Positions 1 to 64,000 of a stretch of 64,000 nucleotides of DNA are shown here, piece after piece. The notes beneath the pieces were generated by a model that ran no database searches, had not been told where the DNA came from, and saw only the letters and a program-made list of their open reading frames with translations. The stretch comes from Verrucomicrobiia bacterium. Its GTDB lineage: Bacteria; Verrucomicrobiota; Verrucomicrobiia; Limisphaerales; JAEYXS01. The translations under genes and the position numbers were made by a program. Each line of letters opens with the position of its first letter. Position 1 is the first letter of the stretch. The DNA lies in NCBI GenBank assembly GCA_036405135.1, contig DASWYF010000002.1, forward strand, positions 186,001 to 250,000. Reading direction: 5' to 3'.

Positions 1-1695
1 GACAGCTTGAAGGGTTTCCGTGGCATCCACAGCAAGCTCACGGGTCACGGTGAATCCCATATCAATCCGGAAGGCGTGCTGATGAGCAATGGTCCGCTCA
101 GCTCCGCTTTGCCGCAGGCGCAAGGTCTCGCGCTGGCTGACAAGGTGATCGGCAACGACCGCATCACGATCATCACGGTGTCTGACGGTGCCTCGATGGA
201 AGGTGAAGCGAAGGAAGCGTTCGCCGCGATCCCGGGTCTCGCTGCCAAGGGTAAGGTGAATCCGTTTGTGATGATCATTTCCGATAACGACACGAAGCTC
301 TCGGGCCGTATCTCGAAGGATTCCTTCTCCATGCAGCCGACCTTTGAGGCGATGGATGATCTCGGCTGGAAAGTCATCAAGATCGAGCAGGGCAATGATC
401 TGCAAGTGGTGTTCAACGCCTTGGAAAAGGCTGTCGCTGAAGCGACGGCGAATCCGAAGCAGCCGGTGTGCTTGTGGCTCAAGACGGTGAAGGGCTACGG
501 CATCAAGGCCACGGTGGAAAACTCCGCCGGTGGTCATGGCTTCCCGCTCGCGAATGGCGAGAAGATCGGTGACTGGTTGACGGAGCTCTACACCGGTGCG
601 CTGGCTCCGGAAGATCTGACGAGCTGGGGCAAGACGCTCCGTGCGGATTGGGAAAAGGCTGAAGCCGCCAAGAAGGCGAAGGCTGAAGCAGCAGCGGCGA
701 ATCCGCCTGCGGCTCCGGTCGCTCCGGCCGTGAAGAAGGACAAGATCCAAGCGGGTCTGGCCAAGGCTGCCATCAAGGCTGCGGTGGATGGTTACCCGGT
801 TTATTCTGTTTCCTGCGACGTGCAAGGTTCCACCGGCATCGCGCCGTTCCAGAAGACGTTCCCAGAACGTTTCGTGGAAGTGGGTATCGCCGAGGCGAAC
901 ATGGTGAGCGTGGGCGCGGGCTTCTCCAAGATGGGCTTCATCCCCATCGTGGATACGTTCGGCCAGTTCGGTGTGACGAAGGGCAACCTGCCTTTGACCA
1001 TGGCGGCGCTTTCGCAATCGCCGGTCATCGCGATGTTCTCGCACGTCGGTTTCCAAGACGCCGCGGACGGTGCTTCGCACCAGGCCACGACGTATTTCGC
1101 GGCGGTCTCCGCCATCCCGCACACGGTCGTGATCGCGCCGTCCTGCTCGGACGAAGCGGAAGCGCTCATGTATGCGGCGATCAAGAATATCGCTGACGAT
1201 CGCGCGGCTGGTAAAGACGGCGAATCCGCCATCTTCTTCGTGGGTCGTGAGAACTATCCGCTCTACTGGGTGGAAGGCTCGAAGTATCAATGGGGCAAGG
1301 CGCAAGTCATCTCCCAAGGCTCGGACGTGGTGCTCATCGGCTGCGGTCCGCTCCTGAACAAGGCGATCGAAGCGGCGAAGAAATTGAAGGCCAAGGGCAT
1401 CAACGCCACGGTCATCAATAACCCGTTCGTGAACCTCGTGGATCTCGAAACCATCGGTGCCGCCGTGAAGGCCGCAAATGGCCGTTTGGTCACCATTGAA
1501 GATCATCAGATCGTCGGCGGCATGGGCGCGCAAGTCTCGCACGCACTCTCGAACGCGGGCATCGCGCATCGCGTGAAGACGCTGGGCATCCACGGTGAGT
1601 TCGGTCAATCCGCCTACCTCGCGGAAGAGCTCTACGTGAAGCACGGCCTGACCGCGGACAAGATGGTGGAAGCGGCGGAAGCGCTGATGAAGTAA
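1..1695 (+). CDS. tkt: Transketolase, 5'-truncated by the window edge
   Basis: Thiamine-diphosphate enzyme of the pentose phosphate pathway that moves two-carbon units between sugar phosphates. The frame is open to base 1, so the first roughly 90-100 residues of a usual 650-670 residue protein are missing; the TTG at 7 is not a real start. The PP domain shows SDGASMEGEAKEA followed by IISDND, matching the Mg/ThDP motif (usually GDG then NN). The Pyr domain (VEVGIAEANMVSVGAG, with the catalytic Glu in GIAEAN) and the C-terminal domain (VTIEDHQIVGGMG) follow. An Ala/Lys/Pro-rich linker (KAEAAAANPPAAPVAP) separates the first two domains and is unusually long and low in complexity. The assignment is firm. 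Confidence 0.93.
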   Translation, partial: DSLKGFRGIHSKLTGHGESHINPEGVLMSNGPLSSALPQAQGLALADKVIGNDRITIITVSDGASMEGEAKEAFAAIPGLAAKGKVNPFVMIISDNDTKLSGRISKDSFSMQPTFEAMDDLGWKVIKIEQGNDLQVVFNALEKAVAEATANPKQPVCLWLKTVKGYGIKATVENSAGGHGFPLANGEKIGDWLTELYTGALAPEDLTSWGKTLRADWEKAEAAKKAKAEAAAANPPAAPVAPAVKKDKIQAGLAKAAIKAAVDGYPVYSVSCDVQGSTGIAPFQKTFPERFVEVGIAEANMVSVGAGFSKMGFIPIVDTFGQFGVTKGNLPLTMAALSQSPVIAMFSHVGFQDAADGASHQATTYFAAVSAIPHTVVIAPSCSDEAEALMYAAIKNIADDRAAGKDGESAIFFVGRENYPLYWVEGSKYQWGKAQVISQGSDVVLIGCGPLLNKAIEAAKKLKAKGINATVINNPFVNLVDLETIGAAVKAANGRLVTIEDHQIVGGMGAQVSHALSNAGIAHRVKTLGIHGEFGQSAYLAEELYVKHGLTADKMVEAAEALMK

Positions 1696-1722
1696 GCTGG
1701 CGCAAAATAATTAAACGAGAAA

Positions 1723-1757
1723 CCCCGCGTTCATCACGAACGCGGGGTTTTGTTTTT
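1723..1757 (+). terminator. Rho-independent terminator after transketolase
   Basis: Perfect 10-bp stem (1723-1732 with 1738-1747), 5-nt loop, then TTTTGTTTTT. It sits between the convergent transketolase and beta-CASP genes. The T-run favours the plus strand; on the minus strand only three T follow, so it may terminate the opposite gene weakly. Confidence 0.9.
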
Positions 1758-1770
1758 CGTTGAGGAAAAT

Positions 1771-3165
1771 TTAGACCGTCTCTTTCTGCCCATATTCCGG
1801 CACGATCACCTCCGCACCTGGCTTCAATTTCTTCAATGTTTCACGGAAAGGCATGGCTTGCTCTTCCTCACCGTGGACGACGAAGATCTTTTTGATATTT
1901 CCAGTGACCTTTTGGACGTAACTCTTCAATTCATTACGATCGGCGTGACCGGAGAAGGAATCAACCGCCTCAATACGGGCACGAACCTGATGCGGTTCAC
2001 CGAAGATATTGACCGGGGTTTTACCGGAGCGAATCTGAGCGCCCAAGGTATGTTCAGCACAATAGCCGATGAATAGTACCAACGTGGAAGGATCGCCGAT
2101 GTGATTCTTCAGATGATGCCGCACGCGACCCGCTTCGCACATGCCGGAAGCGCTGATGATGATGGCGGGTTCCTTGAGCTCGTTCAGTTTCATCGATTGA
2201 GCGACCTCACGCAGGTAGGTGAGGTTTTCCATGCCGAAGGGATTCGCCTTTGTGCGTAGGAATTCATAAGTCTTTTGATTGAAGCACTCAGGATGGAGGC
2301 GGTAAATCTCGGTGGCATTTACGCTCAGGGGGCTGTCTACGAAGATGGGGATGCTCGGCAGCTGGCCTGCTTCATGAAGTTGGTTCAGTGCGTAAACGAT
2401 GTCTTGAGTGCGGCCCACTGAGAAGGCGGGAATAATGATTTTGCCACGTTTTTCGACAGTTTCTTTTACGAGCGTCAAGACCTTCTCGTAGCTGCCTGAT
2501 TTGGCGACGTGGTCGCGGTTTCCATAAGTGCTTTCGATCTGCAGAAAGTCCACATTCTCCACGGGCTCAGGATCGCGAAGAATGTCGTCGCCGCCGCGGC
2601 CGACGTCCCCGGAGAAGAGGTAGCGGAATTTGCGGCCGTTCTCGCGGATGTCCAATACGACTTGCGCGGAGCCGAGGATGTGGCCGGCGTCTTTGAAGGT
2701 GAGGGTCACGCCGTCTCCGATGGGCATGGGACGGTCATAGTTGAACGAGACGAACTGGCGCGTGGCCATCTCGGCATCTTCGATCGAGTAGAGTGGTTCT
2801 ACGGCAGGCAGACCTTTCTTGGCGCGTTGCTTGGAGACGAATTGAGCGTCCGCTTGTTGGATCTTGGCAGAATCGGCGAGCATGATGCTCGCGAGATCGC
2901 GTGTGGCGTAGGTGCAATAGATATTCCCGCGAAAACCTTGGCGGCAAAGGTTCGGGAAATTGCCGCAGTGATCGATGTGGGCGTGACTGAGGATGGCGCA
3001 GTCAATTTTTGTGGGATCAAACTTGAAGCAGCAGTTCCGGGAGGTCGTTTCTTCGCGATGGCCTTGGAAAAGGCCGCATTCGAGGAGGATGCGTTGTCCG
3101 TTCACCTCCAAAAGGAACTGAGAGCCGGTGGTGGTACGGGTGGCCCCGAGGAACTGGATTTGCAT
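1771..3165 (-). CDS. Beta-CASP metallo-beta-lactamase ribonuclease-like protein
   Basis: 464-residue metallo-beta-lactamase fold protein of the beta-CASP branch, the group of RNA-processing nucleases that includes CPSF73/Ysh1. The zinc motif HAHIDH is at residues 61-66. The beta-CASP segment follows (PAFSVGRTQD, then SASGMCEAGRVRHHL), and the C-terminal zinc-binding motifs SGHAD (about 405-409) and VHGEE (about 428-432) are present, so all catalytic parts look intact. Length is normal for bacterial members. The start is the ATG at 3165, beginning MQIQFLGATRTTTGS. It stands alone between a terminator and repeat-rich DNA. The family is certain; that the substrate is RNA is family knowledge. Confidence 0.9.
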   Translation of the reverse strand: MQIQFLGATRTTTGSQFLLEVNGQRILLECGLFQGHREETTSRNCCFKFDPTKIDCAILSHAHIDHCGNFPNLCRQGFRGNIYCTYATRDLASIMLADSAKIQQADAQFVSKQRAKKGLPAVEPLYSIEDAEMATRQFVSFNYDRPMPIGDGVTLTFKDAGHILGSAQVVLDIRENGRKFRYLFSGDVGRGGDDILRDPEPVENVDFLQIESTYGNRDHVAKSGSYEKVLTLVKETVEKRGKIIIPAFSVGRTQDIVYALNQLHEAGQLPSIPIFVDSPLSVNATEIYRLHPECFNQKTYEFLRTKANPFGMENLTYLREVAQSMKLNELKEPAIIISASGMCEAGRVRHHLKNHIGDPSTLVLFIGYCAEHTLGAQIRSGKTPVNIFGEPHQVRARIEAVDSFSGHADRNELKSYVQKVTGNIKKIFVVHGEEEQAMPFRETLKKLKPGAEVIVPEYGQKETV

Positions 3166-3193
3166 GGGGAGAGGATGAAAAGATGGAGAGGGA

Positions 3194-3270
3194 GTTTCAA
3201 GTTTTCAGTGTTCAGTTTTCAGCAAGAAAGGAAGTCTCATGTTTCAGGTCTAAAGTTTCACGTCGGTGCA
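3194..3270. repeat. Dispersed intergenic repeat, GTTTTCAGTGTTCAG type, copy 1
   Basis: A stretch built on GTTTTCAGTGTTCAGTTTTC, then CTCATGTTTCAGGTCTAAAG and GTCGGTGC. The same modules in the same order recur at 36782-36875. Both copies lie just outside coding genes. Confidence 0.75.
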
Positions 3271-3308
3271 CCTTGGTAGCTGTGGTGATAGATAAGCGAA
3301 TGGGAAGT

Positions 3309-3341
3309 CGAGGACGACGACGAGAACGAGGACGATTACGA
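3309..3341. repeat. Dispersed GAGGACGACGACGAGAACG repeat, copy 1
   Basis: Purine-rich 33-base unit that would read as an acidic peptide (EDDDENEDDYD) in one frame, but lies between genes. An identical 33-base copy is at 3847-3879 and a variant at 36060-36094; a shorter relic is near 4869-4890. The two identical copies flank apaG. Confidence 0.7.
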
Positions 3342-3413
3342 CTTGGGTGCCAAGGAAGCATAGGGGTTGTTCTCTGCGCTTAGTTTCGGCAGAGTGTGGG
3401 CAGCACAACGAAC

Positions 3414-3827
3414 ATGGCTACGCCTAAAGAATTGCCGGGATTGAGGGTCACTGTGGACAAGGTGGTTTATACGCAGCATCCATCAGCGCCGCCGGATAGG
3501 CCACATTGTTTTGTCTATTTCGTCACCATCCATAATGACAGCGAGCGCGTGGTGACGATCCAGCGTCGCAAGTGGGTGATCAAGGATGACACGAACGATA
3601 TGGTGATCGTGGAAGGAGATGGCGTGGTGGGGCAGACGCCGACGATCATTCCAGGGGATGAATTTTCTTATAACAGTTTTCACCTGATGGCGGGGCGACA
3701 TGCCGTGGCCGAGGGGGCGTATCTGGGGCAGGATGAAGAGGGGAATGCAGTGGTGGTGAAGATACCGAAGTTTGAGATGCAGGTGCCGAAGATCAAGGGT
3801 GGGGACGAGGGGAAGATGTGGGCTTGA
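3414..3827 (+). CDS. apaG: ApaG domain protein (DUF525)
   Basis: Single-domain protein of about 137 residues. ApaG family proteins are beta-sandwich proteins linked genetically to Co/Mg tolerance and diadenosine tetraphosphate levels in enterobacteria; the biochemical role is not settled. The core is recognisable: CFVYFVTIHNDSERVVTIQRR, then WVIKDD, GVVGQTPTIIPGDEFSY and HLMAGRHAVAEGAY. I chose the ATG at 3414 (MATPKELPG) over the in-frame GTG at 3396, which adds six unconserved residues; neither has a clear ribosome binding site. It is monocistronic and flanked by repeats. Confidence 0.88.
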   Translation: MATPKELPGLRVTVDKVVYTQHPSAPPDRPHCFVYFVTIHNDSERVVTIQRRKWVIKDDTNDMVIVEGDGVVGQTPTIIPGDEFSYNSFHLMAGRHAVAEGAYLGQDEEGNAVVVKIPKFEMQVPKIKGGDEGKMWA

Positions 3828-3846
3828 GGGAAAAGGAAATCTAAAT

Positions 3847-3879
3847 CGAGGACGACGACGAGAACGAGGACGATTACGA
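3847..3879. repeat. Dispersed GAGGACGACGACGAGAACG repeat, copy 2
   Basis: Identical over 33 bases to the unit at 3309-3341. It lies between the 3' ends of the convergent apaG and infA genes. Confidence 0.7.
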
Positions 3880-3918
3880 AAGGTTTATTTCCACCTACTC
3901 ATCTCGGCGGCTTCGAAC

Positions 3919-4137
3919 TTAACGGTGGCGGAAGGTGATGCGGGCTTTGCTGAGGTCGTAGGGGGACATCTCGACGTTCACTTTATCGCCGACGCTGATG
4001 CGGATGAAGTTCTTGCGCATCTTGCCGGAGATGTGGGCGAGGACCTCGTGGCCAGTCTGGAGTGCGACGCGAAACATGGTTCCCGGTAACACCTGGGTGA
4101 CCGTGCCTTCGATTTCAATGGGCTCTTCTTTTGGCAT
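3919..4137 (-). CDS. infA: Translation initiation factor IF-1
   Basis: 72-residue S1/OB-fold protein, the normal IF-1 length. IF-1 binds the ribosomal A site with IF-2 and IF-3 during initiation. The sequence shows the typical pattern [49 protein letters not shown] and the basic end ARITFRHR. Here it is a single gene rather than part of a ribosomal protein operon. The identification is essentially certain. Confidence 0.95.
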
Positions 4138-4243
4138 GCAAAAGCTCAGTAAAAGCGATCAACTGGTCGATAATTGGAAGGGAAAACGGTTGAAAATCAA
4201 GCCCTTTTGAGGTTTTAGCGGTAGGCAAAATGGGTAGGGGTTT

Positions 4244-4280
4244 TAGCCACTGATCAAACACGGAAGGAACACGGATCAAT
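4244..4280. repeat. Dispersed AGCCACxGATxAAACAC repeat, copy 1
   Basis: Degenerate unit (AGCCACTGATCAAACACGG, AACACGGAT) that recurs at 37981-38015 and, more diverged, at 35836-35868. It is not inside any gene. Confidence 0.5.
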
Positions 4281-4290
4281 GACCACGGAG

Positions 4291-4506
4291 TCAATGAGGG
4301 CGCGGAGAGAAATTACTTCGAGGTGGTTGCCTTTGTTCGGTTGCCCGAATTTTCTTCATGGTCAGGGTGTCGCCTTTGAGTTCGGAAATGGTCCAGCCGT
4401 GATTTTTGTAAAAAGTGTAGGCGCGTTTTGTTTGATCAGAGTAAGTCCAGAGCCATAGTTCGGTCCAACCGAGGGACCAGAGGGCAGGATGAGAGCCGGA
4501 AACAGT
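4291..4506 (-). pseudogene. Remnant of a GNAT-type acetyltransferase C-terminus
   Basis: Reading the minus strand gives about 70 open codons between stops at 4507-4509 and 4291-4293. The first part reads WTELWLWTYSDQTKRA then YTFYKNHGWTISEL, which resembles the last strands of GNAT acetyltransferases (LWV..N.RA..FY...G[FW]). No start codon or N-terminal acetyl-CoA domain precedes it: the upstream DNA is dispersed repeat. I read it as a decayed gene whose 5' part was lost. The family call rests on a short motif and is tentative. Confidence 0.42.
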
Positions 4507-4508
4507 TC

Positions 4509-4890
4509 ATTTTGTGTGAACGTATTGGAACGTAATGGAACGCATGGTTAGGAGGAATTCAGGGAAGATGGCAGGATGAGGGCGTGAAAAAGGGGATGAA
4601 GAATTGGGAATGGAGAAGGAAGAAATGGGACAGCAAGATGCATTTTGTCTCCATATAGCTCATATAGTGCAGGTAGTGCTAACGGGCAGAGAGGTTTTCT
4701 GGGAAGGTGGAGGCGTGGAAAGATTTATGGGAAACATCGAACATCGAACGCCCAACATCGAACATCGAGAGTTGGGAGCTAGAGCCGACTCACGTCGGCT
4801 GAGTGGGGGTCCGCCTTGTTACCTTGGCGGCTACGGTAAGGGAGCGCCCCGACCTGACGGCACGGGGTTCAGGACGAAGGGCGATTACGA
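4509..4890. repeat. Repeat-rich intergenic block
   Basis: Non-coding stretch before lhgO made of several dispersed repeats: GTGAACGTATTGGAACG (4513-4545; again at 38387-38411), TGTCTCCATATAGCTCATAT (4643-4680; again at 38046-38081) and a tandem AACATCGAACATCGA unit (4731-4777; again at 47115-47160 and inverted at 60354-60395). A relic of the GACGA-rich repeat is near 4869. The open frame at 4604-4942 runs through these repeats and I do not regard it as a gene. Confidence 0.65.
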
Positions 4891-4943
4891 TATTGTAGGG
4901 ATGGGGTGTTCAGTAGATGCTGCGCGGGTTTTTGAGAGATGAC

Positions 4944-6152
4944 ATGAGTGAATTAGCGGACATCATTGTGGTGGGTGGCGGCTTGGTGGGCCTGGGCACT
5001 GCTTTGCGGTTGTGCGAGGCGAATCCGGGGAAGCGCGTGCGTGTCTTGGAGAAGGAGGCGGGCGTGGGGCGGCATCAGAGCACGCATAATAGCGGGGTGT
5101 TGCATTGCGGGCTGTATTACAAGCCGGGCTCGATCAAGGCGCGCATGGCGGTGAATGGCATCCGCGAGATGACGGCGTTCTGCCAGCAGCACGGTATCAA
5201 GCATGAGATCTGCGGGAAGTTGGTGGTGGCGACGGATGCGGCGGAGGTGGAGCGGTTGAAGGAATTGGAGAGTCGCGGCACGAAGAACGGACTCGAAGGG
5301 TTGCGCTGGTTGAGCGCGGAGGAGATGCGGGAGATCGAGCCGAACGTGGCGGGTCTCGCGGCCTTGCGCGTGCCGCAAGAAGGTATCGTGGATTACGCCG
5401 GTGTGTGCGCGGCGATGGTGAAAGAGATTTCACGTCACGGTGGGCAAGTGGTGACGGGGGCGAAGGTGGAGGCGTTGCAGTTTCATCACGGTGAGTGGGT
5501 GGCGTTGACGGCAGCGGGGACGTTCCGGAGCAAGTTCCTGGTGAATTGCGCGGGGCTGCATTCAGATCGCGTATGCGAGCTGGCGGGCGCGGAGCGGGAG
5601 GTGCGGATCGTGCCGTTCCGCGGGGAGTATTTTCAACTGCGGAAGGACCGGGAGCATCTGGTGAAGCATTTGATCTATCCGGTGCCGGACCCGAAGTTTC
5701 CCTTCCTCGGGGTGCATTTCACGCGGATGATCCATGGTGGCGTGGAAGCGGGGCCGAATGCGGTGCTGGCCTTCTCCCGCGAGGGGTATCGGAAACAAGA
5801 TATCAATGTGGAAGACTTGGCGGATGCGCTGACATTTGGCGGTTTGTGGAAGTTCATGGCGCAGTATCCGAGCATGTGTTGGGATGAGATACAGCGCTCT
5901 TTCAGCAAGCAATTGTTCTGCGAATCGTTGCAGCGATTGGTGCCTGCGGTGCAAGTGGATGACTTGGAGCCGGGCGGAGCCGGGGTGCGAGCGCAGGCGA
6001 TGGCGGATGATGGCACGCTCGTCCAAGATTTCTCGCTGGTGTGTAAAAATCAGGCAGTTCACGTGCTGAATGCGCCGAGTCCGGGGGCGACGGCGTCTCT
6101 GGCAATCGGCGGGGAGATTGCAAATCTGGTTGCCAATGGCTACCCGCGCTAG
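4944..6152 (+). CDS. lhgO: L-2-hydroxyglutarate oxidase (LhgO-like FAD enzyme)
   Basis: 402-residue FAD-dependent oxidoreductase of the DAO superfamily. LhgO oxidises L-2-hydroxyglutarate to 2-oxoglutarate. The dinucleotide-binding motif VVGGGLVGLG is at residues 9-18, followed by RVLEKEAGVGRHQSTHNSGV, the substrate-side stretch LHCGLYYKPGS, and a C-terminal PSPGATASLAIGG that closes the FAD site. I chose the ATG at 4944, with a GAGAG about 7 bases upstream, over the in-frame codon at 4917. It is the first gene of a run of same-strand genes; the gap to the epimerase is 20 bases, so it may be co-transcribed with the sugar genes, though no biochemical link is obvious. Confidence 0.88.
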   Translation: MSELADIIVVGGGLVGLGTALRLCEANPGKRVRVLEKEAGVGRHQSTHNSGVLHCGLYYKPGSIKARMAVNGIREMTAFCQQHGIKHEICGKLVVATDAAEVERLKELESRGTKNGLEGLRWLSAEEMREIEPNVAGLAALRVPQEGIVDYAGVCAAMVKEISRHGGQVVTGAKVEALQFHHGEWVALTAAGTFRSKFLVNCAGLHSDRVCELAGAEREVRIVPFRGEYFQLRKDREHLVKHLIYPVPDPKFPFLGVHFTRMIHGGVEAGPNAVLAFSREGYRKQDINVEDLADALTFGGLWKFMAQYPSMCWDEIQRSFSKQLFCESLQRLVPAVQVDDLEPGGAGVRAQAMADDGTLVQDFSLVCKNQAVHVLNAPSPGATASLAIGGEIANLVANGYPR

Positions 6153-6172
6153 TTACTTAACGAACAACACTT

Positions 6173-7105
6173 ATGAAGATTCTTATCACGGGCGGTGCCG
6201 GTTATCTCGGTTCGATCATTGTGCCGACACTTTTGGCGCAGGGGCATGAGGTGACGGTGGTGGATAATTTTTACTTCGGGCAGAACAGTCTCTTGGATTG
6301 CTGCCACTACGATACGTTCAAGGTGGTGCGCGGTGATGCGCGCGAGGAATCGGTAATCAAGCCGCTGGTGGCGAAGGCCGATGTGATCATTCCGTTGGCC
6401 GCACTCGTGGGTGTGCCGCTGTGCAATACGGACCAGATCGCGACGATGTCAACGAACCAGACCGCGGTGGAGATGATCTGCAAGCTGGCGAGCAAGGAGC
6501 AATGGGTGATCATGCCGGTGACGAACAGCGGTTACGGCATCGGCGAGAAGGGCAAGCATTGCACGGAAGATTCTCCGCTGCGCCCGCTCTCCACGTATGG
6601 CGTGACGAAGGTGAAGGCGGAAGAAGCCGTCCTCAGCCGCGAGAACAGCATCAGCTTCCGTCTGGCGACGGTGTTCGGTGCCGCGCCGCGTATGCGTCTC
6701 GATCTGCTGGTGAATGATTTCGTGTATCGCGCAGTGCATGATCGCGCGGTGGTGATCTTCGAGGGTCACTTCAAGCGTAACTACATCCACATCCGCGACG
6801 TGGCGAAAGCGTTCACGCATGGTCTGGCGAATTTTGAATCGATGAAGGGCAAGGCTTACAACGTCGGTCTGGATGATGCGAATCTTTCCAAGCTGGAGCT
6901 GTGCGCGGTGATCCAGAAGCATTTGCCGAAGTTCGTGTATATCGAAGCACCGATCGGTGAGGACCCGGACAAGCGCGATTACATCGTGTCGAACGCACGC
7001 ATCGCGGCGACGGGTTACAAGCCGGACTGGGACTTGGATCGCGGCATCGTGGAATTGATGAAGACTTACACCATCATCCGGAACACGATCTACTCGAACG
7101 TGTAA
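6173..7105 (+). CDS. NAD-dependent epimerase/dehydratase (extended SDR)
   Basis: 310-residue nucleotide-sugar short-chain dehydrogenase. The Rossmann motif GGAGYLG is at residues 7-13 and the active site STYGVTK gives Tyr142 and Lys146, with Ser119 in VTNSGYG. It lacks the TDE triad of 4,6-dehydratases, so an epimerase or 4-keto-reductase role fits better. It opens the heptose gene block, 15 bases before the guanylyltransferase. The expected substrate is a nucleotide-activated heptose or hexose; that is inferred from context. Confidence 0.85.
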   Translation: MKILITGGAGYLGSIIVPTLLAQGHEVTVVDNFYFGQNSLLDCCHYDTFKVVRGDAREESVIKPLVAKADVIIPLAALVGVPLCNTDQIATMSTNQTAVEMICKLASKEQWVIMPVTNSGYGIGEKGKHCTEDSPLRPLSTYGVTKVKAEEAVLSRENSISFRLATVFGAAPRMRLDLLVNDFVYRAVHDRAVVIFEGHFKRNYIHIRDVAKAFTHGLANFESMKGKAYNVGLDDANLSKLELCAVIQKHLPKFVYIEAPIGEDPDKRDYIVSNARIAATGYKPDWDLDRGIVELMKTYTIIRNTIYSNV

Positions 7106-7120
7106 CGGAGAAGGAAGCGT

Positions 7121-7855
7121 GTGGGGTTGCAAGCATCAGAGATCGCGGCGGTGGTTCTGGCGGGGGGATTTGGCACGCGCATCCGGCATTTGCTGGCGGA
7201 CCTGCCGAAGCCGATGGCGCCGGTGGCGGACAAGCCCTTCGTGGAATGGGTGGTCCGCTACTTGAAACGGCAAGGCATCACGCGCATCGGCCTCTCGACG
7301 GGCTATCTGGGTGATACGATCGAAGCGCATTTCGCGACGCAGCCGGTGAGCGGTGTGGAAACGAAATGCGTGCGGGAAACCGATCCGCTGGGAACCGCGG
7401 GCGGTTTCTGGCAAACGGCGCAAGGAACCGGTTGGACGCCCAAAGCGTGGCTGGTGCTGAATGGAGATTCGCTCGCGCTGGCGGAGTTGGCTCCACTGTG
7501 GAGTGCGGTGGGTGAAGGCGATGCGGGAGGTTTGCTCGGCCTACAAATGGACGATGCGGCGCGTTATGGCACGCTCAAGGTGAACGAGGCCAAACAACTC
7601 GTGAGCTTTGAAGAGAAGCGACCGGGCGCGGGCTTGATCAATGCGGGTGTGTATCTCCTGCGGCATGAAGTGCTGGCGGGTTTTCCGGCGCAACGGCCGT
7701 TGAGCTTCGAGCGCGATGTGTTTGGGGGCTTGTTGAAAGAGAGCAAGAGCTTGCGGGTGGTGGAGGCGGAGTGTGAGTTCTTGGATATTGGCACTCCCGA
7801 GACATTGCCGCAGGCGACGGAGTTTGTGCGCGCGAATGAGAGGTGGTTCGCATGA
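7121..7855 (+). CDS. hddC: D-glycero-D-manno-heptose-1-phosphate guanylyltransferase-like nucleotidyltransferase
   Basis: 244-residue nucleotidyltransferase with the signature LAGGFGTRI (residues 13-21) and the K-P pair (DLPKPM), then VLNGDS for the metal site and a short C-terminus without a hexapeptide-repeat domain. The family includes glucose-1-P, mannose-1-P and heptose-1-P nucleotidyltransferases. The heptose-specific call rests on the HddA-type kinase two genes downstream. The start is a GTG at 7121 with GGAGAAGGA upstream. The stop overlaps the Nudix start as ATGA, which points to translational coupling. Confidence 0.75.
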   Translation: MGLQASEIAAVVLAGGFGTRIRHLLADLPKPMAPVADKPFVEWVVRYLKRQGITRIGLSTGYLGDTIEAHFATQPVSGVETKCVRETDPLGTAGGFWQTAQGTGWTPKAWLVLNGDSLALAELAPLWSAVGEGDAGGLLGLQMDDAARYGTLKVNEAKQLVSFEEKRPGAGLINAGVYLLRHEVLAGFPAQRPLSFERDVFGGLLKESKSLRVVEAECEFLDIGTPETLPQATEFVRANERWFA

Positions 7856-8385
7856 GCACCCCGAGCTTGCCACCATGGTCGTTATCCGCGCACTCTGGGG
7901 CCATGATCACCTTGGCCGATGGCATGTTCGCGCCGCGTCCGCTGAGCGCCATCACGCGGCAGCGGTTTGGTGTGGGTGTGATTGTCGAAGATATGCAAGG
8001 TCGTATTCTACTGGAGCAACGGCGTGATTGCGGGCTGTGGGGTTTGTGCGGTGGGGCGTTGGATTTGGGCGAATCTTTTGAAGCGGCGGCTGTGCGTGAG
8101 GTGAAGGAAGAGACGGGCTTGGATGTCGAAGTCATCCGCTTGCAAGGCGTCTATTCCGGGCCGCAATATCGCATCGTGTATTTCGCGGATAATGGCGATG
8201 TGACGCAGAAGCTGGATGTGGTTTTGATCGCGCGCATCAAGGGTGGTAGCTTGGTGAAAAGCCATGAGAGCGAGACGCTTGAATTTTATACGCGCGAGAC
8301 TTTGCCAGCTTGGGAACAAATGGTGCCGCCTGTCTGGGAGCCGTTGAAAGATTATCTCGCGAACAAAACTGGAGTGATTGCCTAG
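7852..8385 (+). CDS. Nudix hydrolase
   Basis: 177-residue pyrophosphohydrolase. The Nudix box is perfect at residues 68-90 (G-x5-E-x7-REVKEETGL). Start at the ATG at 7852, overlapping the previous stop by four bases; residues 1-30 are probably poorly structured. Nudix enzymes cleave nucleoside diphosphates linked to another group. Between the two heptose genes it could act on a nucleotide sugar or do housekeeping. In the known bacterial GDP-heptose route the 1,7-bisphosphate is dephosphorylated by GmhB, a HAD phosphatase, so this is not an obvious replacement. Confidence 0.85.
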   Translation: MSTPSLPPWSLSAHSGAMITLADGMFAPRPLSAITRQRFGVGVIVEDMQGRILLEQRRDCGLWGLCGGALDLGESFEAAAVREVKEETGLDVEVIRLQGVYSGPQYRIVYFADNGDVTQKLDVVLIARIKGGSLVKSHESETLEFYTRETLPAWEQMVPPVWEPLKDYLANKTGVIA

Positions 8386-8388
8386 TAT

Positions 8389-9441
8389 ATGATCATCAGC
8401 CGCACACCATTTCGTATCTCGTTCTTCGGCGGGGGCACGGATTATCCGCTGTGGTATCGCGAGCATGGCGGCGCGGTTTTGGGCGCTACGATCAACAAGT
8501 ATTGCTACCTGACGGTGCGCTATCTGCCGCCGTTCTTCGAGCACCGCATCCGCGTGGTGTATTCGAAGATTGAAGACTGCAAGACGATTGATGAGATCGT
8601 GCATCCTTCGGCGCGTGAGACGTTACGTTTTCTGGAACTGCATCGCGGAGTGGAAATCCACCATGATGGTGATTTGCCGGGGCGCAGCGGTATGGGCTCC
8701 AGTTCGGCGTTCACGGTGGGATTGTTGCACGCGTTGTATGCTTTGAAGGGTAGAATGGTCGGCAAGAAACAACTCGCCGAAGAGAGCATTAGAATCGAGC
8801 AAGAGATCTTGAAGGAGACGGTGGGTTCGCAAGACCAAGTGGCGGCGGCTTACGGTGGGTTCAATCAGATCACATTCAATCGCAATGACGAGTTCTCGGT
8901 GAAGCCGGTGACCTTGGCGACGGAGCGGTTGGTGGAGTTGAACAAGCATCTGCTGCTCTTCTACACGGGTATCAAACGCACGGCCTCGAGCGTGGCGTCG
9001 TCCTATGTGACGGACATGGGGAAGAAAACGGCGGTGCTGCATCGCATGCGTGAGATGGTGGATGAGAGCGCGGGGATCTTAAGCGGGAAAGGGGACTTGG
9101 ACCCGTTCGGCCATCTGCTTCATGAAGCGTGGCAGGCGAAACGGAGCTTGGGCGATAAGATATCCAATGACCGCGTGGACCAGCTTTATGTGGAAGCGCG
9201 GGAAGCGGGGGCTTTGGGCGGCAAGCTTTTGGGCGCAGGCGGGGGTGGTTTCCTGCTGCTCTTCGCGCCGCCGGAGACGCATGCGAAGATCCGGGAGAAG
9301 CTGTGCCGGCTCATCCATGTGCCGTTCGAGTTCGAGTTCTCGGGCAGCCAGATCATTTTCTTCGATCCGCAGGAAGATTTCTCAGAGCAGGAGAAGCATC
9401 GCTCGAGCCAGCAGATTGATGCGTTCGAGGAATTGACCTAA
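8389..9441 (+). CDS. hddA: D-glycero-alpha-D-manno-heptose-7-phosphate kinase (GHMP family)
   Basis: 350-residue GHMP kinase. Evidence: N-terminal RTPFRISFFGGGTDYP, the ATP loop PGRSGMGSSSAF (about residues 97-108) and the C-terminal motif KLLGAGGGGFLLL. The SFFGGGTDYP opening is typical of HddA, which phosphorylates sedoheptulose-derived D-glycero-D-manno-heptose 7-phosphate at C1 on the way to GDP-heptose. It starts four bases after the Nudix stop. With the guanylyltransferase upstream this makes the core of a GDP-D-glycero-alpha-D-manno-heptose pathway; gmhA and gmhB are not in the window. Confidence 0.85.
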   Translation: MIISRTPFRISFFGGGTDYPLWYREHGGAVLGATINKYCYLTVRYLPPFFEHRIRVVYSKIEDCKTIDEIVHPSARETLRFLELHRGVEIHHDGDLPGRSGMGSSSAFTVGLLHALYALKGRMVGKKQLAEESIRIEQEILKETVGSQDQVAAAYGGFNQITFNRNDEFSVKPVTLATERLVELNKHLLLFYTGIKRTASSVASSYVTDMGKKTAVLHRMREMVDESAGILSGKGDLDPFGHLLHEAWQAKRSLGDKISNDRVDQLYVEAREAGALGGKLLGAGGGGFLLLFAPPETHAKIREKLCRLIHVPFEFEFSGSQIIFFDPQEDFSEQEKHRSSQQIDAFEELT

Positions 9442-9481
9442 GGGAGGGGGACAGTTACGTTCACCGGACCGTTTTTAAGCG

Positions 9482-9499
9482 GCCAATCGTGAGATTGGC
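9482..9499. promoter_or_regulatory. Hairpin in the gap between hddA and the ThDP-enzyme genes
   Basis: Perfect 7-bp stem (GCCAATC/GATTGGC) with a 4-base loop in the only sizeable gap (102 bases) of the sugar run. No T-run follows, so it is not a standard terminator. It may be part of the leader of the second transcription unit; function unknown. Confidence 0.3.
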
Positions 9500-9543
9500 A
9501 GGCAAATTGCACTCTTTTACGGTGCGACAGAGACAGGTTGTTG

Positions 9544-10155
9544 ATGATTACGAAGCTGACGGCTGAAGAATTGGTCCAGTTTGAGACTGAGATCGCGAAT
9601 ACCTTCAATCAAGGTAAGATACGCGCTCCCATCCACTTATACTCGGGTAACGAGGAGAAAATGATCGAGATTTTCCGCGATGTGAAAGCGGACGATTGGG
9701 TCATGTGCTCTTGGCGCAGTCATTACCAATGTCTTCTCAAAGGCGTGCCGCCAGAGAAAGTGCGGGCGGAGATTCTCGCCGGTCACTCCATCACCTTGTG
9801 CTTCCCGGAGCAGCGTATCGTGTCCTCAGCCATCGTGGGTGGCATTGTGCCAATCGCGGTGGGTATCGCCATGGGCATCAAACGGCAGGGCGGCACGAAC
9901 ATGGTCCACTGCTTCATGGGCGAGATGACGGCGGAGACGGGTATCGCGCATGAATCGGTGAAGTATGCGATCAACCACGAATTGCCCATCCGGTTCATCG
10001 TGGAAGACAATGGCAAGTCCGTCTGCACGGACACGCGCGAGGCGTGGAACCAGAAGGTGCTGAGCTACGAGACGCCGACGCATCCCTCCATCATCTCTTA
10101 CAAATATCAAACGAAGTATCCGCATGCCGGTGCAGGTGTCCGCGTGCAATTCTAA
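9544..10155 (+). CDS. ThDP-dependent E1 alpha-like subunit (PP domain only)
   Basis: 203 residues, against about 330-360 for E1 alpha subunits of 2-oxoacid dehydrogenases. It contains the ThDP pyrophosphate/Mg domain: FPEQRIVSSAIVGGIVPIAV aligns with the E1 alpha FLGGHGIVGAGIPLA region, and FMGEMTAETGIAHES then VEDN correspond to the GDG...NN motif, with GDG changed to GEM (126-128) and Asn156 kept. Phosphorylation-loop residues and the C-terminal region are absent. Start taken as ATG 9544 rather than the two preceding TTG codons. Eleven bases before its partner. Not part of a dehydrogenase complex here, since no E2 or E3 is nearby. Substrate unknown. Confidence 0.78.
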   Translation: MITKLTAEELVQFETEIANTFNQGKIRAPIHLYSGNEEKMIEIFRDVKADDWVMCSWRSHYQCLLKGVPPEKVRAEILAGHSITLCFPEQRIVSSAIVGGIVPIAVGIAMGIKRQGGTNMVHCFMGEMTAETGIAHESVKYAINHELPIRFIVEDNGKSVCTDTREAWNQKVLSYETPTHPSIISYKYQTKYPHAGAGVRVQF

Positions 10156-10166
10156 GCGAGCCAAGT

Positions 10167-10703
10167 ATGAAATATTTTGACGAATTGAGCCGCTCGATGG
10201 AAATGCTGGGACGCGATCCCCGCACGATTTTCATGGGCCAGGCGGTGGCTTGCCCCGGAACGGGCATGACGAACACGCTGAAGAACGTGCCGCGTGAAAA
10301 GTTGCTGGAATTGCCTGTCGCCGAAGAGATGCAGATGGGCATGTCCACGGGCATGGCACTCTCGGGCCTCGTGCCAGTGAGCATCTATCCGCGCTGGAAC
10401 TTCCTGTTGCTGGCGGTGAACCAGATCGTGGGTCACCTCGATAAGATGTCCGCAATGTCTGACGGCGGATATAAGCCGAAGGTTATCATCCGCACCGGAA
10501 TTGGCTCGGAGCGTCCGCTGCATCCACAGTTCCAGCACGTCGGTGATTTCACGGAAGCGTTCAAGCTGATGTGCACGACGATTGAGGTCATCCGTCTGGA
10601 TGAGCCGCAGGATATTTATCCCGCTTACGAGAAGGCGCTGAACCGTACGGACGGCCGCAGCACGTTGATCGTGGAATACGGCGATTACTACAACGAGAAA
10701 TAA
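10167..10703 (+). CDS. ThDP-dependent E1 beta-like subunit (Pyr domain only)
   Basis: 178 residues, about half of a normal E1 beta (325). It is the pyrimidine-binding domain: LPVAEEMQMGMSTGMALSG matches the conserved PI-E-x-G-x-A-x-GAA block, with Glu53 as the residue expected to activate ThDP, followed by YPRWNFLLLAVNQIVGHLDK and RPLHPQFQHVGDFTEAF. The whole transketolase C-terminal domain that normally follows is missing, and the next gene starts 12 bases after the stop, so this is not a frameshift artefact within the visible DNA. The start is the ATG at 10167. With the upstream gene it should form an alpha2beta2 ThDP enzyme of unknown substrate; carboligation onto a sugar is my guess. Confidence 0.78.
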   Translation: MKYFDELSRSMEMLGRDPRTIFMGQAVACPGTGMTNTLKNVPREKLLELPVAEEMQMGMSTGMALSGLVPVSIYPRWNFLLLAVNQIVGHLDKMSAMSDGGYKPKVIIRTGIGSERPLHPQFQHVGDFTEAFKLMCTTIEVIRLDEPQDIYPAYEKALNRTDGRSTLIVEYGDYYNEK

Positions 10704-10715
10704 GGGTTATCCACT

Positions 10716-11897
10716 GTGACTGTGCCGAATCTCAAATGGCCGTTGATGGCCAATAACATTCCCCGCAGCGACCTCGACACGCTGATCAAGTTCCTGCAAC
10801 AGGATGATCCGATCCTGACGCAATCCACGAACGTCCGCGCCTTCGAGAAAGAATGGTCCGAGTGGCTCGGCTGTAAGTACAGCGTGTTCGTGAATTCCGG
10901 CGCCTCGGCGAACGGCATCACGATGGCGGCCTTGCGCGAACTCTATGGTCCGGGCGAGGTCATCGTGCCGACGCTCACGTGGGTTTCGGACATCGCGTCT
11001 GTATTGCAAGCGGGTCTGACGCCGGTATTCGTGGACATCGATAACAGCCACTTGGGCATGGCCACGGAAGAGATCTTGCGCAAGATCACGCCGAACACGC
11101 GTGCGGTGTTCTTGACGTATGTGCTCGGTTACAACGCGCTGAATCAACGCCTGCTCGATGAGTTGCAGAAGCGGAACATCCCACTCATCGAAGACGTCTG
11201 TGAATCTCACGGTGCGACGTTCAAGGGCAAGAAGCTGGGCAGCTACGGCTTCGCGTCCAACTTCTCGTTCTACTACGCGCATCACATGAGCACCATTGAA
11301 GGTGGCATGATCTGCATGGACGATGCGAAGTTCTATGAGGCAGTTCGCATGTTCCGTTCCCACGGCATGGTGCGCGAGGTGCCTTCGGACGCGGTGAAGG
11401 AAGAATATAAGGCGAAGTTCCCGGACCTGAACCCGGACTTCATCTTCGCCTATCCCGCCTACAACATGCGCAGCACGGAGCTGAACGCGGTGCTGGGCCG
11501 CGAGCAGCTCAAGCGCTTGGATGCGAACAACGTCATCCGCAGCGAAAACCTGCAACTGTTCCTGAAAGGTTTGGACTCCACGAAGTATTGGACGGAGTTC
11601 GATTGCGAAGGCAGCAGCAACTACGCGTTCACACTGGTCATCCGCAAGGCGGATCCGGAATTCCGTGATCGCTTGGAGAAGGCTCTGCGTGCCGCCGGTG
11701 TGGAGTTCCGTCGAGGCACTTCGGGTGGTGGCAATCAATTGCGCCAGCCGTATTTGCGCCGCATCTTCGGTGATGAATTTGAGAAGTATCCGAACGTGAA
11801 CCACGTTCACTTCTACGGTTATTACATCGGCAATTATCCGGACCTTGACCGCAGCAAGATCGCGCAATTGTGCGAGCTACTGAACAATTTGAAGTAA
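10716..11897 (+). CDS. ColD-like PLP-dependent sugar 3-dehydratase (DegT/DnrJ/EryC1/StrS fold)
   Basis: 393-residue fold-type I PLP protein of the sugar aminotransferase family. The lysine that binds PLP in aminotransferases is replaced: the segment SFYYAHHMSTIEGG puts His189 at that place. The same change defines ColD (GDP-4-keto-6-deoxymannose 3-dehydratase) and RfbH/E1, which remove the C3 hydroxyl instead of transaminating. PLP contacts remain visible in NSGASANG (60-67) and IEDVCESHG (Asp160). GTG start at 10716. ColD uses GDP sugars, matching the GDP-heptose genes upstream. The dehydratase call is well supported by the motif; the substrate is inferred. A plain aminotransferase is unlikely without the Lys. 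Confidence 0.8.
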   Translation: MTVPNLKWPLMANNIPRSDLDTLIKFLQQDDPILTQSTNVRAFEKEWSEWLGCKYSVFVNSGASANGITMAALRELYGPGEVIVPTLTWVSDIASVLQAGLTPVFVDIDNSHLGMATEEILRKITPNTRAVFLTYVLGYNALNQRLLDELQKRNIPLIEDVCESHGATFKGKKLGSYGFASNFSFYYAHHMSTIEGGMICMDDAKFYEAVRMFRSHGMVREVPSDAVKEEYKAKFPDLNPDFIFAYPAYNMRSTELNAVLGREQLKRLDANNVIRSENLQLFLKGLDSTKYWTEFDCEGSSNYAFTLVIRKADPEFRDRLEKALRAAGVEFRRGTSGGGNQLRQPYLRRIFGDEFEKYPNVNHVHFYGYYIGNYPDLDRSKIAQLCELLNNLK

Positions 11898-11899
11898 GT

Positions 11900-13441
11900 A
11901 TGAATCGCCCGCTAGATGCACTGTTCGTCAATGCCGACTCCGCGGCTACAGCCTATCAGGAGTTGAGCAAGGACTTCTCGGCCATCGAACCGCCGACCTG
12001 GGCGCTGTTACTCGCGCAGAGCTGCCGGGCAAAGGGCTACGGCGTAGCCATCCTCGATTGCGGCGCGGAGCGCCTGAGCGAAGAAGCGTCGGCCAAGCGC
12101 ATTGATGAAGCGAAGGCGCGTTTGGTGTGTTTCGTGGTTTACGGGCAGAACCCGAACTCGGGCACGACGAACATGATCGGTGCCACGGCGCTCGCCCGCA
12201 AGGTGAAGCAGTTGAACCCGGAGGCGATCACCTGCTTCGTGGGGTCGCATACCAGTGCGTTGCCGATGGAGGTGTTGAGCTTCGATTGCATCGATCTCAT
12301 CTTGTTGAATGAAGGTGTGTATGCCTTGCACAATTTGTTGAAGACGGACCTGAAGACCGGCTTGGACAAGGTGAAAGGCATCGGCCATAAGACGGGTGGC
12401 ATCCCGCAGTTGAATCCGCCGGAGATTGTGGTGCCGCATGACCGGATGGATATCGACCTGCCGGGTTACGCGTGGGATCTGCTGCCGTATAAGAGCAGCC
12501 CGCTGGACCTGTATCGCGCGCACTTCTGGCACGCGGAGTTCAATCACAATCTGCGCACGCCGTTCGCGGCGATGTACACGTCGCTGGGCTGCAAGTTCAA
12601 GTGCGACTTCTGCATGATCAACATCGTGAACCGCGTGGATAACGCGGACGGTGTGGCCTCGGCAAACTCGCCGAACATGCGCTTCTGGTCGCCCGATTTC
12701 ATTCTGAAGGAATTCGACAAGCTCGCGGGTTACGGCGTGGAGACGATCCGCCTTTCGGACGAGATGTTTTTCCTGAACAAGAATTACTACGAGCCGTTGT
12801 TGAAGGGGATTTTGGATCGCGGGCACAAGTTTCGCATGTGGTCTTACTCGCGCATCGATACGGTGCGTCAGCAGTATCTTGACCTGTTCCAGAAGGCAGG
12901 TATCGGCTGGCTGGCGCTCGGTGTGGAAGCGGCGAGCCAGGTGATCCGTAGTGAAGTCTCGAAGGGTTCCTTCCAGGAAGTGAATATCCGTGAGGTGTGC
13001 AAGACCATCCGTGGCTCAGGCATCAACATCATCTCGAATTACATCTACGGTTTCCCAGATGACACGATCGCGACGATGCAGCAGACGCTTGATCTCGCGC
13101 TCGAATTGAACACGGAGATGGTGAACATGTATCCGTGCCAGGCGTTGCCGGGCAGTCCGTTGTATTACACGGCCAAGGCGAACAAGTGGCCGTTGCCAGA
13201 CTCGTATTCGGGCTACGCGTTCCTCTCGTATGACAGCCAGCCGTTGCCCACGAAGCATTGCACGGCGGCGGAGGTGCTGAAATTCCGCGACGAAGCGTGG
13301 CACAAGTATTTCGCACACCAACCTTTCCTCGACCTGGTGCAGCGGAAATTCGGCGAGCAGCAGCGCAAGAACGTGGAAGCCATGGCCAGCATCAAGCTGC
13401 GTCGCAAGCTGCTCGGCGATCCTGCTCCGGTGAAGAAGTAA
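11900..13441 (+). CDS. B12-binding-type radical SAM protein
   Basis: 513-residue radical SAM enzyme. The cluster motif CKFKCDFC (Cys231, Cys235, Cys238) follows an N-terminal Rossmann-like domain of the B12-binding type (LALLLAQSCRAKGYGVAILD region, then CFVGSHTSALP). The cobalamin histidine motif DxHxxG is not visible, so it may be a base-off or cobalamin-free member. Typical later motifs are present (LGVEAASQVIRSEVSKG, YIYGFPDD). It starts two bases after the dehydratase stop, as part of the same unit. Related proteins act in surface-sugar, lipid and natural-product loci as methylases or cyclases; the reaction here cannot be named. Confidence 0.85.
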   Translation: MNRPLDALFVNADSAATAYQELSKDFSAIEPPTWALLLAQSCRAKGYGVAILDCGAERLSEEASAKRIDEAKARLVCFVVYGQNPNSGTTNMIGATALARKVKQLNPEAITCFVGSHTSALPMEVLSFDCIDLILLNEGVYALHNLLKTDLKTGLDKVKGIGHKTGGIPQLNPPEIVVPHDRMDIDLPGYAWDLLPYKSSPLDLYRAHFWHAEFNHNLRTPFAAMYTSLGCKFKCDFCMINIVNRVDNADGVASANSPNMRFWSPDFILKEFDKLAGYGVETIRLSDEMFFLNKNYYEPLLKGILDRGHKFRMWSYSRIDTVRQQYLDLFQKAGIGWLALGVEAASQVIRSEVSKGSFQEVNIREVCKTIRGSGINIISNYIYGFPDDTIATMQQTLDLALELNTEMVNMYPCQALPGSPLYYTAKANKWPLPDSYSGYAFLSYDSQPLPTKHCTAAEVLKFRDEAWHKYFAHQPFLDLVQRKFGEQQRKNVEAMASIKLRRKLLGDPAPVKK

Positions 13442-13451
13442 GCAAGCTGGT

Positions 13452-14228
13452 ATGGCCAAGATCAGTCTCATCCTCGTCTCGCACAACAAGCCGAAGTATG
13501 TGCGCGAGGCGATTGATGGCGTGCTGAAACAGACGTTTCAGGATTGGGAGATGATTTTGGTGGATAGCGGTGTGCTCTTGAATCAAGGTTTTTTCAAGGG
13601 GTTGAATGATCCCCGTATCACCATCATTCCGTCCGGTGAAACGAAGGAGATGGTGAAGACGCACAACATGGCGTCGTGGTGCTTCAATCAGGTCATCAAT
13701 GCAGGACGTTGCTCGGGAGAGCTGCTCTTCTATCTTTGCGATGATGATGTGCTGTATCCGAACGCCTTCGAGGTGGTTTGGAATTATTACATCCAGAACA
13801 ATCGCGAACCGCAGGCGATGTATGCGTCACAAGACATCGGTGTGACCGATGCGCAGGGCGTTACGAAAATCGTGGGCCAACGTCGGGCAGATAAACCAGC
13901 GGGCAAGTTTTGCAAGGGGCGCAAGCTGGATGGACAGGTGGATTACCTGCAGTTCTATCACACGATGGCCTTACTTAAGAAGGTCGCGGAAGCGCAGGGG
14001 AACACGCTCTATCACCCGGAAGACAAGCGGCTGGGACATCACGCGGACGGTGTGTTCATGGAAAAGTTGGGCAAACTCACGAAGGTGCACAACATCGATG
14101 TGATCATCAGCATGAACCGCCGCACGGTGGATAGCGTGAACATACCGCACAGCGATTCGTTCTTCGTGAAGCTCAAGCACAAGGTTCGTTGCAATTACAA
14201 CGACCTGATGGTGAAGCTGGGGCTGTGA
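13452..14228 (+). CDS. Family 2 glycosyltransferase
   Basis: 258-residue GT-A fold transferase. N-terminal ISLILVSHNKPKYVREAIDG and QTFQDWEMILVDSG are the nucleotide-binding part, and the acidic metal motif LCDDDVLYPN is near residue 97. Short, cytosolic, with no membrane segments. Last plus-strand gene of the sugar run, 10 bases after the radical SAM gene and converging on the methyltransferase. Donor and acceptor are unknown; it probably adds a residue to the glycan built from the sugars made upstream. Confidence 0.85.
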   Translation: MAKISLILVSHNKPKYVREAIDGVLKQTFQDWEMILVDSGVLLNQGFFKGLNDPRITIIPSGETKEMVKTHNMASWCFNQVINAGRCSGELLFYLCDDDVLYPNAFEVVWNYYIQNNREPQAMYASQDIGVTDAQGVTKIVGQRRADKPAGKFCKGRKLDGQVDYLQFYHTMALLKKVAEAQGNTLYHPEDKRLGHHADGVFMEKLGKLTKVHNIDVIISMNRRTVDSVNIPHSDSFFVKLKHKVRCNYNDLMVKLGL

Positions 14229-14234
14229 TCGGGC

Positions 14235-15068
14235 CTATTTACCCGGAACCTTCTTCAGCACGAAGAGATCTTGCAGATAAGGATGCTTGCCACCCGTCAC
14301 GGAACCTTCGATGTGAGCGAGGATTTCAAAGCGCCCCGCCAGCAGATTGCGGTGTGCCTCTGTGGTCACGCCGATGGCCTTTTCAGGGCATGAAGGATTG
14401 CTTGTGAACCATCCCGGGGTAAGGGCGTGCGTGAAGTTATACGTTTCGTTCTCATTCACGTAATCGCGAACGATGTGGAACGTGATGATCGCGTGGCCAT
14501 CATCCGCCAGCACTTCATACACCTTATCCATGTAGCGCTCGGCATCCTTCTGTTGCAGATGCGTGAACACGGAGACAGAGATCAACATGTCCTGTGATTT
14601 CGGAGCGATCGGCCAGTCGATGCCGTCATTCATCTTCTGCGTCGTGTCGCCTTGCGGGTAATAAGGATTCTGATCTTTCGTCAGATAGAAGCTGCAATTT
14701 GGCAGATCACCATGAGTCGCTTTGGCGGCTTCGATGGAAGTCTTGTCCGTATCCACGCCGAGGAAGCTGCCGCCGTTCTTGATGAAGTGGTGGCAGATGG
14801 GGGCCTGATTGCCCATGCCGCAGCCGAAGTCGAAAATCTTCGGATTCGGTTTCTTCAGGTAGAGGCTGTAGAGCGCGCAGAAGAAACCTTGGTTCACGAT
14901 CCAGCCTGCATAGCTGGAGTACGTGGCTGGGGTAAAGCTCGCATTCGGGATGTGGTCGATCCAGAAACGCGTCTCGCGCCAGGAGGCCATTTTGTCAAAC
15001 CACCGCCAGATGAAAGAGAGAGGGAAATAGATCGCGTAGAAACCGTAGATGAGAATTTTGCGGAACAT
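14235..15068 (-). CDS. SAM-dependent methyltransferase (class I)
   Basis: 277 residues with motif I IFDFGCGMGNQAP and the acidic loop FLGVDTDKTS, then MLISVSVFTHLQQ and DDGHAIITFH as motifs IV to V. The N-terminus (ILIYGFYAIYFPLSFIW) is hydrophobic, suggesting membrane attachment. It faces the GT2 gene with a 6-base gap and belongs to the same surface-sugar island on the other strand. It probably methylates a sugar; the acceptor is unknown. Confidence 0.8.
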   Translation of the reverse strand: MFRKILIYGFYAIYFPLSFIWRWFDKMASWRETRFWIDHIPNASFTPATYSSYAGWIVNQGFFCALYSLYLKKPNPKIFDFGCGMGNQAPICHHFIKNGGSFLGVDTDKTSIEAAKATHGDLPNCSFYLTKDQNPYYPQGDTTQKMNDGIDWPIAPKSQDMLISVSVFTHLQQKDAERYMDKVYEVLADDGHAIITFHIVRDYVNENETYNFTHALTPGWFTSNPSCPEKAIGVTTEAHRNLLAGRFEILAHIEGSVTGGKHPYLQDLFVLKKVPGK

Positions 15069-15152
15069 AACGTATGCGATCTAGCTGTTGTCGTTCAAAA
15101 ATATGTTTGCGCGGTAGATTCAGGGGATTTCACGCCGGGGGCAATAGCAAAA

Positions 15153-16205
15153 CTAACGCGCGGTGACCTTCGGCGCGCCATATTGGAGCATCCGGGTGAA
15201 TTCATCCCAGCGATTCAGGCGTAGGCGGAAAAGGCTGAGCATCTCGAAATCACTACGACGGCGAAAGCCTTTGATCTGATCACGCGCCTGTCGCACATGA
15301 CCACGCATCCGCCACGCATCGCGGATAGCCTCCCAATAGGAACGTTTTACGAACGACCAGCGTTTCACGATGACTAAGGCGGCAAAGGCTTCCAGGAAGA
15401 GCAGGCCAAATTGTAGCAAGAGAGCGAGGAATAGCACGCCTTTAGCATTCTTCCAGATCGTCAGGAACGCGTTTCGGTTGGCGTAATAGCGTTTGGAATC
15501 GCTGGTGCGGAACTCCACCACATTGCCGCCGCCAGCGGGATTCACATTCGCTGCGCCGCGATGATGCACGATGGCTTGCGGCACGGTGATGACGCGATGC
15601 CCGGCGATCCACGTGCGCCAAGAAAGATCCAGTTCCTCCGCATACATGAAAAACTCTTTATCGAAGCCGCCCACCTGCTCGAACACGTCTTTCCGGATGA
15701 GATAGGAGCAGCCTTCCGGCATGAGTATTTCGCTCACGCGATCCACTTGCTTGCGATCCGTGGCGAGGCCGAAGATGTCGAAGCCTAACGCGCCTGCAGA
15801 CTGGAACGTGTTGTCATCGTAGTTCAACACGAGAGGGGTGGCAGCAGCGGCTTGCTCGCGCTCCACGCAATCCAGCAGCTTCTCCATACAATCCGGTTCC
15901 AGCCACGCATCGTTGTTCAAGAAGAAGAGAAATTTTCCCAGAGCACGTTTGGCGGGGCGATTGTTACCTTCGGCGAAACCAAGGTTCGCGCCGTTCTGCA
16001 GGAAGTAGCCGGTCGTCCAGCCCTTCATCAACTCCTCGGCCTGCTTGTCGGAGCCATCGGTGGACGTGTTATCCGCCATGATGACTTCGATGTCGTTGAA
16101 AATAGTCTGTGATTTCAGCGAGTCGACACAGCGTTGCAGCCATTGCTTGCCGTTGTAATTCAGCACGATGATCGTGACGCGGGGAGGAGTGCTGAAATTT
16201 AGCAT
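15153..16205 (-). CDS. Family 2 glycosyltransferase (rhamnosyltransferase-like)
   Basis: 350 residues. GT2 features: VTIIVLNYNGKQWLQRCV, VIMADNTSTDGS, the WbbL-type NLGFAEGNNRPAKRA and the metal site FFLNNDAWLEPD, then FFMYAEELDLSWR near residue 205. A C-terminal hydrophobic stretch (VLFLALLLQFGLLFLEAFAALV) followed by a basic tail suggests membrane anchoring. The architecture resembles rhamnosyltransferases of O-antigen loci. The start is the ATG at 16205 and repeats lie just upstream. Confidence 0.85.
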   Translation of the reverse strand: MLNFSTPPRVTIIVLNYNGKQWLQRCVDSLKSQTIFNDIEVIMADNTSTDGSDKQAEELMKGWTTGYFLQNGANLGFAEGNNRPAKRALGKFLFFLNNDAWLEPDCMEKLLDCVEREQAAAATPLVLNYDDNTFQSAGALGFDIFGLATDRKQVDRVSEILMPEGCSYLIRKDVFEQVGGFDKEFFMYAEELDLSWRTWIAGHRVITVPQAIVHHRGAANVNPAGGGNVVEFRTSDSKRYYANRNAFLTIWKNAKGVLFLALLLQFGLLFLEAFAALVIVKRWSFVKRSYWEAIRDAWRMRGHVRQARDQIKGFRRRSDFEMLSLFRLRLNRWDEFTRMLQYGAPKVTAR

Positions 16206-16256
16206 GCACTGATCTCCTGCGGAAATTGTGAAGCTATGGAAGACGGCGAAAGACTA

Positions 16257-16384
16257 CCCACCTTCTCCTCTCGGAGGGGAGAAGGATTGAGGATGAGGGG
16301 TGCCCGGTTGGAATGGCGTTCGAGTTCCGGAAAATGACCGGCACCCCTCACCCCGGCCCTCTCCCCTCCGAGGGGAGAGGGTGA
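16257..16384. repeat. Head-to-head pair of palindromic CCCTCTCCCC elements
   Basis: Two copies of the dispersed palindrome in inverted orientation: 16257-16303 (CCTTCTCCTCTCGGAGGGGA...GAGGGGTGCC) and 16341-16384 (GGCACCCCTCACCCCGGCCC...). Each has its own hairpin, and the GAGGGGTGCC/GGCACCCCTC ends are complementary, so the 128-base unit can fold as one long structure. It fills the gap between two glycosyltransferase genes. Confidence 0.8.
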
Positions 16385-16401
16385 TAAGAGTCTAAAGTTG
16401 C

Positions 16402-17511
16402 TCATGGACGATTGCCTTTCCCTTGCGCCATCTGTTCCAGCCAATCGCACGCGCGGGGTAGCACACTATCCCAATGAAACGTCTTCGCGCGATTCCAGCC
16501 GTTCACGCGCCATTGCTGGTATTGGGCGTCGCTTTGGAATGCTTCCGTCAAACGATCGGCGAGGGATTCAGGCGTCTCGGCTTTAGCGAGCACGCCAGTT
16601 TCATTATCCAAGGTTGATTCGACGAGGCCCGGCACGGCATAGACAGCGCCGGGCGTGCCCATGGCATTCGCTTCGATGACGTTCAGGCCCCAGCCTTCGC
16701 GTTGCGAGGTGTGCAGGAGGAAATGGCTTTCGCGCAGGAGCGCGTCTTTCTCCGCTTCGGAGATCGGACCGGTGAAGCGCACGGAGCTTTGCAGATTATT
16801 CTCCGCGACAATGCTCTTGAGCAGACCTTCCGTTTCCCCGCCACCCACGATGGTGAGGTGCGTGTTCACGCCGCGGGCACGCAAGATCTTGTGCGTCAGC
16901 ACGGCGTGATCGATGCGTTTGTTCGGGGCGAGGCGGGAGACGACGATGAGCTTGTAAGGTGCCGCAAGCTTCTTCTGTTCCAACTCCGGCAAGGCACGCG
17001 TATGCACGCCGTAGGGGATGATGGTCACGTCCTTCACGCCGTGCTCGTGTAACTGGCGCTTGGTGTCTGCTGAAGCCGTGAAGAAAGGGACATCCTGATA
17101 TGCGTAATGCGTCCAGCGTTCCTGCGTGCGGCCGATGGCACTGATGGGCCAGCCGTAAAAGGCATCCCAGATCGGGCCGAGGACCTCGTGGATGTAAGCG
17201 ATGTTATTCGTGCCGCACCACCAAGGAGCGAACCACGGGATGCCGTGATGCTGGTCGATGACAAGATCGAAGCGCGGTTGTTTTTGATACCATGCCTTGG
17301 CCTTAAAGATGGCCGAGCCCTTATCGCCACCGCGCACGATGTGCACGCCATCAATGACCGTTTCCGCTTTGGCGCCGGGAAAATCGAAGCTGAACCACCA
17401 CGCCTCATGCCCGCGATCCACCAAGGCCTTGAGATAGGCCATGGTCACGCGCTCGGCCCCGCCAGTGAGGGGGTTCTCCGGGTCGCGCCAGTTGAGCATC
17501 AGGAAACGCAT
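16402..17511 (-). CDS. Family 4 glycosyltransferase
   Basis: 369 residues, GT-B fold. The N-terminal acceptor domain has LTGGAERVTMAYLKALVDRG and WWFSFD. The C-terminal donor domain has LIVVSRLAPNKRIDHAV, the nucleotide-binding HTSQREGWGLNVIEANAMG (Glu-x7-Glu type) and TGVLAKAETPESLADRL. No transmembrane segment. ATG at 17511. Upstream of the next gene on the same strand, separated by a palindromic element, so it may be transcribed separately. Donor and acceptor unknown. Confidence 0.88.
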   Translation of the reverse strand: MRFLMLNWRDPENPLTGGAERVTMAYLKALVDRGHEAWWFSFDFPGAKAETVIDGVHIVRGGDKGSAIFKAKAWYQKQPRFDLVIDQHHGIPWFAPWWCGTNNIAYIHEVLGPIWDAFYGWPISAIGRTQERWTHYAYQDVPFFTASADTKRQLHEHGVKDVTIIPYGVHTRALPELEQKKLAAPYKLIVVSRLAPNKRIDHAVLTHKILRARGVNTHLTIVGGGETEGLLKSIVAENNLQSSVRFTGPISEAEKDALLRESHFLLHTSQREGWGLNVIEANAMGTPGAVYAVPGLVESTLDNETGVLAKAETPESLADRLTEAFQSDAQYQQWRVNGWNRAKTFHWDSVLPRACDWLEQMAQGKGNRP

Positions 17512-17605
17512 CGGTGCGCGGAAGTTCTAGCGGGCAAGGGCAGGGGGAACAATGCCAAAACTGCGGAGGATAAGATGAGATGAATATCTTGCCGTTGAGG
17601 GAAGG

Positions 17606-17653
17606 GGGCACCCCACATCCTCAATCCTTCTCCCCACCGAGGGGAGAAGGACG
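17606..17653. repeat. Palindromic CCCTCTCCCC element
   Basis: Single copy (GCACCCCACATCCTCAATCC then CTTCTCCCC ACCG AGGGGAGAAGG) just downstream of the hupE-like gene and upstream of the GT4 gene. Confidence 0.75.
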
Positions 17654-17673
17654 AAAGCTCATCGTCGTTTTCT

Positions 17674-18780
17674 TTAGCTAATGATAGTCACATCGAAGGC
17701 GCGTTCGATAAACCAGATGAGGGCGAGCAAGGCAATGATGGTGGAACCGGCGACCAAGGTACCTTGTCGATAGGCCTTGGTTTGACGCAAGGAAAAGGCC
17801 AAGGGCAGGAAGATGGCGACGATAGTCAATTGACCTGCTTCCACTCCCAGATTGAAACCCACCAAGGTGGTGAGCAGTGAAGTCGTTTGCAGATCCAGTT
17901 CACCCAGCACTGAGGCAAAACCAAATCCGTGCAGTATGCCGAAGCAGAAGGCGACGAGCCAGCCCTTGCCGTGGAAGAAGGGCTTGATGTTATTCAGCGC
18001 GGCGAGGATCACCGAGAAAGCGATGGCAGATTCCACAAAGCGTGAGGGCAATTGGATGAGTTCTGACGCGGCCAAACCCAAGGTGATGGAATGGGCGATG
18101 GTGAACGCAGTGACGATTTTGAAAATGTTGATGAACGCGGGCTTCAACTCCGGCACGGGTTGCCAGCCGTTGTCTTTGCGCACGAGTACGGAGGGGAGCA
18201 GCAGGGCGAGCAGGAAGAGGATGTGGTCGTAGCCGATCCAGATGTGCCAGACGCCTTCCTTGAAGAACGTGGCAAAGGAAGCTTGTACACGTGGTTCACT
18301 GAGCTTGAAGGTCTGCTCCGACTGATCTTTTAAGAAGATGGCGGGCGTGACATTTGTTTCCAAACTGATTTGCATCATGGAGCGATGACCGGCATCTACA
18401 TCCGTGAAGAGATTGTTGCGCACGGTGACGACAGCGGGCGTGCTGGGGAAATCGACATCGATCTCGGCGACCGCGAAGGCCCCGTCATTGTCCGTGGCGA
18501 CGAGGTGTTCGCGCACATGGACGAGGCCCGGATTGCCATCGGCAGAGAAGGTGAGGTGCTTCAGGAGATAGCCGCCGATGGCGGGCTGTTTCGTTTGTAG
18601 CTCAGCAAATGTCACAGCGCCGTTGCCATCGGCATCGAGATTCACGACGAGGTCGAGATCGCGCAGCGACATGTCCACGCGGCCGGAGAGGCGATTGCTC
18701 TCAACGGTGAGGTTGATGTAGCTAAGGCCGGGTTGATGGGCGGAGAGGTGGTGGGTGAGGCAGAGACTGAGGAACAGCAA
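17674..18780 (-). CDS. HupE/UreJ-like membrane protein
   Basis: Extracytoplasmic N-terminal domain (SAHQPGLSYINLTVESNRLS..., with an EF-hand-like LDADGNGAVTF), then a membrane domain with several helices: HIWIGYDHILFLLALLLPS, ITLGLAASELIQL, FCFGILHGFGFASVL, LVGFNLGVEAGQLTIVA. The HIWIGYDHILF and ILHGFGFA His pairs are the HupE/UreJ hallmark, linked in characterised members to nickel or cobalt uptake. The frame stays open to 19044, but that part encodes translated repeat DNA (18837-18963), so the real start lies after it. I place it at the TTG at 18780, before the signal-like LFLSLCLTHHLSA. No good ribosome site is visible, so the 5' end is uncertain. Confidence 0.72.
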   Translation of the reverse strand: MLFLSLCLTHHLSAHQPGLSYINLTVESNRLSGRVDMSLRDLDLVVNLDADGNGAVTFAELQTKQPAIGGYLLKHLTFSADGNPGLVHVREHLVATDNDGAFAVAEIDVDFPSTPAVVTVRNNLFTDVDAGHRSMMQISLETNVTPAIFLKDQSEQTFKLSEPRVQASFATFFKEGVWHIWIGYDHILFLLALLLPSVLVRKDNGWQPVPELKPAFINIFKIVTAFTIAHSITLGLAASELIQLPSRFVESAIAFSVILAALNNIKPFFHGKGWLVAFCFGILHGFGFASVLGELDLQTTSLLTTLVGFNLGVEAGQLTIVAIFLPLAFSLRQTKAYRQGTLVAGSTIIALLALIWFIERAFDVTIIS

Positions 18781-18836
18781 GGCTGCTAACGCGAACCGAT
18801 AGCATAAAAAAAAGCCTGATGCGGGAAATGTTAACT

Positions 18837-18963
18837 CCTTCTCCTTGGGGAGAAGGTAGGGATGAGGGGGAAGGGGGCTGCCATAGGCGAAAATAACTCT
18901 GCATTTGCTTAGGGGAGTTTCCTTTCCCCTCAACCTGGTCCTCTCCCTTGGGGAGAGGGGATG
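18837..18963. repeat. Head-to-head palindromic element pair at the 5' edge of a gene
   Basis: Two inverted copies of the dispersed palindrome (18837-18871, hairpin CCTTCTCCTTGGGGAGAAGG; 18922-18963, CTCTCCCTTGGGGAGAG). Same organisation and size as at 16257-16384. It lies inside the open frame of the hupE-like gene, upstream of its conserved part. Confidence 0.8.
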
Positions 18964-19093
18964 AACATTTACCGCGCTTGGTGCTTTGGTTGCCACTTTT
19001 AATTTGGACACCTTCGCTGTTTCCATTGGTGAGCGTTGTGTCACGACTTGGACGATAAAATATTTTCGAGCGCCATCCGCTTTTCGCGTTGCT

Positions 19094-19110
19094 GCGGGTC
19101 GGAGACCCGC
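19094..19110. repeat. Short hairpin GCGGGTC-GGA-GACCCGC
   Basis: Perfect 7-bp stem with GGA loop just past the M20 peptidase gene. A related hairpin with the same GGA loop is at 54919-54939. No T-run, so not an obvious terminator. Confidence 0.45.
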
Positions 19111-19120
19111 GCTCCATGCG

Positions 19121-20494
19121 CTAGGCGCTGGCGGCGAGTTCGGGCCACAACAGGGCGCTCATCTTCATGCCTTTGGTGTAGGCGGTGAGGCTGAACTTCT
19201 CATTGGGTGAATGCGGATTGTCATCCGGCAGGCCGAGGCCGAGCAGTAGTGAATCGGCTCCGAGCGTCTTGCGGAACTGATTCACGATGGGGATGGAGCC
19301 GCCTTCACGCAGCAGGACGGGTTCGCAATTGAAGGCGTTCTTCAAGGCGCGCAATGCGGCTTGAGCGGGGGCGCTGGTGGGGGAGACGAGATACGCTTCG
19401 CCGCCGTGGCCGGGTTCGAATTCCATGCGCACAGTGGGCGGGCAGATGCTCTTCAAATATTTTTCCACCTGCTTGATGACCTTCTGCGGCTTCTGGCTCG
19501 GCACGAGGCGGAAGGTGAGCTTGGCCTTCGCCCAGGAGGGCACGATGGTCTTGCTGCCTTCACCTTGATAACCACTGGTGAGGCCGTTGATCTCGCACGT
19601 GGGACGCGCACTGCGGCGCTCGATGGCGGTGAAGCCGTTCTCGCCCATGAGTTCTTTCACGCCGAGGAATTTCTTGTAGGCGTTCTCGTTGTGAGGCAGG
19701 CGGGCGAGTTGCTTGCGCTCGTAGGCACTGAGATTCACCACGTCATCGTAGAAGCCGGGGACGGTGATGCGGCCTTTTTTATCGCGAAGCTGGGCGAGCA
19801 ACTGGCACAGAGCCATCGCCGGATTTTCCACCGAGCCGCCGTAGATGCCAGAGTGCAGATCGCGGCTTGGTCCGTGCAAGGTCACTTCCGCCGCCACGAT
19901 GCCGCGCAGGGCATAGGTGAGGGCAGGGTGCTTGAGATCGGGCATGCCGGTGTCGGAGATCACGATGGTATCGCAGCGCAATTCCTTGGCGCGTTCTTCG
20001 AGAAAACCTTTCAGGCTCGTGCAGCCGACTTCTTCTTCACCTTCGATGAGAAAGGTGAGATCGCATGGCAGCTCGGTGCCGGTCTTCAGATAGGCTTCTA
20101 CTGCGTTCAAGTGCGCGAGGTGCTGGCCTTTATTATCGCTGGCACCGCGGGAGAAGAGAGAGTCACCAACAATGCGCGGCTCGAAAGCGGGCGTGGTCCA
20201 CAGCTCAAACGGCTCAGCGGGTTGGACGTCGTAGTGGCCGTAGATGAGGTAATGCGGTTTCTTGGAGCCGGGTTTACGCGGAGTCTTGGCGAGCACGATG
20301 GGGTTGCCCGGAGTTTTGCACAGCTCGGTGCTCAGGCCGATGCTGCGGCAATGATCCGCGAGCCATTGGGCGCAACGCTCGATGTCCGGCTTGTGATGCG
20401 GTTGCGCGGAGACGCTGGGGAAGCGGACATAATGGCACAGGCGGTCGATGAACTCCTGCCGGTGCTCTTCCAAGTAACGCAGAACGGGTTGCAT
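19121..20494 (-). CDS. M20 family dipeptidase (carnosinase-like metallopeptidase)
   Basis: 457-residue zinc peptidase. Metal ligands and catalytic residues are all visible: YGHYDVQP (His, with catalytic Asp), RGASDNKGQ (bridging Asp), LIEGEEEVGC (catalytic Glu and ligand Glu), ISDTGMPD and the C-terminal HSPNEKF. A dimerisation domain (HGPSRDLHSGIYGG) lies between. Family members cut dipeptides or deacylate amino acids. I prefer the ATG at 20494 (MQPVLRYLEEHR) to the upstream in-frame codon at 20530 because the homologous part begins there. No signal peptide, so cytoplasmic. Confidence 0.9.
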   Translation of the reverse strand: MQPVLRYLEEHRQEFIDRLCHYVRFPSVSAQPHHKPDIERCAQWLADHCRSIGLSTELCKTPGNPIVLAKTPRKPGSKKPHYLIYGHYDVQPAEPFELWTTPAFEPRIVGDSLFSRGASDNKGQHLAHLNAVEAYLKTGTELPCDLTFLIEGEEEVGCTSLKGFLEERAKELRCDTIVISDTGMPDLKHPALTYALRGIVAAEVTLHGPSRDLHSGIYGGSVENPAMALCQLLAQLRDKKGRITVPGFYDDVVNLSAYERKQLARLPHNENAYKKFLGVKELMGENGFTAIERRSARPTCEINGLTSGYQGEGSKTIVPSWAKAKLTFRLVPSQKPQKVIKQVEKYLKSICPPTVRMEFEPGHGGEAYLVSPTSAPAQAALRALKNAFNCEPVLLREGGSIPIVNQFRKTLGADSLLLGLGLPDDNPHSPNEKFSLTAYTKGMKMSALLWPELAASA

Positions 20495-20520
20495 ATGATT
20501 TCTAAAGCGCTTGGCTGGCT

Positions 20521-20566
20521 CACCCCTCACCCCGGGCCGAAGTTCGGCCTCCCATAAAGGGAGAGC
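20521..20566. repeat. Degenerate palindromic CCCCTCACCCCGGGCC element
   Basis: Diverged copy of the dispersed element upstream of the M20 peptidase, with hairpin GGCCGAAGTTCGGCC. AT-rich inverted sequence (TTAAAATATTTTAA) follows at about 20580. Confidence 0.55.
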
Positions 20567-20630
20567 TACGGCAGAGCCGTTAAAATATTTTAACGGTTTG
20601 GCTGAGGAGGCAGCCGTTTAGTGGAACGGA

Positions 20631-20666
20631 TTAAAAACAAAAGCCGGAGCAGTAACAAGCTCCGGC
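20631..20666 (-). terminator. Rho-independent terminator of the AsmA-like gene
   Basis: 8-bp perfect stem (GCCGGAGC/GCTCCGGC, 20643-20650 with 20659-20666), 8-base loop; on the minus strand it is followed by TTTTGTTTTT. It lies 22 bases after the stop of the large minus-strand gene. Confidence 0.88.
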
Positions 20667-20687
20667 TCTGTTTGATTGGAGAATGTT

Positions 20688-23600
20688 TTACTGCTTCTTC
20701 TTTTTGAAGAGGTCGATCACGTCCAGCACGCCGGGTTTGTTGGTTGTTGTGGTCGAGTTCGTAGAGGTGGTGCTATTGGTTGTGCCGGGGGCGTTGGTCA
20801 TCGTTTGGTTCTTGCCGCCGATGATGCTGTTCACGCCTTGGAGGATATTGTTTCCCTTGTCGCCGAGATTGATGTTACCAGCGGCCTTCAACAAGCTGGT
20901 AGCAGAGACTTTGATGTCGGCTTTCGGTGAACCGATGGTGCCTTTGGCCACGAGGAAATCGGGGATGGGCACGTAGGCGTTGGTGTTGCTTTGATCAGCC
21001 ATGCGGATGCGGCGGGCCAGACTGTTAGCTATCTGGAAATTCACCGGCAGATTGAGCGGCGAATTCGTCAGCACTTCATTCATCGGAATCTTGCCGCTGA
21101 CATTGGCATACAAAGCCGGGCTTAGGATGCTGGTCTGAGCGATATCGATCTGGCCGTTGGCGATCTTCATCTCATAGCCGGCGGCGTTGAGCGGGGAGTT
21201 CAACACTTCAGGCATTTGCAGGGCTGTTGCCACAGCGGACAAGATGGGGCGGAGGCGGCTTTGTTCCACGATCTGGATGTTCGCGTTGGTGAAGTTCAGC
21301 GAAATGTTCGCAGCGAGATTCTTTTGCAGGCTCTTATCGGTAGTGCCTGCGCCTTTCACGTTGATATCGGCGAAGACATCACCTGCGGCACGGTCTTTGT
21401 AATCTGGCTGGAAGCTGTTGGCCAAAGGAGCGATGGGCAGTTTATCCGCCTTGGCCATGAGATCATACTTGAAGCCGGGCACGCTCATGTCGGCGACGAT
21501 CTTCGCGGAGAGTGGAGCGCCGTTGAGGGTGAGTTGCGCGGGATCGAGTTTGAAATTGCTGCCATCGAGCAGCATGGTGGCTTTGGCATTCTCAGCGGCG
21601 ACTTCGCGCAGGTAGAGCTTCTTCACATCCAGTTCCACGGTGAAGTTCTTGAGCGGCATCACGACAGCGTCTGGTTCTTTGTTCGGATCTTTTGTCTCGG
21701 GTGGAGGTGTCTGCGTCTTCGTGTCATCAGGGCTGGTCGTGCCGGTGAAGATGTCGTAATAGCGCGTCACATCGAGGCCATCAGAAGCGATCTTGAGATT
21801 GCCGGTGATGGCATTGGTGATGGTCGAATCAATCTTGCCCGTGATGACCAGAGCGTTCTTGGCGCGGTCAGTGGGCGTGAGGTTCAGCTGTGCGTTGCGA
21901 AGGGTGAGCACCTGTTTGCTCAAGCCACCATCCAGGACGGCTACAGCGCTCAGCGGCTCTTTCGGCAGCTTGCCCGCCTTATCCGTCACGAGCAGGCGTG
22001 TCACTTGCAGATCAGCTTTCACAGAGGAATCGCCTTGGGGACTCAGCGTGAGGCTGCCCCGGGAATTGATGGTGAGCGATGTGAGTGTGGCGTCCTTTAG
22101 GGAGGGAGCGAGGACGGCGGTGAGCAGGTTCTCGTTCAGGTTGCCTAGAGTGTATTCGAACTTGCTGTTGTTCGTGGAATTCGTGGGCTGATAGGTGCCG
22201 GAGAAATCGAAACTGCCAGCGGGCTTGCCTGCGTGTTGCAGAGAAATAGCGAGCGTAGGCGAGACGACGCCTTGCGTGGAGATATTGACGGTAAGATCGC
22301 CCGCCATCTGCAAATCCTGAAGATTGATGTCGGCGAACTTTCCGGTGGCGTTGGCGACGACATTGCCCTTATACGATTTCGAATTCTGCGCCGTGAATTT
22401 GCCACGCAGGGAAGCGTTGAACGGAGCAGGGGCATTTGAGGTGGCGACCATGGCGACGTTCTTCGCGGAGGTCTGGAAGGTGGCTTCCACTTCCTTGCCG
22501 CCATTGGCGAAAGAGACATCGATATTGGCATCTACAATGCCGCCGCTAACGGCTGTACCCGCAATCGGCTTCCAATCCGCGAGGTCGAGCTGAGTAAGTT
22601 TAAGTGTGAGGGAAGAGTTACCAGCGACAGCGCCTTCAGGAGAAATCTTGATGGGCTGCGTGATATTCAGGTTCAGCAGCGGCTTGGCTTTTTGCTGCGC
22701 GGTGACGCTGAGTTTATCAATCTGCGCATCCGCCGTCGCCAAGTCATACTGCAATGAATACTGCGCAGTGAGATCCATGGGGGCAACGTGGGTATTATCC
22801 TTGATGAGGGTGAATTGCTGGCCGGTGATCTGGCCGTTAACCTTCACGAAGGTGAATTGCTTGGTGATCTCTACAACGGTGTCGCCGGATATCTGAGTGC
22901 TGCCGAAGTCATAGCCCATGGCGGCACCGGCGAGATTTAGGACGCGTTTGCCGAGCGGATCGATTTTGATGTTGAGCTTGGCTTCGCCTTTGGTGGTGTC
23001 CAAGGGGCCGCTGACATTGATAGCACCAAGTGCTTCGGAATTCTGGCTGAAATCTACACGCACGCTTTTCAGCTCGGTGGGTGTTACTTCCGCATTGAGC
23101 AGGGCGACGAAGCCAGTGAGATCGGTGAAGCTGCCGGATGTCTGGCCGACTTTCAGTTCGCCCTTGCCTTTGATGGATTTGGGAGTCTGTTCCGGGGTGA
23201 GCATGAATTCAAAATCGGCCGTCGCTTTCGCCGCGAGATGGTTTTTCTGCGGCTGACCTTGCGATTGTTGGTCGAGGATGAGGTCGGTATCCAGGTGCAG
23301 CTTGCCGGGGGTGCCGACCACGACCTGATCCAGCGTCAGGTTCATGTTACTCAACTCTATCGATTGTTGATCGCCATTAATCACCAACTTGACGGAGATG
23401 TGAGCGTTCTCGAGGGAGATGTTTTTTAGATTCAGTTTTGCCGACGAACCTTCCTTGCCGGGTTCGGGCTCTTTGGCATCGGCTGGGGCGAGCGCATTCA
23501 GGATCGGATCAAAATTGGATGTGCTGGTTGTGCCATCGATATTTTGCACGAAGACGACCTTGGGAGATTGCACCTTGAGTTCGGAGATGTTCATGGTGCC

Positions 23601-23924
23601 GCGCATGATATCCAGTAGATTGTAACGGACTTGGGCGGCATCGGCAGAGATCAAGGACTCACCGGTGGTGGTAATCTTCAATCCCTTCAAGGAAGCAGAA
23701 GAGAAGGGGCTCACGGAGATGTCCTCCACGGTGATCTGGGCATTCAAGGTCTTGCTGGCCTTGGGCAGGACGAAGGATTTGATGAAAAAGCCGCTGGTCA
23801 GGAAGAAATAGAGGAAGAGCAGCAGGGCGATGATCACCGCGGTGACCACGACCCATTTCTTCGGACGGTTCGGGACAGAGGAGGATGCTCCTGCTGAGGA
23901 GCCTTTCATTTTCAAAGCAGCCAT
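20688..23924 (-). CDS. AsmA-like large membrane-anchored protein
   Basis: About 1078 residues: a short basic N-terminus, one transmembrane segment (VVVTAVIIALLLFLYFFL) near residue 25, then a very long periplasmic region rich in beta-strand patterns (repeated LNIT.., LKG.., S.SG..). The first periplasmic part (NAQITVEDISVSPFSSASLK) and the C-terminal part (LNAAGYEMKIANGQIDIAQT...VNFQIANSLARRIRM) are typical of AsmA/TamB-like proteins thought to bridge the periplasm and move lipids. I chose the ATG at 23924 (MAALKMKGSS) over the TTG at 23969. The C-terminus (TTNSTTSTNSTTTTNKPG) is a Thr/Ser/Asn linker before a basic end. Function is inferred from fold. Confidence 0.72.
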   Translation of the reverse strand: MAALKMKGSSAGASSSVPNRPKKWVVVTAVIIALLLFLYFFLTSGFFIKSFVLPKASKTLNAQITVEDISVSPFSSASLKGLKITTTGESLISADAAQVRYNLLDIMRGTMNISELKVQSPKVVFVQNIDGTTSTSNFDPILNALAPADAKEPEPGKEGSSAKLNLKNISLENAHISVKLVINGDQQSIELSNMNLTLDQVVVGTPGKLHLDTDLILDQQSQGQPQKNHLAAKATADFEFMLTPEQTPKSIKGKGELKVGQTSGSFTDLTGFVALLNAEVTPTELKSVRVDFSQNSEALGAINVSGPLDTTKGEAKLNIKIDPLGKRVLNLAGAAMGYDFGSTQISGDTVVEITKQFTFVKVNGQITGQQFTLIKDNTHVAPMDLTAQYSLQYDLATADAQIDKLSVTAQQKAKPLLNLNITQPIKISPEGAVAGNSSLTLKLTQLDLADWKPIAGTAVSGGIVDANIDVSFANGGKEVEATFQTSAKNVAMVATSNAPAPFNASLRGKFTAQNSKSYKGNVVANATGKFADINLQDLQMAGDLTVNISTQGVVSPTLAISLQHAGKPAGSFDFSGTYQPTNSTNNSKFEYTLGNLNENLLTAVLAPSLKDATLTSLTINSRGSLTLSPQGDSSVKADLQVTRLLVTDKAGKLPKEPLSAVAVLDGGLSKQVLTLRNAQLNLTPTDRAKNALVITGKIDSTITNAITGNLKIASDGLDVTRYYDIFTGTTSPDDTKTQTPPPETKDPNKEPDAVVMPLKNFTVELDVKKLYLREVAAENAKATMLLDGSNFKLDPAQLTLNGAPLSAKIVADMSVPGFKYDLMAKADKLPIAPLANSFQPDYKDRAAGDVFADINVKGAGTTDKSLQKNLAANISLNFTNANIQIVEQSRLRPILSAVATALQMPEVLNSPLNAAGYEMKIANGQIDIAQTSILSPALYANVSGKIPMNEVLTNSPLNLPVNFQIANSLARRIRMADQSNTNAYVPIPDFLVAKGTIGSPKADIKVSATSLLKAAGNINLGDKGNNILQGVNSIIGGKNQTMTNAPGTTNSTTSTNSTTTTNKPGVLDVIDLFKKKKQ

Positions 23925-24188
23925 AAAATTTAAGGGCGTCGAGTTAAGGTCTGTCAGACGGCCGGACAAGCTTTATTCAGCTTAAACCCTGCCATGGTAA
24001 GCTTGCTGAAAAAGAGACAGCAGAGCTGGGAATTCGCTCAAAGTATTTGAGGGAAGGGAGTTTACGCCTGTATAATGCCTTCGTCAAAGGGTTCCGGGCT
24101 GTGGGCGTGGCAAAAAGAGCCTGCAATTTGTCTTTACACCGCAGTATGAAGCACTTAGTGTCCCGCCTTCATTATTTAACAGATAAGT

Positions 24189-24452
24189 ATGGAAGCAAAG
24201 TTGAAAGGTCAGATTGTTCAAGATTTTCGTCTGCACGACAAAGACACCGGTTCCGCCGATGTTCAGGTAGCGCTGTTGACGCAACGGATCAACCAACTCA
24301 CGGAGCATCTGCAGAAGAACGTGAAAGACAACAGCTCACGCCGTGGTCTTTTGAAGCTCGTCAGCACGCGCCGTCGCCTGTTGGATTATCTCCACACCAC
24401 GGACGCTCCGCGCTATAAGGCGGTGACGAAGAAGCTCAACCTCCGCAAGTAA
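24189..24452 (+). CDS. rpsO: 30S ribosomal protein S15
   Basis: 87 residues, normal S15 length. Conserved core: DTGSADVQVALLTQRINQLT, HLQKNVKDNSSRRGLLKLV and RRRLLDYL. S15 binds 16S rRNA at the central domain and helps platform assembly. ATG at 24189. It precedes pnp, the usual gene order in many bacteria. A strong hairpin with a T-run follows at 24511. Confidence 0.96.
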   Translation: MEAKLKGQIVQDFRLHDKDTGSADVQVALLTQRINQLTEHLQKNVKDNSSRRGLLKLVSTRRRLLDYLHTTDAPRYKAVTKKLNLRK

Positions 24453-24510
24453 GCATAGGGACACTCTTCAATTCGTTGAAGACCCGGTGATAATTTCGTC
24501 AAAGGTTTGC

Positions 24511-24553
24511 ACGGTCAGACTAGTGAACGCGATCTAGTCTGGCCGTTTTTTGT
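24511..24553 (+). terminator. Rho-independent terminator between rpsO and pnp
   Basis: 13-bp stem (24511-24523 with 24534-24546, one G-T pair), 10-base loop, then TTTTTTGTTTG. It should stop most rpsO transcripts and leave read-through or a separate promoter for pnp. Confidence 0.88.
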
Positions 24554-24594
24554 TTGTTATCGCGAAGAAACGTCCGTTGGCCGGGGAAATTTCA

Positions 24595-24626
24595 TTCAGC
24601 ACCTGAAGGTTCAGGTGTTCACTGAA
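24595..24626 (+). promoter_or_regulatory. Hairpin in the pnp leader
   Basis: Stem CACCTGAA/TTCAGGTG (24600-24607 with 24610-24617), extended by TTCAG/CTGAA across a 4-base bulge, 47 bases before the pnp start. In E. coli a leader hairpin is cut by RNase III and drives PNPase autocontrol; a similar role here is an inference from place and shape only. Confidence 0.45.
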
Positions 24627-24672
24627 GTTCCTCTGGGCTGGCGGGCACAATGTAAGAAAGCATAGGTATATT

Positions 24673-26829
24673 ATGCCCGAAAAAGTAATAGCCGTAGTCG
24701 GCTCCCAAGAAATTCATATCGAAACCGGCAAGTTGGCCAAGCAGGCTGATGGTGCCGTCACCGTGCAGCTCGGCGAGACCATGATCATCGTGGCCGCTGT
24801 GGCCGCCCCGAACGCGAAGCCCGGCCAGGACTTCTTCCCCCTCACGGTGGACTACCGCGAGAAGGCCGCTGCCGCTGGTAAATTTCCCGGTGGTTATTTC
24901 AAGCGTGAAGGCCGTCCGACGGAGAAGGAAATCCTGACCTGCCGTTTGACCGACCGCCCGATCCGCCCGCTCTTCCCGAAGGGCTGGTACAACGAAGTGC
25001 AAGTCCAGACCGTGCTGCTGAGCGCGGATGGCGTGAATGATCCGGACATCCTCAGCATCATCGGTGCCTCGGCTTCGTTGATGGTCAGCGACATCCCTTG
25101 GGCTGGTCCGCTGGGTGCTGTGCGTGTGGCGCGCGTGGACGGCAAGTTCATCGCGAACCCGACGCACGAAGAGCAGTCCCAAAGCGATATGGATCTCGTT
25201 TACGTGGGTAACGAGAAGGAAGTGGTGATGTTCGAAGGTGGCGCGGATGAGATCTCCGACGCTGACTTCAACGCCTCCTTGAAGTTTGCTCATGAAGCCT
25301 GCCAGCCGATCATCGAGGCGCAGAAGCAGCTCGCCGCGAAAGCCGGCAAGCCGAAGCGCCAGATCACGGTGAACATCGTGCCTGACGAGATCTTGGAAGA
25401 AGCCAAGAAGCTCGCCGGTGACCGCATCGTTCCGGCTCTCCTCACGACCGCGAAGCTCGCCCGTGAAGCCGCTGTGAAAGCGGTGTTCGCTGATGTGGGT
25501 AAACAGCTCGTGGAAAAATTCGGTGCCGAGAAGGTGACCGAGTTCGTGCTGAAAGACGCGCAATATTACATCCAGAAGGAAGCGGTCCGCGGCCTGATCC
25601 TCGATCACGGCAAGCGCCTCGACGGTCGCACAGCGGATGGCATCCGTGCCATCTCCGGTGAAGTGGGCCTGTTGCCCCGTGTGCATGGTTCCGCGATCTT
25701 CTCCCGTGGCGAAACGCAGGCGCTCGCTCTCGCGACGCTCGGCACCACGGAAGACGCCCAGGAATATGATTCCTACACGGGCGGCCAGACGGAAAAGAAA
25801 TTCATCCTGCACTACAACTTCCCGAACTTCTCGGTAGGTGAGACGGGCCGTATCTCCGGTCCGGGCCGTCGTGAGATCGGTCACGGTGCCTTGGCTGAGC
25901 GCTCCGTCGCTCCGCTCGTGGACTTGAAGGAATTCCCGTACGCCATCCGTATCACCAGCGAGATCATGGAATCCAACGGTTCCACCTCGATGGCCTCCGT
26001 TTGCGCCGCGAGCCTCGCGCTCATGGACGCCGGTGTGCCGTTGAAGCGCATCGTCGCCGGTATCAGCGTGGGTATCTGCACGGAATACAACGACAAGAAG
26101 GAAATCTCCCGCTACAAGCTGTTGACGGACATCATCGGCTGGGAAGACGCTTTCTGCGACATGGATTGCAAGATCGCCGGTACCGAGAAGGGCATCACAG
26201 GCTTCCAGCTCGACTTGAAGCTGAAGGGCCTGCCGTTCTCCATCATGACGGAAGCTGTGGAACAGGCGCGCGTCGCCCGTCTGAAGATCATCGACAGCAT
26301 GAAGCTGACGCTGGCCGAGCCGCGCAAGAACCTCAGCAAGTATGCCCCGCGCATCACGACGCTGAAGATCGACCCGGACAAGATCGGTCTGCTCATCGGG
26401 CCTGGTGGCAAGAACATCAAGCGCATCGTCGAAGAGTCGGGTTGCGAGATCAACATCGACGACGACGGCACGGTGCACGTTTACTCCGTGTCCGAGGACG
26501 GCATGCAGATCGCCAAGGACGCGATCACAGGCATGACGGCCGAGATCGAAGTGGGCAAGACCTACCGTGGCAAAGTCGTCACGCTGAAGGAATTCGGCTG
26601 CTTCGTAGAAGTGCTCCCGGGCAAGGACGGTTTGGTGCACATCAGCGAGCTGGCGAACTTCCGCGTGAAGCAGACGGAAGACATCGTGAAGGTGGGCGAC
26701 GAGATCTGGGTCAAATGCCTAGGCATCGACGAGAAGGGCCGCGTGAAGCTGTCCCGCCGCGCCGCGATGGAAGAGCGCGACAAAGAGATGGCCGCGAAGG
26801 GCGAGAAGCCGGCTGACGCGAAGGCGTAA
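24673..26829 (+). CDS. pnp: Polyribonucleotide nucleotidyltransferase (PNPase)
   Basis: 718-residue phosphorolytic 3'-5' exoribonuclease of RNA decay. Two RNase PH-like domains (first from MPEKVIAVVGSQ; second with RTADGIRAISGEVGLLPRVH and GRREIGHGALAERSV), the catalytic DIIGWEDAFCDMD region, then a KH domain (IGLLIGPGGKNIKRIVEES) and an S1 domain (GKTYRGKVVTLKEFGCFVEV). Length and order are standard. ATG at 24673. Behind rpsO, with a terminator after it. A long open frame on the other strand (24619-26640) is only its shadow. Confidence 0.96.
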   Translation: MPEKVIAVVGSQEIHIETGKLAKQADGAVTVQLGETMIIVAAVAAPNAKPGQDFFPLTVDYREKAAAAGKFPGGYFKREGRPTEKEILTCRLTDRPIRPLFPKGWYNEVQVQTVLLSADGVNDPDILSIIGASASLMVSDIPWAGPLGAVRVARVDGKFIANPTHEEQSQSDMDLVYVGNEKEVVMFEGGADEISDADFNASLKFAHEACQPIIEAQKQLAAKAGKPKRQITVNIVPDEILEEAKKLAGDRIVPALLTTAKLAREAAVKAVFADVGKQLVEKFGAEKVTEFVLKDAQYYIQKEAVRGLILDHGKRLDGRTADGIRAISGEVGLLPRVHGSAIFSRGETQALALATLGTTEDAQEYDSYTGGQTEKKFILHYNFPNFSVGETGRISGPGRREIGHGALAERSVAPLVDLKEFPYAIRITSEIMESNGSTSMASVCAASLALMDAGVPLKRIVAGISVGICTEYNDKKEISRYKLLTDIIGWEDAFCDMDCKIAGTEKGITGFQLDLKLKGLPFSIMTEAVEQARVARLKIIDSMKLTLAEPRKNLSKYAPRITTLKIDPDKIGLLIGPGGKNIKRIVEESGCEINIDDDGTVHVYSVSEDGMQIAKDAITGMTAEIEVGKTYRGKVVTLKEFGCFVEVLPGKDGLVHISELANFRVKQTEDIVKVGDEIWVKCLGIDEKGRVKLSRRAAMEERDKEMAAKGEKPADAKA

Positions 26830-26852
26830 GCTGCAGCTTAAATAAATTCGAA

Positions 26853-26883
26853 AAGGCGGACCATTATTGGTCCGCCTTTTTTG
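26853..26883 (+). terminator. Rho-independent terminator after pnp
   Basis: 11-bp perfect stem (AAGGCGGACCA/TGGTCCGCCTT, 26853-26863 with 26868-26878), 4-base loop, followed by TTTTG. Ends the rpsO-pnp unit. Confidence 0.9.
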
Positions 26884-26944
26884 TTTCCAGAATTTGAGCA
26901 GTGAGGCAGCATACCGGAAACACCCATTCAAGGAGAACGTGATT

Positions 26945-28021
26945 GTGCCGGAGCAAATCCAAGCCGAGAACGAGATCATCCAGCGAGTAGATGCATTGTT
27001 GCATGAAGCGGAAATGGCCGGAGCGAGTGATGTGCATCTGCACGTGCTGGCGGAGGAAGCGGCGATCGATTTCCGGTTGGATGGTGTCTTGAAGCGTGTG
27101 CGCACGTTGCCGGTGGAAGATGCGAAACGCTGGTTCGGACGGCTCAAGTATCTCGCCAAGCTGAAGACTTATCAGGAAGCGATGCCGCAGGATGGACGTA
27201 TTCCCAAGGAAGCTTGCGGAACGAAGACAGATATCCGGGTTTCCTGTTATCCGACGGTGACTGGCGAGAAAATCGTGTTGCGGCTGTTCGCGCCTGAAGT
27301 GTTGAAGCTGGAAGATTTGGGCTACGCAGCTGAATTGCGCGCCAAGCTGGAGCGTTTTCTCAAGCAACCCTCTGGCATGCTGTTGTTGACGGGACCAGCG
27401 GGTAGCGGCAAGACGACGACAATCTATGCGTGCCTGCAATATGTCGCGACACTTGGCGGTCGACACGTTATCACGGTGGAGGATCCCGTGGAGCAGATCA
27501 TCCCTGGCATAACGCAAACGGAGACCAATGAAGCGCGCGGACTGACCTTCGCTGAAGCGGGCAAACGGCTGTTGCGGCAAGATCCGCAGGTGCTGGTGAT
27601 CGGCGAGATACGTGATCCGGAGACAGCGAATCTGGCAGCACGCGCGTCACTTACCGGGCATCTGGTCATCTCGACATTGCATGCCGGTTCGTGTGTGGGG
27701 GTCATTGACCGGATGCTGGAGATGAGTGAAGACCCCTATGCTCTGACCAGTGGGCTGAGCCTGGTGCTGAACCAGCGACTATTGCGCCGATTGTGCCAGG
27801 AATGCCAAGGCAATGGATGTGGCGGGTGTTCCCGCACAGGCTATCGCGGTCGCGTGCCCGTCGCAGAGTGGATGACCTTGGAAAGCGTTTCACGCGAGTC
27901 GTTACGTTCGGGCAATCTATCCAATCTGAAGCCGGGTGGCACGCTGTCGATGGCCGTTCGTGAGGTTTTGGAGGCAGGGTTGTCTAACCAGACTGAAGCC
28001 GAACGTGTCATCGGGTTATGA
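26945..28021 (+). CDS. GspE/PulE-type secretion ATPase
   Basis: 358-residue hexameric ATPase of the type II secretion/type IV pilus assembly family. Walker A GPAGSGKTTT (150-159), Asp box ITVEDPVEQ, Walker B VLVIGEIRD (216-224), the His box HLVISTLHAG and a zinc tetracysteine (CQECQGNGCGGC) are all present. The usual N-terminal MshEN domain is missing; the protein begins almost directly at the N2 domain (ASDVHLHVLAEEA). Start at GTG 26945, 9 bases after AAGGAG; GTG 26939 is the alternative. Its stop overlaps the next start (ATGA). First gene of a seven-gene operon. Confidence 0.88.
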   Translation: MPEQIQAENEIIQRVDALLHEAEMAGASDVHLHVLAEEAAIDFRLDGVLKRVRTLPVEDAKRWFGRLKYLAKLKTYQEAMPQDGRIPKEACGTKTDIRVSCYPTVTGEKIVLRLFAPEVLKLEDLGYAAELRAKLERFLKQPSGMLLLTGPAGSGKTTTIYACLQYVATLGGRHVITVEDPVEQIIPGITQTETNEARGLTFAEAGKRLLRQDPQVLVIGEIRDPETANLAARASLTGHLVISTLHAGSCVGVIDRMLEMSEDPYALTSGLSLVLNQRLLRRLCQECQGNGCGGCSRTGYRGRVPVAEWMTLESVSRESLRSGNLSNLKPGGTLSMAVREVLEAGLSNQTEAERVIGL

Positions 28022-29019
28022 ATGTTGAGGAACTGGGATTTTTTAACCGGCAATTGGCGGGGATGTTGAAGGCGGGCATCCCTTTGGAGGGGAGCTTGCG
28101 CAAATTGTGCGAGACGATGCCGGCATCGTCTACGCGCGAAAGCCTGCTGGCGTTGGAGCGAGATCTTGCTTCTGGAACACCTCTGGCCGAAGCGGTGAAA
28201 AAGCAGAAGCTGCCGGAGTTGTATGGGCGCATCCTGACGGCAGGTGCGGCGAGCGGTGATCTGCCCAAGATACTGATTCTTTTCGCGGATTTTTGCGGGC
28301 AAAGACATTCGCTGAGCAGGCAGTTGCGGGGGATCATGGTGTATCCGCTCATCGTGCTGACGGTTTCCCTGGCGGTTTCCATCGTGATGACCGTCATCGG
28401 CCATATGATCGGCAGCGGGAGCCAGTCGATTTTTGGGGAGTTTTATTACATCCGTCCATCAAGCCTGGCTGGCGTGATGGGATTGTTGTTGTGGTTCACG
28501 CCGTTCATCATCGCGCTGGTCTGGCTGGGACTGGCATTATTGACTTTCGTTCCCATGGTCCGCAGGAAGTGGCAATGGAGCATTCCGGGCATGCGAGAGA
28601 CGTGTCTGGCGCAGATCGCGAGCATGGTGCAGATACAGTTGCGTAGCGGCATGACGCTGCCTGCGGCATTGCAGACAGTCGAGGCACTGGAGGACGGTTC
28701 TCCTGTGGCGGCGGAACTGGCGGCATGGCGGGAGCATCTTTCCACCGGGGGTGGGACCATTCCGGAAGAATCTTTGAAGAACAAATCCATCCCGCCATTA
28801 TTCCGCTGGATGGTGAGACAATGTGGTGAAGATGCGGCGGAGGGTTTTGAGCAGGCGGCGAAGTTTTATGCGGAACGAAGCGCCACCCAACGGGAGATGC
28901 TGCTGTTTGCGGCTTTGCCCGTATCGGTACTGATCTTGGGCACGGTCATCGCCGGGCAGATGTTACCCGTGCTCACTTATGTGACGCATGCGTTGGGAAT
29001 GCTAGGGGATGGCTTCTGA
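28018..29019 (+). CDS. GspF-like inner-membrane platform protein 1
   Basis: 333 residues with two T2SF domains: FFNRQLAGMLKAGIPLEGSL near the start and AQIASMVQIQLRSGMTLPAAL in the second half. Transmembrane stretches are MVYPLIVLTVSLAVSIVM, GVMGLLLWFTPFIIALVWL and ALPVSVLILGTVIAGQM. GspF/PilC proteins anchor the assembly ATPase to the pseudopilus. Four-base overlap with the ATPase gene suggests coupled translation. Confidence 0.83.
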   Translation: MNVEELGFFNRQLAGMLKAGIPLEGSLRKLCETMPASSTRESLLALERDLASGTPLAEAVKKQKLPELYGRILTAGAASGDLPKILILFADFCGQRHSLSRQLRGIMVYPLIVLTVSLAVSIVMTVIGHMIGSGSQSIFGEFYYIRPSSLAGVMGLLLWFTPFIIALVWLGLALLTFVPMVRRKWQWSIPGMRETCLAQIASMVQIQLRSGMTLPAALQTVEALEDGSPVAAELAAWREHLSTGGGTIPEESLKNKSIPPLFRWMVRQCGEDAAEGFEQAAKFYAERSATQREMLLFAALPVSVLILGTVIAGQMLPVLTYVTHALGMLGDGF

Positions 29020-29028
29020 CGATTCATT

Positions 29029-30177
29029 ATGACCGGTGAGGTAACAATCATGGGTTTTCTGGGGATGCTGCTCTACATGGCTGTGATGTTGTTCATCACA
29101 TTCGGTGGCGGGTATGCGATCTATTTTCTTTTTACCCTGCCGCGCCGACGGTTGGAGCGGGCGATGATCTTCCTGAATCTGATCGACTCCGGGATACGAC
29201 GAGGCATCACCCCGGAAGACACTTTGAAATCCGTAGCTGCATGCCACGACCGTTCGGTAAGCATGCGTTTTCATCTGGCAGCAGCGTGGGTGGAGCAAGG
29301 TTGCACATGGCAGGAGGCGATCGCCAAGGTGCCGCGTCTGCTGCCACCGGCCATTGTGGAAATGATTTTTTTGACAGACCGGATCGGCGGATGGTCGCGT
29401 GTTTTGCCGGTATGCCAGCGTATGCTGAATGATGTGCGGAGTACGCAACAGGCGAGGCAAAGCTGGTTGACGCCGTCGCTGATGCTGCTGGCGCTGCCGA
29501 CCGTCTGGATATCGTTCCTGTTGATAAAAATAATCATGCCGAAGTTCCGCATGATCTTTGAAGACATGTCGGAAGGGACCATCACGTTCGAGTGGTTTTC
29601 GTTTCATGTATCCTCTTACAGCGGCTGGCTGCTTTTGATCGGATTGCTGCCGTTACTGATATTGTTTGTGCATGCGGCGGGACCAAGACTCTCGTCGCTG
29701 CTGGCGAGGATCCATCTGCCCGTCGGGGACTGGTTGGCGTGGTTGCTTCCGTGGAGCCGCTGGCGGTTGCAGCGCGATTTCACCAGCCTGTTCAGCCTGT
29801 TGCTGGATGCCGGAGTTGCGGAGCCGGAAGCGGTGCGTTTGGCGGCGAAGGGAACGGCGAATTTCCACATCAAGCTCGCGGCGGAAGGCGTTGTTGCGGC
29901 TTTGGCCAAAGGTATGCCACTGGCTGAGGCTGTGGCCAAGATGGACGGCCGTGGTGAGTTCAGGTGGCGTTTCCAACAGGCGACTGGGGGAGGGGCGAAG
30001 TTCGAGACAGCCTTGAAGGGGTGGTGTGATGCTTTGGAGATCCGGGCCAGCCAGATGCAGTTGACGGTGACGCATCTGACCACGGTGGCGATGCTGATGG
30101 TGAATGCGACCTTTGTCTTCATGATAGCCTTTGATGTGTTTCATTCGTTGGTGTTGCTGACTGAATCCATGTTATGA
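29029..30177 (+). CDS. GspF-like inner-membrane platform protein 2
   Basis: 382 residues, second T2SF-type protein in a row. N-terminal helix (FLGMLLYMAVMLFITFGGGYAIYFLF), a first T2SF repeat (RAMIFLNLIDSGIRRGITPEDTL), two central helices, then LQRDFTSLFSLLLDAGVAEPEA and a last helix (TVAMLMVNATFVFMIAF). An internal ATG at 29050 follows GGTGAGG and may be the real start. Two platform proteins beside one ATPase is unusual; most systems carry one. Sequence is clearly different from the upstream paralogue. Confidence 0.78.
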   Translation: MTGEVTIMGFLGMLLYMAVMLFITFGGGYAIYFLFTLPRRRLERAMIFLNLIDSGIRRGITPEDTLKSVAACHDRSVSMRFHLAAAWVEQGCTWQEAIAKVPRLLPPAIVEMIFLTDRIGGWSRVLPVCQRMLNDVRSTQQARQSWLTPSLMLLALPTVWISFLLIKIIMPKFRMIFEDMSEGTITFEWFSFHVSSYSGWLLLIGLLPLLILFVHAAGPRLSSLLARIHLPVGDWLAWLLPWSRWRLQRDFTSLFSLLLDAGVAEPEAVRLAAKGTANFHIKLAAEGVVAALAKGMPLAEAVAKMDGRGEFRWRFQQATGGGAKFETALKGWCDALEIRASQMQLTVTHLTTVAMLMVNATFVFMIAFDVFHSLVLLTESML

Positions 30178-30572
30178 ACATGATGTCACACAGTCAGAAG
30201 CCCGGCGCGCAACGTATCTCTGAAAAGGGTATGCTGATGGTGGAACTGAACGCCGCCTTGGGTATCATGATGTTGTTGATCTTTTCCCTGGCGGTGCCGA
30301 TCGCATGGGATCGCGCAGTCATCCGCAGTACTAGCCATCGCGCGGTGGCGATGGAGATCGTGGATGGCGAGGCGGAGATATTGATGGCGGGTGCGTGGAA
30401 GTCCTATGGGACAGGCGCGCACGAATATCCGATGCCGTATAAGGCGGCAGAGGCTTTGCCTAAGGGACGGTTTGTGCTTCTGGTGGAAGACAAGGGAGTG
30501 GCTTTGGAATGGCGCATGGCGCAGCGCGATGGGGGTGAAAATGTGCGCGTGAGACGGGAGTTCAAACGGTAA
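30174..30572 (+). CDS. Prepilin-like protein (minor pseudopilin)
   Basis: 132 residues. A 19-residue leader ends in Gly before MLMVELNAALGIMMLLIF: the motif has Glu at +5, as prepilin peptidase substrates do, then a hydrophobic helix. The rest is a small globular part. Starts inside the end of the second GspF gene (ATGA overlap). Fits a minor pseudopilin of the same system. Annotated by pattern only. Confidence 0.68.
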   Translation: MNMMSHSQKPGAQRISEKGMLMVELNAALGIMMLLIFSLAVPIAWDRAVIRSTSHRAVAMEIVDGEAEILMAGAWKSYGTGAHEYPMPYKAAEALPKGRFVLLVEDKGVALEWRMAQRDGGENVRVRREFKR

Positions 30573-30575
30573 CGA

Positions 30576-31049
30576 ATGAAACTAAGAAATCACAGACAAG
30601 ACAGAGCAGGCATTTCTCTGATGGAAATGCTGATCTATATCGCTTGCGTGACGATCATCCTTTCGTTTTTGACTGTTGGGATATGGAAGGTGCTGAAAGC
30701 CTATGAAGGTTTGGGACGGCGTACTGATGCGATGTCTCGGCTGTTGAGAGTGGGTGAAACGTGGCGGGCTGATGTGCGGGCTGCTTCTGCCGTCAGCCAG
30801 ATGGAGATGGGTGAGAACGGGGCACATCTCAAGATTGTCACACCAGCGGGGGAGAAAATTTACCGATTTTCTTCCGGGCAGCTCGCAAGGGAGCAGAAGA
30901 CATTCACAGAGGAACTTTTGAAAAACGTCACATCATCACAGATGCAAAAAATGGAGCGTACTGGCGTTGTCTATTGGCAGTGGGATGTGGAGATCATCGG
31001 AGGCCAGAAGTTCACTTTCCTGGCCGTTCCTTCGGGAGGTGCCAAATGA
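30576..31049 (+). CDS. Prepilin-like protein with N-methylation motif
   Basis: 157 residues. Basic leader MKLRNHRQDRAG, then ISLMEMLIYIACVTIILSFL: Gly before the cleavage site, Glu at +5 and a long hydrophobic helix. The globular domain is similar in size to GspJ/GspI. It is three bases after the previous gene and overlaps the next (ATGA). Probably a minor pseudopilin; the exact subtype cannot be told. Confidence 0.72.
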   Translation: MKLRNHRQDRAGISLMEMLIYIACVTIILSFLTVGIWKVLKAYEGLGRRTDAMSRLLRVGETWRADVRAASAVSQMEMGENGAHLKIVTPAGEKIYRFSSGQLAREQKTFTEELLKNVTSSQMQKMERTGVVYWQWDVEIIGGQKFTFLAVPSGGAK

Positions 31050-31255
31050 CGATATTTCCGATCCAGGCCAAAAAAGGAGACCGCGCGGTGGCTATCGTGG
31101 TGGTGCTCGTGATGTCGGCCCTGCTGGCTGCAGTGATGCTGTCCATCGGACACCGTTCGGTCATGTTCCGGAAAGAGATCGATCTGCTGGAGAAACAACA
31201 ATTGAACCGCCTGCAATCCCAGCAACAGGCTCAAGCCAAATCCGATGCCAGGTAA
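31046..31255 (+). CDS. Small single-helix membrane protein
   Basis: 69 residues: basic start (MTIFPIQAKKGDR), one transmembrane helix (AVAIVVVLVMSALLAAVML) and a charged Gln-rich cytoplasmic or periplasmic tail (EIDLLEKQQLNRLQSQQQAQ). It resembles the N-terminal anchor of PilX/GspK-type proteins but lacks the domain that follows. ATG at 31046 overlaps the previous stop. Kept as a gene because of the overlaps on both sides. Confidence 0.6.
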   Translation: MTIFPIQAKKGDRAVAIVVVLVMSALLAAVMLSIGHRSVMFRKEIDLLEKQQLNRLQSQQQAQAKSDAR

Positions 31256-31553
31256 TCCGGCCAGTGACAAGATCCATCTGATCGAGGGTTCCCTGGCATG
31301 CTATGCCAGGGGATGGTTGTCGTTGATTCCTTTGCTGGGTTTCCTGCCGGCGTTTCTGGTGCTGATGGAGTACAAAGAACTTAAGGCGATGAGCCGGCAG
31401 CAGTGGAACGCGGCTTACAATTATCTGCGTACAGGGTTTGTTCTCTCGCTGATAGGGGTATTTTTAAACCTGATCTTGATGGGGGGATTGATCCTGCTGG
31501 TGATCCGGCTGATCCAGAATGGGGTGCTTTCGCCCGAGGATGTGATGATTTAG
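31245..31553 (+). CDS. Small membrane protein of the secretion operon, unknown function
   Basis: 102 residues with two to three hydrophobic segments (GWLSLIPLLGFLPAFLVLM; GFVLSLIGVFLNLILMGGLILLVI). It overlaps the previous gene by 11 bases. I do not recognise the family. Position makes it the last gene of the GspE/F operon. Its stop overlaps by 4 bases with that of the minus-strand gene. Confidence 0.5.
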   Translation: MPGNPASDKIHLIEGSLACYARGWLSLIPLLGFLPAFLVLMEYKELKAMSRQQWNAAYNYLRTGFVLSLIGVFLNLILMGGLILLVIRLIQNGVLSPEDVMI

Positions 31554-31819
31554 CGGGGGAAACGTCCGTAGCGGGGTACGCCTTTAGCGAGGGGAGAATT
31601 GAACGCCTTGTAGTGTTTGAAGGCGACGCGCAGGTTTTCTTTGGTGCTCGTGTTGATGTCTTGCAACAGGGCCATGATCTCTTCGTATTCGTTGGGCGGG
31701 ATATCCATGGCCATCATGGCGTCACGGGACCACTCGCGAAGTTCTTCGTGAGTGATGCGGCCTTCCATGCAGTCCTCGATCTTAAAGGAGCAATCGGCCA
31801 AGGTGACCTTAAGAATCAT
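31550..31819 (-). CDS. Hypothetical protein, 89 residues
   Basis: Small soluble, mixed-charge protein: MILKVTLADCSFKIED, EELREWSRDAMMAMD, then YEEIMALLQDIN. Helical in appearance. I start it at the ATG at 31819; the open frame goes further upstream but there it is repeat DNA. No family recognised. The pattern loosely recalls colicin-immunity-like helical proteins, but this is a weak impression. Confidence 0.5.
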   Translation of the reverse strand: MILKVTLADCSFKIEDCMEGRITHEELREWSRDAMMAMDIPPNEYEEIMALLQDINTSTKENLRVAFKHYKAFNSPLAKGVPRYGRFPR

Positions 31820-31863
31820 GGAAATAAGATACTGGATGGAAGAGAGAATTCCAAGAGGTTGAA

Positions 31864-31920
31864 ATGAATGACGAATGACTAAATCCGAATGACGAAGGAA
31901 TGAGCAATGACAAATGACCA
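31864..31920. repeat. Dispersed GACGAAGGAATGAGCAATG repeat, copy 1
   Basis: Unit AATGACGAATGACTAAAT... GAATGACGAAGGAATGAGCA. The core (GAATGACGAAGGAATGAGC) recurs at 35897-35920 and partly at 47157-47180. Confidence 0.7.
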
Positions 31921-31926
31921 AACGTT

Positions 31927-33492
31927 TTATTTCCCATCTTCTGTGCGACGGAAGAAGTCTTTGGGGAAGGGGGCTTGCGGGCTTTTGTCGGGATGGCGCC
32001 AAGGGTAGATGGTGCCGCGGTCGCGGAGGAGAGGGAGGTTTTCGCCGCGGGTTTGAGCGAGGAGATCGAAGAGTTGTTCGTTCATCTGTTTCACGCGCGC
32101 TTGCTGGTCGGGAGCGGTGATGAGGTTTTTGCGTTCGAGCGGATCGGCTTGGAGATCGTAGAGTTCGTTGATGTCCCAGAGGCCGTGGTAGCGGATGTAT
32201 TTGTAACGCTCACCAATGACGGCGTGCATGGTGGGTGTCTGGGGATAGTTTTGTTCCCAATAATATTCATAGAGGACGTTTTCGCGCCACTGGGTCGGTC
32301 GGTTTTGCAAGAGGGGCAGGAAGCTGCGGCCATCCATGTGTGAAGGCGGTCGCAAGCCAACGAATTCCAAGAGTGTGGGGGCGATGTCGATATTGGCGAC
32401 GGTCTGCGGAATGGTGGTGCCGGGTTTCAGCACGGCGGGGCAGTGCATGAGCAAAGGCACGCGGAGGGAGGCTTCGTAGGCGGTGCGTTTATCGATGAGG
32501 CCGTGTTCGCCGAACTGGAATCCGTTATCGCCCATGTAAACGAAGAGTGTGTTCTCAAGTTGGTGGTGATCTTCCAGCCACTTGAAAACACGACCGAGAT
32601 TTTCATCTACCGCGAGCAAGGCTTCGCAATAGCGGCGATAATAGGCGGCGAGATCGAAGTCGGGGAGGTTGTAGCCGAAGTCTGCGCCGTGGCGGCTGTT
32701 GCGCTGGTTCTGCAGCCACATGGGTTTGTCAGCGTAGTTCTCAGGTGTGTTGGCGAGAGTGAGCGGTGGGCGGAACGGTTTGTCTTTGTAGCGATCTTTA
32801 TGACGGTCATGCGGAACGAAATCGGAGTGGACGGCCTTGTGGGAGATATAGGCGAAGAAGGGTTTGTTTGATTTACGCGAGTTCAACCAATCGAGGGCAT
32901 AGTCCGTGAGTTCATCGGTGATGTAGCCTTTTTGCGGGACGCGTTGTTTGCCGTTGATGTTGAAGCCGTCGTAGGCGGTTTGCGGAACGACGCGGGAGGT
33001 GCCGCGACCATCGGGCCAGTAGCTGCCCTGGCCTTTGAAGACGACCCAGTGATTGAAACCGCGCTGGGGTTCATCGGTCTCGCCCATGTGCCATTTGCCA
33101 AAGAAAGCGGTATCGTAACCGGCCTTCTGTAAATACTGAGGGAAGAAAATCAGCTCTGGTGAAACGGGATTGTAGTTGTCCACCACGCGATGGTTGTGGG
33201 CGTAAAGACCGGTGAGGATGGAGGCGCGGCTGGGAGAGCAAAGCGAAGTGGTGACCATCGCTTTCGGAAAATGGACGCCGTTCTTCGCGAGGCGATCCAT
33301 GTTCGGCGTCTCCAGCCATGGGTGACCGAGGAATCCCATCGCGTCATAGCGATGGTCATCGGCGAGGACGAAGATGATGTTGCGCGGTTTGGTGCCGGAG
33401 ATCTTTTGAAGTTTCAGCTCGGCAGCTTTTAGCGTGGCGGTTGAAATCAGAAGGAGAACAAGCGCAGCAAATGAACGAAACGGGTAGGACAT
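31927..33492 (-). CDS. Secreted sulfatase
   Basis: 521-residue type I sulfatase with a signal peptide (FRSFAALVLLLISTATLKAA). The formylglycine motif CSPSR starts at Cys85; metal ligands are Asp45/46 in FVLADDHRYD, and MGDNGFQFGEHG carries the later Asp/Asn ligands and a catalytic His. It needs a maturase not present here. Likely acts outside the cytoplasm on sulfated glycans, as is common in marine and soil Verrucomicrobia. Start at ATG 33492, three bases below the stop of the upstream repeat protein, so the two are one operon. Confidence 0.92.
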   Translation of the reverse strand: MSYPFRSFAALVLLLISTATLKAAELKLQKISGTKPRNIIFVLADDHRYDAMGFLGHPWLETPNMDRLAKNGVHFPKAMVTTSLCSPSRASILTGLYAHNHRVVDNYNPVSPELIFFPQYLQKAGYDTAFFGKWHMGETDEPQRGFNHWVVFKGQGSYWPDGRGTSRVVPQTAYDGFNINGKQRVPQKGYITDELTDYALDWLNSRKSNKPFFAYISHKAVHSDFVPHDRHKDRYKDKPFRPPLTLANTPENYADKPMWLQNQRNSRHGADFGYNLPDFDLAAYYRRYCEALLAVDENLGRVFKWLEDHHQLENTLFVYMGDNGFQFGEHGLIDKRTAYEASLRVPLLMHCPAVLKPGTTIPQTVANIDIAPTLLEFVGLRPPSHMDGRSFLPLLQNRPTQWRENVLYEYYWEQNYPQTPTMHAVIGERYKYIRYHGLWDINELYDLQADPLERKNLITAPDQQARVKQMNEQLFDLLAQTRGENLPLLRDRGTIYPWRHPDKSPQAPFPKDFFRRTEDGK

Positions 33493-33494
33493 GA

Positions 33495-35789
33495 TCAGCG
33501 TTCAGAGTGATGGTTCTTCAGTATCTTTTCTTTCTTATCCTGAGGGAGCTGGCTTTGGGCAAGCCAGTCGAGGGCGGCTTTTTCATCGATGTGCAGCCAG
33601 TTGCGCGCGATGTTCTCCATGTAGCGATGGCGCGTTGTCTGGTCGCTGATGTTGTTTACGGCGATGGCGGCGATGGTGGGCTCGTTGTTCAGATTATCCA
33701 CCATGGCACCATAGGCGCCATCGCGGGATTTGCCTGCTGGTTGGGTGTTCAACCACAGCAATGCGCCATTGGGATCTTGGGAGACCCATGAGGAGGCGAT
33801 CTGGCGCAGGGCGTTTTCGCGCAACTGGCCTTCAGGAAAGGCGCTGACCCATTTGGCGGCACCGGCGGGATCTTCGCGACTCCATGTAGAGACGACTTGC
33901 TTGGCGGCGGCGTCTTGTTCCGGTCCGGCAGGGAAAGTGGAGACGAGATTAGCGGCTTCCACGGGAGAACTGCTGGCGAGGGAACTCATGATGTTGGGGA
34001 GAACGCGCTCGCGGAGTTTGGGATCATTGGAGGAATTGATCCAATTAAGGGCGGCAGCGGGATCGGTCTGGCTCCATTGCTGGGCGACGCTGGAGAGGTA
34101 GTTATCCCGCTTGCTGCCTTCGGGCAAGGACATGCCGAAGGCGACGGCGTCCGAGGGGGATTGCCGTCCCCATTGACGGGCCAGTGCCTGGCTAGCGCTG
34201 AGGAGGAGGGTTTCGTCCTTGATGGTCTTGAGCCATTTCACTGCGTCATCCACATCTTGATTTCCCCAAGTGGCGATGATGGCGTTGATGGTGTTCTCTC
34301 GGTTCTGGCCGGAGGGAAGTTGTTGCGCGACGTTCATGGCGTAGCGCGGATCATTTTGGGCGATGGCTTGAAGGGTGCCGCGCAGGGCTTCGTTCTGGAT
34401 ATTGCCGGGCGGGAGATTGCGAACCCAGGCCATGGCTTTTTCGGGATCCACATCGGCGAGTTGTCCGGCGATGTTGCTGTATTGATAGCTATCCATAGAG
34501 CCGGCGGGCAGTGTGGTCATCAATTGCGAGGCGGCTACCGGGTCTTGATTAGCAAGGTAGTTGAGAACTTGGGAGAGGGATTGGCGTTTGATGGTGCCGG
34601 GAGGTTGGGCTTGGATCCATTCGACGGCGGCTTTGGGATCGGACTGGCTCCAGGTGGTCAAGGCGGAGTTCAGGAGTTCGGTGCGGATACTGCCGGGGGA
34701 AAGATTTTGGACGTAGGTGATGGCGTCTTTGGGATTGTTGCGGGTCCATTCGGGGAGAAGGTAGCGCAAGGCGGTGCGGCGGTCGGTTTCACTGGTAGCG
34801 TTCTTGGCCCATTGCAAGGCGGCTTGAATGTCTTGCCCGGCCCAAGCGCGCATGATGTCGCCGAGGGCTTGCTCGCGTAACTGGCTGGGCAGCTGGTTGG
34901 CGGTGGCGAGAGCTTTGGGCGCATCTTGGGTGGCGATCTGGCCGAGGACACGGCGGATGGCGGATTTGCGAGAGGAGAGATCGTCCAATTGCATCGCGCG
35001 GCTTAAGGCGGCATCGGGATCGATCTCGGCCCAACGGGCGAAGATATTGCCGATCGTATATTCTTCACGGCGGTTCTTGGGCAGGGAGAAGAGGGCGTCT
35101 AAGGCGGCTTTGGGGTCTTTGGCGGCCCAAGCGTTGATGATCTGTTGATTCAGATTTGAGGCTTCGAGCGGGGAAAGATTTTCGGCGCTGAGTTGCAAGG
35201 CGTGGGCGGGATCGCTCTCGGCGACGGTGCGGAGGAGGTTGCTCCAAACGGACTGGCGGATGGTGCCGGTGAGTTTGCTGGCATATGCCAGAGCGCCGGG
35301 GAGATCGACGCGGCTCATGGCGGCGATGACGACGGAGATGGCGTAATCGCGCTGGCTGCGATCACGGATATTTTCGGCGAAGGCGAGGGCATCGGCAGGG
35401 GCAAGCTCAGCCCAGCGGGGCATGAGGTATGTGTTCACGGCATAGCCGTTGACGCCGCGTGGGGCTTCGATGAGGCGACGGATCAGAATGCCGAGATCGC
35501 TCGCGGTGAGGCCGGAGGTGATGGTGTAGACGCGATCGGCGCGGGGATTGGAGCGCACTAGGAGTTCACGGAGCTGGCGCTCGGCTTCAGACAAAGAAAT
35601 TGTGGAGTTCGCGGGAGCGGGGCGTGGTGGTGTCGGGGGCGTGACGGACTTGGTGATCTTGACGACGGATTTGGAGGGAGCGTTGGTTGCGACGGGAGGA
35701 GGAATGGGGGACTTGCGCTGGCCGAACTGATAGCCGATGGCAAGGGAGACAGCGATCAGGGCGATGGCGATGAGTGCGACATTTCGCAT
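33495..35789 (-). CDS. Secreted or membrane-anchored WAxxDP-repeat protein
   Basis: 764 residues. N-terminal signal anchor (VALIAIALIAVSLAIGYQFG), Pro/Ser linker, then about 18-19 units of 32-34 residues with consensus WAxxDPxAALxWxxxLPxG.xR..AL. Examples are AWAAKDPKAALDAL, RWAEIDPDAALSRA and SQTDPAAALNWI. The units should stack as helical pairs, as in TPR or HEAT solenoids. Probably a protein-protein scaffold outside the cytoplasm. Stop and sulfatase start are 2 bases apart: they are a unit, suggesting a role with the sulfatase, though no direct evidence exists. Confidence 0.82.
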   Translation of the reverse strand: MRNVALIAIALIAVSLAIGYQFGQRKSPIPPPVATNAPSKSVVKITKSVTPPTPPRPAPANSTISLSEAERQLRELLVRSNPRADRVYTITSGLTASDLGILIRRLIEAPRGVNGYAVNTYLMPRWAELAPADALAFAENIRDRSQRDYAISVVIAAMSRVDLPGALAYASKLTGTIRQSVWSNLLRTVAESDPAHALQLSAENLSPLEASNLNQQIINAWAAKDPKAALDALFSLPKNRREEYTIGNIFARWAEIDPDAALSRAMQLDDLSSRKSAIRRVLGQIATQDAPKALATANQLPSQLREQALGDIMRAWAGQDIQAALQWAKNATSETDRRTALRYLLPEWTRNNPKDAITYVQNLSPGSIRTELLNSALTTWSQSDPKAAVEWIQAQPPGTIKRQSLSQVLNYLANQDPVAASQLMTTLPAGSMDSYQYSNIAGQLADVDPEKAMAWVRNLPPGNIQNEALRGTLQAIAQNDPRYAMNVAQQLPSGQNRENTINAIIATWGNQDVDDAVKWLKTIKDETLLLSASQALARQWGRQSPSDAVAFGMSLPEGSKRDNYLSSVAQQWSQTDPAAALNWINSSNDPKLRERVLPNIMSSLASSSPVEAANLVSTFPAGPEQDAAAKQVVSTWSREDPAGAAKWVSAFPEGQLRENALRQIASSWVSQDPNGALLWLNTQPAGKSRDGAYGAMVDNLNNEPTIAAIAVNNISDQTTRHRYMENIARNWLHIDEKAALDWLAQSQLPQDKKEKILKNHHSER

Positions 35790-35835
35790 GGCGATAGGTT
35801 AAATTAAGCGCAATGGAATGGGATAAACAAGGTCT

Positions 35836-36094
35836 TAGCCACGGATGGAACAAAGATTTACACGGATGGGGGAATAAATAACCAATGCCCAAGCACGAAT
35901 GACGAAGGAATGAGCAATGCAAAATTGATCAATGAAATATCGGATGCCGGTTGCATTGGTGGGCAAATGAAGACGGAACAAGTCGGGGATTTGAACAGGA
36001 GGGGGACGGAGGGAACGGAGTTTTAACAGAAGGGCGCTAAGGGGGCGGAGGAGAGGAATCGAGGGCGACGACGAGTCCGAGGACGATTACGATT
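35836..36094. repeat. Repeat-filled gap upstream of the repeat-protein operon
   Basis: No gene in 35790-36167. Repeats seen: AGCCACGGATGGAACAAAG (35836-35868), the GACGAAGGAATGAGCAATG unit (35884-35920) and the GACGACGAG-type unit (36060-36094). These match units at 4244, 31864 and 3309/3847. Confidence 0.65.
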
Positions 36095-36167
36095 TTGTGC
36101 GTAACCGAAGGGTTGGTGGAGCGTCATGGATGGGGTAATGTCCGTTTATCAATCATTTCCAATTATC

Positions 36168-36779
36168 ATGAAGAGATCATTTTGTTTGGTGGTGTTGGCG
36201 GCTGGTGCTTTGAGTTTCGCGAATTTCGGTGCGCAGGCGCAGGAGGTGGTGCCGAGAGATGAGGCGTTGAAGGCGTCGTTCGCATTGTGGAATGCGGCGG
36301 GAAAATTGGAGGATCTGGCGCTGAAGGTGGATGTGGATATAAAGAATCCCTATGGATTGACCAAAGGAGATATTGGGATGGTCGTGATCCCGGAGACGAA
36401 ACTGGCTGATGTGCTGGCGAAGGCGGGCGAGACGGAGTTGCCGCTAGGACAATTATGGATGAAAGGGCTGGTACCGGAGGTGGATGGCAAGGTGGTGCCA
36501 GATAGCAAGCTGAAGCTGGTGGAGATCACGGTAAAGGATCAAACGGGAGATGTGGTGCTGTGCACATTGGGAGTGAAGAAAACGGAGAAGAACGGTATGG
36601 AACTGGTCATTTATGGCAATGGCAAGGAGCCGATCCAAGTGGTGGCTTTGAAGGCTTCCAAGAGTGGCAAGCAGGAGTATCCGATCGAACTTTCAGTGAC
36701 GCCGGGCAGTGATAATGCGCACGTGATGATCAAGGTGTTGGGGAAGTATGAGGGGGAAGTGACGGTGAGGAAGGACTAA
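36168..36779 (+). CDS. Secreted hypothetical protein
   Basis: 203 residues from the ATG at 36168: signal peptide MKRSFCLVVLAAGALSFANF ending AQAQ, then a soluble domain of mixed strands (LEDLALKVDVDIKNPYGLTK; VELVIYGNGKEPIQVVALK). No lipobox, no known motif. It begins after a repeat-rich gap with no visible ribosome binding site and ends before another repeat. Family not recognised. Confidence 0.6.
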   Translation: MKRSFCLVVLAAGALSFANFGAQAQEVVPRDEALKASFALWNAAGKLEDLALKVDVDIKNPYGLTKGDIGMVVIPETKLADVLAKAGETELPLGQLWMKGLVPEVDGKVVPDSKLKLVEITVKDQTGDVVLCTLGVKKTEKNGMELVIYGNGKEPIQVVALKASKSGKQEYPIELSVTPGSDNAHVMIKVLGKYEGEVTVRKD

Positions 36780-36781
36780 AA

Positions 36782-36875
36782 AGTTTCAAGTTTTCAGTGT
36801 TCAGTTTTCAGCCAGCACCGGTGGTCGTGAGCGAAGAGTCTCATGTTTCAGGTCTAAAGTTTCAGGTCGGTGCGA
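36782..36875. repeat. Dispersed intergenic repeat, GTTTTCAGTGTTCAG type, copy 2
   Basis: Same two modules as at 3194-3270, in the same order and orientation, with a longer spacer between them. Confidence 0.75.
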
Positions 36876-36896
36876 TTTGGTTGCGCTGAAATAAAA

Positions 36897-36926
36897 AAGC
36901 CGCCTCGGGTTGAGGCGGCTTTGAAG
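36897..36926 (-). terminator. Bidirectional hairpin terminator of nagB
   Basis: 9-10-bp stem (AGCCGCCTC/GAGGCGGCT) with GGGTT loop. On the minus strand it is followed by TTTTTT, 64 bases after the nagB stop. On the plus strand TTTGAAGTTTTT follows, so it may also end the secreted-protein gene. Confidence 0.82.
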
Positions 36927-36989
36927 TTTTTAGGCGCCGATACGTGATGAGCGCGCTTGGACTGCCGGCTGCAATCCGGCAGCACTTTG

Positions 36990-37760
36990 CTACAGCAGAC
37001 TGGAGGAGTCGGTATCGAGATACAGTGTGCATTGGGCCTGCGTGCGCAGGTAGGAGGCCGGGCAAGCGGTGGCGATGGGGCCTTTCAGGGCGGCTTGGGC
37101 GGCCTTGGCTTTGCGCGTTTCCGGGCAGAGGCAGACCATCTTCTTGGCGCGGCAGAGTGCGGGGATGGTCAGGGTCAGCGCGTAGTGCGGCATCTGGTCT
37201 ACGCTTGGGAAATGGCCTTCGTTCACTTGCTGCAAACGGCAGGCGAGATCGAGCTGGACGATCTTCACGAGGCGGGTGTCGTTGAAATTGGCGACCGGGG
37301 GATCATTGAAAGCGATGTGTCCATTCTCACCGATGCCGAGGCAGCAGAGGTCGATCTCCTGCGCGTTCAAGAGGGCGGTGTAACGCTCGCATTCCACGAT
37401 GGGTTCGAGAGCGTCACCTTCCAAGTAATGGAACGCCTTGGGTTTGAGCTTCGACTCTACACGTTCACGCATGTAGCAGCGGAAGCTGGCTTTGTGCGCG
37501 GGATGGATGCCGAGGTATTCATCCATGTGGAACAAAGTGACCTTGGACCAATCCACACCGCCGAGGCGGATGATTTCCTCGAGAAATTTGATCTGGGAAT
37601 TGCCGGTGGCCAAGATGGCGGCGGCGGAGCCCTTCTTAGCGATGACAGAAACTAAATAATCGCGAACGGTGAGGGCGGCATCGGCGGCCATGTCAGGCTG
37701 GTTGGCGTAGACACGAACGGGGAGGGAATCGACGGTGTACGTTTTGATCGGCTGTGGCAT
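36990..37760 (-). CDS. nagB: Glucosamine-6-phosphate deaminase
   Basis: 256 residues; converts glucosamine-6-phosphate to fructose-6-phosphate and ammonia. Evidence: LFHMDEYLG with Asp80 as the catalytic residue, and the NagB signature LGIGENGHIAFNDP with His148. Slightly shorter than E. coli NagB (266), without the C-terminal allosteric tail. ATG at 37760. About 900 bases of repeats separate it from the divergent nagA, and no regulator (NagC/NagR) is in the window. Together with nagA it suggests use or recycling of GlcNAc. Confidence 0.92.
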   Translation of the reverse strand: MPQPIKTYTVDSLPVRVYANQPDMAADAALTVRDYLVSVIAKKGSAAAILATGNSQIKFLEEIIRLGGVDWSKVTLFHMDEYLGIHPAHKASFRCYMRERVESKLKPKAFHYLEGDALEPIVECERYTALLNAQEIDLCCLGIGENGHIAFNDPPVANFNDTRLVKIVQLDLACRLQQVNEGHFPSVDQMPHYALTLTIPALCRAKKMVCLCPETRKAKAAQAALKGPIATACPASYLRTQAQCTLYLDTDSSSLL

Positions 37761-38590
37761 GAACTTTACTTTTTCTTCGGGTTCAAGGTTTCATTCAAGA
37801 CGGGTAATAGACGCAGGAATCAATCTGGCATTCATTCCGCCTGAAATGAAGGGGCAGACTAGGGGAGGACGGTAGGGGGCGCAAGTGGACAAATGGGAAG
37901 GAAATTTTAAGTTCTGAGTTTTAAATTTTGAGTTTTTTGGGTGGAATGAACGCCAGTCCCAAGTTTTTAGTGGGAAGTTTTAAGCCACAGATTAAACACA
38001 GAAACGCACGGATTAGGGAAACGCAAATGGGACTGGTTTTTGAGATTTTGTCTCCATGTAGCGCATATAGTGCATATAGGCCTCACGATGAGATGAAAAT
38101 GATGACAGGCTGAAGGTGTGAGAGAGAATATTTTGTGCCGATGTAGCCGATATAGCGGATGGAAGGCTAACGGTGGGACGGAAAGAGTGGCAGGATGGGG
38201 ACATGAAAATTTAGTCCGAGAATAGCGAGGCTAAGGATAACGGATATGGCGATGAGATGGCAGGGTGAGGGTGAAGGGCTGAGGTGGGTAAGTGCCTCCT
38301 CTCCCCGGCCCTCTCCTCCGTCGGCGGAGGAGAGGGGGATGGGAGCGCGTTGTGACTTTGGTGCGGCGTGAGGATGAGTGAATTTTTGTGAACGCATTGG
38401 AACGCAAGGGATGCAGCGGGACGGGAAAGAGAGATGATGCGGGTGTTGAGAGCCGGTAGTTGGATGGGAGACCGGTTGCGGAAAGGGTTAGGGGCGGGGT
38501 GGAACTCCGACAAGGGTCGCGAGCAGGCCCGTCCTTACCAGAATGAGATGCCGCAGGCCTTCTCATGAGTGTTAGGCATAAAATTTTTGC
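37761..38590. repeat. Repeat-rich intergenic block between nagB and nagA
   Basis: No gene seen. Contains AGCCACAGATTAAACAC (37981-38015), TGTCTCCATGTAGCGCATAT (38046-38081) with a diverged echo at 38131-38160, a CCCTCTCC palindrome (38296-38341) and GTGAACGCATTGGAACG (38387-38411). The same set of repeats, in the same order for several, lies upstream of lhgO (4244-4680). Possibly part of the nag control region is hidden in it, but I see no clear operator. Confidence 0.6.
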
Positions 38591-38597
38591 GGCTGCT

Positions 38598-38629
38598 GCG
38601 GCTGGTTCCCTCGGAGGGAACACAGCCGC
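38598..38629 (+). promoter_or_regulatory. Stable hairpin just before nagA
   Basis: Stem GCGGCTGGTTCCC/GGGAACACAGCCGC with one bulged A and a TCGGA loop, 31 bases before the nagA start. No T-run follows, so it is not a standard terminator. It could be a leader or an upstream element; function unknown. Confidence 0.4.
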
Positions 38630-38659
38630 GGTCCAAGAAAAGCGACGATTAATTTAAGT

Positions 38660-39802
38660 ATGAAAGTGATTGCGAAGGATTATCGGACGGGGAAGGCGGT
38701 GGAGATTTCCTGGGAGGCTGGGAAGATCACGGGCATTTCGCCTTTGGCCGAGGGGACGCGCGCGGAGGTGTGGCTTGCGCCGGTGTTGATCGATGTGCAG
38801 GTGAATGGGTATGCGGGCATCGATTTTCAGCAGGATGATCTGACGGAGGCGGATTTGCTGAAGGCGGTGCGGGGGGTGCAGCGGGATGGTTGCGGACTGG
38901 TTTTGTTGACGTTGATCACGGATGAGTGGTCGCGGTTGCTGGCGCGGTTGAAATATATCCGGGCGTTGCGGGATGCGAATGCGGAGCTGAAGGCGGGCAT
39001 CGCGGGGTGGCATATCGAGGGGCCGTTTCTTTCGCCAGAGCCGGGTTTTAAAGGAGCGCACAATGCAGCGGTGATGTGTGATGCGACGGTGAGGCACATC
39101 GATGAATTGCTGGCGGTGACGGAGGGGGATCCGGTGTTGCTCACGGTGGCTTCGGAAAGGGCGGGTTCAGCAGAGGCAATCCGTTATGCGGCAAGCAAAG
39201 GGATCAAGATCAGCTTGGGGCATACGAATGCTTCGGCAGAATCGATCGCGGAGGCGACCAAGGCAGGGGCGGTAGGATTCACGCATTTGGGAAATGGGTG
39301 TCCGCGCACGTTGGATCGGCACGATAACATTGTGTGGCGGGTGCTGGATCAGTCTGCATTGACGGTGGGCATCATCCCGGATCGCATCCATGTATCGCCG
39401 GAGCCGTTCCGGTTATTTTACAAAACGCTGGGCATGGAGCAGATTTACTACACCACGGATGCGATGGCGGCGGCGGGAGCGCCTCCGGGACGATATCGCA
39501 TCGGCGCTGTCGAAGTAGAAGTGGGTGCTGATCAGGTGGTGCGGTTGCCGGGGCAGCCGAACTTTGCGGGATCTGCGCTGAGTCCATTGGAAGGGGTGCA
39601 GCGCACAGCGGAGATGCTGGGTGAGGTGTGGCAGACGGTTTGGCCGTGCTTCTCGACGGTGCCAGCGCGGATGATGGGATTGGACGTGGCATTGGAACCG
39701 GGTAAGGCGGCGAGTTTCTGCCTGATTGAGACGGAAACAACGGGTAGGCCGAAACGCATCCGGGTGATTTTGAACGGTGAGGAGAAAGGGTTGTCGAAGT
39801 AA
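38660..39802 (+). CDS. nagA: N-acetylglucosamine-6-phosphate deacetylase
   Basis: 380-residue amidohydrolase that removes acetate from GlcNAc-6-phosphate, feeding NagB. Motifs: IDVQVNGYAGID (the QxN variant of the metal site seen in E. coli NagA), WHIEGPFLSPEPGFKGAHN with the metal Glu, SLGHTNAS and THLGNG for the metal His residues, and the catalytic Asp in YTTDAMAAAG. ATG at 38660. Separate promoter expected, as nagB is divergent. Confidence 0.93.
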   Translation: MKVIAKDYRTGKAVEISWEAGKITGISPLAEGTRAEVWLAPVLIDVQVNGYAGIDFQQDDLTEADLLKAVRGVQRDGCGLVLLTLITDEWSRLLARLKYIRALRDANAELKAGIAGWHIEGPFLSPEPGFKGAHNAAVMCDATVRHIDELLAVTEGDPVLLTVASERAGSAEAIRYAASKGIKISLGHTNASAESIAEATKAGAVGFTHLGNGCPRTLDRHDNIVWRVLDQSALTVGIIPDRIHVSPEPFRLFYKTLGMEQIYYTTDAMAAAGAPPGRYRIGAVEVEVGADQVVRLPGQPNFAGSALSPLEGVQRTAEMLGEVWQTVWPCFSTVPARMMGLDVALEPGKAASFCLIETETTGRPKRIRVILNGEEKGLSK

Positions 39803-39873
39803 ATAAGCCATTTGGTCGCGGTCCGAATTGGCTGTGGTCCACAAACAGGGTATACTTCTGGGAGACTTATCAC

Positions 39874-40824
39874 ATGAGCGAAACACAAAAGCTATCACCG
39901 CGGGAGGTGATTCAAGCCATTCAAGCAAACGTCGAGCAGGTCATGAAGGGCCAGAGCGAGGCCATTCGTAAGCTGCTCGCGGCACTCATCAGCGGCGGGC
40001 ATGTGCTGCTGGAGGATTATCCAGGCACAGGTAAGACGACGTTGGCGAAGGCGCTGGCACTCTCTGTGCAAGCGGAATTCAAGCGCATCCAGTTCACGCC
40101 GGATTTGCTGCCATCCGACATTCTCGGTGTCTCCATCTTCAACCAACGCGATCAGCTCTTTCATTTTCATGAGGGACCGGTATTCGCGAACATTTTGTTG
40201 GCGGATGAGATCAACCGCGCCTCACCACGCACGCAATCGGCCTTGCTCGAGGCAATGGGTGAAGGGCAGGTGAGCGTTGAGGGTGTTCAGCGCAAATTAT
40301 CCGAGCTGTTCTTCGTGATCGCGACGCAGAATCCGGTGGAGTTTCGCGGAACGTATCCACTGCCGGAGGCGCAGATGGACCGGTTCGCGCTGCAATTCAC
40401 GCTGGGTTACGTGAGCACGGAGGAGGAAGTTTCCATCCTTTCGGCGCAGGAGCGGAAGCATCCGATCGAAAGTTTAAAACCGTGCGTGACGATGGCGGAT
40501 GTGATGATGACGCGGCAGGCAGTGCAGGCGATCAGCATCAGCGAAGAATTGAAGCGTTATATCGTGGACTTGGTTTCGGCGACGCGTAAGGCGCAGGGAG
40601 TGCAATTGGGCGCAAGCCCGCGTGCATCGTTGTCATTGATGAAAGCGGCGCAGGCATTGGCGATGTTCGATGGGCAGAAGTTTGTGACGCCGGAGAATAT
40701 CCAGGAGCTGGCGGTAGAGGTCATCGCGCATCGTATGGTGATGGAGCCGCAGGCGAAGTTCAGCGGGCTTTCAGCGAAGGGTGTGGTGCAGGATATTTTG
40801 AAGACGGTGAAGGTGCCGGCTTAG
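39874..40824 (+). CDS. MoxR-family AAA+ ATPase
   Basis: 316 residues. Walker A LEDYPGTGKTTLAK, Walker B ILLADEINRA, sensor 1 FVIATQNPVEFRGTYPLPEAQ and arginine finger in MDRF. MoxR ATPases act as chaperones for the maturation of membrane or secreted complexes, usually with DUF58/VWA partners, as here. ATG at 39874, with GGGAGAC upstream. The next gene is 190 bases downstream, across hairpin repeats. Confidence 0.9.
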   Translation: MSETQKLSPREVIQAIQANVEQVMKGQSEAIRKLLAALISGGHVLLEDYPGTGKTTLAKALALSVQAEFKRIQFTPDLLPSDILGVSIFNQRDQLFHFHEGPVFANILLADEINRASPRTQSALLEAMGEGQVSVEGVQRKLSELFFVIATQNPVEFRGTYPLPEAQMDRFALQFTLGYVSTEEEVSILSAQERKHPIESLKPCVTMADVMMTRQAVQAISISEELKRYIVDLVSATRKAQGVQLGASPRASLSLMKAAQALAMFDGQKFVTPENIQELAVEVIAHRMVMEPQAKFSGLSAKGVVQDILKTVKVPA

Positions 40825-40834
40825 GAAAAGCGAG

Positions 40835-40970
40835 CAGGTGAGGGCACCTGCACGACTGAAGCAGACGAGGGCGTCTGGTCCACTATGGAGAGTGTGGAAA
40901 ATGGGAGACTGGACAGGCGGTGGCGCCTGTCCCACTACGGAGGGTAAGGCAGGCGAGAGTGCCAGTCTTA
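40835..40970. repeat. Array of four similar hairpins inside the moxR operon
   Basis: Four units of the type CAG-xCG-AGGG-CGx-CTG: 40835-40850 (CAGGTG/CACCTG), 40862-40877 (CAGACG/CGTCTG), 40913-40930 (ACAGGCG/CGCCTGT) and a degenerate one at 40950-40965. Loops are 4 bases (AGGG, AGGG, GTGG, AGAG). Three are perfect stems. Trailing CCACTA or CGACT words repeat too. Located between moxR and DUF58. Confidence 0.7.
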
Positions 40971-41014
40971 CTAGGGGGTGCAGATGTGTCGGGGAAATGA
41001 AGTGATATAGAAGT

Positions 41015-42385
41015 GTGAAATGGGGCTTAGACAACTTTCGCCGGAGGTCATACCGACAGTATCGCGGCTACTACGTGATGCGCCGGTGGATTGTGCGGCG
41101 TGTGGGGCGTGTGGGGGTGCTGATCCTCGGATGCACCATAGTCCTCGCGATGTTCGGCCTGGATACGAATCTGACGGTGGCGTATCAGGCGCTCTCGCTG
41201 ATGTTGGTGCTAATACTTGTGGCTTTGCTCACAAGGCGGCTGGCGAAGACGAAATTCAGCGCGCACCGGATTTTGCCGCGCTTTGCTTCAGCGGGTTCGC
41301 CGGTGAAATATCGTGTCCGCTTCAAGAATCTGGGGCGTTTCACGGTGCGGGATGTGGGATTGTTGGAGGAACTTTCCGATCCGCGTCCGACGTTGGATGA
41401 GTTTCTGGCTACGCCTGAGCCAGGAGAGGAAAAGCGCAACTGGTTTGATCGCACCTATGGTTTCTACCGCTGGCAGTGGTTGGTGGATATCAATCAGCGG
41501 GCGATCGTCACGGAAGGCAAGGTGGATCGTTGCCTTCCCAAGGCGGCGGTGGAGGTCGAGATGGAGCTGCTACCGAGACGGCGTGGGGTGCTGCATTTTG
41601 AAAAGATGATCGCGACCAGCATGGATCCCTTAGGAATATTCCGTCAGCTCTCACCGGTGACATTGCCGGACAAGCTGCTGATCTTGCCGAAACGGTATGC
41701 GATACCGCACTTTGCACTGCCGGGAACGATGCGATATCAGCAAGGCGGTGTGGCGCTCGCGGCTTCGGTGGGTGAATCGGAGGAGTTCGTTTCCCTTCGT
41801 GATTATCGCCCGGGTGATCCGATGCGGCATATCCATTGGAAAAGTTGGGCACGCTCGGGCAAGCCGATCGTGAAGGAATTTCAGGATGAGTTCTTTGTGC
41901 GGCACGCACTGATCTTGGATACATTCGATACGGTGGCTTATAGTGAGCAATTTGAAGAAGCGGTTTCGGTGGCGGCTTCATTCGCCTGCACGATCCAGAC
42001 ACAGGATTCGCTGCTGGACCTGATGTTCGTAGGAGCCCAGGCGTATTGCTTCACGGCGGGTCGCGGTTTGGCGCATACGGAGCAAATGCTGGAGATATTA
42101 GCGTCGGTAAATCTTTGTCAGACGAAGGGTTTCAAGTCGCTGGCGAATGTGGTCGTCGAGCATATCCCGGTGGTGAGCGGATGCATCTGCGTATTGTTGA
42201 AATGGGATGAGCCGCGCAAGGAGTTCATCCAAATGTTGCGCGGATTGAATGTGCCTGTGGTAGTATTCATCGTGACCGAGAAAAACGCTGCAAAGATAAT
42301 GGATCTGGGGCCGATGGCGGATATCCCGGCACAGTTCCACCAGCTTGAGGTGGGCAAGGTGGAGGAGGCCTTGAGGGCATTATGA
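41015..42385 (+). CDS. DUF58 protein
   Basis: 456 residues. Two hydrophobic segments near the start (VGVLILGCTIVLAMFGL; ALSLMLVLILVALL), then a domain with the DUF58 signature FVSLRDYRPGDPMRHIHWKS near residue 259-278, followed by a VWA-like fold (HALILDTFDTV). Partner of MoxR in gene sets with transglutaminase. GTG at 41015 or ATG at 41078 are possible starts; neither has a clear ribosome site. Its stop overlaps the next start (ATGA). Confidence 0.86.
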   Translation: MKWGLDNFRRRSYRQYRGYYVMRRWIVRRVGRVGVLILGCTIVLAMFGLDTNLTVAYQALSLMLVLILVALLTRRLAKTKFSAHRILPRFASAGSPVKYRVRFKNLGRFTVRDVGLLEELSDPRPTLDEFLATPEPGEEKRNWFDRTYGFYRWQWLVDINQRAIVTEGKVDRCLPKAAVEVEMELLPRRRGVLHFEKMIATSMDPLGIFRQLSPVTLPDKLLILPKRYAIPHFALPGTMRYQQGGVALAASVGESEEFVSLRDYRPGDPMRHIHWKSWARSGKPIVKEFQDEFFVRHALILDTFDTVAYSEQFEEAVSVAASFACTIQTQDSLLDLMFVGAQAYCFTAGRGLAHTEQMLEILASVNLCQTKGFKSLANVVVEHIPVVSGCICVLLKWDEPRKEFIQMLRGLNVPVVVFIVTEKNAAKIMDLGPMADIPAQFHQLEVGKVEEALRAL

Positions 42386-44451
42386 AGACACCTCCGTTTT
42401 TATTGGGACTGTCGCTGGTGTTCTGGGGATACCAGTCTGGAATGCTGTGGGTGGGGGGTGCTTTGGCGGTGTTGATGGAGCTTTCGCTGATCGTCAGGCA
42501 GCGTTGGGATGTGGATCGCGGGGATTATTATCGCGTGTGGGATTTTTGCGCGATCCTGTTTGCCGCCTCGGCGATCTATTGTTTCGTGTCGAGGGATACC
42601 ACAAATGACGTGATGGAATTTTTCCAGGCGACGAACTACAGCAAGCGCAATCAGGTCTTGAACAATGCGTTTGCCACGGCGTTTATCTTCTTTCAATGGA
42701 TGCCCATCGTGTTCTTTCCCATCGCGATGACTCAGGCATATGCAGCGAACCCGTCGATTCCTTACAGCACGTTCTCGTGGATCTGGCGCAGGCAGTTAAG
42801 ACAGGGGCTGGTGGCGGAACGAGGTGCGATGAATGTCTCCTATCCGTATTTCGCGATCGTGCTGTTCTCGACCTCGCTCGTGAATGAGCGTGATCCTGTC
42901 TTTTATATCGGGTTGAGCATTCTGGTGCTGTATGCTCTGGCGGCGATACGTTCACGGAGATTTTCCCCGCTCATCTGGGCCCCGCTCGCCCTGGCCGTGG
43001 TGGTGTTGGGACATTTTGGCCACATCGGCCTGCAACAGGCCCAAGGGGCGGTGGAGACGAGCTTCTCACAATGGCTCTCCAAGATCATCAACCGCAATTC
43101 GAATCCGTATGAAAGCCGGACGGCTATCGGGCGATTGGGCAGGCTGAAACTTTCTGGCGAGGTGGTGATGCGGGTGGAGGTGCAAGGGGCACCTGTGGAG
43201 CTTTTACGGGAAGCCAGTTATGACACGTTTGTGAGCCCATCCTGGATCGTGACGCGCAGCAAATTCGAGGATGCCGTTTCCGAGAATGATGCGACGACGT
43301 GGCCGTTGATTCCCGAGAAGGAGACTAAAGGCACGGCGATCATCTCCACATATTTCCCTCGCGGTCGAGGCATGTTGTGCGCGCCGAACGGCGTGGCGGC
43401 GATTGACAAGCTGCTGGCGGCGCAGATGGAGACAAACTTTTACGGTGGCATCCGGGTGTCGAATGCGACGGCTTTCGCCCGGTATGAAGCGAAGCATTCA
43501 CCGGGGAAGACGATCGACTCAGATCCGATCGAAGCAGACCGAATTGTGACGGACAGCGAGAGCGAAAGCGTCAAACGGGCGGTCGCCGAGACAGGATTGA
43601 AACCAGAGGATACTTTGGAGAAAAAATTGATAGTTTTGCAGCAGTTCTTCACTGAGAAGTACCGTTACGACACCTGGCAAGGGAGGAAAGAACTGCGTCC
43701 CAAGGAAACGATGCTGGGATACTTCCTGCTGCGCAGCCGCGCCGGGCACTGCGAGTACTTCGCCACGGCCACGGTGCTGATGTTGCGGGCGCTTGGAGTC
43801 GAGGCGCGCTATTCCGTGGGTTACGCCGTGCAGGAGACGGAAGGCGGGCCCAACCGCTTCGTGGTGCGTGAACGGCATGGTCATGCATGGGTGCTTTATT
43901 ACGACCGCGCGGAAGGGGTGTGGAAAGACTTTGATACGACGCCGCCGGACTGGTTCGCAGTGGAAGAGGCAAAGAATTCGTCGATGTTCGAGCCGCTGAA
44001 GGATCTATGGTCCAAGATGCGATTTCAGATATCCGAGTGGCGCTGGCTGACGGATCGCGAGAAGTTTCGGCAGAACATGATCTGGCTGATGGTGGTGCTG
44101 ATCGCCGTGCTGGCGTGGCGCCTGGTGCGGCGCAGCCGGATGAAAAAAACGGATGGAGGACCTGCGGGGACTTCCAAGCCGATTGATTGGCCGGGGCGTG
44201 ATTCGGAGTTTTATGCTGTTGAGCAGAAGCTCGCGGCCATGGGGCTGGATCGTTTGGAAAGCGAAAGCATCAATGATTGGTTGGCGAGGGTACGTGAACT
44301 GATGCCGGATGCCGTAGTGGAACTCCCGTCGCTGGTGAAGTTGCATTACCGGTATCGTTTTGACCCAGCGGGTTTGTCAGCAGAGGAACGCAAGGTGTTG
44401 AGGGAAGGGGTGGCGGAATGGATGAAGACGCAGAAAGTAGGAGTCAAATAA
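42382..44451 (+). CDS. TgpA-like membrane transglutaminase
   Basis: 689 residues. N-terminal membrane domain of several helices (LLGLSLVFWGYQSGMLWVGG, LAVVVLGHFGHI), a large extracytoplasmic part, then a transglutaminase-like core with catalytic triad: Cys457 in RAGHCEYFATA, His501 in RHGHAWV, Asp518 in KDFDTTPPD. A last helix (MIWLMVVLIAVLAW) near 570 is followed by a cytoplasmic DUF4129-like tail (EQKLAAMGLDRLESESINDW). Overlap with DUF58 by 4 bases. MoxR-DUF58-TgpA is a recurrent bacterial unit whose exact role is unclear. Confidence 0.86.
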   Translation: MKTPPFLLGLSLVFWGYQSGMLWVGGALAVLMELSLIVRQRWDVDRGDYYRVWDFCAILFAASAIYCFVSRDTTNDVMEFFQATNYSKRNQVLNNAFATAFIFFQWMPIVFFPIAMTQAYAANPSIPYSTFSWIWRRQLRQGLVAERGAMNVSYPYFAIVLFSTSLVNERDPVFYIGLSILVLYALAAIRSRRFSPLIWAPLALAVVVLGHFGHIGLQQAQGAVETSFSQWLSKIINRNSNPYESRTAIGRLGRLKLSGEVVMRVEVQGAPVELLREASYDTFVSPSWIVTRSKFEDAVSENDATTWPLIPEKETKGTAIISTYFPRGRGMLCAPNGVAAIDKLLAAQMETNFYGGIRVSNATAFARYEAKHSPGKTIDSDPIEADRIVTDSESESVKRAVAETGLKPEDTLEKKLIVLQQFFTEKYRYDTWQGRKELRPKETMLGYFLLRSRAGHCEYFATATVLMLRALGVEARYSVGYAVQETEGGPNRFVVRERHGHAWVLYYDRAEGVWKDFDTTPPDWFAVEEAKNSSMFEPLKDLWSKMRFQISEWRWLTDREKFRQNMIWLMVVLIAVLAWRLVRRSRMKKTDGGPAGTSKPIDWPGRDSEFYAVEQKLAAMGLDRLESESINDWLARVRELMPDAVVELPSLVKLHYRYRFDPAGLSAEERKVLREGVAEWMKTQKVGVK

Positions 44452-44487
44452 GGATTAAAGACGGTCTCGAAAGAATACCGTATTCGC

Positions 44488-44769
44488 AAGAAAAACTATG
44501 CCCGCCGGAAAACAGGGCGAAGCTGTTCCGACAGCGTTCGCCCCAGCGATGAAGTGTTTCCGACGGGCATGTGGGCTCCCCACCCAAAAGAAATTCTGCA
44601 GGAGACCGGCTGATGGCGGTAGTCACATGTCCCTTTGTAAGGCCCCGAGGTCAGTTGGAAGTAAGTCGGCATCCCCAAGCTGTCACGTCCACCCAGACGG
44701 TGCTTGCAGATGCCGGCTTCAGTCGCGTTCCCCTGCAGGAAGATGTTCATAAAAATTTGGTGCGAAAGT
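44488..44769 (-). ncRNA. Candidate structured RNA or long structured 3' UTR
   Basis: Region without a gene, downstream of the minus-strand gene at 44770. On the minus strand it ends in a compound hairpin: outer arms 44498-44510/44558-44570 (13 bp, one mismatch) around an inner stem 44515-44526/44531-44543 (12 bp, one bulge), then a TTTTTC tract. Further stems: 44571-44575/44579-44583, 44665-44673/44709-44717 (9 bp), 44676-44680/44702-44706 and a closing 44596-44602/44732-44738. It fits no RNA family I know; I looked for 6S, tmRNA, RNase P and SRP signatures without success. It may be an RNA or only terminator plus UTR. Confidence 0.4.
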
Positions 44770-46527
44770 TCAATGAGCTTGTGGAACGACCGGCAAAGCG
44801 GTTGAACCGTGATCTTTGTTCCCAGACTTATGCCAACGGTCACGTGTAAGCGCATAGGCGATGCCGCCGGCGAAGAATGCAAAGGCAGCCAATACCACTA
44901 GATAACCGGTGGGCGTGATGCGCAGAACTTCCAGTGTGTGGTTCAGCGCCACGGTGGCGATATTGCAGGCAGCCGCAGCGGGCAAGGCTTTGGAGGCCCA
45001 GTGACCTTGGAACAAACGGGCCAGCACATAGACGCCGGCGATGAACAGGCTGGCGAGCGAGATCAGCAGCGCGGCATCCAGACCGGCGATGGAGCCCCAA
45101 CGGAACGAGTGCAGGGGCAGGGCGATGGCGAAGGCTTTCCAGACGGCGCGAGCAAAGGTGGTGCGTTCACCGGTCCAGAAAAGGCTGTGGGCCAGACCGA
45201 AAAGCAGGGCATTCTGGAACGCGAGTTGCTCGACGTAATCAAAGTGCGCGAAGAGATATTGCGAACCAAAACCGACGATGACTGCGCCAGCTATGGCACC
45301 ACGCGGATTCCGGGAGCGGCAGGTTTGCAGGAACACGTAAGCGCCGATCGCGAGCAAAATGACCTTCTCGCGGCTGAAATCCGGGATGTAACGGTGGCCC
45401 AGATGGTGCGGGATGGCCGCGAGCAAGGCCATGAGGGAAGCGAAGAGGAATTCTTTCGCCGTTTCATTGCGCTGCACCAAAGTTTGCCAGCCGAGCAGGG
45501 CGCAATTCAAAGCGGTCAGTCCGAGGAATAGCCGCGTGTCCGCCTGCATAGCGAAGACCGTGGCAAGTATCGGCAGCACGAGCATACGCGAGCGGTAGAT
45601 CTCAGCGCGCATGACGAAATCGGACAGGCGCAGATTGATCACCCAAGCCAAAGCCCAGAGCATCGGAGCGACCGTCCAGAGCCGGAAGCGGATGCCGTCC
45701 AGGTAGTCCATGGAGCGCAGATGCACCGCCGTGGCGATGATCCAGATGATGGCGGCAGCGAGCGGTGTCCAGCGGCGGGTGAGGGAGCGTTCCGTGAGGT
45801 CTTGGCTGCGGGGAAAGGCCAGCAACGTCAGGAACAGCACGGGCATGAACCAGCGCCAGAGTTGCGGGCTCAGTTGTGTCCACGACTGGCTGTCCTCGCC
45901 GATGACGGCGCGGAAGTGGAGCGGGAAGGCGAGGTTTGTGACGAGCAGCACGGCCCCCAGCGCCAGTCCGGCGACGGGCAGGTTCAGCGGACGCAGATAC
46001 AGCTTCCAACTGGTGAAACGCAGGATGGTGAAGAGCGTGGCGGCCAGACAGAGCGAGGTGGTCCACACCGCGCGATTTTCCATCATGGAGGCCTGGCTGA
46101 TGAGGATGAAGGGGACGAAGACGAACAGGTTCTCCAGCCAGAAGAGCAGGGCGGTATCGTGCCACAACTGGCGACGGGCGAGGAACAGGGCGGTCAGCAC
46201 CAACAGGAGCTCGTAGACCTGAAGCGAGCTGAAATTGAAGGCGAGCTGGGATTGTTCCTGACCGAGCATCTGCGGGTCCACGGAAACGAGGTAGATACCT
46301 TGGAGCATGAACAGGGCGCTCAGGAGGAAGAAGGGGTTGCTGGCGATCACTAAGCTTAGGAGTTTCTTCCAGGGGATGCCGGTGAAGAGGTCGAGCACGT
46401 TGTGATGGCGTGTCCACATGCTCGGTTCTTCTTCAGCCGGAAAGGGTGGACTGACGCGCAGCGGTGGCGGTGAGACAGGTTCCGGGCCTTTCTGCGAACC
46501 ATCTGAAGGGGAGTTTTCAGCGTTCAT
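44770..46527 (-). CDS. Polytopic membrane protein, unknown function
   Basis: 585 residues. Pro-rich cytoplasmic N-terminus, then about 14-16 transmembrane stretches (e.g. LSLVIASNPFFLLSALFML, LVLPILATVFAM, AYVFLQTC). I start it at the ATG at 46527, with a clear AAGGAG 7-8 bases upstream, not at the codon at 46560. No family recognised. Divergent from the HTH gene, with phased repeats in the shared promoter region, so it could be its target. Confidence 0.72.
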   Translation of the reverse strand: MNAENSPSDGSQKGPEPVSPPPLRVSPPFPAEEEPSMWTRHHNVLDLFTGIPWKKLLSLVIASNPFFLLSALFMLQGIYLVSVDPQMLGQEQSQLAFNFSSLQVYELLLVLTALFLARRQLWHDTALLFWLENLFVFVPFILISQASMMENRAVWTTSLCLAATLFTILRFTSWKLYLRPLNLPVAGLALGAVLLVTNLAFPLHFRAVIGEDSQSWTQLSPQLWRWFMPVLFLTLLAFPRSQDLTERSLTRRWTPLAAAIIWIIATAVHLRSMDYLDGIRFRLWTVAPMLWALAWVINLRLSDFVMRAEIYRSRMLVLPILATVFAMQADTRLFLGLTALNCALLGWQTLVQRNETAKEFLFASLMALLAAIPHHLGHRYIPDFSREKVILLAIGAYVFLQTCRSRNPRGAIAGAVIVGFGSQYLFAHFDYVEQLAFQNALLFGLAHSLFWTGERTTFARAVWKAFAIALPLHSFRWGSIAGLDAALLISLASLFIAGVYVLARLFQGHWASKALPAAAACNIATVALNHTLEVLRITPTGYLVVLAAFAFFAGGIAYALTRDRWHKSGNKDHGSTALPVVPQAH

Positions 46528-46553
46528 AGGGTGCTCCTTGGTTGGTTGTTTAG

Positions 46554-46642
46554 TTATCAATTACTATCATAAACTATCATTGTAAATGCTTTTCTATCAA
46601 AAATGTTGATTTTAATCATTTCTTGATAGTTAATGAGTATCA
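46554..46642. promoter_or_regulatory. Phased TATCA repeats in a divergent promoter region
   Basis: AT-rich gap between the membrane protein and the HTH gene. TTATCA at 46554, CTATCA at 46564, CTATCA at 46574 and CTATCA at 46594 lie on an exact 10-base grid (the 46584 place is degenerate). An inverted TTGATAG (46623-46629) and GTATCA (46637-46642) follow. One-helix-turn spacing suggests cooperative binding on one DNA face, probably by the adjacent HTH protein. Confidence 0.6.
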
Positions 46643-47107
46643 ATGAGCGCGACCAATGATGTTTCCTCTGCCAGCCCGCAATGGTTTTCCATCAAGGAAG
46701 CCGCCGAATACCTCTCCATCAGCGAGCCGACCCTTTACCGGTGGATGCAGGACGGGAAGATCACGTTTCGCAAGGTGGGGGATTCCACCCGTTTTCTAAA
46801 GGAGGACCTCGATGCCGTGGTGGAGGTGCATCCGAGCGCGAAGGAACTGGTGAAGGTGGAACTGACCTGCCCGGCGTGTCATCATGATGCGATGGTGGAA
46901 GGTCGGCTGGAGAGCACGGGCCGCAGCTATTTCGTGCCGAAGAAGACGAAGTTCTGGACGCTGAAGGACAGCAACGTGGAGACGCGGGCGCGCATGTGCG
47001 AGCGCTGCGGCTATCTGATGCTTTTTGGTGACGTGGCGAAGCTTGAAGCACTCATCGAGCACAAGGAGAAGATGGAGGCGAAAGAAGCGAAGAAGGAGAA
47101 GGAGTGA
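46643..47107 (+). CDS. Excisionase-type HTH protein with zinc ribbon
   Basis: 154 residues. N-terminal winged-helix HTH of the MerR/excisionase group: WFSIKEAAEYLSISEPTLYRWMQDGKITFRKVG, ending RFLKEDLDAV (about residues 14-57). A second part has two Cys pairs, CPACHH and CERCGY, making a likely zinc ribbon; the C-terminus is a Lys/Glu coiled tail. No integrase or other phage gene nearby, so it is more likely a regulator. Starts with ATG at 46643, inside the last TATCA repeat, consistent with autoregulation. Confidence 0.78.
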   Translation: MSATNDVSSASPQWFSIKEAAEYLSISEPTLYRWMQDGKITFRKVGDSTRFLKEDLDAVVEVHPSAKELVKVELTCPACHHDAMVEGRLESTGRSYFVPKKTKFWTLKDSNVETRARMCERCGYLMLFGDVAKLEALIEHKEKMEAKEAKKEKE

Positions 47108-47114
47108 TTTGAAG

Positions 47115-47180
47115 AAAACATCGAACATCGAACTCCCAACTTCCAACATCGAGAGTGGGAAGGAATGAGCAATGACCTGG
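47115..47180. repeat. Mixed dispersed repeats (AACATCGAACATCGAA and GAATGAGCAATG)
   Basis: 47115-47160 matches the tandem AACATCGA unit of 4731-4777; a shortened GGAAGGAATGAGCAATGACC follows, matching 31900-31920. Confidence 0.65.
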
Positions 47181-47216
47181 CATCACAATGAGGTGCTATC
47201 TTAAGAGAAGCGGTTT

Positions 47217-47702
47217 ATGCAAACCGGAACAAAAGAGATCGGAGTGATTTTGGCGCTAGTTCTGCTTGCCGGGGTGGTTGTGGTGGTTGCCAGTGCGTAT
47301 CCGGTTCCGGGCTCTCGGAGATTTTGCGGTCATCCGGATGAGCGATTCAAAAGTGTGGATGGATTTCTCGATTGGGTTCAGGGAGTCAGGCATCATTGCA
47401 AAGGAGGAAAGTTGATTGCCGACCTTAAGATGCTGCAATTGGCGCAGAAGATGCATCTGGACGATACTGGCAGATACGCAGCCAATGAAGCGGAGCTGGT
47501 TCCGTATCTTGGGAGCTGGTTCAAGACGAACTACTATATCGTAAATTATTCTGCGGGCGCTAATCAGTGGTCGGTTGCGGTGGATAGATCACAGTATCTG
47601 CCTGGACATTATTTGCTGACTGGCGGAAAGGTCCATTTCCATGAGACCAATCCAGCGACGACCAATGATGTGCTTCTGGCCGTAGTAGAAACGGATCGGT
47701 GA
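47217..47702 (+). CDS. Membrane-anchored protein with pilin-like globular domain
   Basis: 161 residues. One N-terminal transmembrane helix (GVILALVLLAGVVVVVASAY) but no prepilin cleavage motif. The rest, ADLKMLQLAQKMHLDDTGRY, AANEAELVPYLG, resembles the helix-strand part of GspG-like pseudopilins (x-A-x-x-Y-x-x-D-T-G-x-Y). ATG at 47217. Twenty bases before the C39-like gene. Could be a substrate or partner of that peptidase; this is only a positional hint. Confidence 0.55.
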   Translation: MQTGTKEIGVILALVLLAGVVVVVASAYPVPGSRRFCGHPDERFKSVDGFLDWVQGVRHHCKGGKLIADLKMLQLAQKMHLDDTGRYAANEAELVPYLGSWFKTNYYIVNYSAGANQWSVAVDRSQYLPGHYLLTGGKVHFHETNPATTNDVLLAVVETDR

Positions 47703-47721
47703 GCTTTTTTGCGGAGGTTTT

Positions 47722-48552
47722 ATGTTTGGGTTGATGCTGTTGATGCTGGTGTCGGCGCTGGCATTCCTTGCCGGTCGCAGGCTGGCATCTGGCTGGTCGC
47801 GCAGTGCGCGCATGGTGGGAGTGTTGGTCAGTCTGCTGACGGCGCTGGCGTTTTTCCGATGGGCGTATGATACGGCTGCCGTGGTGTTGCTGGTGCCACC
47901 GTCATGGTTGCCGTTCGCGGCGGAATGGCAGGTGCCTTTGGTGGCTTTGGGAGCAGGGATTTTCATGCGTGAGACGAATTTGCCTTGGTGGCGAAGAATC
48001 GTCCTGGGTGCTTTGCTGGTAGTTGGGGCTTCTCTGCCGGTGGGAAAGGTGGTCTTTGGGGAGGTGCCGCGTAGTGTTGATTTTTGGGACGGCATGGTCT
48101 GTCGCCAGACGCATCCGTCCACTTGCTGTGCAGCGGCAGCGGCCACCTTATTGCAATATCATGGTATCGCGGCAGTGGAGGGTGAGTTGATCATGGCCTG
48201 TTTTACACGGAAGGATGGGACATCGCTTGGCGGCCTGCTGCGCGGAGTTGAGTTGATGGCCCGCCCACAGGGGTATCGCGCGAGGGTGGCGACAGCTACG
48301 TTGGATGATCTGAGGAGCAAGGAACGGCAACCGGCCATCCTGCTGGTGAATTTGCGGCCGGAAGTCGCGGCGAAGGAGCCTCGCTACGAGAACCAGTGGG
48401 GCTGGGTTATCGGGCAGAGTCATGCGGTGGTCCTGCTTGGCTTTAATGAGGCCGGTCACCCGATCATCGGTGATCCTTCGGTGGGGAGGGAGGTTTGGAG
48501 CCTGGAGGGACTGACGGAACTATGGGTGGGAACAATGGTTTGGCTGGAATAG
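47722..48552 (+). CDS. Membrane protein with C39-like cysteine peptidase domain
   Basis: 276 residues. Three or four N-terminal membrane helices, then a papain-like C39 domain: QTHPSTCCAAAAATLLQYHG (Cys135 or Cys136 as nucleophile, Gln129 oxyanion), His234 in GQSHAVVLLGF and Asp251 in IIGDPSVGRE. C39 peptidases usually sit at the N-terminus of bacteriocin ABC exporters and cut double-glycine leaders; this one is free of ABC domains and is membrane-tethered. GGAGG precedes the ATG. Substrate unknown. Confidence 0.75.
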   Translation: MFGLMLLMLVSALAFLAGRRLASGWSRSARMVGVLVSLLTALAFFRWAYDTAAVVLLVPPSWLPFAAEWQVPLVALGAGIFMRETNLPWWRRIVLGALLVVGASLPVGKVVFGEVPRSVDFWDGMVCRQTHPSTCCAAAAATLLQYHGIAAVEGELIMACFTRKDGTSLGGLLRGVELMARPQGYRARVATATLDDLRSKERQPAILLVNLRPEVAAKEPRYENQWGWVIGQSHAVVLLGFNEAGHPIIGDPSVGREVWSLEGLTELWVGTMVWLE

Positions 48553-48555
48553 TCC

Positions 48556-49863
48556 TCAACCCTTCGCTGCTTTCAGCAGAAACGCCTCCACGCGATTTAC
48601 CATCGCTTCGGTAGTGTAGGTATCCTTCACTTCCTGCTGGCCGGTGACAGCCATTTGCAAGCGCATGGCCGGCTCGTTTTGGAGGTACTGGATGCGTTGA
48701 GCGAGGTCCAAGACATTGCCTGCCGAGTAGAGCAGGGAGTTCACACCGTGTTGCAGCACTTCACCCACACCACCGTAACCGGTGGAGAGTACCATCATCC
48801 CCGCAGCCATCGCTTCCAGCGGAGTTGTGGTATAAGGCTCCGCCCACTCCGCGCAGTGGATGAAGAAATCATGCTGGCGGTAAAAACGCGGCAATTCGTT
48901 GGCCTGATCGATAGATGCGTCGAATGTGATCGGCAGTTTATTCCGGGTTGCAAAGGATTTAAGACTCGCAACGTATTCAGACTCGCCGCTGCCACACACA
49001 GTCAATGTCACTGCGGGATTGGCGTCGTGTAATTCTTTGAAAGCTTCTACCACGGTGCGCACGCCACTTTCTTTGTGCAGCTTGCTGGCCACCATGAGAC
49101 GCGTGGCGGGTATTTCTGGAGGACGGACATCACCCAAAAACTTTTCCACGTTGATGCCCGGACGCATGATGGTCGGCGTGCCGATGTGATAACCGGTCTG
49201 GATGGCGGAATCGCACAACAACTGGCTGACAAAAGAAATATGCTCGAAACGGAACGTCTGGATGCTGCCAGGCTGCGACGCGGTCCGGTCACCTTCGGTA
49301 TCGTAGATGTGCGAGAGGCGCTTGGTGGCGATGTTGTCGCGCGTAGGCGTCACTTCATCCATCTTGTCCCGCTGTTTGCTCATCTCCAATGCCGAGCGCA
49401 TGGCAGATTGCGCCATGGAGAGCTTCGGACGATTCCACCAATCCAGCCAAGGATCGGTGTTCAGTTCATTGGTGATCCAGTAATCCGATACATCATAAGC
49501 GAGCGGGCGGCCACTTTGATGCAGAGTGAAGATCAGTGACTTGGAAAGCCCATGCAAACTCCAGACATATACCAAATCAGGTTTGTATTCGTTCAAGGTC
49601 TCGCGAAGCACTTCATGATTGTGCGTCTCGAGGTCTTTCATCTCCTTGAACTGGTCCAGCTTGGGATGGCCATAAATACCGTTCAAGTGCAAGCGACGGA
49701 TGGTTTCCTTGTCCCGCTGTTCCGTCTTCAGGCCGTGATTGGAGGTCAACACCAGCACCCCATGACCGCGTTTGCGCAGCTCGGATGCCACCTGTTCGCA
49801 CCGAAAATCATAGGTCCCCGCATGATGCGGCGGATAGATGTTGACCAGGATAAGTATCTTCAC
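48556..49863 (-). CDS. Family 4 glycosyltransferase
   Basis: 435 residues, GT-B fold. N-terminal LILVNIYPPHHAGTYDFRCE; donor domain with LMVASKLHKESGVRTVVEAF, VCGSGESEYV and EWAEPYTTTPLEAMAAGMMV (Glu-x7-Glu), then GVNSLLYSAGN. GTG start at 49863. No membrane segments. Lies close to, but separate from, the sugar island; donor unknown. Confidence 0.85.
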   Translation of the reverse strand: MKILILVNIYPPHHAGTYDFRCEQVASELRKRGHGVLVLTSNHGLKTEQRDKETIRRLHLNGIYGHPKLDQFKEMKDLETHNHEVLRETLNEYKPDLVYVWSLHGLSKSLIFTLHQSGRPLAYDVSDYWITNELNTDPWLDWWNRPKLSMAQSAMRSALEMSKQRDKMDEVTPTRDNIATKRLSHIYDTEGDRTASQPGSIQTFRFEHISFVSQLLCDSAIQTGYHIGTPTIMRPGINVEKFLGDVRPPEIPATRLMVASKLHKESGVRTVVEAFKELHDANPAVTLTVCGSGESEYVASLKSFATRNKLPITFDASIDQANELPRFYRQHDFFIHCAEWAEPYTTTPLEAMAAGMMVLSTGYGGVGEVLQHGVNSLLYSAGNVLDLAQRIQYLQNEPAMRLQMAVTGQQEVKDTYTTEAMVNRVEAFLLKAAKG

Positions 49864-49881
49864 AGCTCTTGAAGACGCAGA

Positions 49882-50382
49882 CTACTGGACCGCCTTGGGG
49901 TTGGCGAGAGTGATTGTATCCCCCGTCTGAATGACACCAGAGACGATGACTTGGGCTAGCACGCCTTGTTTCCCGTTTTCCATAAGCTGACGCAGCCCTT
50001 TGGCGATTGCATCCATTTTATGACAGGGGATGCGGGCTTCGTAGAGAAACAACACTGCCGTACTGCCGATCTGGATGCGTTTACCTATCAGATCACGGAA
50101 CCAGATGCCGGAGGTTTCGATGTTCGAGCGCACGCGACCGGGAGCGATTTCATCAAGGTCCAGTATGGCAGCGTGTTCCTCAATCTGTTCACGTTCGATC
50201 AAGGTCACTTGACGACGTGTAGGACGGTTGAAGTAGCGTTTATTGCCGAAGATGCCTTTGCCTGCAATCACTTCCATTGTGAACACGTCTTGCATCGGTT
50301 CCCAAGGAAGAGTGCTGTGCAAGTGAAGGGAAGCTACTTGCCCTAGCGTTTGTTGATCGCATGATGTTGTCCCGCTTTGCAT
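49882..50382 (-). CDS. MOSC domain protein
   Basis: 166 residues. MOSC domains bind sulfur or molybdenum cofactor and often reduce hydroxylated compounds. Typical features: EVIAGKGIFGNKRYF, VTLIEREQIEEH, then EARIPCHKMDAIAKGL with the conserved Cys, and GVLAQVIVSGVIQTGD. Stand-alone, without the beta-barrel N-terminal domain of mARC. ATG at 50382; divergent from serS. Confidence 0.85.
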   Translation of the reverse strand: MQSGTTSCDQQTLGQVASLHLHSTLPWEPMQDVFTMEVIAGKGIFGNKRYFNRPTRRQVTLIEREQIEEHAAILDLDEIAPGRVRSNIETSGIWFRDLIGKRIQIGSTAVLFLYEARIPCHKMDAIAKGLRQLMENGKQGVLAQVIVSGVIQTGDTITLANPKAVQ

Positions 50383-50469
50383 TTTTTGCTGCTGCTTTAG
50401 TTCAGACCGCTACCGGTCGAATTCTGTTCGATGCTTGCCCTAAAGGGTCGCATTCCTATAATCCGCCCC

Positions 50470-51768
50470 ATGCTGGATATCAAACTGGTTCGCGAGAAGA
50501 CGGATTATGTCCGCGAACGGCTGTCCACCCGAGGAGCGGGGGACGAAAACAAGATTTCGGAACTGCTGCAGCTTGATGAGCAGCGGCGCAAGCTGGTGGC
50601 GGAAACAGAGACGCTCAAGTCTCTGCGCAATCGTGTCTCCAAAGAGATCGGTGCGCTCATGGGCCAGAAGAAGCTCGAAGAAGCCGAGGCCAAAAAAGCC
50701 GAGACACGCACACTGGGGGATCGTATCGCAGATATCGATCGTCAGGTGGCTGAAGTGGAAGCCAAGCGTGATCAGCTTCAGCTCACCATTCCCAACGTGC
50801 CGCATGAGTCTGTCGTCGTCGGCAAAACTGCGGCGGATAATCCGATTGTGCGCGAGTATGGCACCCAGCCGCAGTTCGCCTTCAAGCCCAAGACGCACAT
50901 CGAACTCGCCGAGGCCAGCAAGCTCATCGATTTCAATCGCGGTGCGAAGCTCTCCGGCAGCGGCTTCCTGCTCTACACGAACTGGGGCGCTCGCTTGGAA
51001 CGTGCGCTCGTGAATTTCCTGCTCGACCTGCACACGACCGAACACGGTTACACGGAAGTGGCACCGCCTTACATCATCAACAAAGAGTGCATGGTGGGCG
51101 TGGGGCAGTTTCCGAAGTTCATGGATCAGGCGTATGCCGTCATGAAGGGCACGGACACCGAATCGCCCGCGCAATATCTTCTGCCCACGGCTGAAGCTCC
51201 GGTGGCGAATATCCATCGCGAGGAATTGCTGAAAGGCGAACAGCTCCCGATTTTCTACTGCGCTTACAGCCCTTGCTTCCGCGCGGAAGCTGGTGCAGCC
51301 GGTGTTGGTACACGCGGCATGATCCGTGTGCATCAGTTCGATAAGGTAGAGCTCATCAAGATCGTCCGCCCGGAAGATGGTTACGCCGAACACGAGAAGA
51401 TGGTGGCGAATGCCGAAAAAGTTCTGCAACTCCTCGAGCTGCATTACCACACCATCATGCTCTGCACGGGTGACATGGGTTTCGCCAGTGCCAAGACGTA
51501 TGACATCGAGGTCTGGGCACCGGGACAGGGGCAGTATCTCGAAGTATCGAGCTGCTCGAACTGTGAAGATTTTCAGTCACGTCGTATGGGCATGCGTTAC
51601 AAGGATGAGAAAGGCGAGAATCGCTTCCCTCACATCCTGAACGGCAGCGGGACCGCCTTGGCCCGTCTGTTCGTTGCCTTGGTGGAGACACACCAGCAGG
51701 CCGATGGTTCCATTCGTATCCCAGCACCGCTGCAGCCGTATCTCAAAGCTGACAAGATCCCTGCATGA
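50470..51768 (+). CDS. serS: Seryl-tRNA synthetase
   Basis: 432-residue class II synthetase. The N-terminal coiled-coil arm (MLDIKLVREKTDYVRERL ... KKLEEAEAKKAETRTLGDRI) binds tRNA-Ser; the catalytic domain has motif 2 FRAEAGAAGVGTRGMIRVH and motif 3 NGSGTALARLFVALVE. ATG at 50470 chosen over an upstream in-frame codon at 50431, since MLDIK is the family start. The stop overlaps the glgA start (ATGA). Confidence 0.95.
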   Translation: MLDIKLVREKTDYVRERLSTRGAGDENKISELLQLDEQRRKLVAETETLKSLRNRVSKEIGALMGQKKLEEAEAKKAETRTLGDRIADIDRQVAEVEAKRDQLQLTIPNVPHESVVVGKTAADNPIVREYGTQPQFAFKPKTHIELAEASKLIDFNRGAKLSGSGFLLYTNWGARLERALVNFLLDLHTTEHGYTEVAPPYIINKECMVGVGQFPKFMDQAYAVMKGTDTESPAQYLLPTAEAPVANIHREELLKGEQLPIFYCAYSPCFRAEAGAAGVGTRGMIRVHQFDKVELIKIVRPEDGYAEHEKMVANAEKVLQLLELHYHTIMLCTGDMGFASAKTYDIEVWAPGQGQYLEVSSCSNCEDFQSRRMGMRYKDEKGENRFPHILNGSGTALARLFVALVETHQQADGSIRIPAPLQPYLKADKIPA

Positions 51769-53213
51769 AAATTCTGCTCGCGAGCAGTGAGGTCCATCCG
51801 TTCTCCAAGACGGGCGGGCTGGCTGACATGGTCGGCGCTTTGGCAAAAACGCTGGCGCGCCTCGGCCATCAGGTCGGTCTCGTGACACCTCTCTATCGCG
51901 GCATCGCGGAGAAGCACAAAGGTCTGCAACCCTTCGATTGGAAGCTGGAGATCCCATTGGGCGACCACGTCGTTTCCGGTGGTGTGCAGGTGTTACAGCC
52001 CGAGCCAAATCTCACGATCTATTTCATCGACCAGCCTGAGTTCTATCAACGTTCCGGACTGTATCTCGAGGGCGGCCACGACTACGCGGATAACGACCAG
52101 CGCTTCATCTTCTTCAGTAAAGCGGTCGTTAATTTGGCGCTCTATCTTCCGTGGCAACCGGAGATCGTTCACATCCACGATTGGCAGGTAGGGCTGGTGC
52201 CGCTGCTTCTGCAAACGGAAGCGGCGAAAGCGGGCAAAGGCAAACCGCCTGCTTCTTGCCTCACCATTCATAACCTTGCGTATCAAGGTGTCTTTGGCGC
52301 TTCCTCCTTCTGGCTTACGAACGCGCCTTTCGCCTATTTCAATGCGGATGGGGCCGAGTTCTGGGGCTCGCTGAACTGCCTGAAAGCGGCCATCGCGTTT
52401 TCCGATTACATCACCACCGTGAGTCCGCGTTATGCGCGTGAAATCACCACGGAAGAGTTCGGTTGCGGATTGGATGGGTTGCTCCGTTCGCGACAGGATC
52501 GTTTAGTGGGTATTCTGAATGGTGTGGATTACGACGAGTGGAACACGACGAATAATCCGTGCTTGGTATCGCAATTCTCCGCCGAAGATCTGGCCGCGAA
52601 AACCGCGAACAAGCTGGCCTTGCAAGAGCAGCTTGGATTGCCGGTGCGTGCAGATGTCCCGATGTTCGGCACGGTGTCACGCCTCGCAGATCAGAAGGGC
52701 ATGGATATCCAGCTTGGTGCGCTGGAAGAGATGCTCGCGGCGGACATGCAATTCGTCCTCCTCGGCAGCGGCAGTGCTCAGATGGAGAATGCCTTCCGCG
52801 ATCTCGCCAAGCGCCATGCGGGCAAGGTCGGCATCAAGATCGGTTATGATCATGTGCTGGCGCATCGCATTGAGGCTGCGTGTGATTTCTTCCTGATGCC
52901 CTCGAAGTTCGAGCCTTGCGGCTTGAACCAGATGTACAGCCTGCGCTACGGCACCATTCCCGTTGTGCGTGCCGTGGGTGGTTTGGACGACTCGGTGATA
53001 GATGCCACAGAATCAGGCGATGAAGCAAATGGCATCAAGCTGCACGAATACTCAGTGCGTGCACTCGCCAAGGCCATCCGCAAAGCGCTGATCCTTTATA
53101 AAGATCCCGAAGTGCTCACGCATTTCCGCCAGAACGGCATGAATGCGAATTTCTCTTGGGATCGTACGGCAGAGGAGTATGTGGCGGTGTATCAGGCGGC
53201 GATGAAGGGGTAG
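51765..53213 (+). CDS. glgA: Glycogen (starch) synthase
   Basis: 482-residue GT5 enzyme that extends glycogen from ADP-glucose. Signature KTGGLAD (15-21), HIHDWQVGLVPLL, LTIHNLAYQGVFG, and the C-terminal SKFEPCGLNQMYSLRYGTIPVV with the catalytic Glu. Start overlaps serS by 4 bases, so the two are coupled; the other glg genes are not in the window. Confidence 0.94.
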   Translation: MKILLASSEVHPFSKTGGLADMVGALAKTLARLGHQVGLVTPLYRGIAEKHKGLQPFDWKLEIPLGDHVVSGGVQVLQPEPNLTIYFIDQPEFYQRSGLYLEGGHDYADNDQRFIFFSKAVVNLALYLPWQPEIVHIHDWQVGLVPLLLQTEAAKAGKGKPPASCLTIHNLAYQGVFGASSFWLTNAPFAYFNADGAEFWGSLNCLKAAIAFSDYITTVSPRYAREITTEEFGCGLDGLLRSRQDRLVGILNGVDYDEWNTTNNPCLVSQFSAEDLAAKTANKLALQEQLGLPVRADVPMFGTVSRLADQKGMDIQLGALEEMLAADMQFVLLGSGSAQMENAFRDLAKRHAGKVGIKIGYDHVLAHRIEAACDFFLMPSKFEPCGLNQMYSLRYGTIPVVRAVGGLDDSVIDATESGDEANGIKLHEYSVRALAKAIRKALILYKDPEVLTHFRQNGMNANFSWDRTAEEYVAVYQAAMKG

Positions 53214-54713
53214 TTAGGGCGTCACCGTTATCACAGGATTGGTTTGCAGTTTGGCTTTAATTAAGTCTGCCTCCAATGTGATCAATGCCGGATTGAGTTT
53301 TTTTGCCACTCGTGCCATTTGTAAAGCTTCTTCCTGTCGACCCATTGAAGTGAGCAGCGAGGCGTAACGATAAACGGCTTCCGGTGAAGAGGGATTCAGT
53401 GCGAAGGCCTGTCGATAAGCGAAATCCGCTTCTTTGATGTAGCGCTGTTGCTCAGCGGTAAGCCGATGGATGTCGGCTTGTTTCTTATTCATCTCTTCTG
53501 CTGATAGTCGATAGATCGCCCTTATCTGCTCGGCACAATCATTGATGCGCCAGACGTAGATGCCCGCGATGGCAGAGCGGCATTTGGACCAGTTGGCCGA
53601 GGCGGAATTGTAAGCGGGAACTTTTCTCCAAAAGGTGGCCATGCGCGTGAAATTAGTCTCGCCTTTGAAGCCCGTGAAATCTTCCCGCACGTAAACTTTT
53701 TCCACGAAATCGCAGATTTCGGTCATGGTAGTTTCCTCTTTTATCCAGTCACCGATGAGTGGCGTGATTTGCTTATGCCAATAATCCCGGTCTTTTTGGA
53801 TCATTTCCGAATTCAGTTCGTCGAGCTTCTGCCGGTTGATTTTAATGATGAGTCCATGCGGTTCCGCATACGGATAGATCCATGCGTTGGGAAAACCTTC
53901 ACACACATAGAACTGATGGTTTGGGTTTCGCTCGAACATCACTTTGGAGATGAGACTGTTGATGGCCATGATCGCTGTCATTCCGGAAACGGCCACCCGG
54001 TTTCCCTCCTTTTTCAAATCTTCACCAGGTTGCAGTTTCCCTTGTTGCATGCGTTTGACTGCATCCTGGATGTATTCATCGAATGCCTGCTGGGAGTCAC
54101 GCAATGTAGGGATGTAGATTCTTGGCTCAAACATGGTGCGGAGATAGGCGAGATAAAGCCCATCTGCCATAGCATGCTGCGTGATCACGAAGAATGGATC
54201 ACCCTTGGCATGGTCCCGGCAGAGTGCCGTGGGCACGAATCGCCCCGTATCCGTATCTCCAAAGTAGATGCTGCCAGGTGGGATAAGACGCATGACTTCC
54301 TCGCCAAACTTCAGGACGAGATTGGAATCTGGCTGAGTGCATTGCAGGTAGAAGCGGTCTGTTTCATTGATGGGATTCCACGCCATTGTCAGCATCCGTT
54401 CATCGTAGCTTTTGTTGCCATCGAACTGATGACTCCGGCTCGCCATTTTTCCGTAGAGATTCGTGACGGTGGCCCAGTCTCCTTTCTTGCCCGCCTCAAA
54501 GTAAGGCCATATCTCTGGTGGCAACTCTTTCTTTTCCATGCTGACCAGCTGCCGGGCTTGCGCCTCCTTGGCGTTGAAGAAAGCCTTTATCTGCGGTTCG
54601 TTTTCAGGCCGCTGCAAAAGGGATGGTTCTTTTGCGCAACCCGATAGAAACAAACCGCCCACAAGCCCGGCAGTCAGCAACAGCAATGACAACCAATGGT
54701 GTTTTCTCCCCAT
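53214..54713 (-). CDS. Lipoprotein with TPR-like C-terminus
   Basis: 499 residues. Signal peptide with lipobox (LFLSGC, Cys about 26). The central part has no motif I recognise (EIWPYFEAGKKGDWATV; IYFGDTDTGRFVPTALC; FYVCEGFPNAWIYPYAEPHG). The C-terminal 60 residues (EADFAYRQAFALNPSSPEAVYRYASLL) are TPR-like. Similar long lipoproteins occur in Verrucomicrobia and planctomycetes, sometimes called DUF2723-associated, which I cannot confirm. Stops convergently against glgA. Confidence 0.7.
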   Translation of the reverse strand: MGRKHHWLSLLLLTAGLVGGLFLSGCAKEPSLLQRPENEPQIKAFFNAKEAQARQLVSMEKKELPPEIWPYFEAGKKGDWATVTNLYGKMASRSHQFDGNKSYDERMLTMAWNPINETDRFYLQCTQPDSNLVLKFGEEVMRLIPPGSIYFGDTDTGRFVPTALCRDHAKGDPFFVITQHAMADGLYLAYLRTMFEPRIYIPTLRDSQQAFDEYIQDAVKRMQQGKLQPGEDLKKEGNRVAVSGMTAIMAINSLISKVMFERNPNHQFYVCEGFPNAWIYPYAEPHGLIIKINRQKLDELNSEMIQKDRDYWHKQITPLIGDWIKEETTMTEICDFVEKVYVREDFTGFKGETNFTRMATFWRKVPAYNSASANWSKCRSAIAGIYVWRINDCAEQIRAIYRLSAEEMNKKQADIHRLTAEQQRYIKEADFAYRQAFALNPSSPEAVYRYASLLTSMGRQEEALQMARVAKKLNPALITLEADLIKAKLQTNPVITVTP

Positions 54714-54798
54714 GAATCTGGTTGGTTTTCATAGGATAGACACCAAGTTGGAGAAATTTGTATGAGGATCGCGCCATTAGGTGCGAAAGATTCGTAGC

Positions 54799-54968
54799 AG
54801 CGGCTTTTAAGCCGCTGTGTGAATGGAGAGCAAGTTCCGTCACGTAGTGACGGTAGATCTAAGGATAATGGCGAAGTATCTTGCGTCGCGATGCGACGCT
54901 GTAATCTGGAAATGCCAACCACGGGTTGGAAACCCGTGGCTATGAATCTTTTCTCGCTAACGCGAGAA
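54799..54968. repeat. Cluster of five different perfect hairpins
   Basis: Within 170 bases: AGCGGCTT/AAGCCGCT (54799-54816), CCGTCAC/GTGACGG (54837-54853), GCGTCGC/GCGACGC (54883-54899), CCACGGGTT/AACCCGTGG (54919-54939) and TTCTCGC/GCGAGAA (54951-54968), with loops of 2-4 bases. Between the TPR lipoprotein and ispE. Confidence 0.75.
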
Positions 54969-54982
54969 GGAGAAAGTTTGAG

Positions 54983-55855
54983 TTAAAGCTCCACAGAAGC
55001 GATCCACGCGGTCTCGCCGAACTTGCCTTTGAACTCCTCGATCACGGCATCCGCAGCCGCTTTGCTTGGGAATACGGCGAAGGTGGTGGAGCCGCTGCCG
55101 GACATCATCGCGCGGAATGCGCCACGGGCTTCGAGAAAATCCTGATACATCTTTAAGATGGGATGCTTCTCCAGCACGGGTGCTTCGAGGGAGTTGTAAA
55201 AGAGCTTCACGGCGGCTTCAGTATCCGCAGTGTTCAGGGCATTGACCAGTTCCTGAGAGCGACCGGCGCGCCCATTCAAGTCCTCCGGGAAACGGGCGAG
55301 ATTCTGATATGCCCATGCGGTGGAAACCCCGAAGCCAGGATGGATGAGCAGCATGGCGCAACCTTGCAGCGCTTTGAAAGGAGGCAGCGTCTGGACCTTC
55401 TCACCACGACCGATAGCCAATGCCGGACCTTTCTGCAAAAAGAATGGAACATCGGAACCGAGGGCAGCGGCGAGATCGTAGAGACGGTTCTCGGGAAGAC
55501 GTTGACCGAAAAGTTCGTTCATGCCCAGCAGCGTGATCGCGGCATTACCACTGCCACCGCCCAAGCCAGCGGCCATGGGGATACGTTTCTCTAAATGGAT
55601 TTTCACTCCATCGAACATCTTTGCATTCGTCAAAAAGCCCGAGGCGGCCCGATGAACGAGATTGCTGGCATCCACGGGTAGGCTGGGTTCACTGCAGGTG
55701 AGGGTGACACCGCGCCCGGCGCGCTCAAAGGTGAGCGTGTCATGGAGCGGTATGGGGAGCATCACGGTCTCCAGTTCATGGAAGCCATCCTGGCGCTTGC
55801 CCAAGATGTTCAGGATCAGGTTGACCTTGCAGTGCGATTGATATGTCAGTGGCAT
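54983..55855 (-). CDS. ispE: 4-diphosphocytidyl-2-C-methyl-D-erythritol kinase
   Basis: 290-residue GHMP kinase of the MEP isoprenoid route. N-terminal CKVNLILNILGKRQDGFHEL, ATP loop PMAAGLGGGSGNAA and C-terminal MMSGSGSTTFAVF are diagnostic. ATG at 55855. The gene is single here; the other MEP genes are outside the window. Confidence 0.94.
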   Translation of the reverse strand: MPLTYQSHCKVNLILNILGKRQDGFHELETVMLPIPLHDTLTFERAGRGVTLTCSEPSLPVDASNLVHRAASGFLTNAKMFDGVKIHLEKRIPMAAGLGGGSGNAAITLLGMNELFGQRLPENRLYDLAAALGSDVPFFLQKGPALAIGRGEKVQTLPPFKALQGCAMLLIHPGFGVSTAWAYQNLARFPEDLNGRAGRSQELVNALNTADTEAAVKLFYNSLEAPVLEKHPILKMYQDFLEARGAFRAMMSGSGSTTFAVFPSKAAADAVIEEFKGKFGETAWIASVEL

Positions 55856-55869
55856 CTCGCGTATTTAAA

Positions 55870-55904
55870 ATAAAAACGGCGCCAACAAGCAAATGTTGGC
55901 GCCG
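55870..55904 (-). terminator. Rho-independent terminator of the TIGR04073-like gene
   Basis: 11-bp stem (CGGCGCCAACA/TGTTGGCGCCG, 55877-55887 with 55894-55904), 6-base loop; TTTTTATTTTA follows on the minus strand. It lies 19 bases past the stop of the gene at 55923 and just before ispE. Confidence 0.88.
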
Positions 55905-55922
55905 GCTGTTTGAAAAGCTTTT

Positions 55923-56432
55923 TTAGTAATCAAAGATGTGGAAACGGCTGCCCGGAACCATCGGGAAGGCATCACCCGCGCTGAAACCAATCTGCGTATC
56001 CGTCGCGAAAATGCTGTCGGAAATCAGCCCCGGCTTGAAATTCGTGGGGTAGGCCGGGTCTTCCGTCATGAAGTTGATGGACCAGACTTGCTTCGGCTGG
56101 TAAGGACCTCCGATGTAGATGTCCTCGTTACCTTTGCTATGCTTCATGTAGAAAGGATCGTAAGACGGGAAGGGGAAGGTGACGATTTCAACAACACCCA
56201 AGGCGGTGCGGGTCACGCTACGGTTGATACCCTTGATAAAACCGGAGGTGTAAGCCTGATCGGGGCCATACCACATGGCGGTTTGCTCCATGGAGCGACG
56301 AAGGTCACCGAGACGGGCGAATTCTGTGGCGTTATTGATGCCGCGACCGAGCTTGTGGGAAGGGCCAGCACAGCCGGTGGTCAAAGTGACCGCGACAGCC
56401 GCCGAAAACAACAGGGCCAATGGTTTGCGCAT
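55923..56432 (-). CDS. Lipoprotein resembling the exosortase-associated TIGR04073 family
   Basis: 169 residues. Signal peptide with lipobox LTTGCAG. The body has KLGRGINNATEFARLGDL, then a long spacer and VTRTALGVVEIVTFPFPSYD, close to the R-G-x-x-N ... TRT-x-x-G-x-x-E-x-x-TFP-x-P pattern of TIGR04073, a family found in genomes with exosortase/PEP-CTERM sorting. No exosortase or PEP-CTERM protein is in the window. Function unknown. Confidence 0.72.
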   Translation of the reverse strand: MRKPLALLFSAAVAVTLTTGCAGPSHKLGRGINNATEFARLGDLRRSMEQTAMWYGPDQAYTSGFIKGINRSVTRTALGVVEIVTFPFPSYDPFYMKHSKGNEDIYIGGPYQPKQVWSINFMTEDPAYPTNFKPGLISDSIFATDTQIGFSAGDAFPMVPGSRFHIFDY

Positions 56433-56571
56433 AGGTTAGTCAGCGTGATTACTGGTTGAACTTATTCAACCTAGCACAATCTTGTAAAGCAGCAATTCGC
56501 ACCGTTCTTTGGAAACGGATTGACCCACTGGCACCGGCTGGCGTTTGCTGGGGAAAAGGAACCTTTTCTAT

Positions 56572-56877
56572 ATGCTAATCGTTCATGTCCATGTGCATGT
56601 GAAACCAGAATCGGTGGAAGCGTTCAAACTTGCCACCATTGAGAACGCCCAGCTTAGCGTGCAGGAACCGGGTATTGCCCGTTTTGACATCGTTCAACAA
56701 CAGGATAACCCGTCCAAGTTCGTGCTAGTAGAGGTCTATCGGAATCCGGAAGCCCCGGCGAAGCACAAGGAGACCAAGCACTACGCCAAATGGCGCGACA
56801 CTGTGGCGGACATGATGGCTGAGCCACGCGCGAGTGTGAAATACAGCAATATATTCCCAGAAGATGCGAAGTGGTAG
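56572..56877 (+). CDS. Antibiotic biosynthesis monooxygenase-like (LsrG/YgiN type)
   Basis: 101 residues; single ferredoxin-like ABM domain, as in LsrG (autoinducer-2 degradation) and YgiN (quinol monooxygenase). Sequence: [63 protein letters not shown] at 56572 with AAAAGGA about 11 bases ahead. Sixteen bases before the alcohol dehydrogenase, so likely an operon. Confidence 0.83.
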
Positions 56878-56893
56878 GGTTTGACTACGCATT

Positions 56894-58069
56894 ATGACGC
56901 GCTTTGAATTTGCTACGGCAACGCGGATTATTTTTGGCTCTGGAACTTTACCAGAAGCGGCGAAGGCAGCGCAGGGATTTGGTCGGCGGGTGTTTCTGGT
57001 GACAGGCAGCCGGGCGGACCGCGCGCAAGGTTTGCTGAGTCAGTTGCAGCGAGCGGGATTGGAGGTCGTGATGGCTTCAGTGAGCGGTGAGCCGACGACA
57101 GACTCTGTGCAGGCTTTAACGACTCAAGCTAAGGCTGAACGGTGTGATGTGGTGATCGGCTTCGGCGGCGGCAGTGTGATCGATGCCGCCAAGGCCGTGA
57201 GTGGCTTGCTGACGAATGACGGAGATTTGTTCGATTACTTGGAAGTGATCGGCAAGGCATTGCCGCTGAAAAATCCGGCAGCTCCTTACATCGCGATACC
57301 CACTACCGCGGGAACTGGTGCGGAAGTCACGCGGAATGCGGTGCTCGGCTCCAAAGAGCATCGGGTGAAAGTGAGCCTGCGCAGTCCGCTAATGTTGCCG
57401 CGATTGGCTATTGTGGATCCGGAGTTGACGTATGATTTGCCAGAGGATGTGACGGCTTACACTGGCTTGGATGCGTTGACACAGGTGATCGAGCCTTACG
57501 TCTGCGCCAAGGCGAATCCGATGACGGATGGCTGGTGTGTGGAGGGGATTCGCCGTGCTGCCAAGTCGCTGCGTAAAGCGGTGGAGCAGGGGAATGACAA
57601 GGTGGCGCGTGAAGATATGGCGGTGACGAGTCTCTTCGGTGGGCTGGCGTTGGCGAATGCGGGTCTTGGTGCGGTGCATGGATTTGCTGCGCCGTTCGGT
57701 GGGATGTTTCCCGCACCGCATGGAGCGGTGTGTGCCGCGCTGCTGCCGCATGTGATGGCGGCGAATATCAAGGAATTGCGGGAGAGTGCACCGGGCAGTA
57801 TAGCCTTGGCGCGCTATGAGGAGATCGGGAGATTGCTGACAGGAAGGCTGCAAGCGAGCGCGGAAGATGGCGTGGAGTGGGTGGAAAAACTTGTGAACGA
57901 TTTACGAGTGCCCAAGCTTTCTCAATATGGCTGTTTGGAGAAAGACGTGGAATCCGTCGTGGAGAAAGCGGCGAAAGCGAGCAGTATGAAGGCGAACCCG
58001 GTGGAGCTTGCTGCAGGTGATTTGAGCAGAATTTTGAAAGCGGCGATGAGAGAAGAAATTAACCGCTAA
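56894..58069 (+). CDS. Iron-containing alcohol dehydrogenase
   Basis: 391 residues of the Fe-ADH family. NAD site VVIGFGGGSVIDAAKAV; metal site region IPTTAGTGAEVTRNAVL, GLDALTQVIEPYVCAKANP and the His pair in AVHGFAAPFGGMFPAPHGAVCA. Substrate not determinable. With the upstream ABM gene it may handle small aldehydes or quinones. ATG at 56894. Confidence 0.88.
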   Translation: MTRFEFATATRIIFGSGTLPEAAKAAQGFGRRVFLVTGSRADRAQGLLSQLQRAGLEVVMASVSGEPTTDSVQALTTQAKAERCDVVIGFGGGSVIDAAKAVSGLLTNDGDLFDYLEVIGKALPLKNPAAPYIAIPTTAGTGAEVTRNAVLGSKEHRVKVSLRSPLMLPRLAIVDPELTYDLPEDVTAYTGLDALTQVIEPYVCAKANPMTDGWCVEGIRRAAKSLRKAVEQGNDKVAREDMAVTSLFGGLALANAGLGAVHGFAAPFGGMFPAPHGAVCAALLPHVMAANIKELRESAPGSIALARYEEIGRLLTGRLQASAEDGVEWVEKLVNDLRVPKLSQYGCLEKDVESVVEKAAKASSMKANPVELAAGDLSRILKAAMREEINR

Positions 58070-58132
58070 ATACACGAAAAGAGAAAAGGGTGCGATCGTT
58101 CGCGTATTTAGCGTATTTCGCGGTAAATAATC

Positions 58133-60163
58133 TTACCCCAAACTCGCCCGTATCCCCGCAAAAATCGACTTCCCTGTCTCCACCGTCACCGGCTTCTTCG
58201 ACTTCTCGCTCATGTGTTCCACCAAGTTTTCCGGCATCTCCTTCAAGAACGACGACGGGTGGCACGGCATCGGCTGGCCGTAACGCATCCGCGCATCGCA
58301 ATGGCTGACCATCAGGCTTTCTTGCGCGCGCGTGATCGCCACGTAGAAAAGTCGCCGCTCTTCATCGAGCGTGCCTTCCACTTTGCTCCGTGCGTGTGGT
58401 AAGAGTCCTTCCTCCATGCCCACGATGAACACATGCGGATACTCCAAGCCCTTGCAGCTATGCATCGTGATGAGCGTAACCGCATCGCCTTTCACTTCCT
58501 TGTCCTCAGCGCGCTCGGTATCCAGCGTCATCTCTTCCATAAACTCCACCAGGCGATCCTGCGGCTTCGGTGTGCCGCCCGGAGTCGTGTCCAGTGTGGC
58601 GACGAGTTCGCTGATGTTCTTCACGCGATTCTCGGCAGTCTCCGGATCTTTCTCCGACTTGCGCAAATCATCTAGATAACCCGTCTCCGTCAGGAAGTTA
58701 TTCGCCCAATTGCTCAGTGAAAGCGTGTCCTCCGATTGCAACGGCTCGCGCATCTTTTCGATGAACAGGAGAAATGCCTGGATGCTTTCCTTGATGCGCG
58801 TGAGAAACGAGTCCTGCACATCCGTATGCCGCATCGCCGCATACACCGAGCATCCGCGCTCATGACTTGTCTCCAGCAATCGCTGCATCGTCGTATCGCT
58901 CAATCCACGCGCTGGCGTGTTCGCGATGCGCAAGAGGCTGATGTCATCGTGCGGATTGATGAACGTGCGGATATACGCCATGAAATCTTTGATCTCACGA
59001 CGGTCGAAGAAACTCTGCCCGCCGATCAAGTGATAACGCACGCCGGCCTTGCGTAATGCCGTTTCAATCGGTCGCGCCTGCAGATTCGTGCGGAACAAAA
59101 TCGCATGATGCACCCAGGGAATCTGCCGTGTCATGCGGTTGAACTCGATCTGCTGCACGATCTCCCGCGCCTCGTCTTCGTCCTTCGGGTACTTCGCGAT
59201 CGTGATTTTCTCACCTTGGCCTTTGGTGGACCAGAGCTGTTTGCCGCGCCGTTGCGTGTTGTTCTTGATGACTGCGTTCGCTGCTTCGAGGATCGTGTTT
59301 GTAGAGCGATAATTCTGCTCCAGCTTCACGACCTTCACTTCAGGGAAATGCTGTTCGAGATTCAGCAGGTTCGCGACTTCCGCGCCGCGCCAGCCGTAGA
59401 TGCTCTGATCATCATCACCCACCACACAGAAGTTCCGATGCACCTTCGTCAGGAAATGCACGAGCTGGAATTGCGCTGCATTCGTGTCCTGATACTCGTC
59501 CACCATCACGTATTGATACTTCGCACGGCACGATTCCAGCGCCTCCGGATGCTCCTCAAAAAGCCTCAGCGTGAGCAAAATCAGATCATCGAAGTCCACC
59601 GCATTACACGCCTTCAACGCCGTGTCGTATTGACGACGCACGTGCAATGCCAGAGCACGCACGCTCTCATCCGCGAACAAGGTGGAATCCACGCCTCCAT
59701 TCTTGAAGCGGCTGAGCATCGAGAGAATCGCGCCCGGATCGGACTTCTCGCCCTTCGAGGAAAGGCGGCTCATGATCTTCTTGATCGCCCCGAGCTGTTC
59801 GCTCTCACTGTAAATGACGAAATTCTTTTTGTAGCCGAGCTTCTCGATGTGCTGGCGCAAGATGCGCACGCATAGAGAATGGAACGTGCAGATAGTAGGG
59901 CGAGGCGGCTTCTCTTCACCCTTCTTGGCGCGCTGCGTCGGCACGAGCTTGCTGATACGCTCCTGCATCTCCTTCGCCGCCTTGTTCGTGAAGGTCACCG
60001 CCAGGATATTTCCCGGATTCACCCCGCGATCGATCATGTGCGCGATACGCACCGTGATCACACGCGTCTTCCCCGTGCCCGCGCCGGCAAGGATCAAGAC
60101 CGGTCCCTGAATCGTGCGGACCGCTTCCCGTTGCTGCGGGTTGAGTGAACCAATATCGAACAT
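58133..60163 (-). CDS. UvrD/PcrA-family DNA helicase
   Basis: 676-residue SF1 helicase. Walker A LAGAGTGKTR (25-34), VTFTNKAAKEMQERI (Ia), DEYQDTN (Walker B), VGDDDQSIYGWRGA (III), LEQNYRSTNTI, LITMHSCKGLEYPHVF (V) and VAITRAQESLMVSH (VI). The open frame runs to 62542 but its first part is repeat DNA and the shadow of the DEAD gene; the true start is the ATG at 60163 (MFDIGSLNPQQRE). Acts in repair or plasmid/phage replication in related bacteria; here probably DNA repair. Confidence 0.93.
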   Translation of the reverse strand: MFDIGSLNPQQREAVRTIQGPVLILAGAGTGKTRVITVRIAHMIDRGVNPGNILAVTFTNKAAKEMQERISKLVPTQRAKKGEEKPPRPTICTFHSLCVRILRQHIEKLGYKKNFVIYSESEQLGAIKKIMSRLSSKGEKSDPGAILSMLSRFKNGGVDSTLFADESVRALALHVRRQYDTALKACNAVDFDDLILLTLRLFEEHPEALESCRAKYQYVMVDEYQDTNAAQFQLVHFLTKVHRNFCVVGDDDQSIYGWRGAEVANLLNLEQHFPEVKVVKLEQNYRSTNTILEAANAVIKNNTQRRGKQLWSTKGQGEKITIAKYPKDEDEAREIVQQIEFNRMTRQIPWVHHAILFRTNLQARPIETALRKAGVRYHLIGGQSFFDRREIKDFMAYIRTFINPHDDISLLRIANTPARGLSDTTMQRLLETSHERGCSVYAAMRHTDVQDSFLTRIKESIQAFLLFIEKMREPLQSEDTLSLSNWANNFLTETGYLDDLRKSEKDPETAENRVKNISELVATLDTTPGGTPKPQDRLVEFMEEMTLDTERAEDKEVKGDAVTLITMHSCKGLEYPHVFIVGMEEGLLPHARSKVEGTLDEERRLFYVAITRAQESLMVSHCDARMRYGQPMPCHPSSFLKEMPENLVEHMSEKSKKPVTVETGKSIFAGIRASLG

Positions 60164-60273
60164 CGCGCGCGGGAGTGTAGGAGCGAACCAACCGAACGCA
60201 AGCGAAGGGTTTCGCGTAGAAAAACTTCCCGAAAACTTGGCGAGTTTGATTGCTAACAATCGTGCAAAATGTT

Positions 60274-60395
60274 CTCCCTCTCCCCTTAACGGGGAGAGGG
60301 CCGGGGTGAGGGGTGAGACATGACACAAAGACCTCCATTTTATAGGGTTTCCCTCTCTCGGTGTTCGACGTTGGGCGTTGGATGTTCGATGTTTC
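60274..60395. repeat. Palindromic CTCTCCCC element and inverted AACATCGA repeat
   Basis: 60274-60318 is a CTCCCTCTCCCCTTAACGGG palindromic copy; 60354-60395 is the inverse of the AACATCGAAC unit. Both lie between the divergent helicase genes. Confidence 0.72.
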
Positions 60396-60454
60396 CGATA
60401 GTTCCCCTTACGGAATCCTCTTTCATTCCCCCTTTGTTTCGGCCAATTTACCGT

Positions 60455-62158
60455 ATGAGTTTTGCAGAGCTGGGTTTGTCCAGCGCAGTGATGGAAGGCG
60501 TGAAGGCCATGGGGTATGTGGAGCCAACGCCCATTCAGTTGTGTGCCATCCCCAAGATTTTGGCAGGTAAGGACGTCATTGGCAGTGCCCAGACTGGCAC
60601 TGGCAAGACGGCCGCTTTTGCGCTGCCCATATTGTCTAAACTGGAGAAGCCCGCTCCCGGTCCACGCGTCCTCGTGCTTGAGCCCACGCGTGAATTGGCT
60701 GCCCAAGTCGAGACCTCCTTCCGCGATTTCTCCCGCTTCACCCAATTGCGCTCCGTCGTCGTATTCGGCGGTGTCGGCTATGGGAAGCAGACGGACATGC
60801 TCCGCAGTGGCGTCGATATCCTCATTGCCACACCCGGACGCCTGATCGATTACCTCCAGCGCGGCACCGTTCGCTTGGATCAAGTGCAGCATCTCGTCCT
60901 CGATGAAGCCGATCGCATGCTGGACATGGGCTTCCTCCCTGACGTCCGCCGCATCATCGAGCGTTGCCCGAAGCAGCGCCAGACCTGTCTGTTCTCCGCC
61001 ACTGTTCCGCCGGACATTGATGCCCTCATCAAATGGTCCATGAACAAACCCGAGATCATCGAGATCGGCGCGCGCCGTTCCCCGGCCACTACGGTTAAGC
61101 ACGCCATCTTCCCTGTGGCCGATGGTCAAAAGACCGATCTGCTCCAGGCCTTGCTCGATCAGATTAATTACGATTCCGTCATCATCTTCTGCCGCACACG
61201 CCATCGCGCCGATCGCATCGCGAAATTCCTCAGCAAGAATCGCCATGCCGTTGCCACGCTCCACTCGGACCGTTCGCAACGCCAACGTGAAGACGCGCTC
61301 AAAGGCTTCCGCGATAAGCGCTACGATGTGCTCGTCGCTACGGACATCGCCGCCCGCGGCATCGATGTGCCTGAGGTCAGCCACGTCATTAATTTCGACG
61401 TCCCGCTCCACGCGGAGGACTACGTGCACCGCATCGGTCGTACCGGTCGTGCGCAAGCCACTGGCGACGCCTTCACCATCATGATCGCCGAGGAACGCGG
61501 CCAGGTCCGTGACATCGAGAAATTCATCGGCCAAAAGATTGTGCGCGAACGGCTGGAAAACTTCCCGTACAACGCCAGCCCGGCCTTTGATGAACTGCGT
61601 CCCGGCGAAACCATCAAGCCGAAGCCCCGTCAACAGCAACAGCGCCAGCAGCAACGGCCTCAACACCAGCCGCATCCGCAAAACCGGCCACCGCAGCAAC
61701 GCCCGCCTCAAGGCCAACCCCAATCTCAACAAGGTCAACCTCAGCGGCCACCGCAACAGCATCAGCAACATCAGCCGCAGAGACCGCCCCAACAGCGTCC
61801 TCAGCATCCGCGCCCGGCGCAACCGCAACAGCATGGCCAAGGCCCGCGTCCGCCCAGACCGCAACACCAGCAACCTCGGCACAACCAGCCAAACCGTGGA
61901 CCACGCCCGCAAGAACCGCGTGAGCCGCGTGAAGTGGATGGCAACCGCGAAGGCGCCAACGAACGTCCGCCCATCCACAAATGGCTGGCGAACCGTCCCG
62001 ACACCAGCGTGAGCAAGATTTACGGTGGACCCTTGCCCAGCCAGTCCAAGGGCCGTCGTGGCAAGCATCGTTCTGGTGGCGGTGGAGGTAATCGCCGCTT
62101 CGGCGGTGGTGGCGGCTACGGTGGTAGCAAGAGCCTGCCTCCCGGCCGCAGCTGGTAA
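60455..62158 (+). CDS. DEAD-box RNA helicase with long Q/P/R-rich tail
   Basis: 567 residues, RhlE-like. Core to about residue 375: Q motif GYVEPTPIQ, AQTGTGKT (45-52), PTRELAAQ, VLDEADRMLDMGF, SAT, HRIGRTGRA. A tail of about 180 residues follows, first a Gln/Pro/Arg low-complexity region (e.g. RPPQQRPPQGQPQSQQG), then PPIHKWLANRP and a Gly-rich basic end (RRFGGGGGYGG). Such tails drive RNA binding or condensation in other helicases. Start at ATG 60455; longer frame upstream includes repeat DNA. Confidence 0.92.
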   Translation: MSFAELGLSSAVMEGVKAMGYVEPTPIQLCAIPKILAGKDVIGSAQTGTGKTAAFALPILSKLEKPAPGPRVLVLEPTRELAAQVETSFRDFSRFTQLRSVVVFGGVGYGKQTDMLRSGVDILIATPGRLIDYLQRGTVRLDQVQHLVLDEADRMLDMGFLPDVRRIIERCPKQRQTCLFSATVPPDIDALIKWSMNKPEIIEIGARRSPATTVKHAIFPVADGQKTDLLQALLDQINYDSVIIFCRTRHRADRIAKFLSKNRHAVATLHSDRSQRQREDALKGFRDKRYDVLVATDIAARGIDVPEVSHVINFDVPLHAEDYVHRIGRTGRAQATGDAFTIMIAEERGQVRDIEKFIGQKIVRERLENFPYNASPAFDELRPGETIKPKPRQQQQRQQQRPQHQPHPQNRPPQQRPPQGQPQSQQGQPQRPPQQHQQHQPQRPPQQRPQHPRPAQPQQHGQGPRPPRPQHQQPRHNQPNRGPRPQEPREPREVDGNREGANERPPIHKWLANRPDTSVSKIYGGPLPSQSKGRRGKHRSGGGGGNRRFGGGGGYGGSKSLPPGRSW

Positions 62159-62213
62159 AGTTAGGGCAGAGGAGCTATTGCTCTTCACCTGTAGCACAGA
62201 TTGATTCAAGCAC

Positions 62214-62245
62214 GGGCGGTTCGAAAGAATCGCCCTTCGCGTTTT
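62214..62245 (+). terminator. Weak terminator-like hairpin after the DEAD-box gene
   Basis: 8-bp stem GGGCGGTT/AATCGCCC with one G-T pair and a CGAAAG loop, then TTCGCGTTTT. It lies 56 bases past the stop; the T-run is short. Confidence 0.45.
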
Positions 62246-62302
62246 CGCCCTAGATGCTGCTCCGAAATTTGATAACGGAAAATTATATGAAACAGGGCCG
62301 AA

Positions 62303-62410
62303 GTGAGAACCCTCTACCCTCGGAGGGGAGAGGGCCGGGGTGAGGGGTGCCGGGTTTGCCCTAAAAGCATGAAAACTTTTGAAGGGTAAAAGTCTTCCGG
62401 GCGCGATGAC
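62303..62410. repeat. Palindromic CCCTC element plus long imperfect hairpin
   Basis: 62303-62352 is a copy of the dispersed CCCTCGGAGGGGAGAGGGCC element. From 62390 a CTTCCGGGCG...CGCCCGGAAG hairpin with an inner TGACG/CGTCA stem follows, with a CCTTCCGGCCTCCTTGGCCT tail. No gene seen in 62159-62846. Confidence 0.65.
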
Positions 62411-62679
62411 GTTCTCCGTCACCCGCCCGGAAGTCCCCCTTCCGGCCTCCTTGGCCTTCGCTTCTTCCGGCCCCGTTTTTTCTCCTCCCTCGACCTTCAT
62501 GCCGCACACTTTAGCGAGGGGGGTAGGACATTGGCTGTCCATGTGAACTTTTAATCAAAATTATTTTTGAGTCGTAACTGTTTGGTTGTGAGTGTGTTGC
62601 GTTGTTTTCTTATTGAAGGCGGAAAAATTCTTAAAAAGAGTTCACCTAGAACACAAATCGCTTGCGATATTGATCGGTG

Positions 62680-62778
62680 TTATCCCGCCGGGATAAAAGA
62701 AAGTAGCCGGTTGGTTGAGCGAGGAACGAGCGATACCACCGGTCAAATCGGTAAATAAAATGCACTCTGAAGGAGTGC
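62680..62778. repeat. REP-like element: three hairpins in a row
   Basis: TTATCCC/GGGATAA (62680-62696), a larger imperfect stem around CCGGTTGG...CCACCGGT (62708-62744) and GCACTC/GAGTGC (62762-62778). This hairpin set and the GGAGTGCCAGAA tail look like REP sequences mobilised by Y1 transposases, but no transposase is present in the window. Confidence 0.5.
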
Positions 62779-62846
62779 CAGAAGGGGAGTTATTAATGCC
62801 TATCCGTGCAGTCCCTCCTGATGGTTGGCCTGCATTTTCAACCTGC

Positions 62847-64000
62847 TCATGCTGTCACTCGTGCTCCTGCCGCCCTCCTGAATATCCGGTTGAACACCCG
62901 TTCCCACCACGCCGGTTTGTGCATGAATGCCTCCGCCGCTACATCCCGGAAACGTCTGTTTAACTTCCGTTTCGCATAGATCACAAACCAGATATCCGCG
63001 AACACAGTGAGAACGGTGACAGCTGTCTGCATCGTCAGTTCTTCCGGATCAAATCCGCCGCCGAACATGAAAAAGACCTGTGAAATGAACATCACCAGCC
63101 ATGGTAGCAGCAGAACCCAGTAAAACGCTTTGGTCTCCGCTTCCACGATGCTTCTGCCCGCCAGCCCATGCCACATGCCCATCCAGATCATCGCCCAAGT
63201 ATCAAAGAAGAAGACCACCCCCAGCATGGCCAGCACTATGAGGTTATGCATGTTTGTATCAAAAGGCATGGGACCATGTCCGAAATCCACAAAGGTGCCC
63301 ATGATACCAGCAAAGAGGATGTCGTTGTTCGTATTGATGAGCATCGACTGGAACCAATAGAGCAGCAGCGCGCTTGTGACCAGCACCAGCCCAGCTAGAA
63401 ACCAGCGGTTCATCGCCTGCCGTTTGCCGGAGATGATTTCTCGCACTGTAAGGGAAGAGGTAAGCCAAAGTTCTAAAGCACCGCATTGTTTGGCTTTCTG
63501 AAAATCAACGCAGGCTTTCCAGCCGATGACCACTTTGATCACGAAGAAGATCATCGGCAGCAGAAAAGAGCAGTGACGGTCTTCTAGGATGGAAACCACA
63601 TACAGGTAAAAGAAAAAACCAAAGACCAGCCACAAACTGCGGACGTGACGGTGAGCGGCCAGATTGAAGATGGGATTGTCCGATCCATTCATGCTCAATC
63701 TGGCCCGCAGCCAGAATGGATGAGGTCGCCGATGGTCTGCCGTGGTGGACTTCTCCGTCATCCACGTGGTCCGCAGCCTTCTGGCTGCCAATGCAAGACA
63801 GCCAACGGAAAGGACCAGCAAAACCGCGATCCTTGACCAGAAGCCGAGAGGATTCACCTGATAGGCGATATCGGATGAATTCCCAAATGCCGCGAACGGA
63901 CTGGTCCATGCACCCCACTCCCCAAACGGTGACGGCAGGAACACGTCGAGCAACACCGGCAGCAGGAAAACCATCAGACAGACGAGGGACACAGCCCCGA
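62847..64000 (-). CDS. ABC-2-type membrane permease, 5'-truncated
   Basis: At least 384 residues, open to the window edge, so the N-terminus is missing; the GTG at 63992 is not a proven start. Many hydrophobic segments (SLVCLMVFLLPVLLDVF; LWLVFGFFFYLYVVSI; VLAMLGVVFFFDTWAMIW; FYWVLLLPWLVMFISQVFF). The short cytosolic segment LELWLTSSLTVREIISGK matches the coupling region of verrucomicrobial ABC permeases (x-L-L-x-x-PLTVRxI-x-x-G). The partner ATP-binding subunit is not visible, probably upstream outside the window. Confidence 0.65.
   Translation of the reverse strand, partial: GAVSLVCLMVFLLPVLLDVFLPSPFGEWGAWTSPFAAFGNSSDIAYQVNPLGFWSRIAVLLVLSVGCLALAARRLRTTWMTEKSTTADHRRPHPFWLRARLSMNGSDNPIFNLAAHRHVRSLWLVFGFFFYLYVVSILEDRHCSFLLPMIFFVIKVVIGWKACVDFQKAKQCGALELWLTSSLTVREIISGKRQAMNRWFLAGLVLVTSALLLYWFQSMLINTNNDILFAGIMGTFVDFGHGPMPFDTNMHNLIVLAMLGVVFFFDTWAMIWMGMWHGLAGRSIVEAETKAFYWVLLLPWLVMFISQVFFMFGGGFDPEELTMQTAVTVLTVFADIWFVIYAKRKLNRRFRDVAAEAFMHKPAWWERVFNRIFRRAAGARVTA

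Follow-up and report, generated by a model that had tools for sequence, protein, structure and literature searches.

The Pho box, an operator of the OmpR/PhoB type, is built of CTGTCAT direct-repeat words with an 11-bp period. In Streptomyces, BldC binds its operators head-to-tail, which is described as a distinct mode among transcription regulators, and its recognition words are loose (PMC5859096). The repeat period of BldC is 9 bp and its binding bends the DNA; the half-site follows the rule AATTXXXX(C), in which Arg30 recognises the guanine of a 5'-YpG-3' step (PMC5859096). RdfS also forms head-to-tail oligomers, with each subunit occupying ~10 bp of DNA, and it binds the promoter of its own gene (PMC11963761).

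Here we describe a row of 10-bp words in a 64 kb stretch of DNA, referred to below as the window, between the gene of a protein combining an HTH_17 domain with a zinc ribbon (the HTH gene) and a divergent membrane-protein gene. Comparison of this locus with its relatives makes it fairly probable that the adjacent HTH_17-zinc-ribbon protein uses the grid as its operator, where it would act as an autoregulatory head-to-tail repressor.

Results

A 10-bp grid between two divergent genes

The four TATCA cores, at 46555, 46565, 46575 and 46595, share a single 10-bp phase (Table 1). Four in-phase TATCA words never arose in 5000 dinucleotide shuffles of the intergenic sequence (46528-46642); when the word could be any 5-mer and the period anything from 7 to 14, one shuffle of 5000 equalled the observed grid. 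No second TATCA or TGATA grid of this kind occurs elsewhere in the window. The original prediction, which had set these four words on an exact 10-base grid, is borne out by the coordinates, by the shuffles and by the homologues, and the in-phase grid of the window is confirmed as real. In a same-genus relative (L022) the fourth repeat is replaced by CTCTCA. Across the window's own genome a one-mismatch version of the array pattern is near background, with 10 matches against 6 on the reversed control.

For the divergent gene the most likely start is ATG 46527, which has a GGAG upstream, and not TTG 46560 as in the mechanical list of open reading frames; the array is therefore intergenic. On the opposite side of the intergenic sequence, the original prediction had an inverted copy and a last copy overlapping the HTH start. 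Both copies are present, the inverted one reading TGATAG (46624-46629), but the last TATCA (46638-46642) precedes and abuts the start codon ATG 46643, lies off the grid, and probably does not belong to the operator. The position and orientation of TGATAGTTAATGAGTA, ~20 nt before the ATG, match those of a clear TGATAGN4TGATAG-type array in four relatives (L062-L065), and it is probable that a second, HTH-side array of the window has been reduced to this sequence.

Table 1. Positions of the repeats and of the surrounding genes in the window
Feature	Position	Strand	Remarks
Repeat 1, TTATCA	46554..46559	+	on 10-bp grid, same register in relatives
Repeat 2, CTATCA	46564..46569	+	on 10-bp grid
Repeat 3, CTATCA	46574..46579	+	on 10-bp grid
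Repeat 4, CTATCA	46594..46599	+	on 10-bp grid, two turns from repeat 3
Probable degenerate HTH-side half-operator, TGATAGTTAATGAGTA	46624..46639	-	inferred from the inverted arrays of relatives
Regulator gene, 154 aa	46643..47107	+	HTH_17/excisionase-type winged HTH and zinc ribbon
Divergent polytopic membrane protein, 585 aa	44770..46527	-	start ATG 46527; no Pfam family
MoxR ATPase	39874-40824	+	named from sequence and neighbourhood, without family search
DUF58-type protein	41015-42385	+	named from sequence and neighbourhood, without family search
Transglutaminase	42382-44451	+	Pfam

The adjacent regulator

The regulator consists of an N-terminal winged HTH (residues 14-61) and a C-terminal zinc ribbon with the cysteines C76, C79, C119 and C122. 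That the gene is of the excisionase type, as originally proposed, follows from scores above the cut-offs of both PF12728 (HTH_17; 53.7 bits, cut-off 27) and TIGR01764 (excisionase-type; 52.5 bits, cut-off 28.8). In the alignment of homologues R33 is invariant, and the four cysteines are kept in all sequences long enough to include them. The protein was modelled with moderate confidence (mean pLDDT 67, rising to about 82-84 over the HTH), and phage Xis, BldC and RdfS are among the best PDB matches of the model, with a Foldseek probability of 1.0 each and E-values of only 0.02-0.05.

An excisionase acting as a recombination directionality factor would be expected to go with an integrase or attachment site; among the named conserved neighbours of the regulator gene no integrase was found.

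Several other assignments were considered and rejected. The match to the MADS antiphage regulator MAD1 (NF047737) reached 50.6 bits against a cut-off of 80 and was limited to the HTH. A phage origin was set aside since viral contigs gave only two distant, partial matches. A classical MerR regulator, with a dimerisation coiled coil, a palindromic operator and a promoter spacer of 19-20 bp, does not agree with the direct repeats, with the 16-17 bp spacers of the high-scoring promoters (in a scan that allowed 15-19) or with the zinc ribbon that follows the HTH.

Conservation of the array upstream of homologues

Homologues of the HTH gene are sparse, occurring in 14 of 320 genomes of the order and in 8 others of the phylum sample, with further records besides. 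We compared the upstream DNA of 24 non-identical HTH loci from Verrucomicrobiota and Lentisphaerota, the window included, the relatives being 47-88% identical. Conservation in relatives, whose absence would by its own terms have refuted the original prediction, was the decisive test, and it was found: an array of the CTATCAN4CTATCA type, with at most two mismatches, is present at 20 of the 24 loci on the same exact 10-bp grid. Among TATCA/TGATA pairs within 60 bp of each other, 31 of 35 are spaced by 10, 20, 30, 40 or 50 bp; the spacing is exactly 10 bp in 17 pairs, where shuffles give a mean of 0.04 and a maximum of 2. The consensus word derived from 70 units is CTATCATTTA. As the array is kept beside the regulator gene in distant relatives, the row of 10-bp words is very likely a real regulatory switch.

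Several loci carry two opposed arrays: the first precedes the divergent gene, and the second, in inverted orientation, the HTH start. The inverted array lies ~20-40 nt before the HTH start in L062, L063, L064 and L065, and is more distant in L060 and L061.

Four HTH loci have no array (L030, L053, L057 and L058). On the HTH tree these array-less loci require two changes, and a single loss is not supported. At L053, L057 and L058 there is no divergent membrane gene and the HTH gene lies upstream of a same-strand MoxR gene; the operator may thus have changed along with the arrangement. The regulators of these three loci (genomes G014, G239 and G244) carry RWI in place of RWM, with an isoleucine after the RW pair of the recognition region, and they may recognise a different word.

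The regular spacing bears on whether the repeats work as DNA at all. A translational or RNA-binding element in the RNA leader could be imagined, since the sense strand reads TGATAG and many arrays lie close to the ribosome-binding site. The exact 10-bp step, kept across skips of 20-50 bp, speaks against such an element, as does the position of the repeats, which start at or before the predicted -10 in several loci and would be partly untranscribed; we regard a function in RNA as highly improbable.

The array follows the regulator

Of 22 genomes with the HTH gene, 12 contain an exact match to YTATCAWWNRCTATCA, as do 2 of 58 without it (Fisher p 7e-7, kinship ignored), a count that is descriptive and not blind, the pattern having been devised after inspection of the arrays in HTH-positive genomes. 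In the HTH-positive genomes 14 of 18 matches adjoin the HTH gene. The membrane protein itself is encoded by 38 genomes of the order, in 29 of which the upstream DNA was examined: the array stands at the membrane-protein gene in 8 of 10 HTH-positive genomes (G014 and G132 being the two without) and in 0 of 19 HTH-negative ones (p 1e-5, kinship ignored). The original claim that the array controls both the HTH gene and the divergent gene, with autoregulation, appears well supported by the conserved array, by the several inverted arrays on the HTH side, and by the absence of the array at membrane-gene homologues in genomes that lack the HTH gene.

These observations also weigh on the possibility that the array belongs to another regulator that binds head-to-tail repeats of 10-11 bp, for instance a response regulator of the OmpR/PhoB type, with the HTH gene as a mere target. 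CTATCATTTACTATCAT does look like a Pho box, and some response regulators likewise bind direct repeats (PMC5859096). However, the period is 10 bp, with no 11-bp spacing among the 35 close TATCA/TGATA pairs, and the pattern CTGTCAWN4CTGTCAW, scanned in 14 HTH-positive genomes, has no match at the locus. In the same genomes the Pho-box-like pattern gave 56 matches, compared with 37 for its reversed control, and G548 accounts for the excess. Moreover, the membrane-gene promoters of HTH-negative genomes are without the array, arrays flank the HTH gene across lineages despite different neighbours, and no response regulator is among the named clusters of conserved neighbours, which are partly annotated. 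Ownership by a response regulator is, on this evidence, quite improbable, and the HTH_17-zinc-ribbon protein is the preferred binder. In genome G548 the Pho-box-like pattern has 19 matches, against 5 on the reversed control, and an exact CTGTCATATAACTGTCAT lies at C67:46490.

Arrays are also found away from the regulator gene. In G554 and G548, on contigs other than that of the HTH gene, they precede a membrane-protein homologue (G554, L087) and alpha-2-macroglobulin (G548, L074 and L125). Further unlinked arrays stand at a small membrane-protein-like gene in G554 (L083) and, with three words, before an M50/RseP-type protease gene in G623 (L094). In G530 and G635 a TPR-like gene beside the regulator also has an array upstream. 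Most array-marked target genes look like genes for envelope proteins. The alpha-2-macroglobulin of L125 (4975-10041, minus strand) has TED, MG2 and A2M domains by Pfam. At L121:1518-1544 in G554, the words CTATCT, CTATCA and CTATCA lie ~75 bp before a membrane-protein-like gene, a possible further unlinked target. Seven one-mismatch sites (L104, L116, L118, L119, L120, L122 and L123) were discarded because they lie inside predicted genes, and L117 was not counted, as its two words belong to what looks like an ordinary TTGACA-17-TATATT promoter.

Gene neighbourhood

Homologous membrane-protein genes are divergent from the HTH gene in many loci and are its usual divergent partner; the membrane-protein families A2 and A3 are homologous to each other (profile comparison: probability 98.6, E 5e-16). 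In the window a MoxR-DUF58-transglutaminase cluster (39874..44451, plus strand) lies just beyond the membrane gene. Relatives of this cluster form the divergent or the downstream operon of the HTH gene at other loci: MoxR and DUF58-type genes often come after the divergent membrane gene, and in some places the HTH gene directly heads the MoxR-DUF58-transglutaminase run. At three loci (L056, L068 and L069) the divergent gene is alpha-2-macroglobulin, with the array.

In Lentisphaerota, the divergent membrane protein of L060 (6401-8707, minus strand) ends in a DUF1559 (SBP_bac_10) segment, above the Pfam cut-off, and that of L061 looks similar. Downstream of the HTH gene of the window (47217-48552) are genes for a 161-aa secreted-looking protein and a membrane protein with a C39-peptidase domain, an order kept only in the same-genus relative L022.

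Overlap with predicted promoters

Where the predicted promoters score highly, the first repeat falls on the -10 or directly behind it and the row continues beyond +1; part of this overlap is built in, because the word itself resembles a -10 element. Such overlap is seen on both sides of L060, L061 and L065 and on the divergent side of L028. The best-defined promoters (TTGACA-16-TATGAT or TATAGT, and TTGCAT-17-TATAAT) have normal spacers. The promoters of the window itself are weak candidates only, the best divergent -35 candidate being TTGATA, the complement of 46595-46600.

Since the repeats lie where the operator of a repressor would lie, it is most likely, judging from the predicted promoters, that the regulator represses both genes, with negative autoregulation. 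The same protein at the same site might instead be an activator or an architectural protein that remodels the promoter by MerR- or Xis-like bending. MerR relatives activate from inside the promoter and BldC bends DNA (PMC5859096), and in L062, L063 and L064 the repeats reach upstream of the predicted -10. Against activation, the normal spacers and the placement of the repeats at ~-10 to +20 in the best-defined promoters correspond to the usual place of a repressor. We consider an activating or remodelling role unlikely, and repression remains the preferred reading.

Discussion

With these findings in mind, one may propose how the regulator acts. According to this model, one winged-HTH monomer would bind each 10-bp word (CTATCATTTA). 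The spacing of the words, roughly one turn of the helix, would bring the monomers to the same face of the DNA, where they would stack head-to-tail in the manner of BldC. At the divergent membrane-protein gene the array would span the core promoter; the second, inverted array, degenerate in the window and clear in several relatives, would span the promoter of the regulator itself, so that bound protein would block RNA polymerase at both. The outcome would be negative autoregulation together with coordination of an envelope gene set, comprising the membrane protein and often MoxR-DUF58-transglutaminase. The zinc ribbon may serve in signal sensing or in oligomerisation. Binding by the regulator, stacking, repression over activation and the role of the zinc ribbon are all steps that we infer. 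The filament-like operator put forward in the original prediction is plausible because the nearest structures, those of BldC, Xis and RdfS, oligomerise on DNA.

We lean slightly towards the broader view that these proteins form an undescribed family of HTH_17 and zinc-ribbon regulators in Verrucomicrobiota and Lentisphaerota, reading rigid 10-bp head-to-tail words, often in facing arrays, and controlling an envelope regulon that includes unlinked genes. If so, the regulon would take in the polytopic membrane protein, MoxR-DUF58-transglutaminase, alpha-2-macroglobulin and the M50 protease. In a limited search of the open-access literature, with most subscription journals outside its scope, no paper describing this regulator-operator pair was found. 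The motif is ready for use in tracing which genes this uncharacterised regulator, probably tied to the envelope, controls in bacteria that have been little studied, and a sharp, conserved 10-bp word with a natural series of 2-4 copies offers a means of testing how BldC-like proteins count and stack.

Among known operators, the Pho box of OmpR/PhoB-type regulators resembles the array in its tandem CTxTCAT words and AT-rich spacers; it differs in that the period here is 10 bp and not 11 bp, and in that the array tracks the HTH_17 gene and not a response regulator. The excisionases RdfS and phage Xis (PMC11963761; PDB 8DGL, 4J2N) share the HTH_17 fold, and the ~10 bp covered by each RdfS subunit compares well with the 10-bp period. 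However, a consensus word was not found for RdfS and is defined here, and unlike the setting of these excisionases, no integrase is recognised here among the named neighbours and the regulator gene lies beside envelope genes.

With BldC (PDB 6AMA, 6AMK) the regulator shares a MerR/Xis-type winged HTH of matching fold (Foldseek probability 1.0, E 0.02) and, on the DNA side, direct repeats in variable copy number. R33 aligns with the recognition residue Arg30 of BldC, and the repeat can be read, in a register chosen by eye, as AT-rich(4)-CTAT-C with a TpG on the other strand; both lend support, short of proof, to BldC-like recognition. The regulator would work like BldC and yet is no member of the BldC family by the model test, scoring 15.1 bits with NF033787 (HTH_BldC) against a cut-off of 77. 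In the alignment Lys26 and His46 of BldC appear to be replaced by P29 and S48, and the period is 10 bp where that of BldC is 9 bp. Finally, whereas BldC recognises loose words and its family consists of the winged HTH alone, the system described here has strongly conserved words, a facing pair of arrays in a divergent promoter, and a 154-aa regulator with an added C-terminal zinc ribbon.
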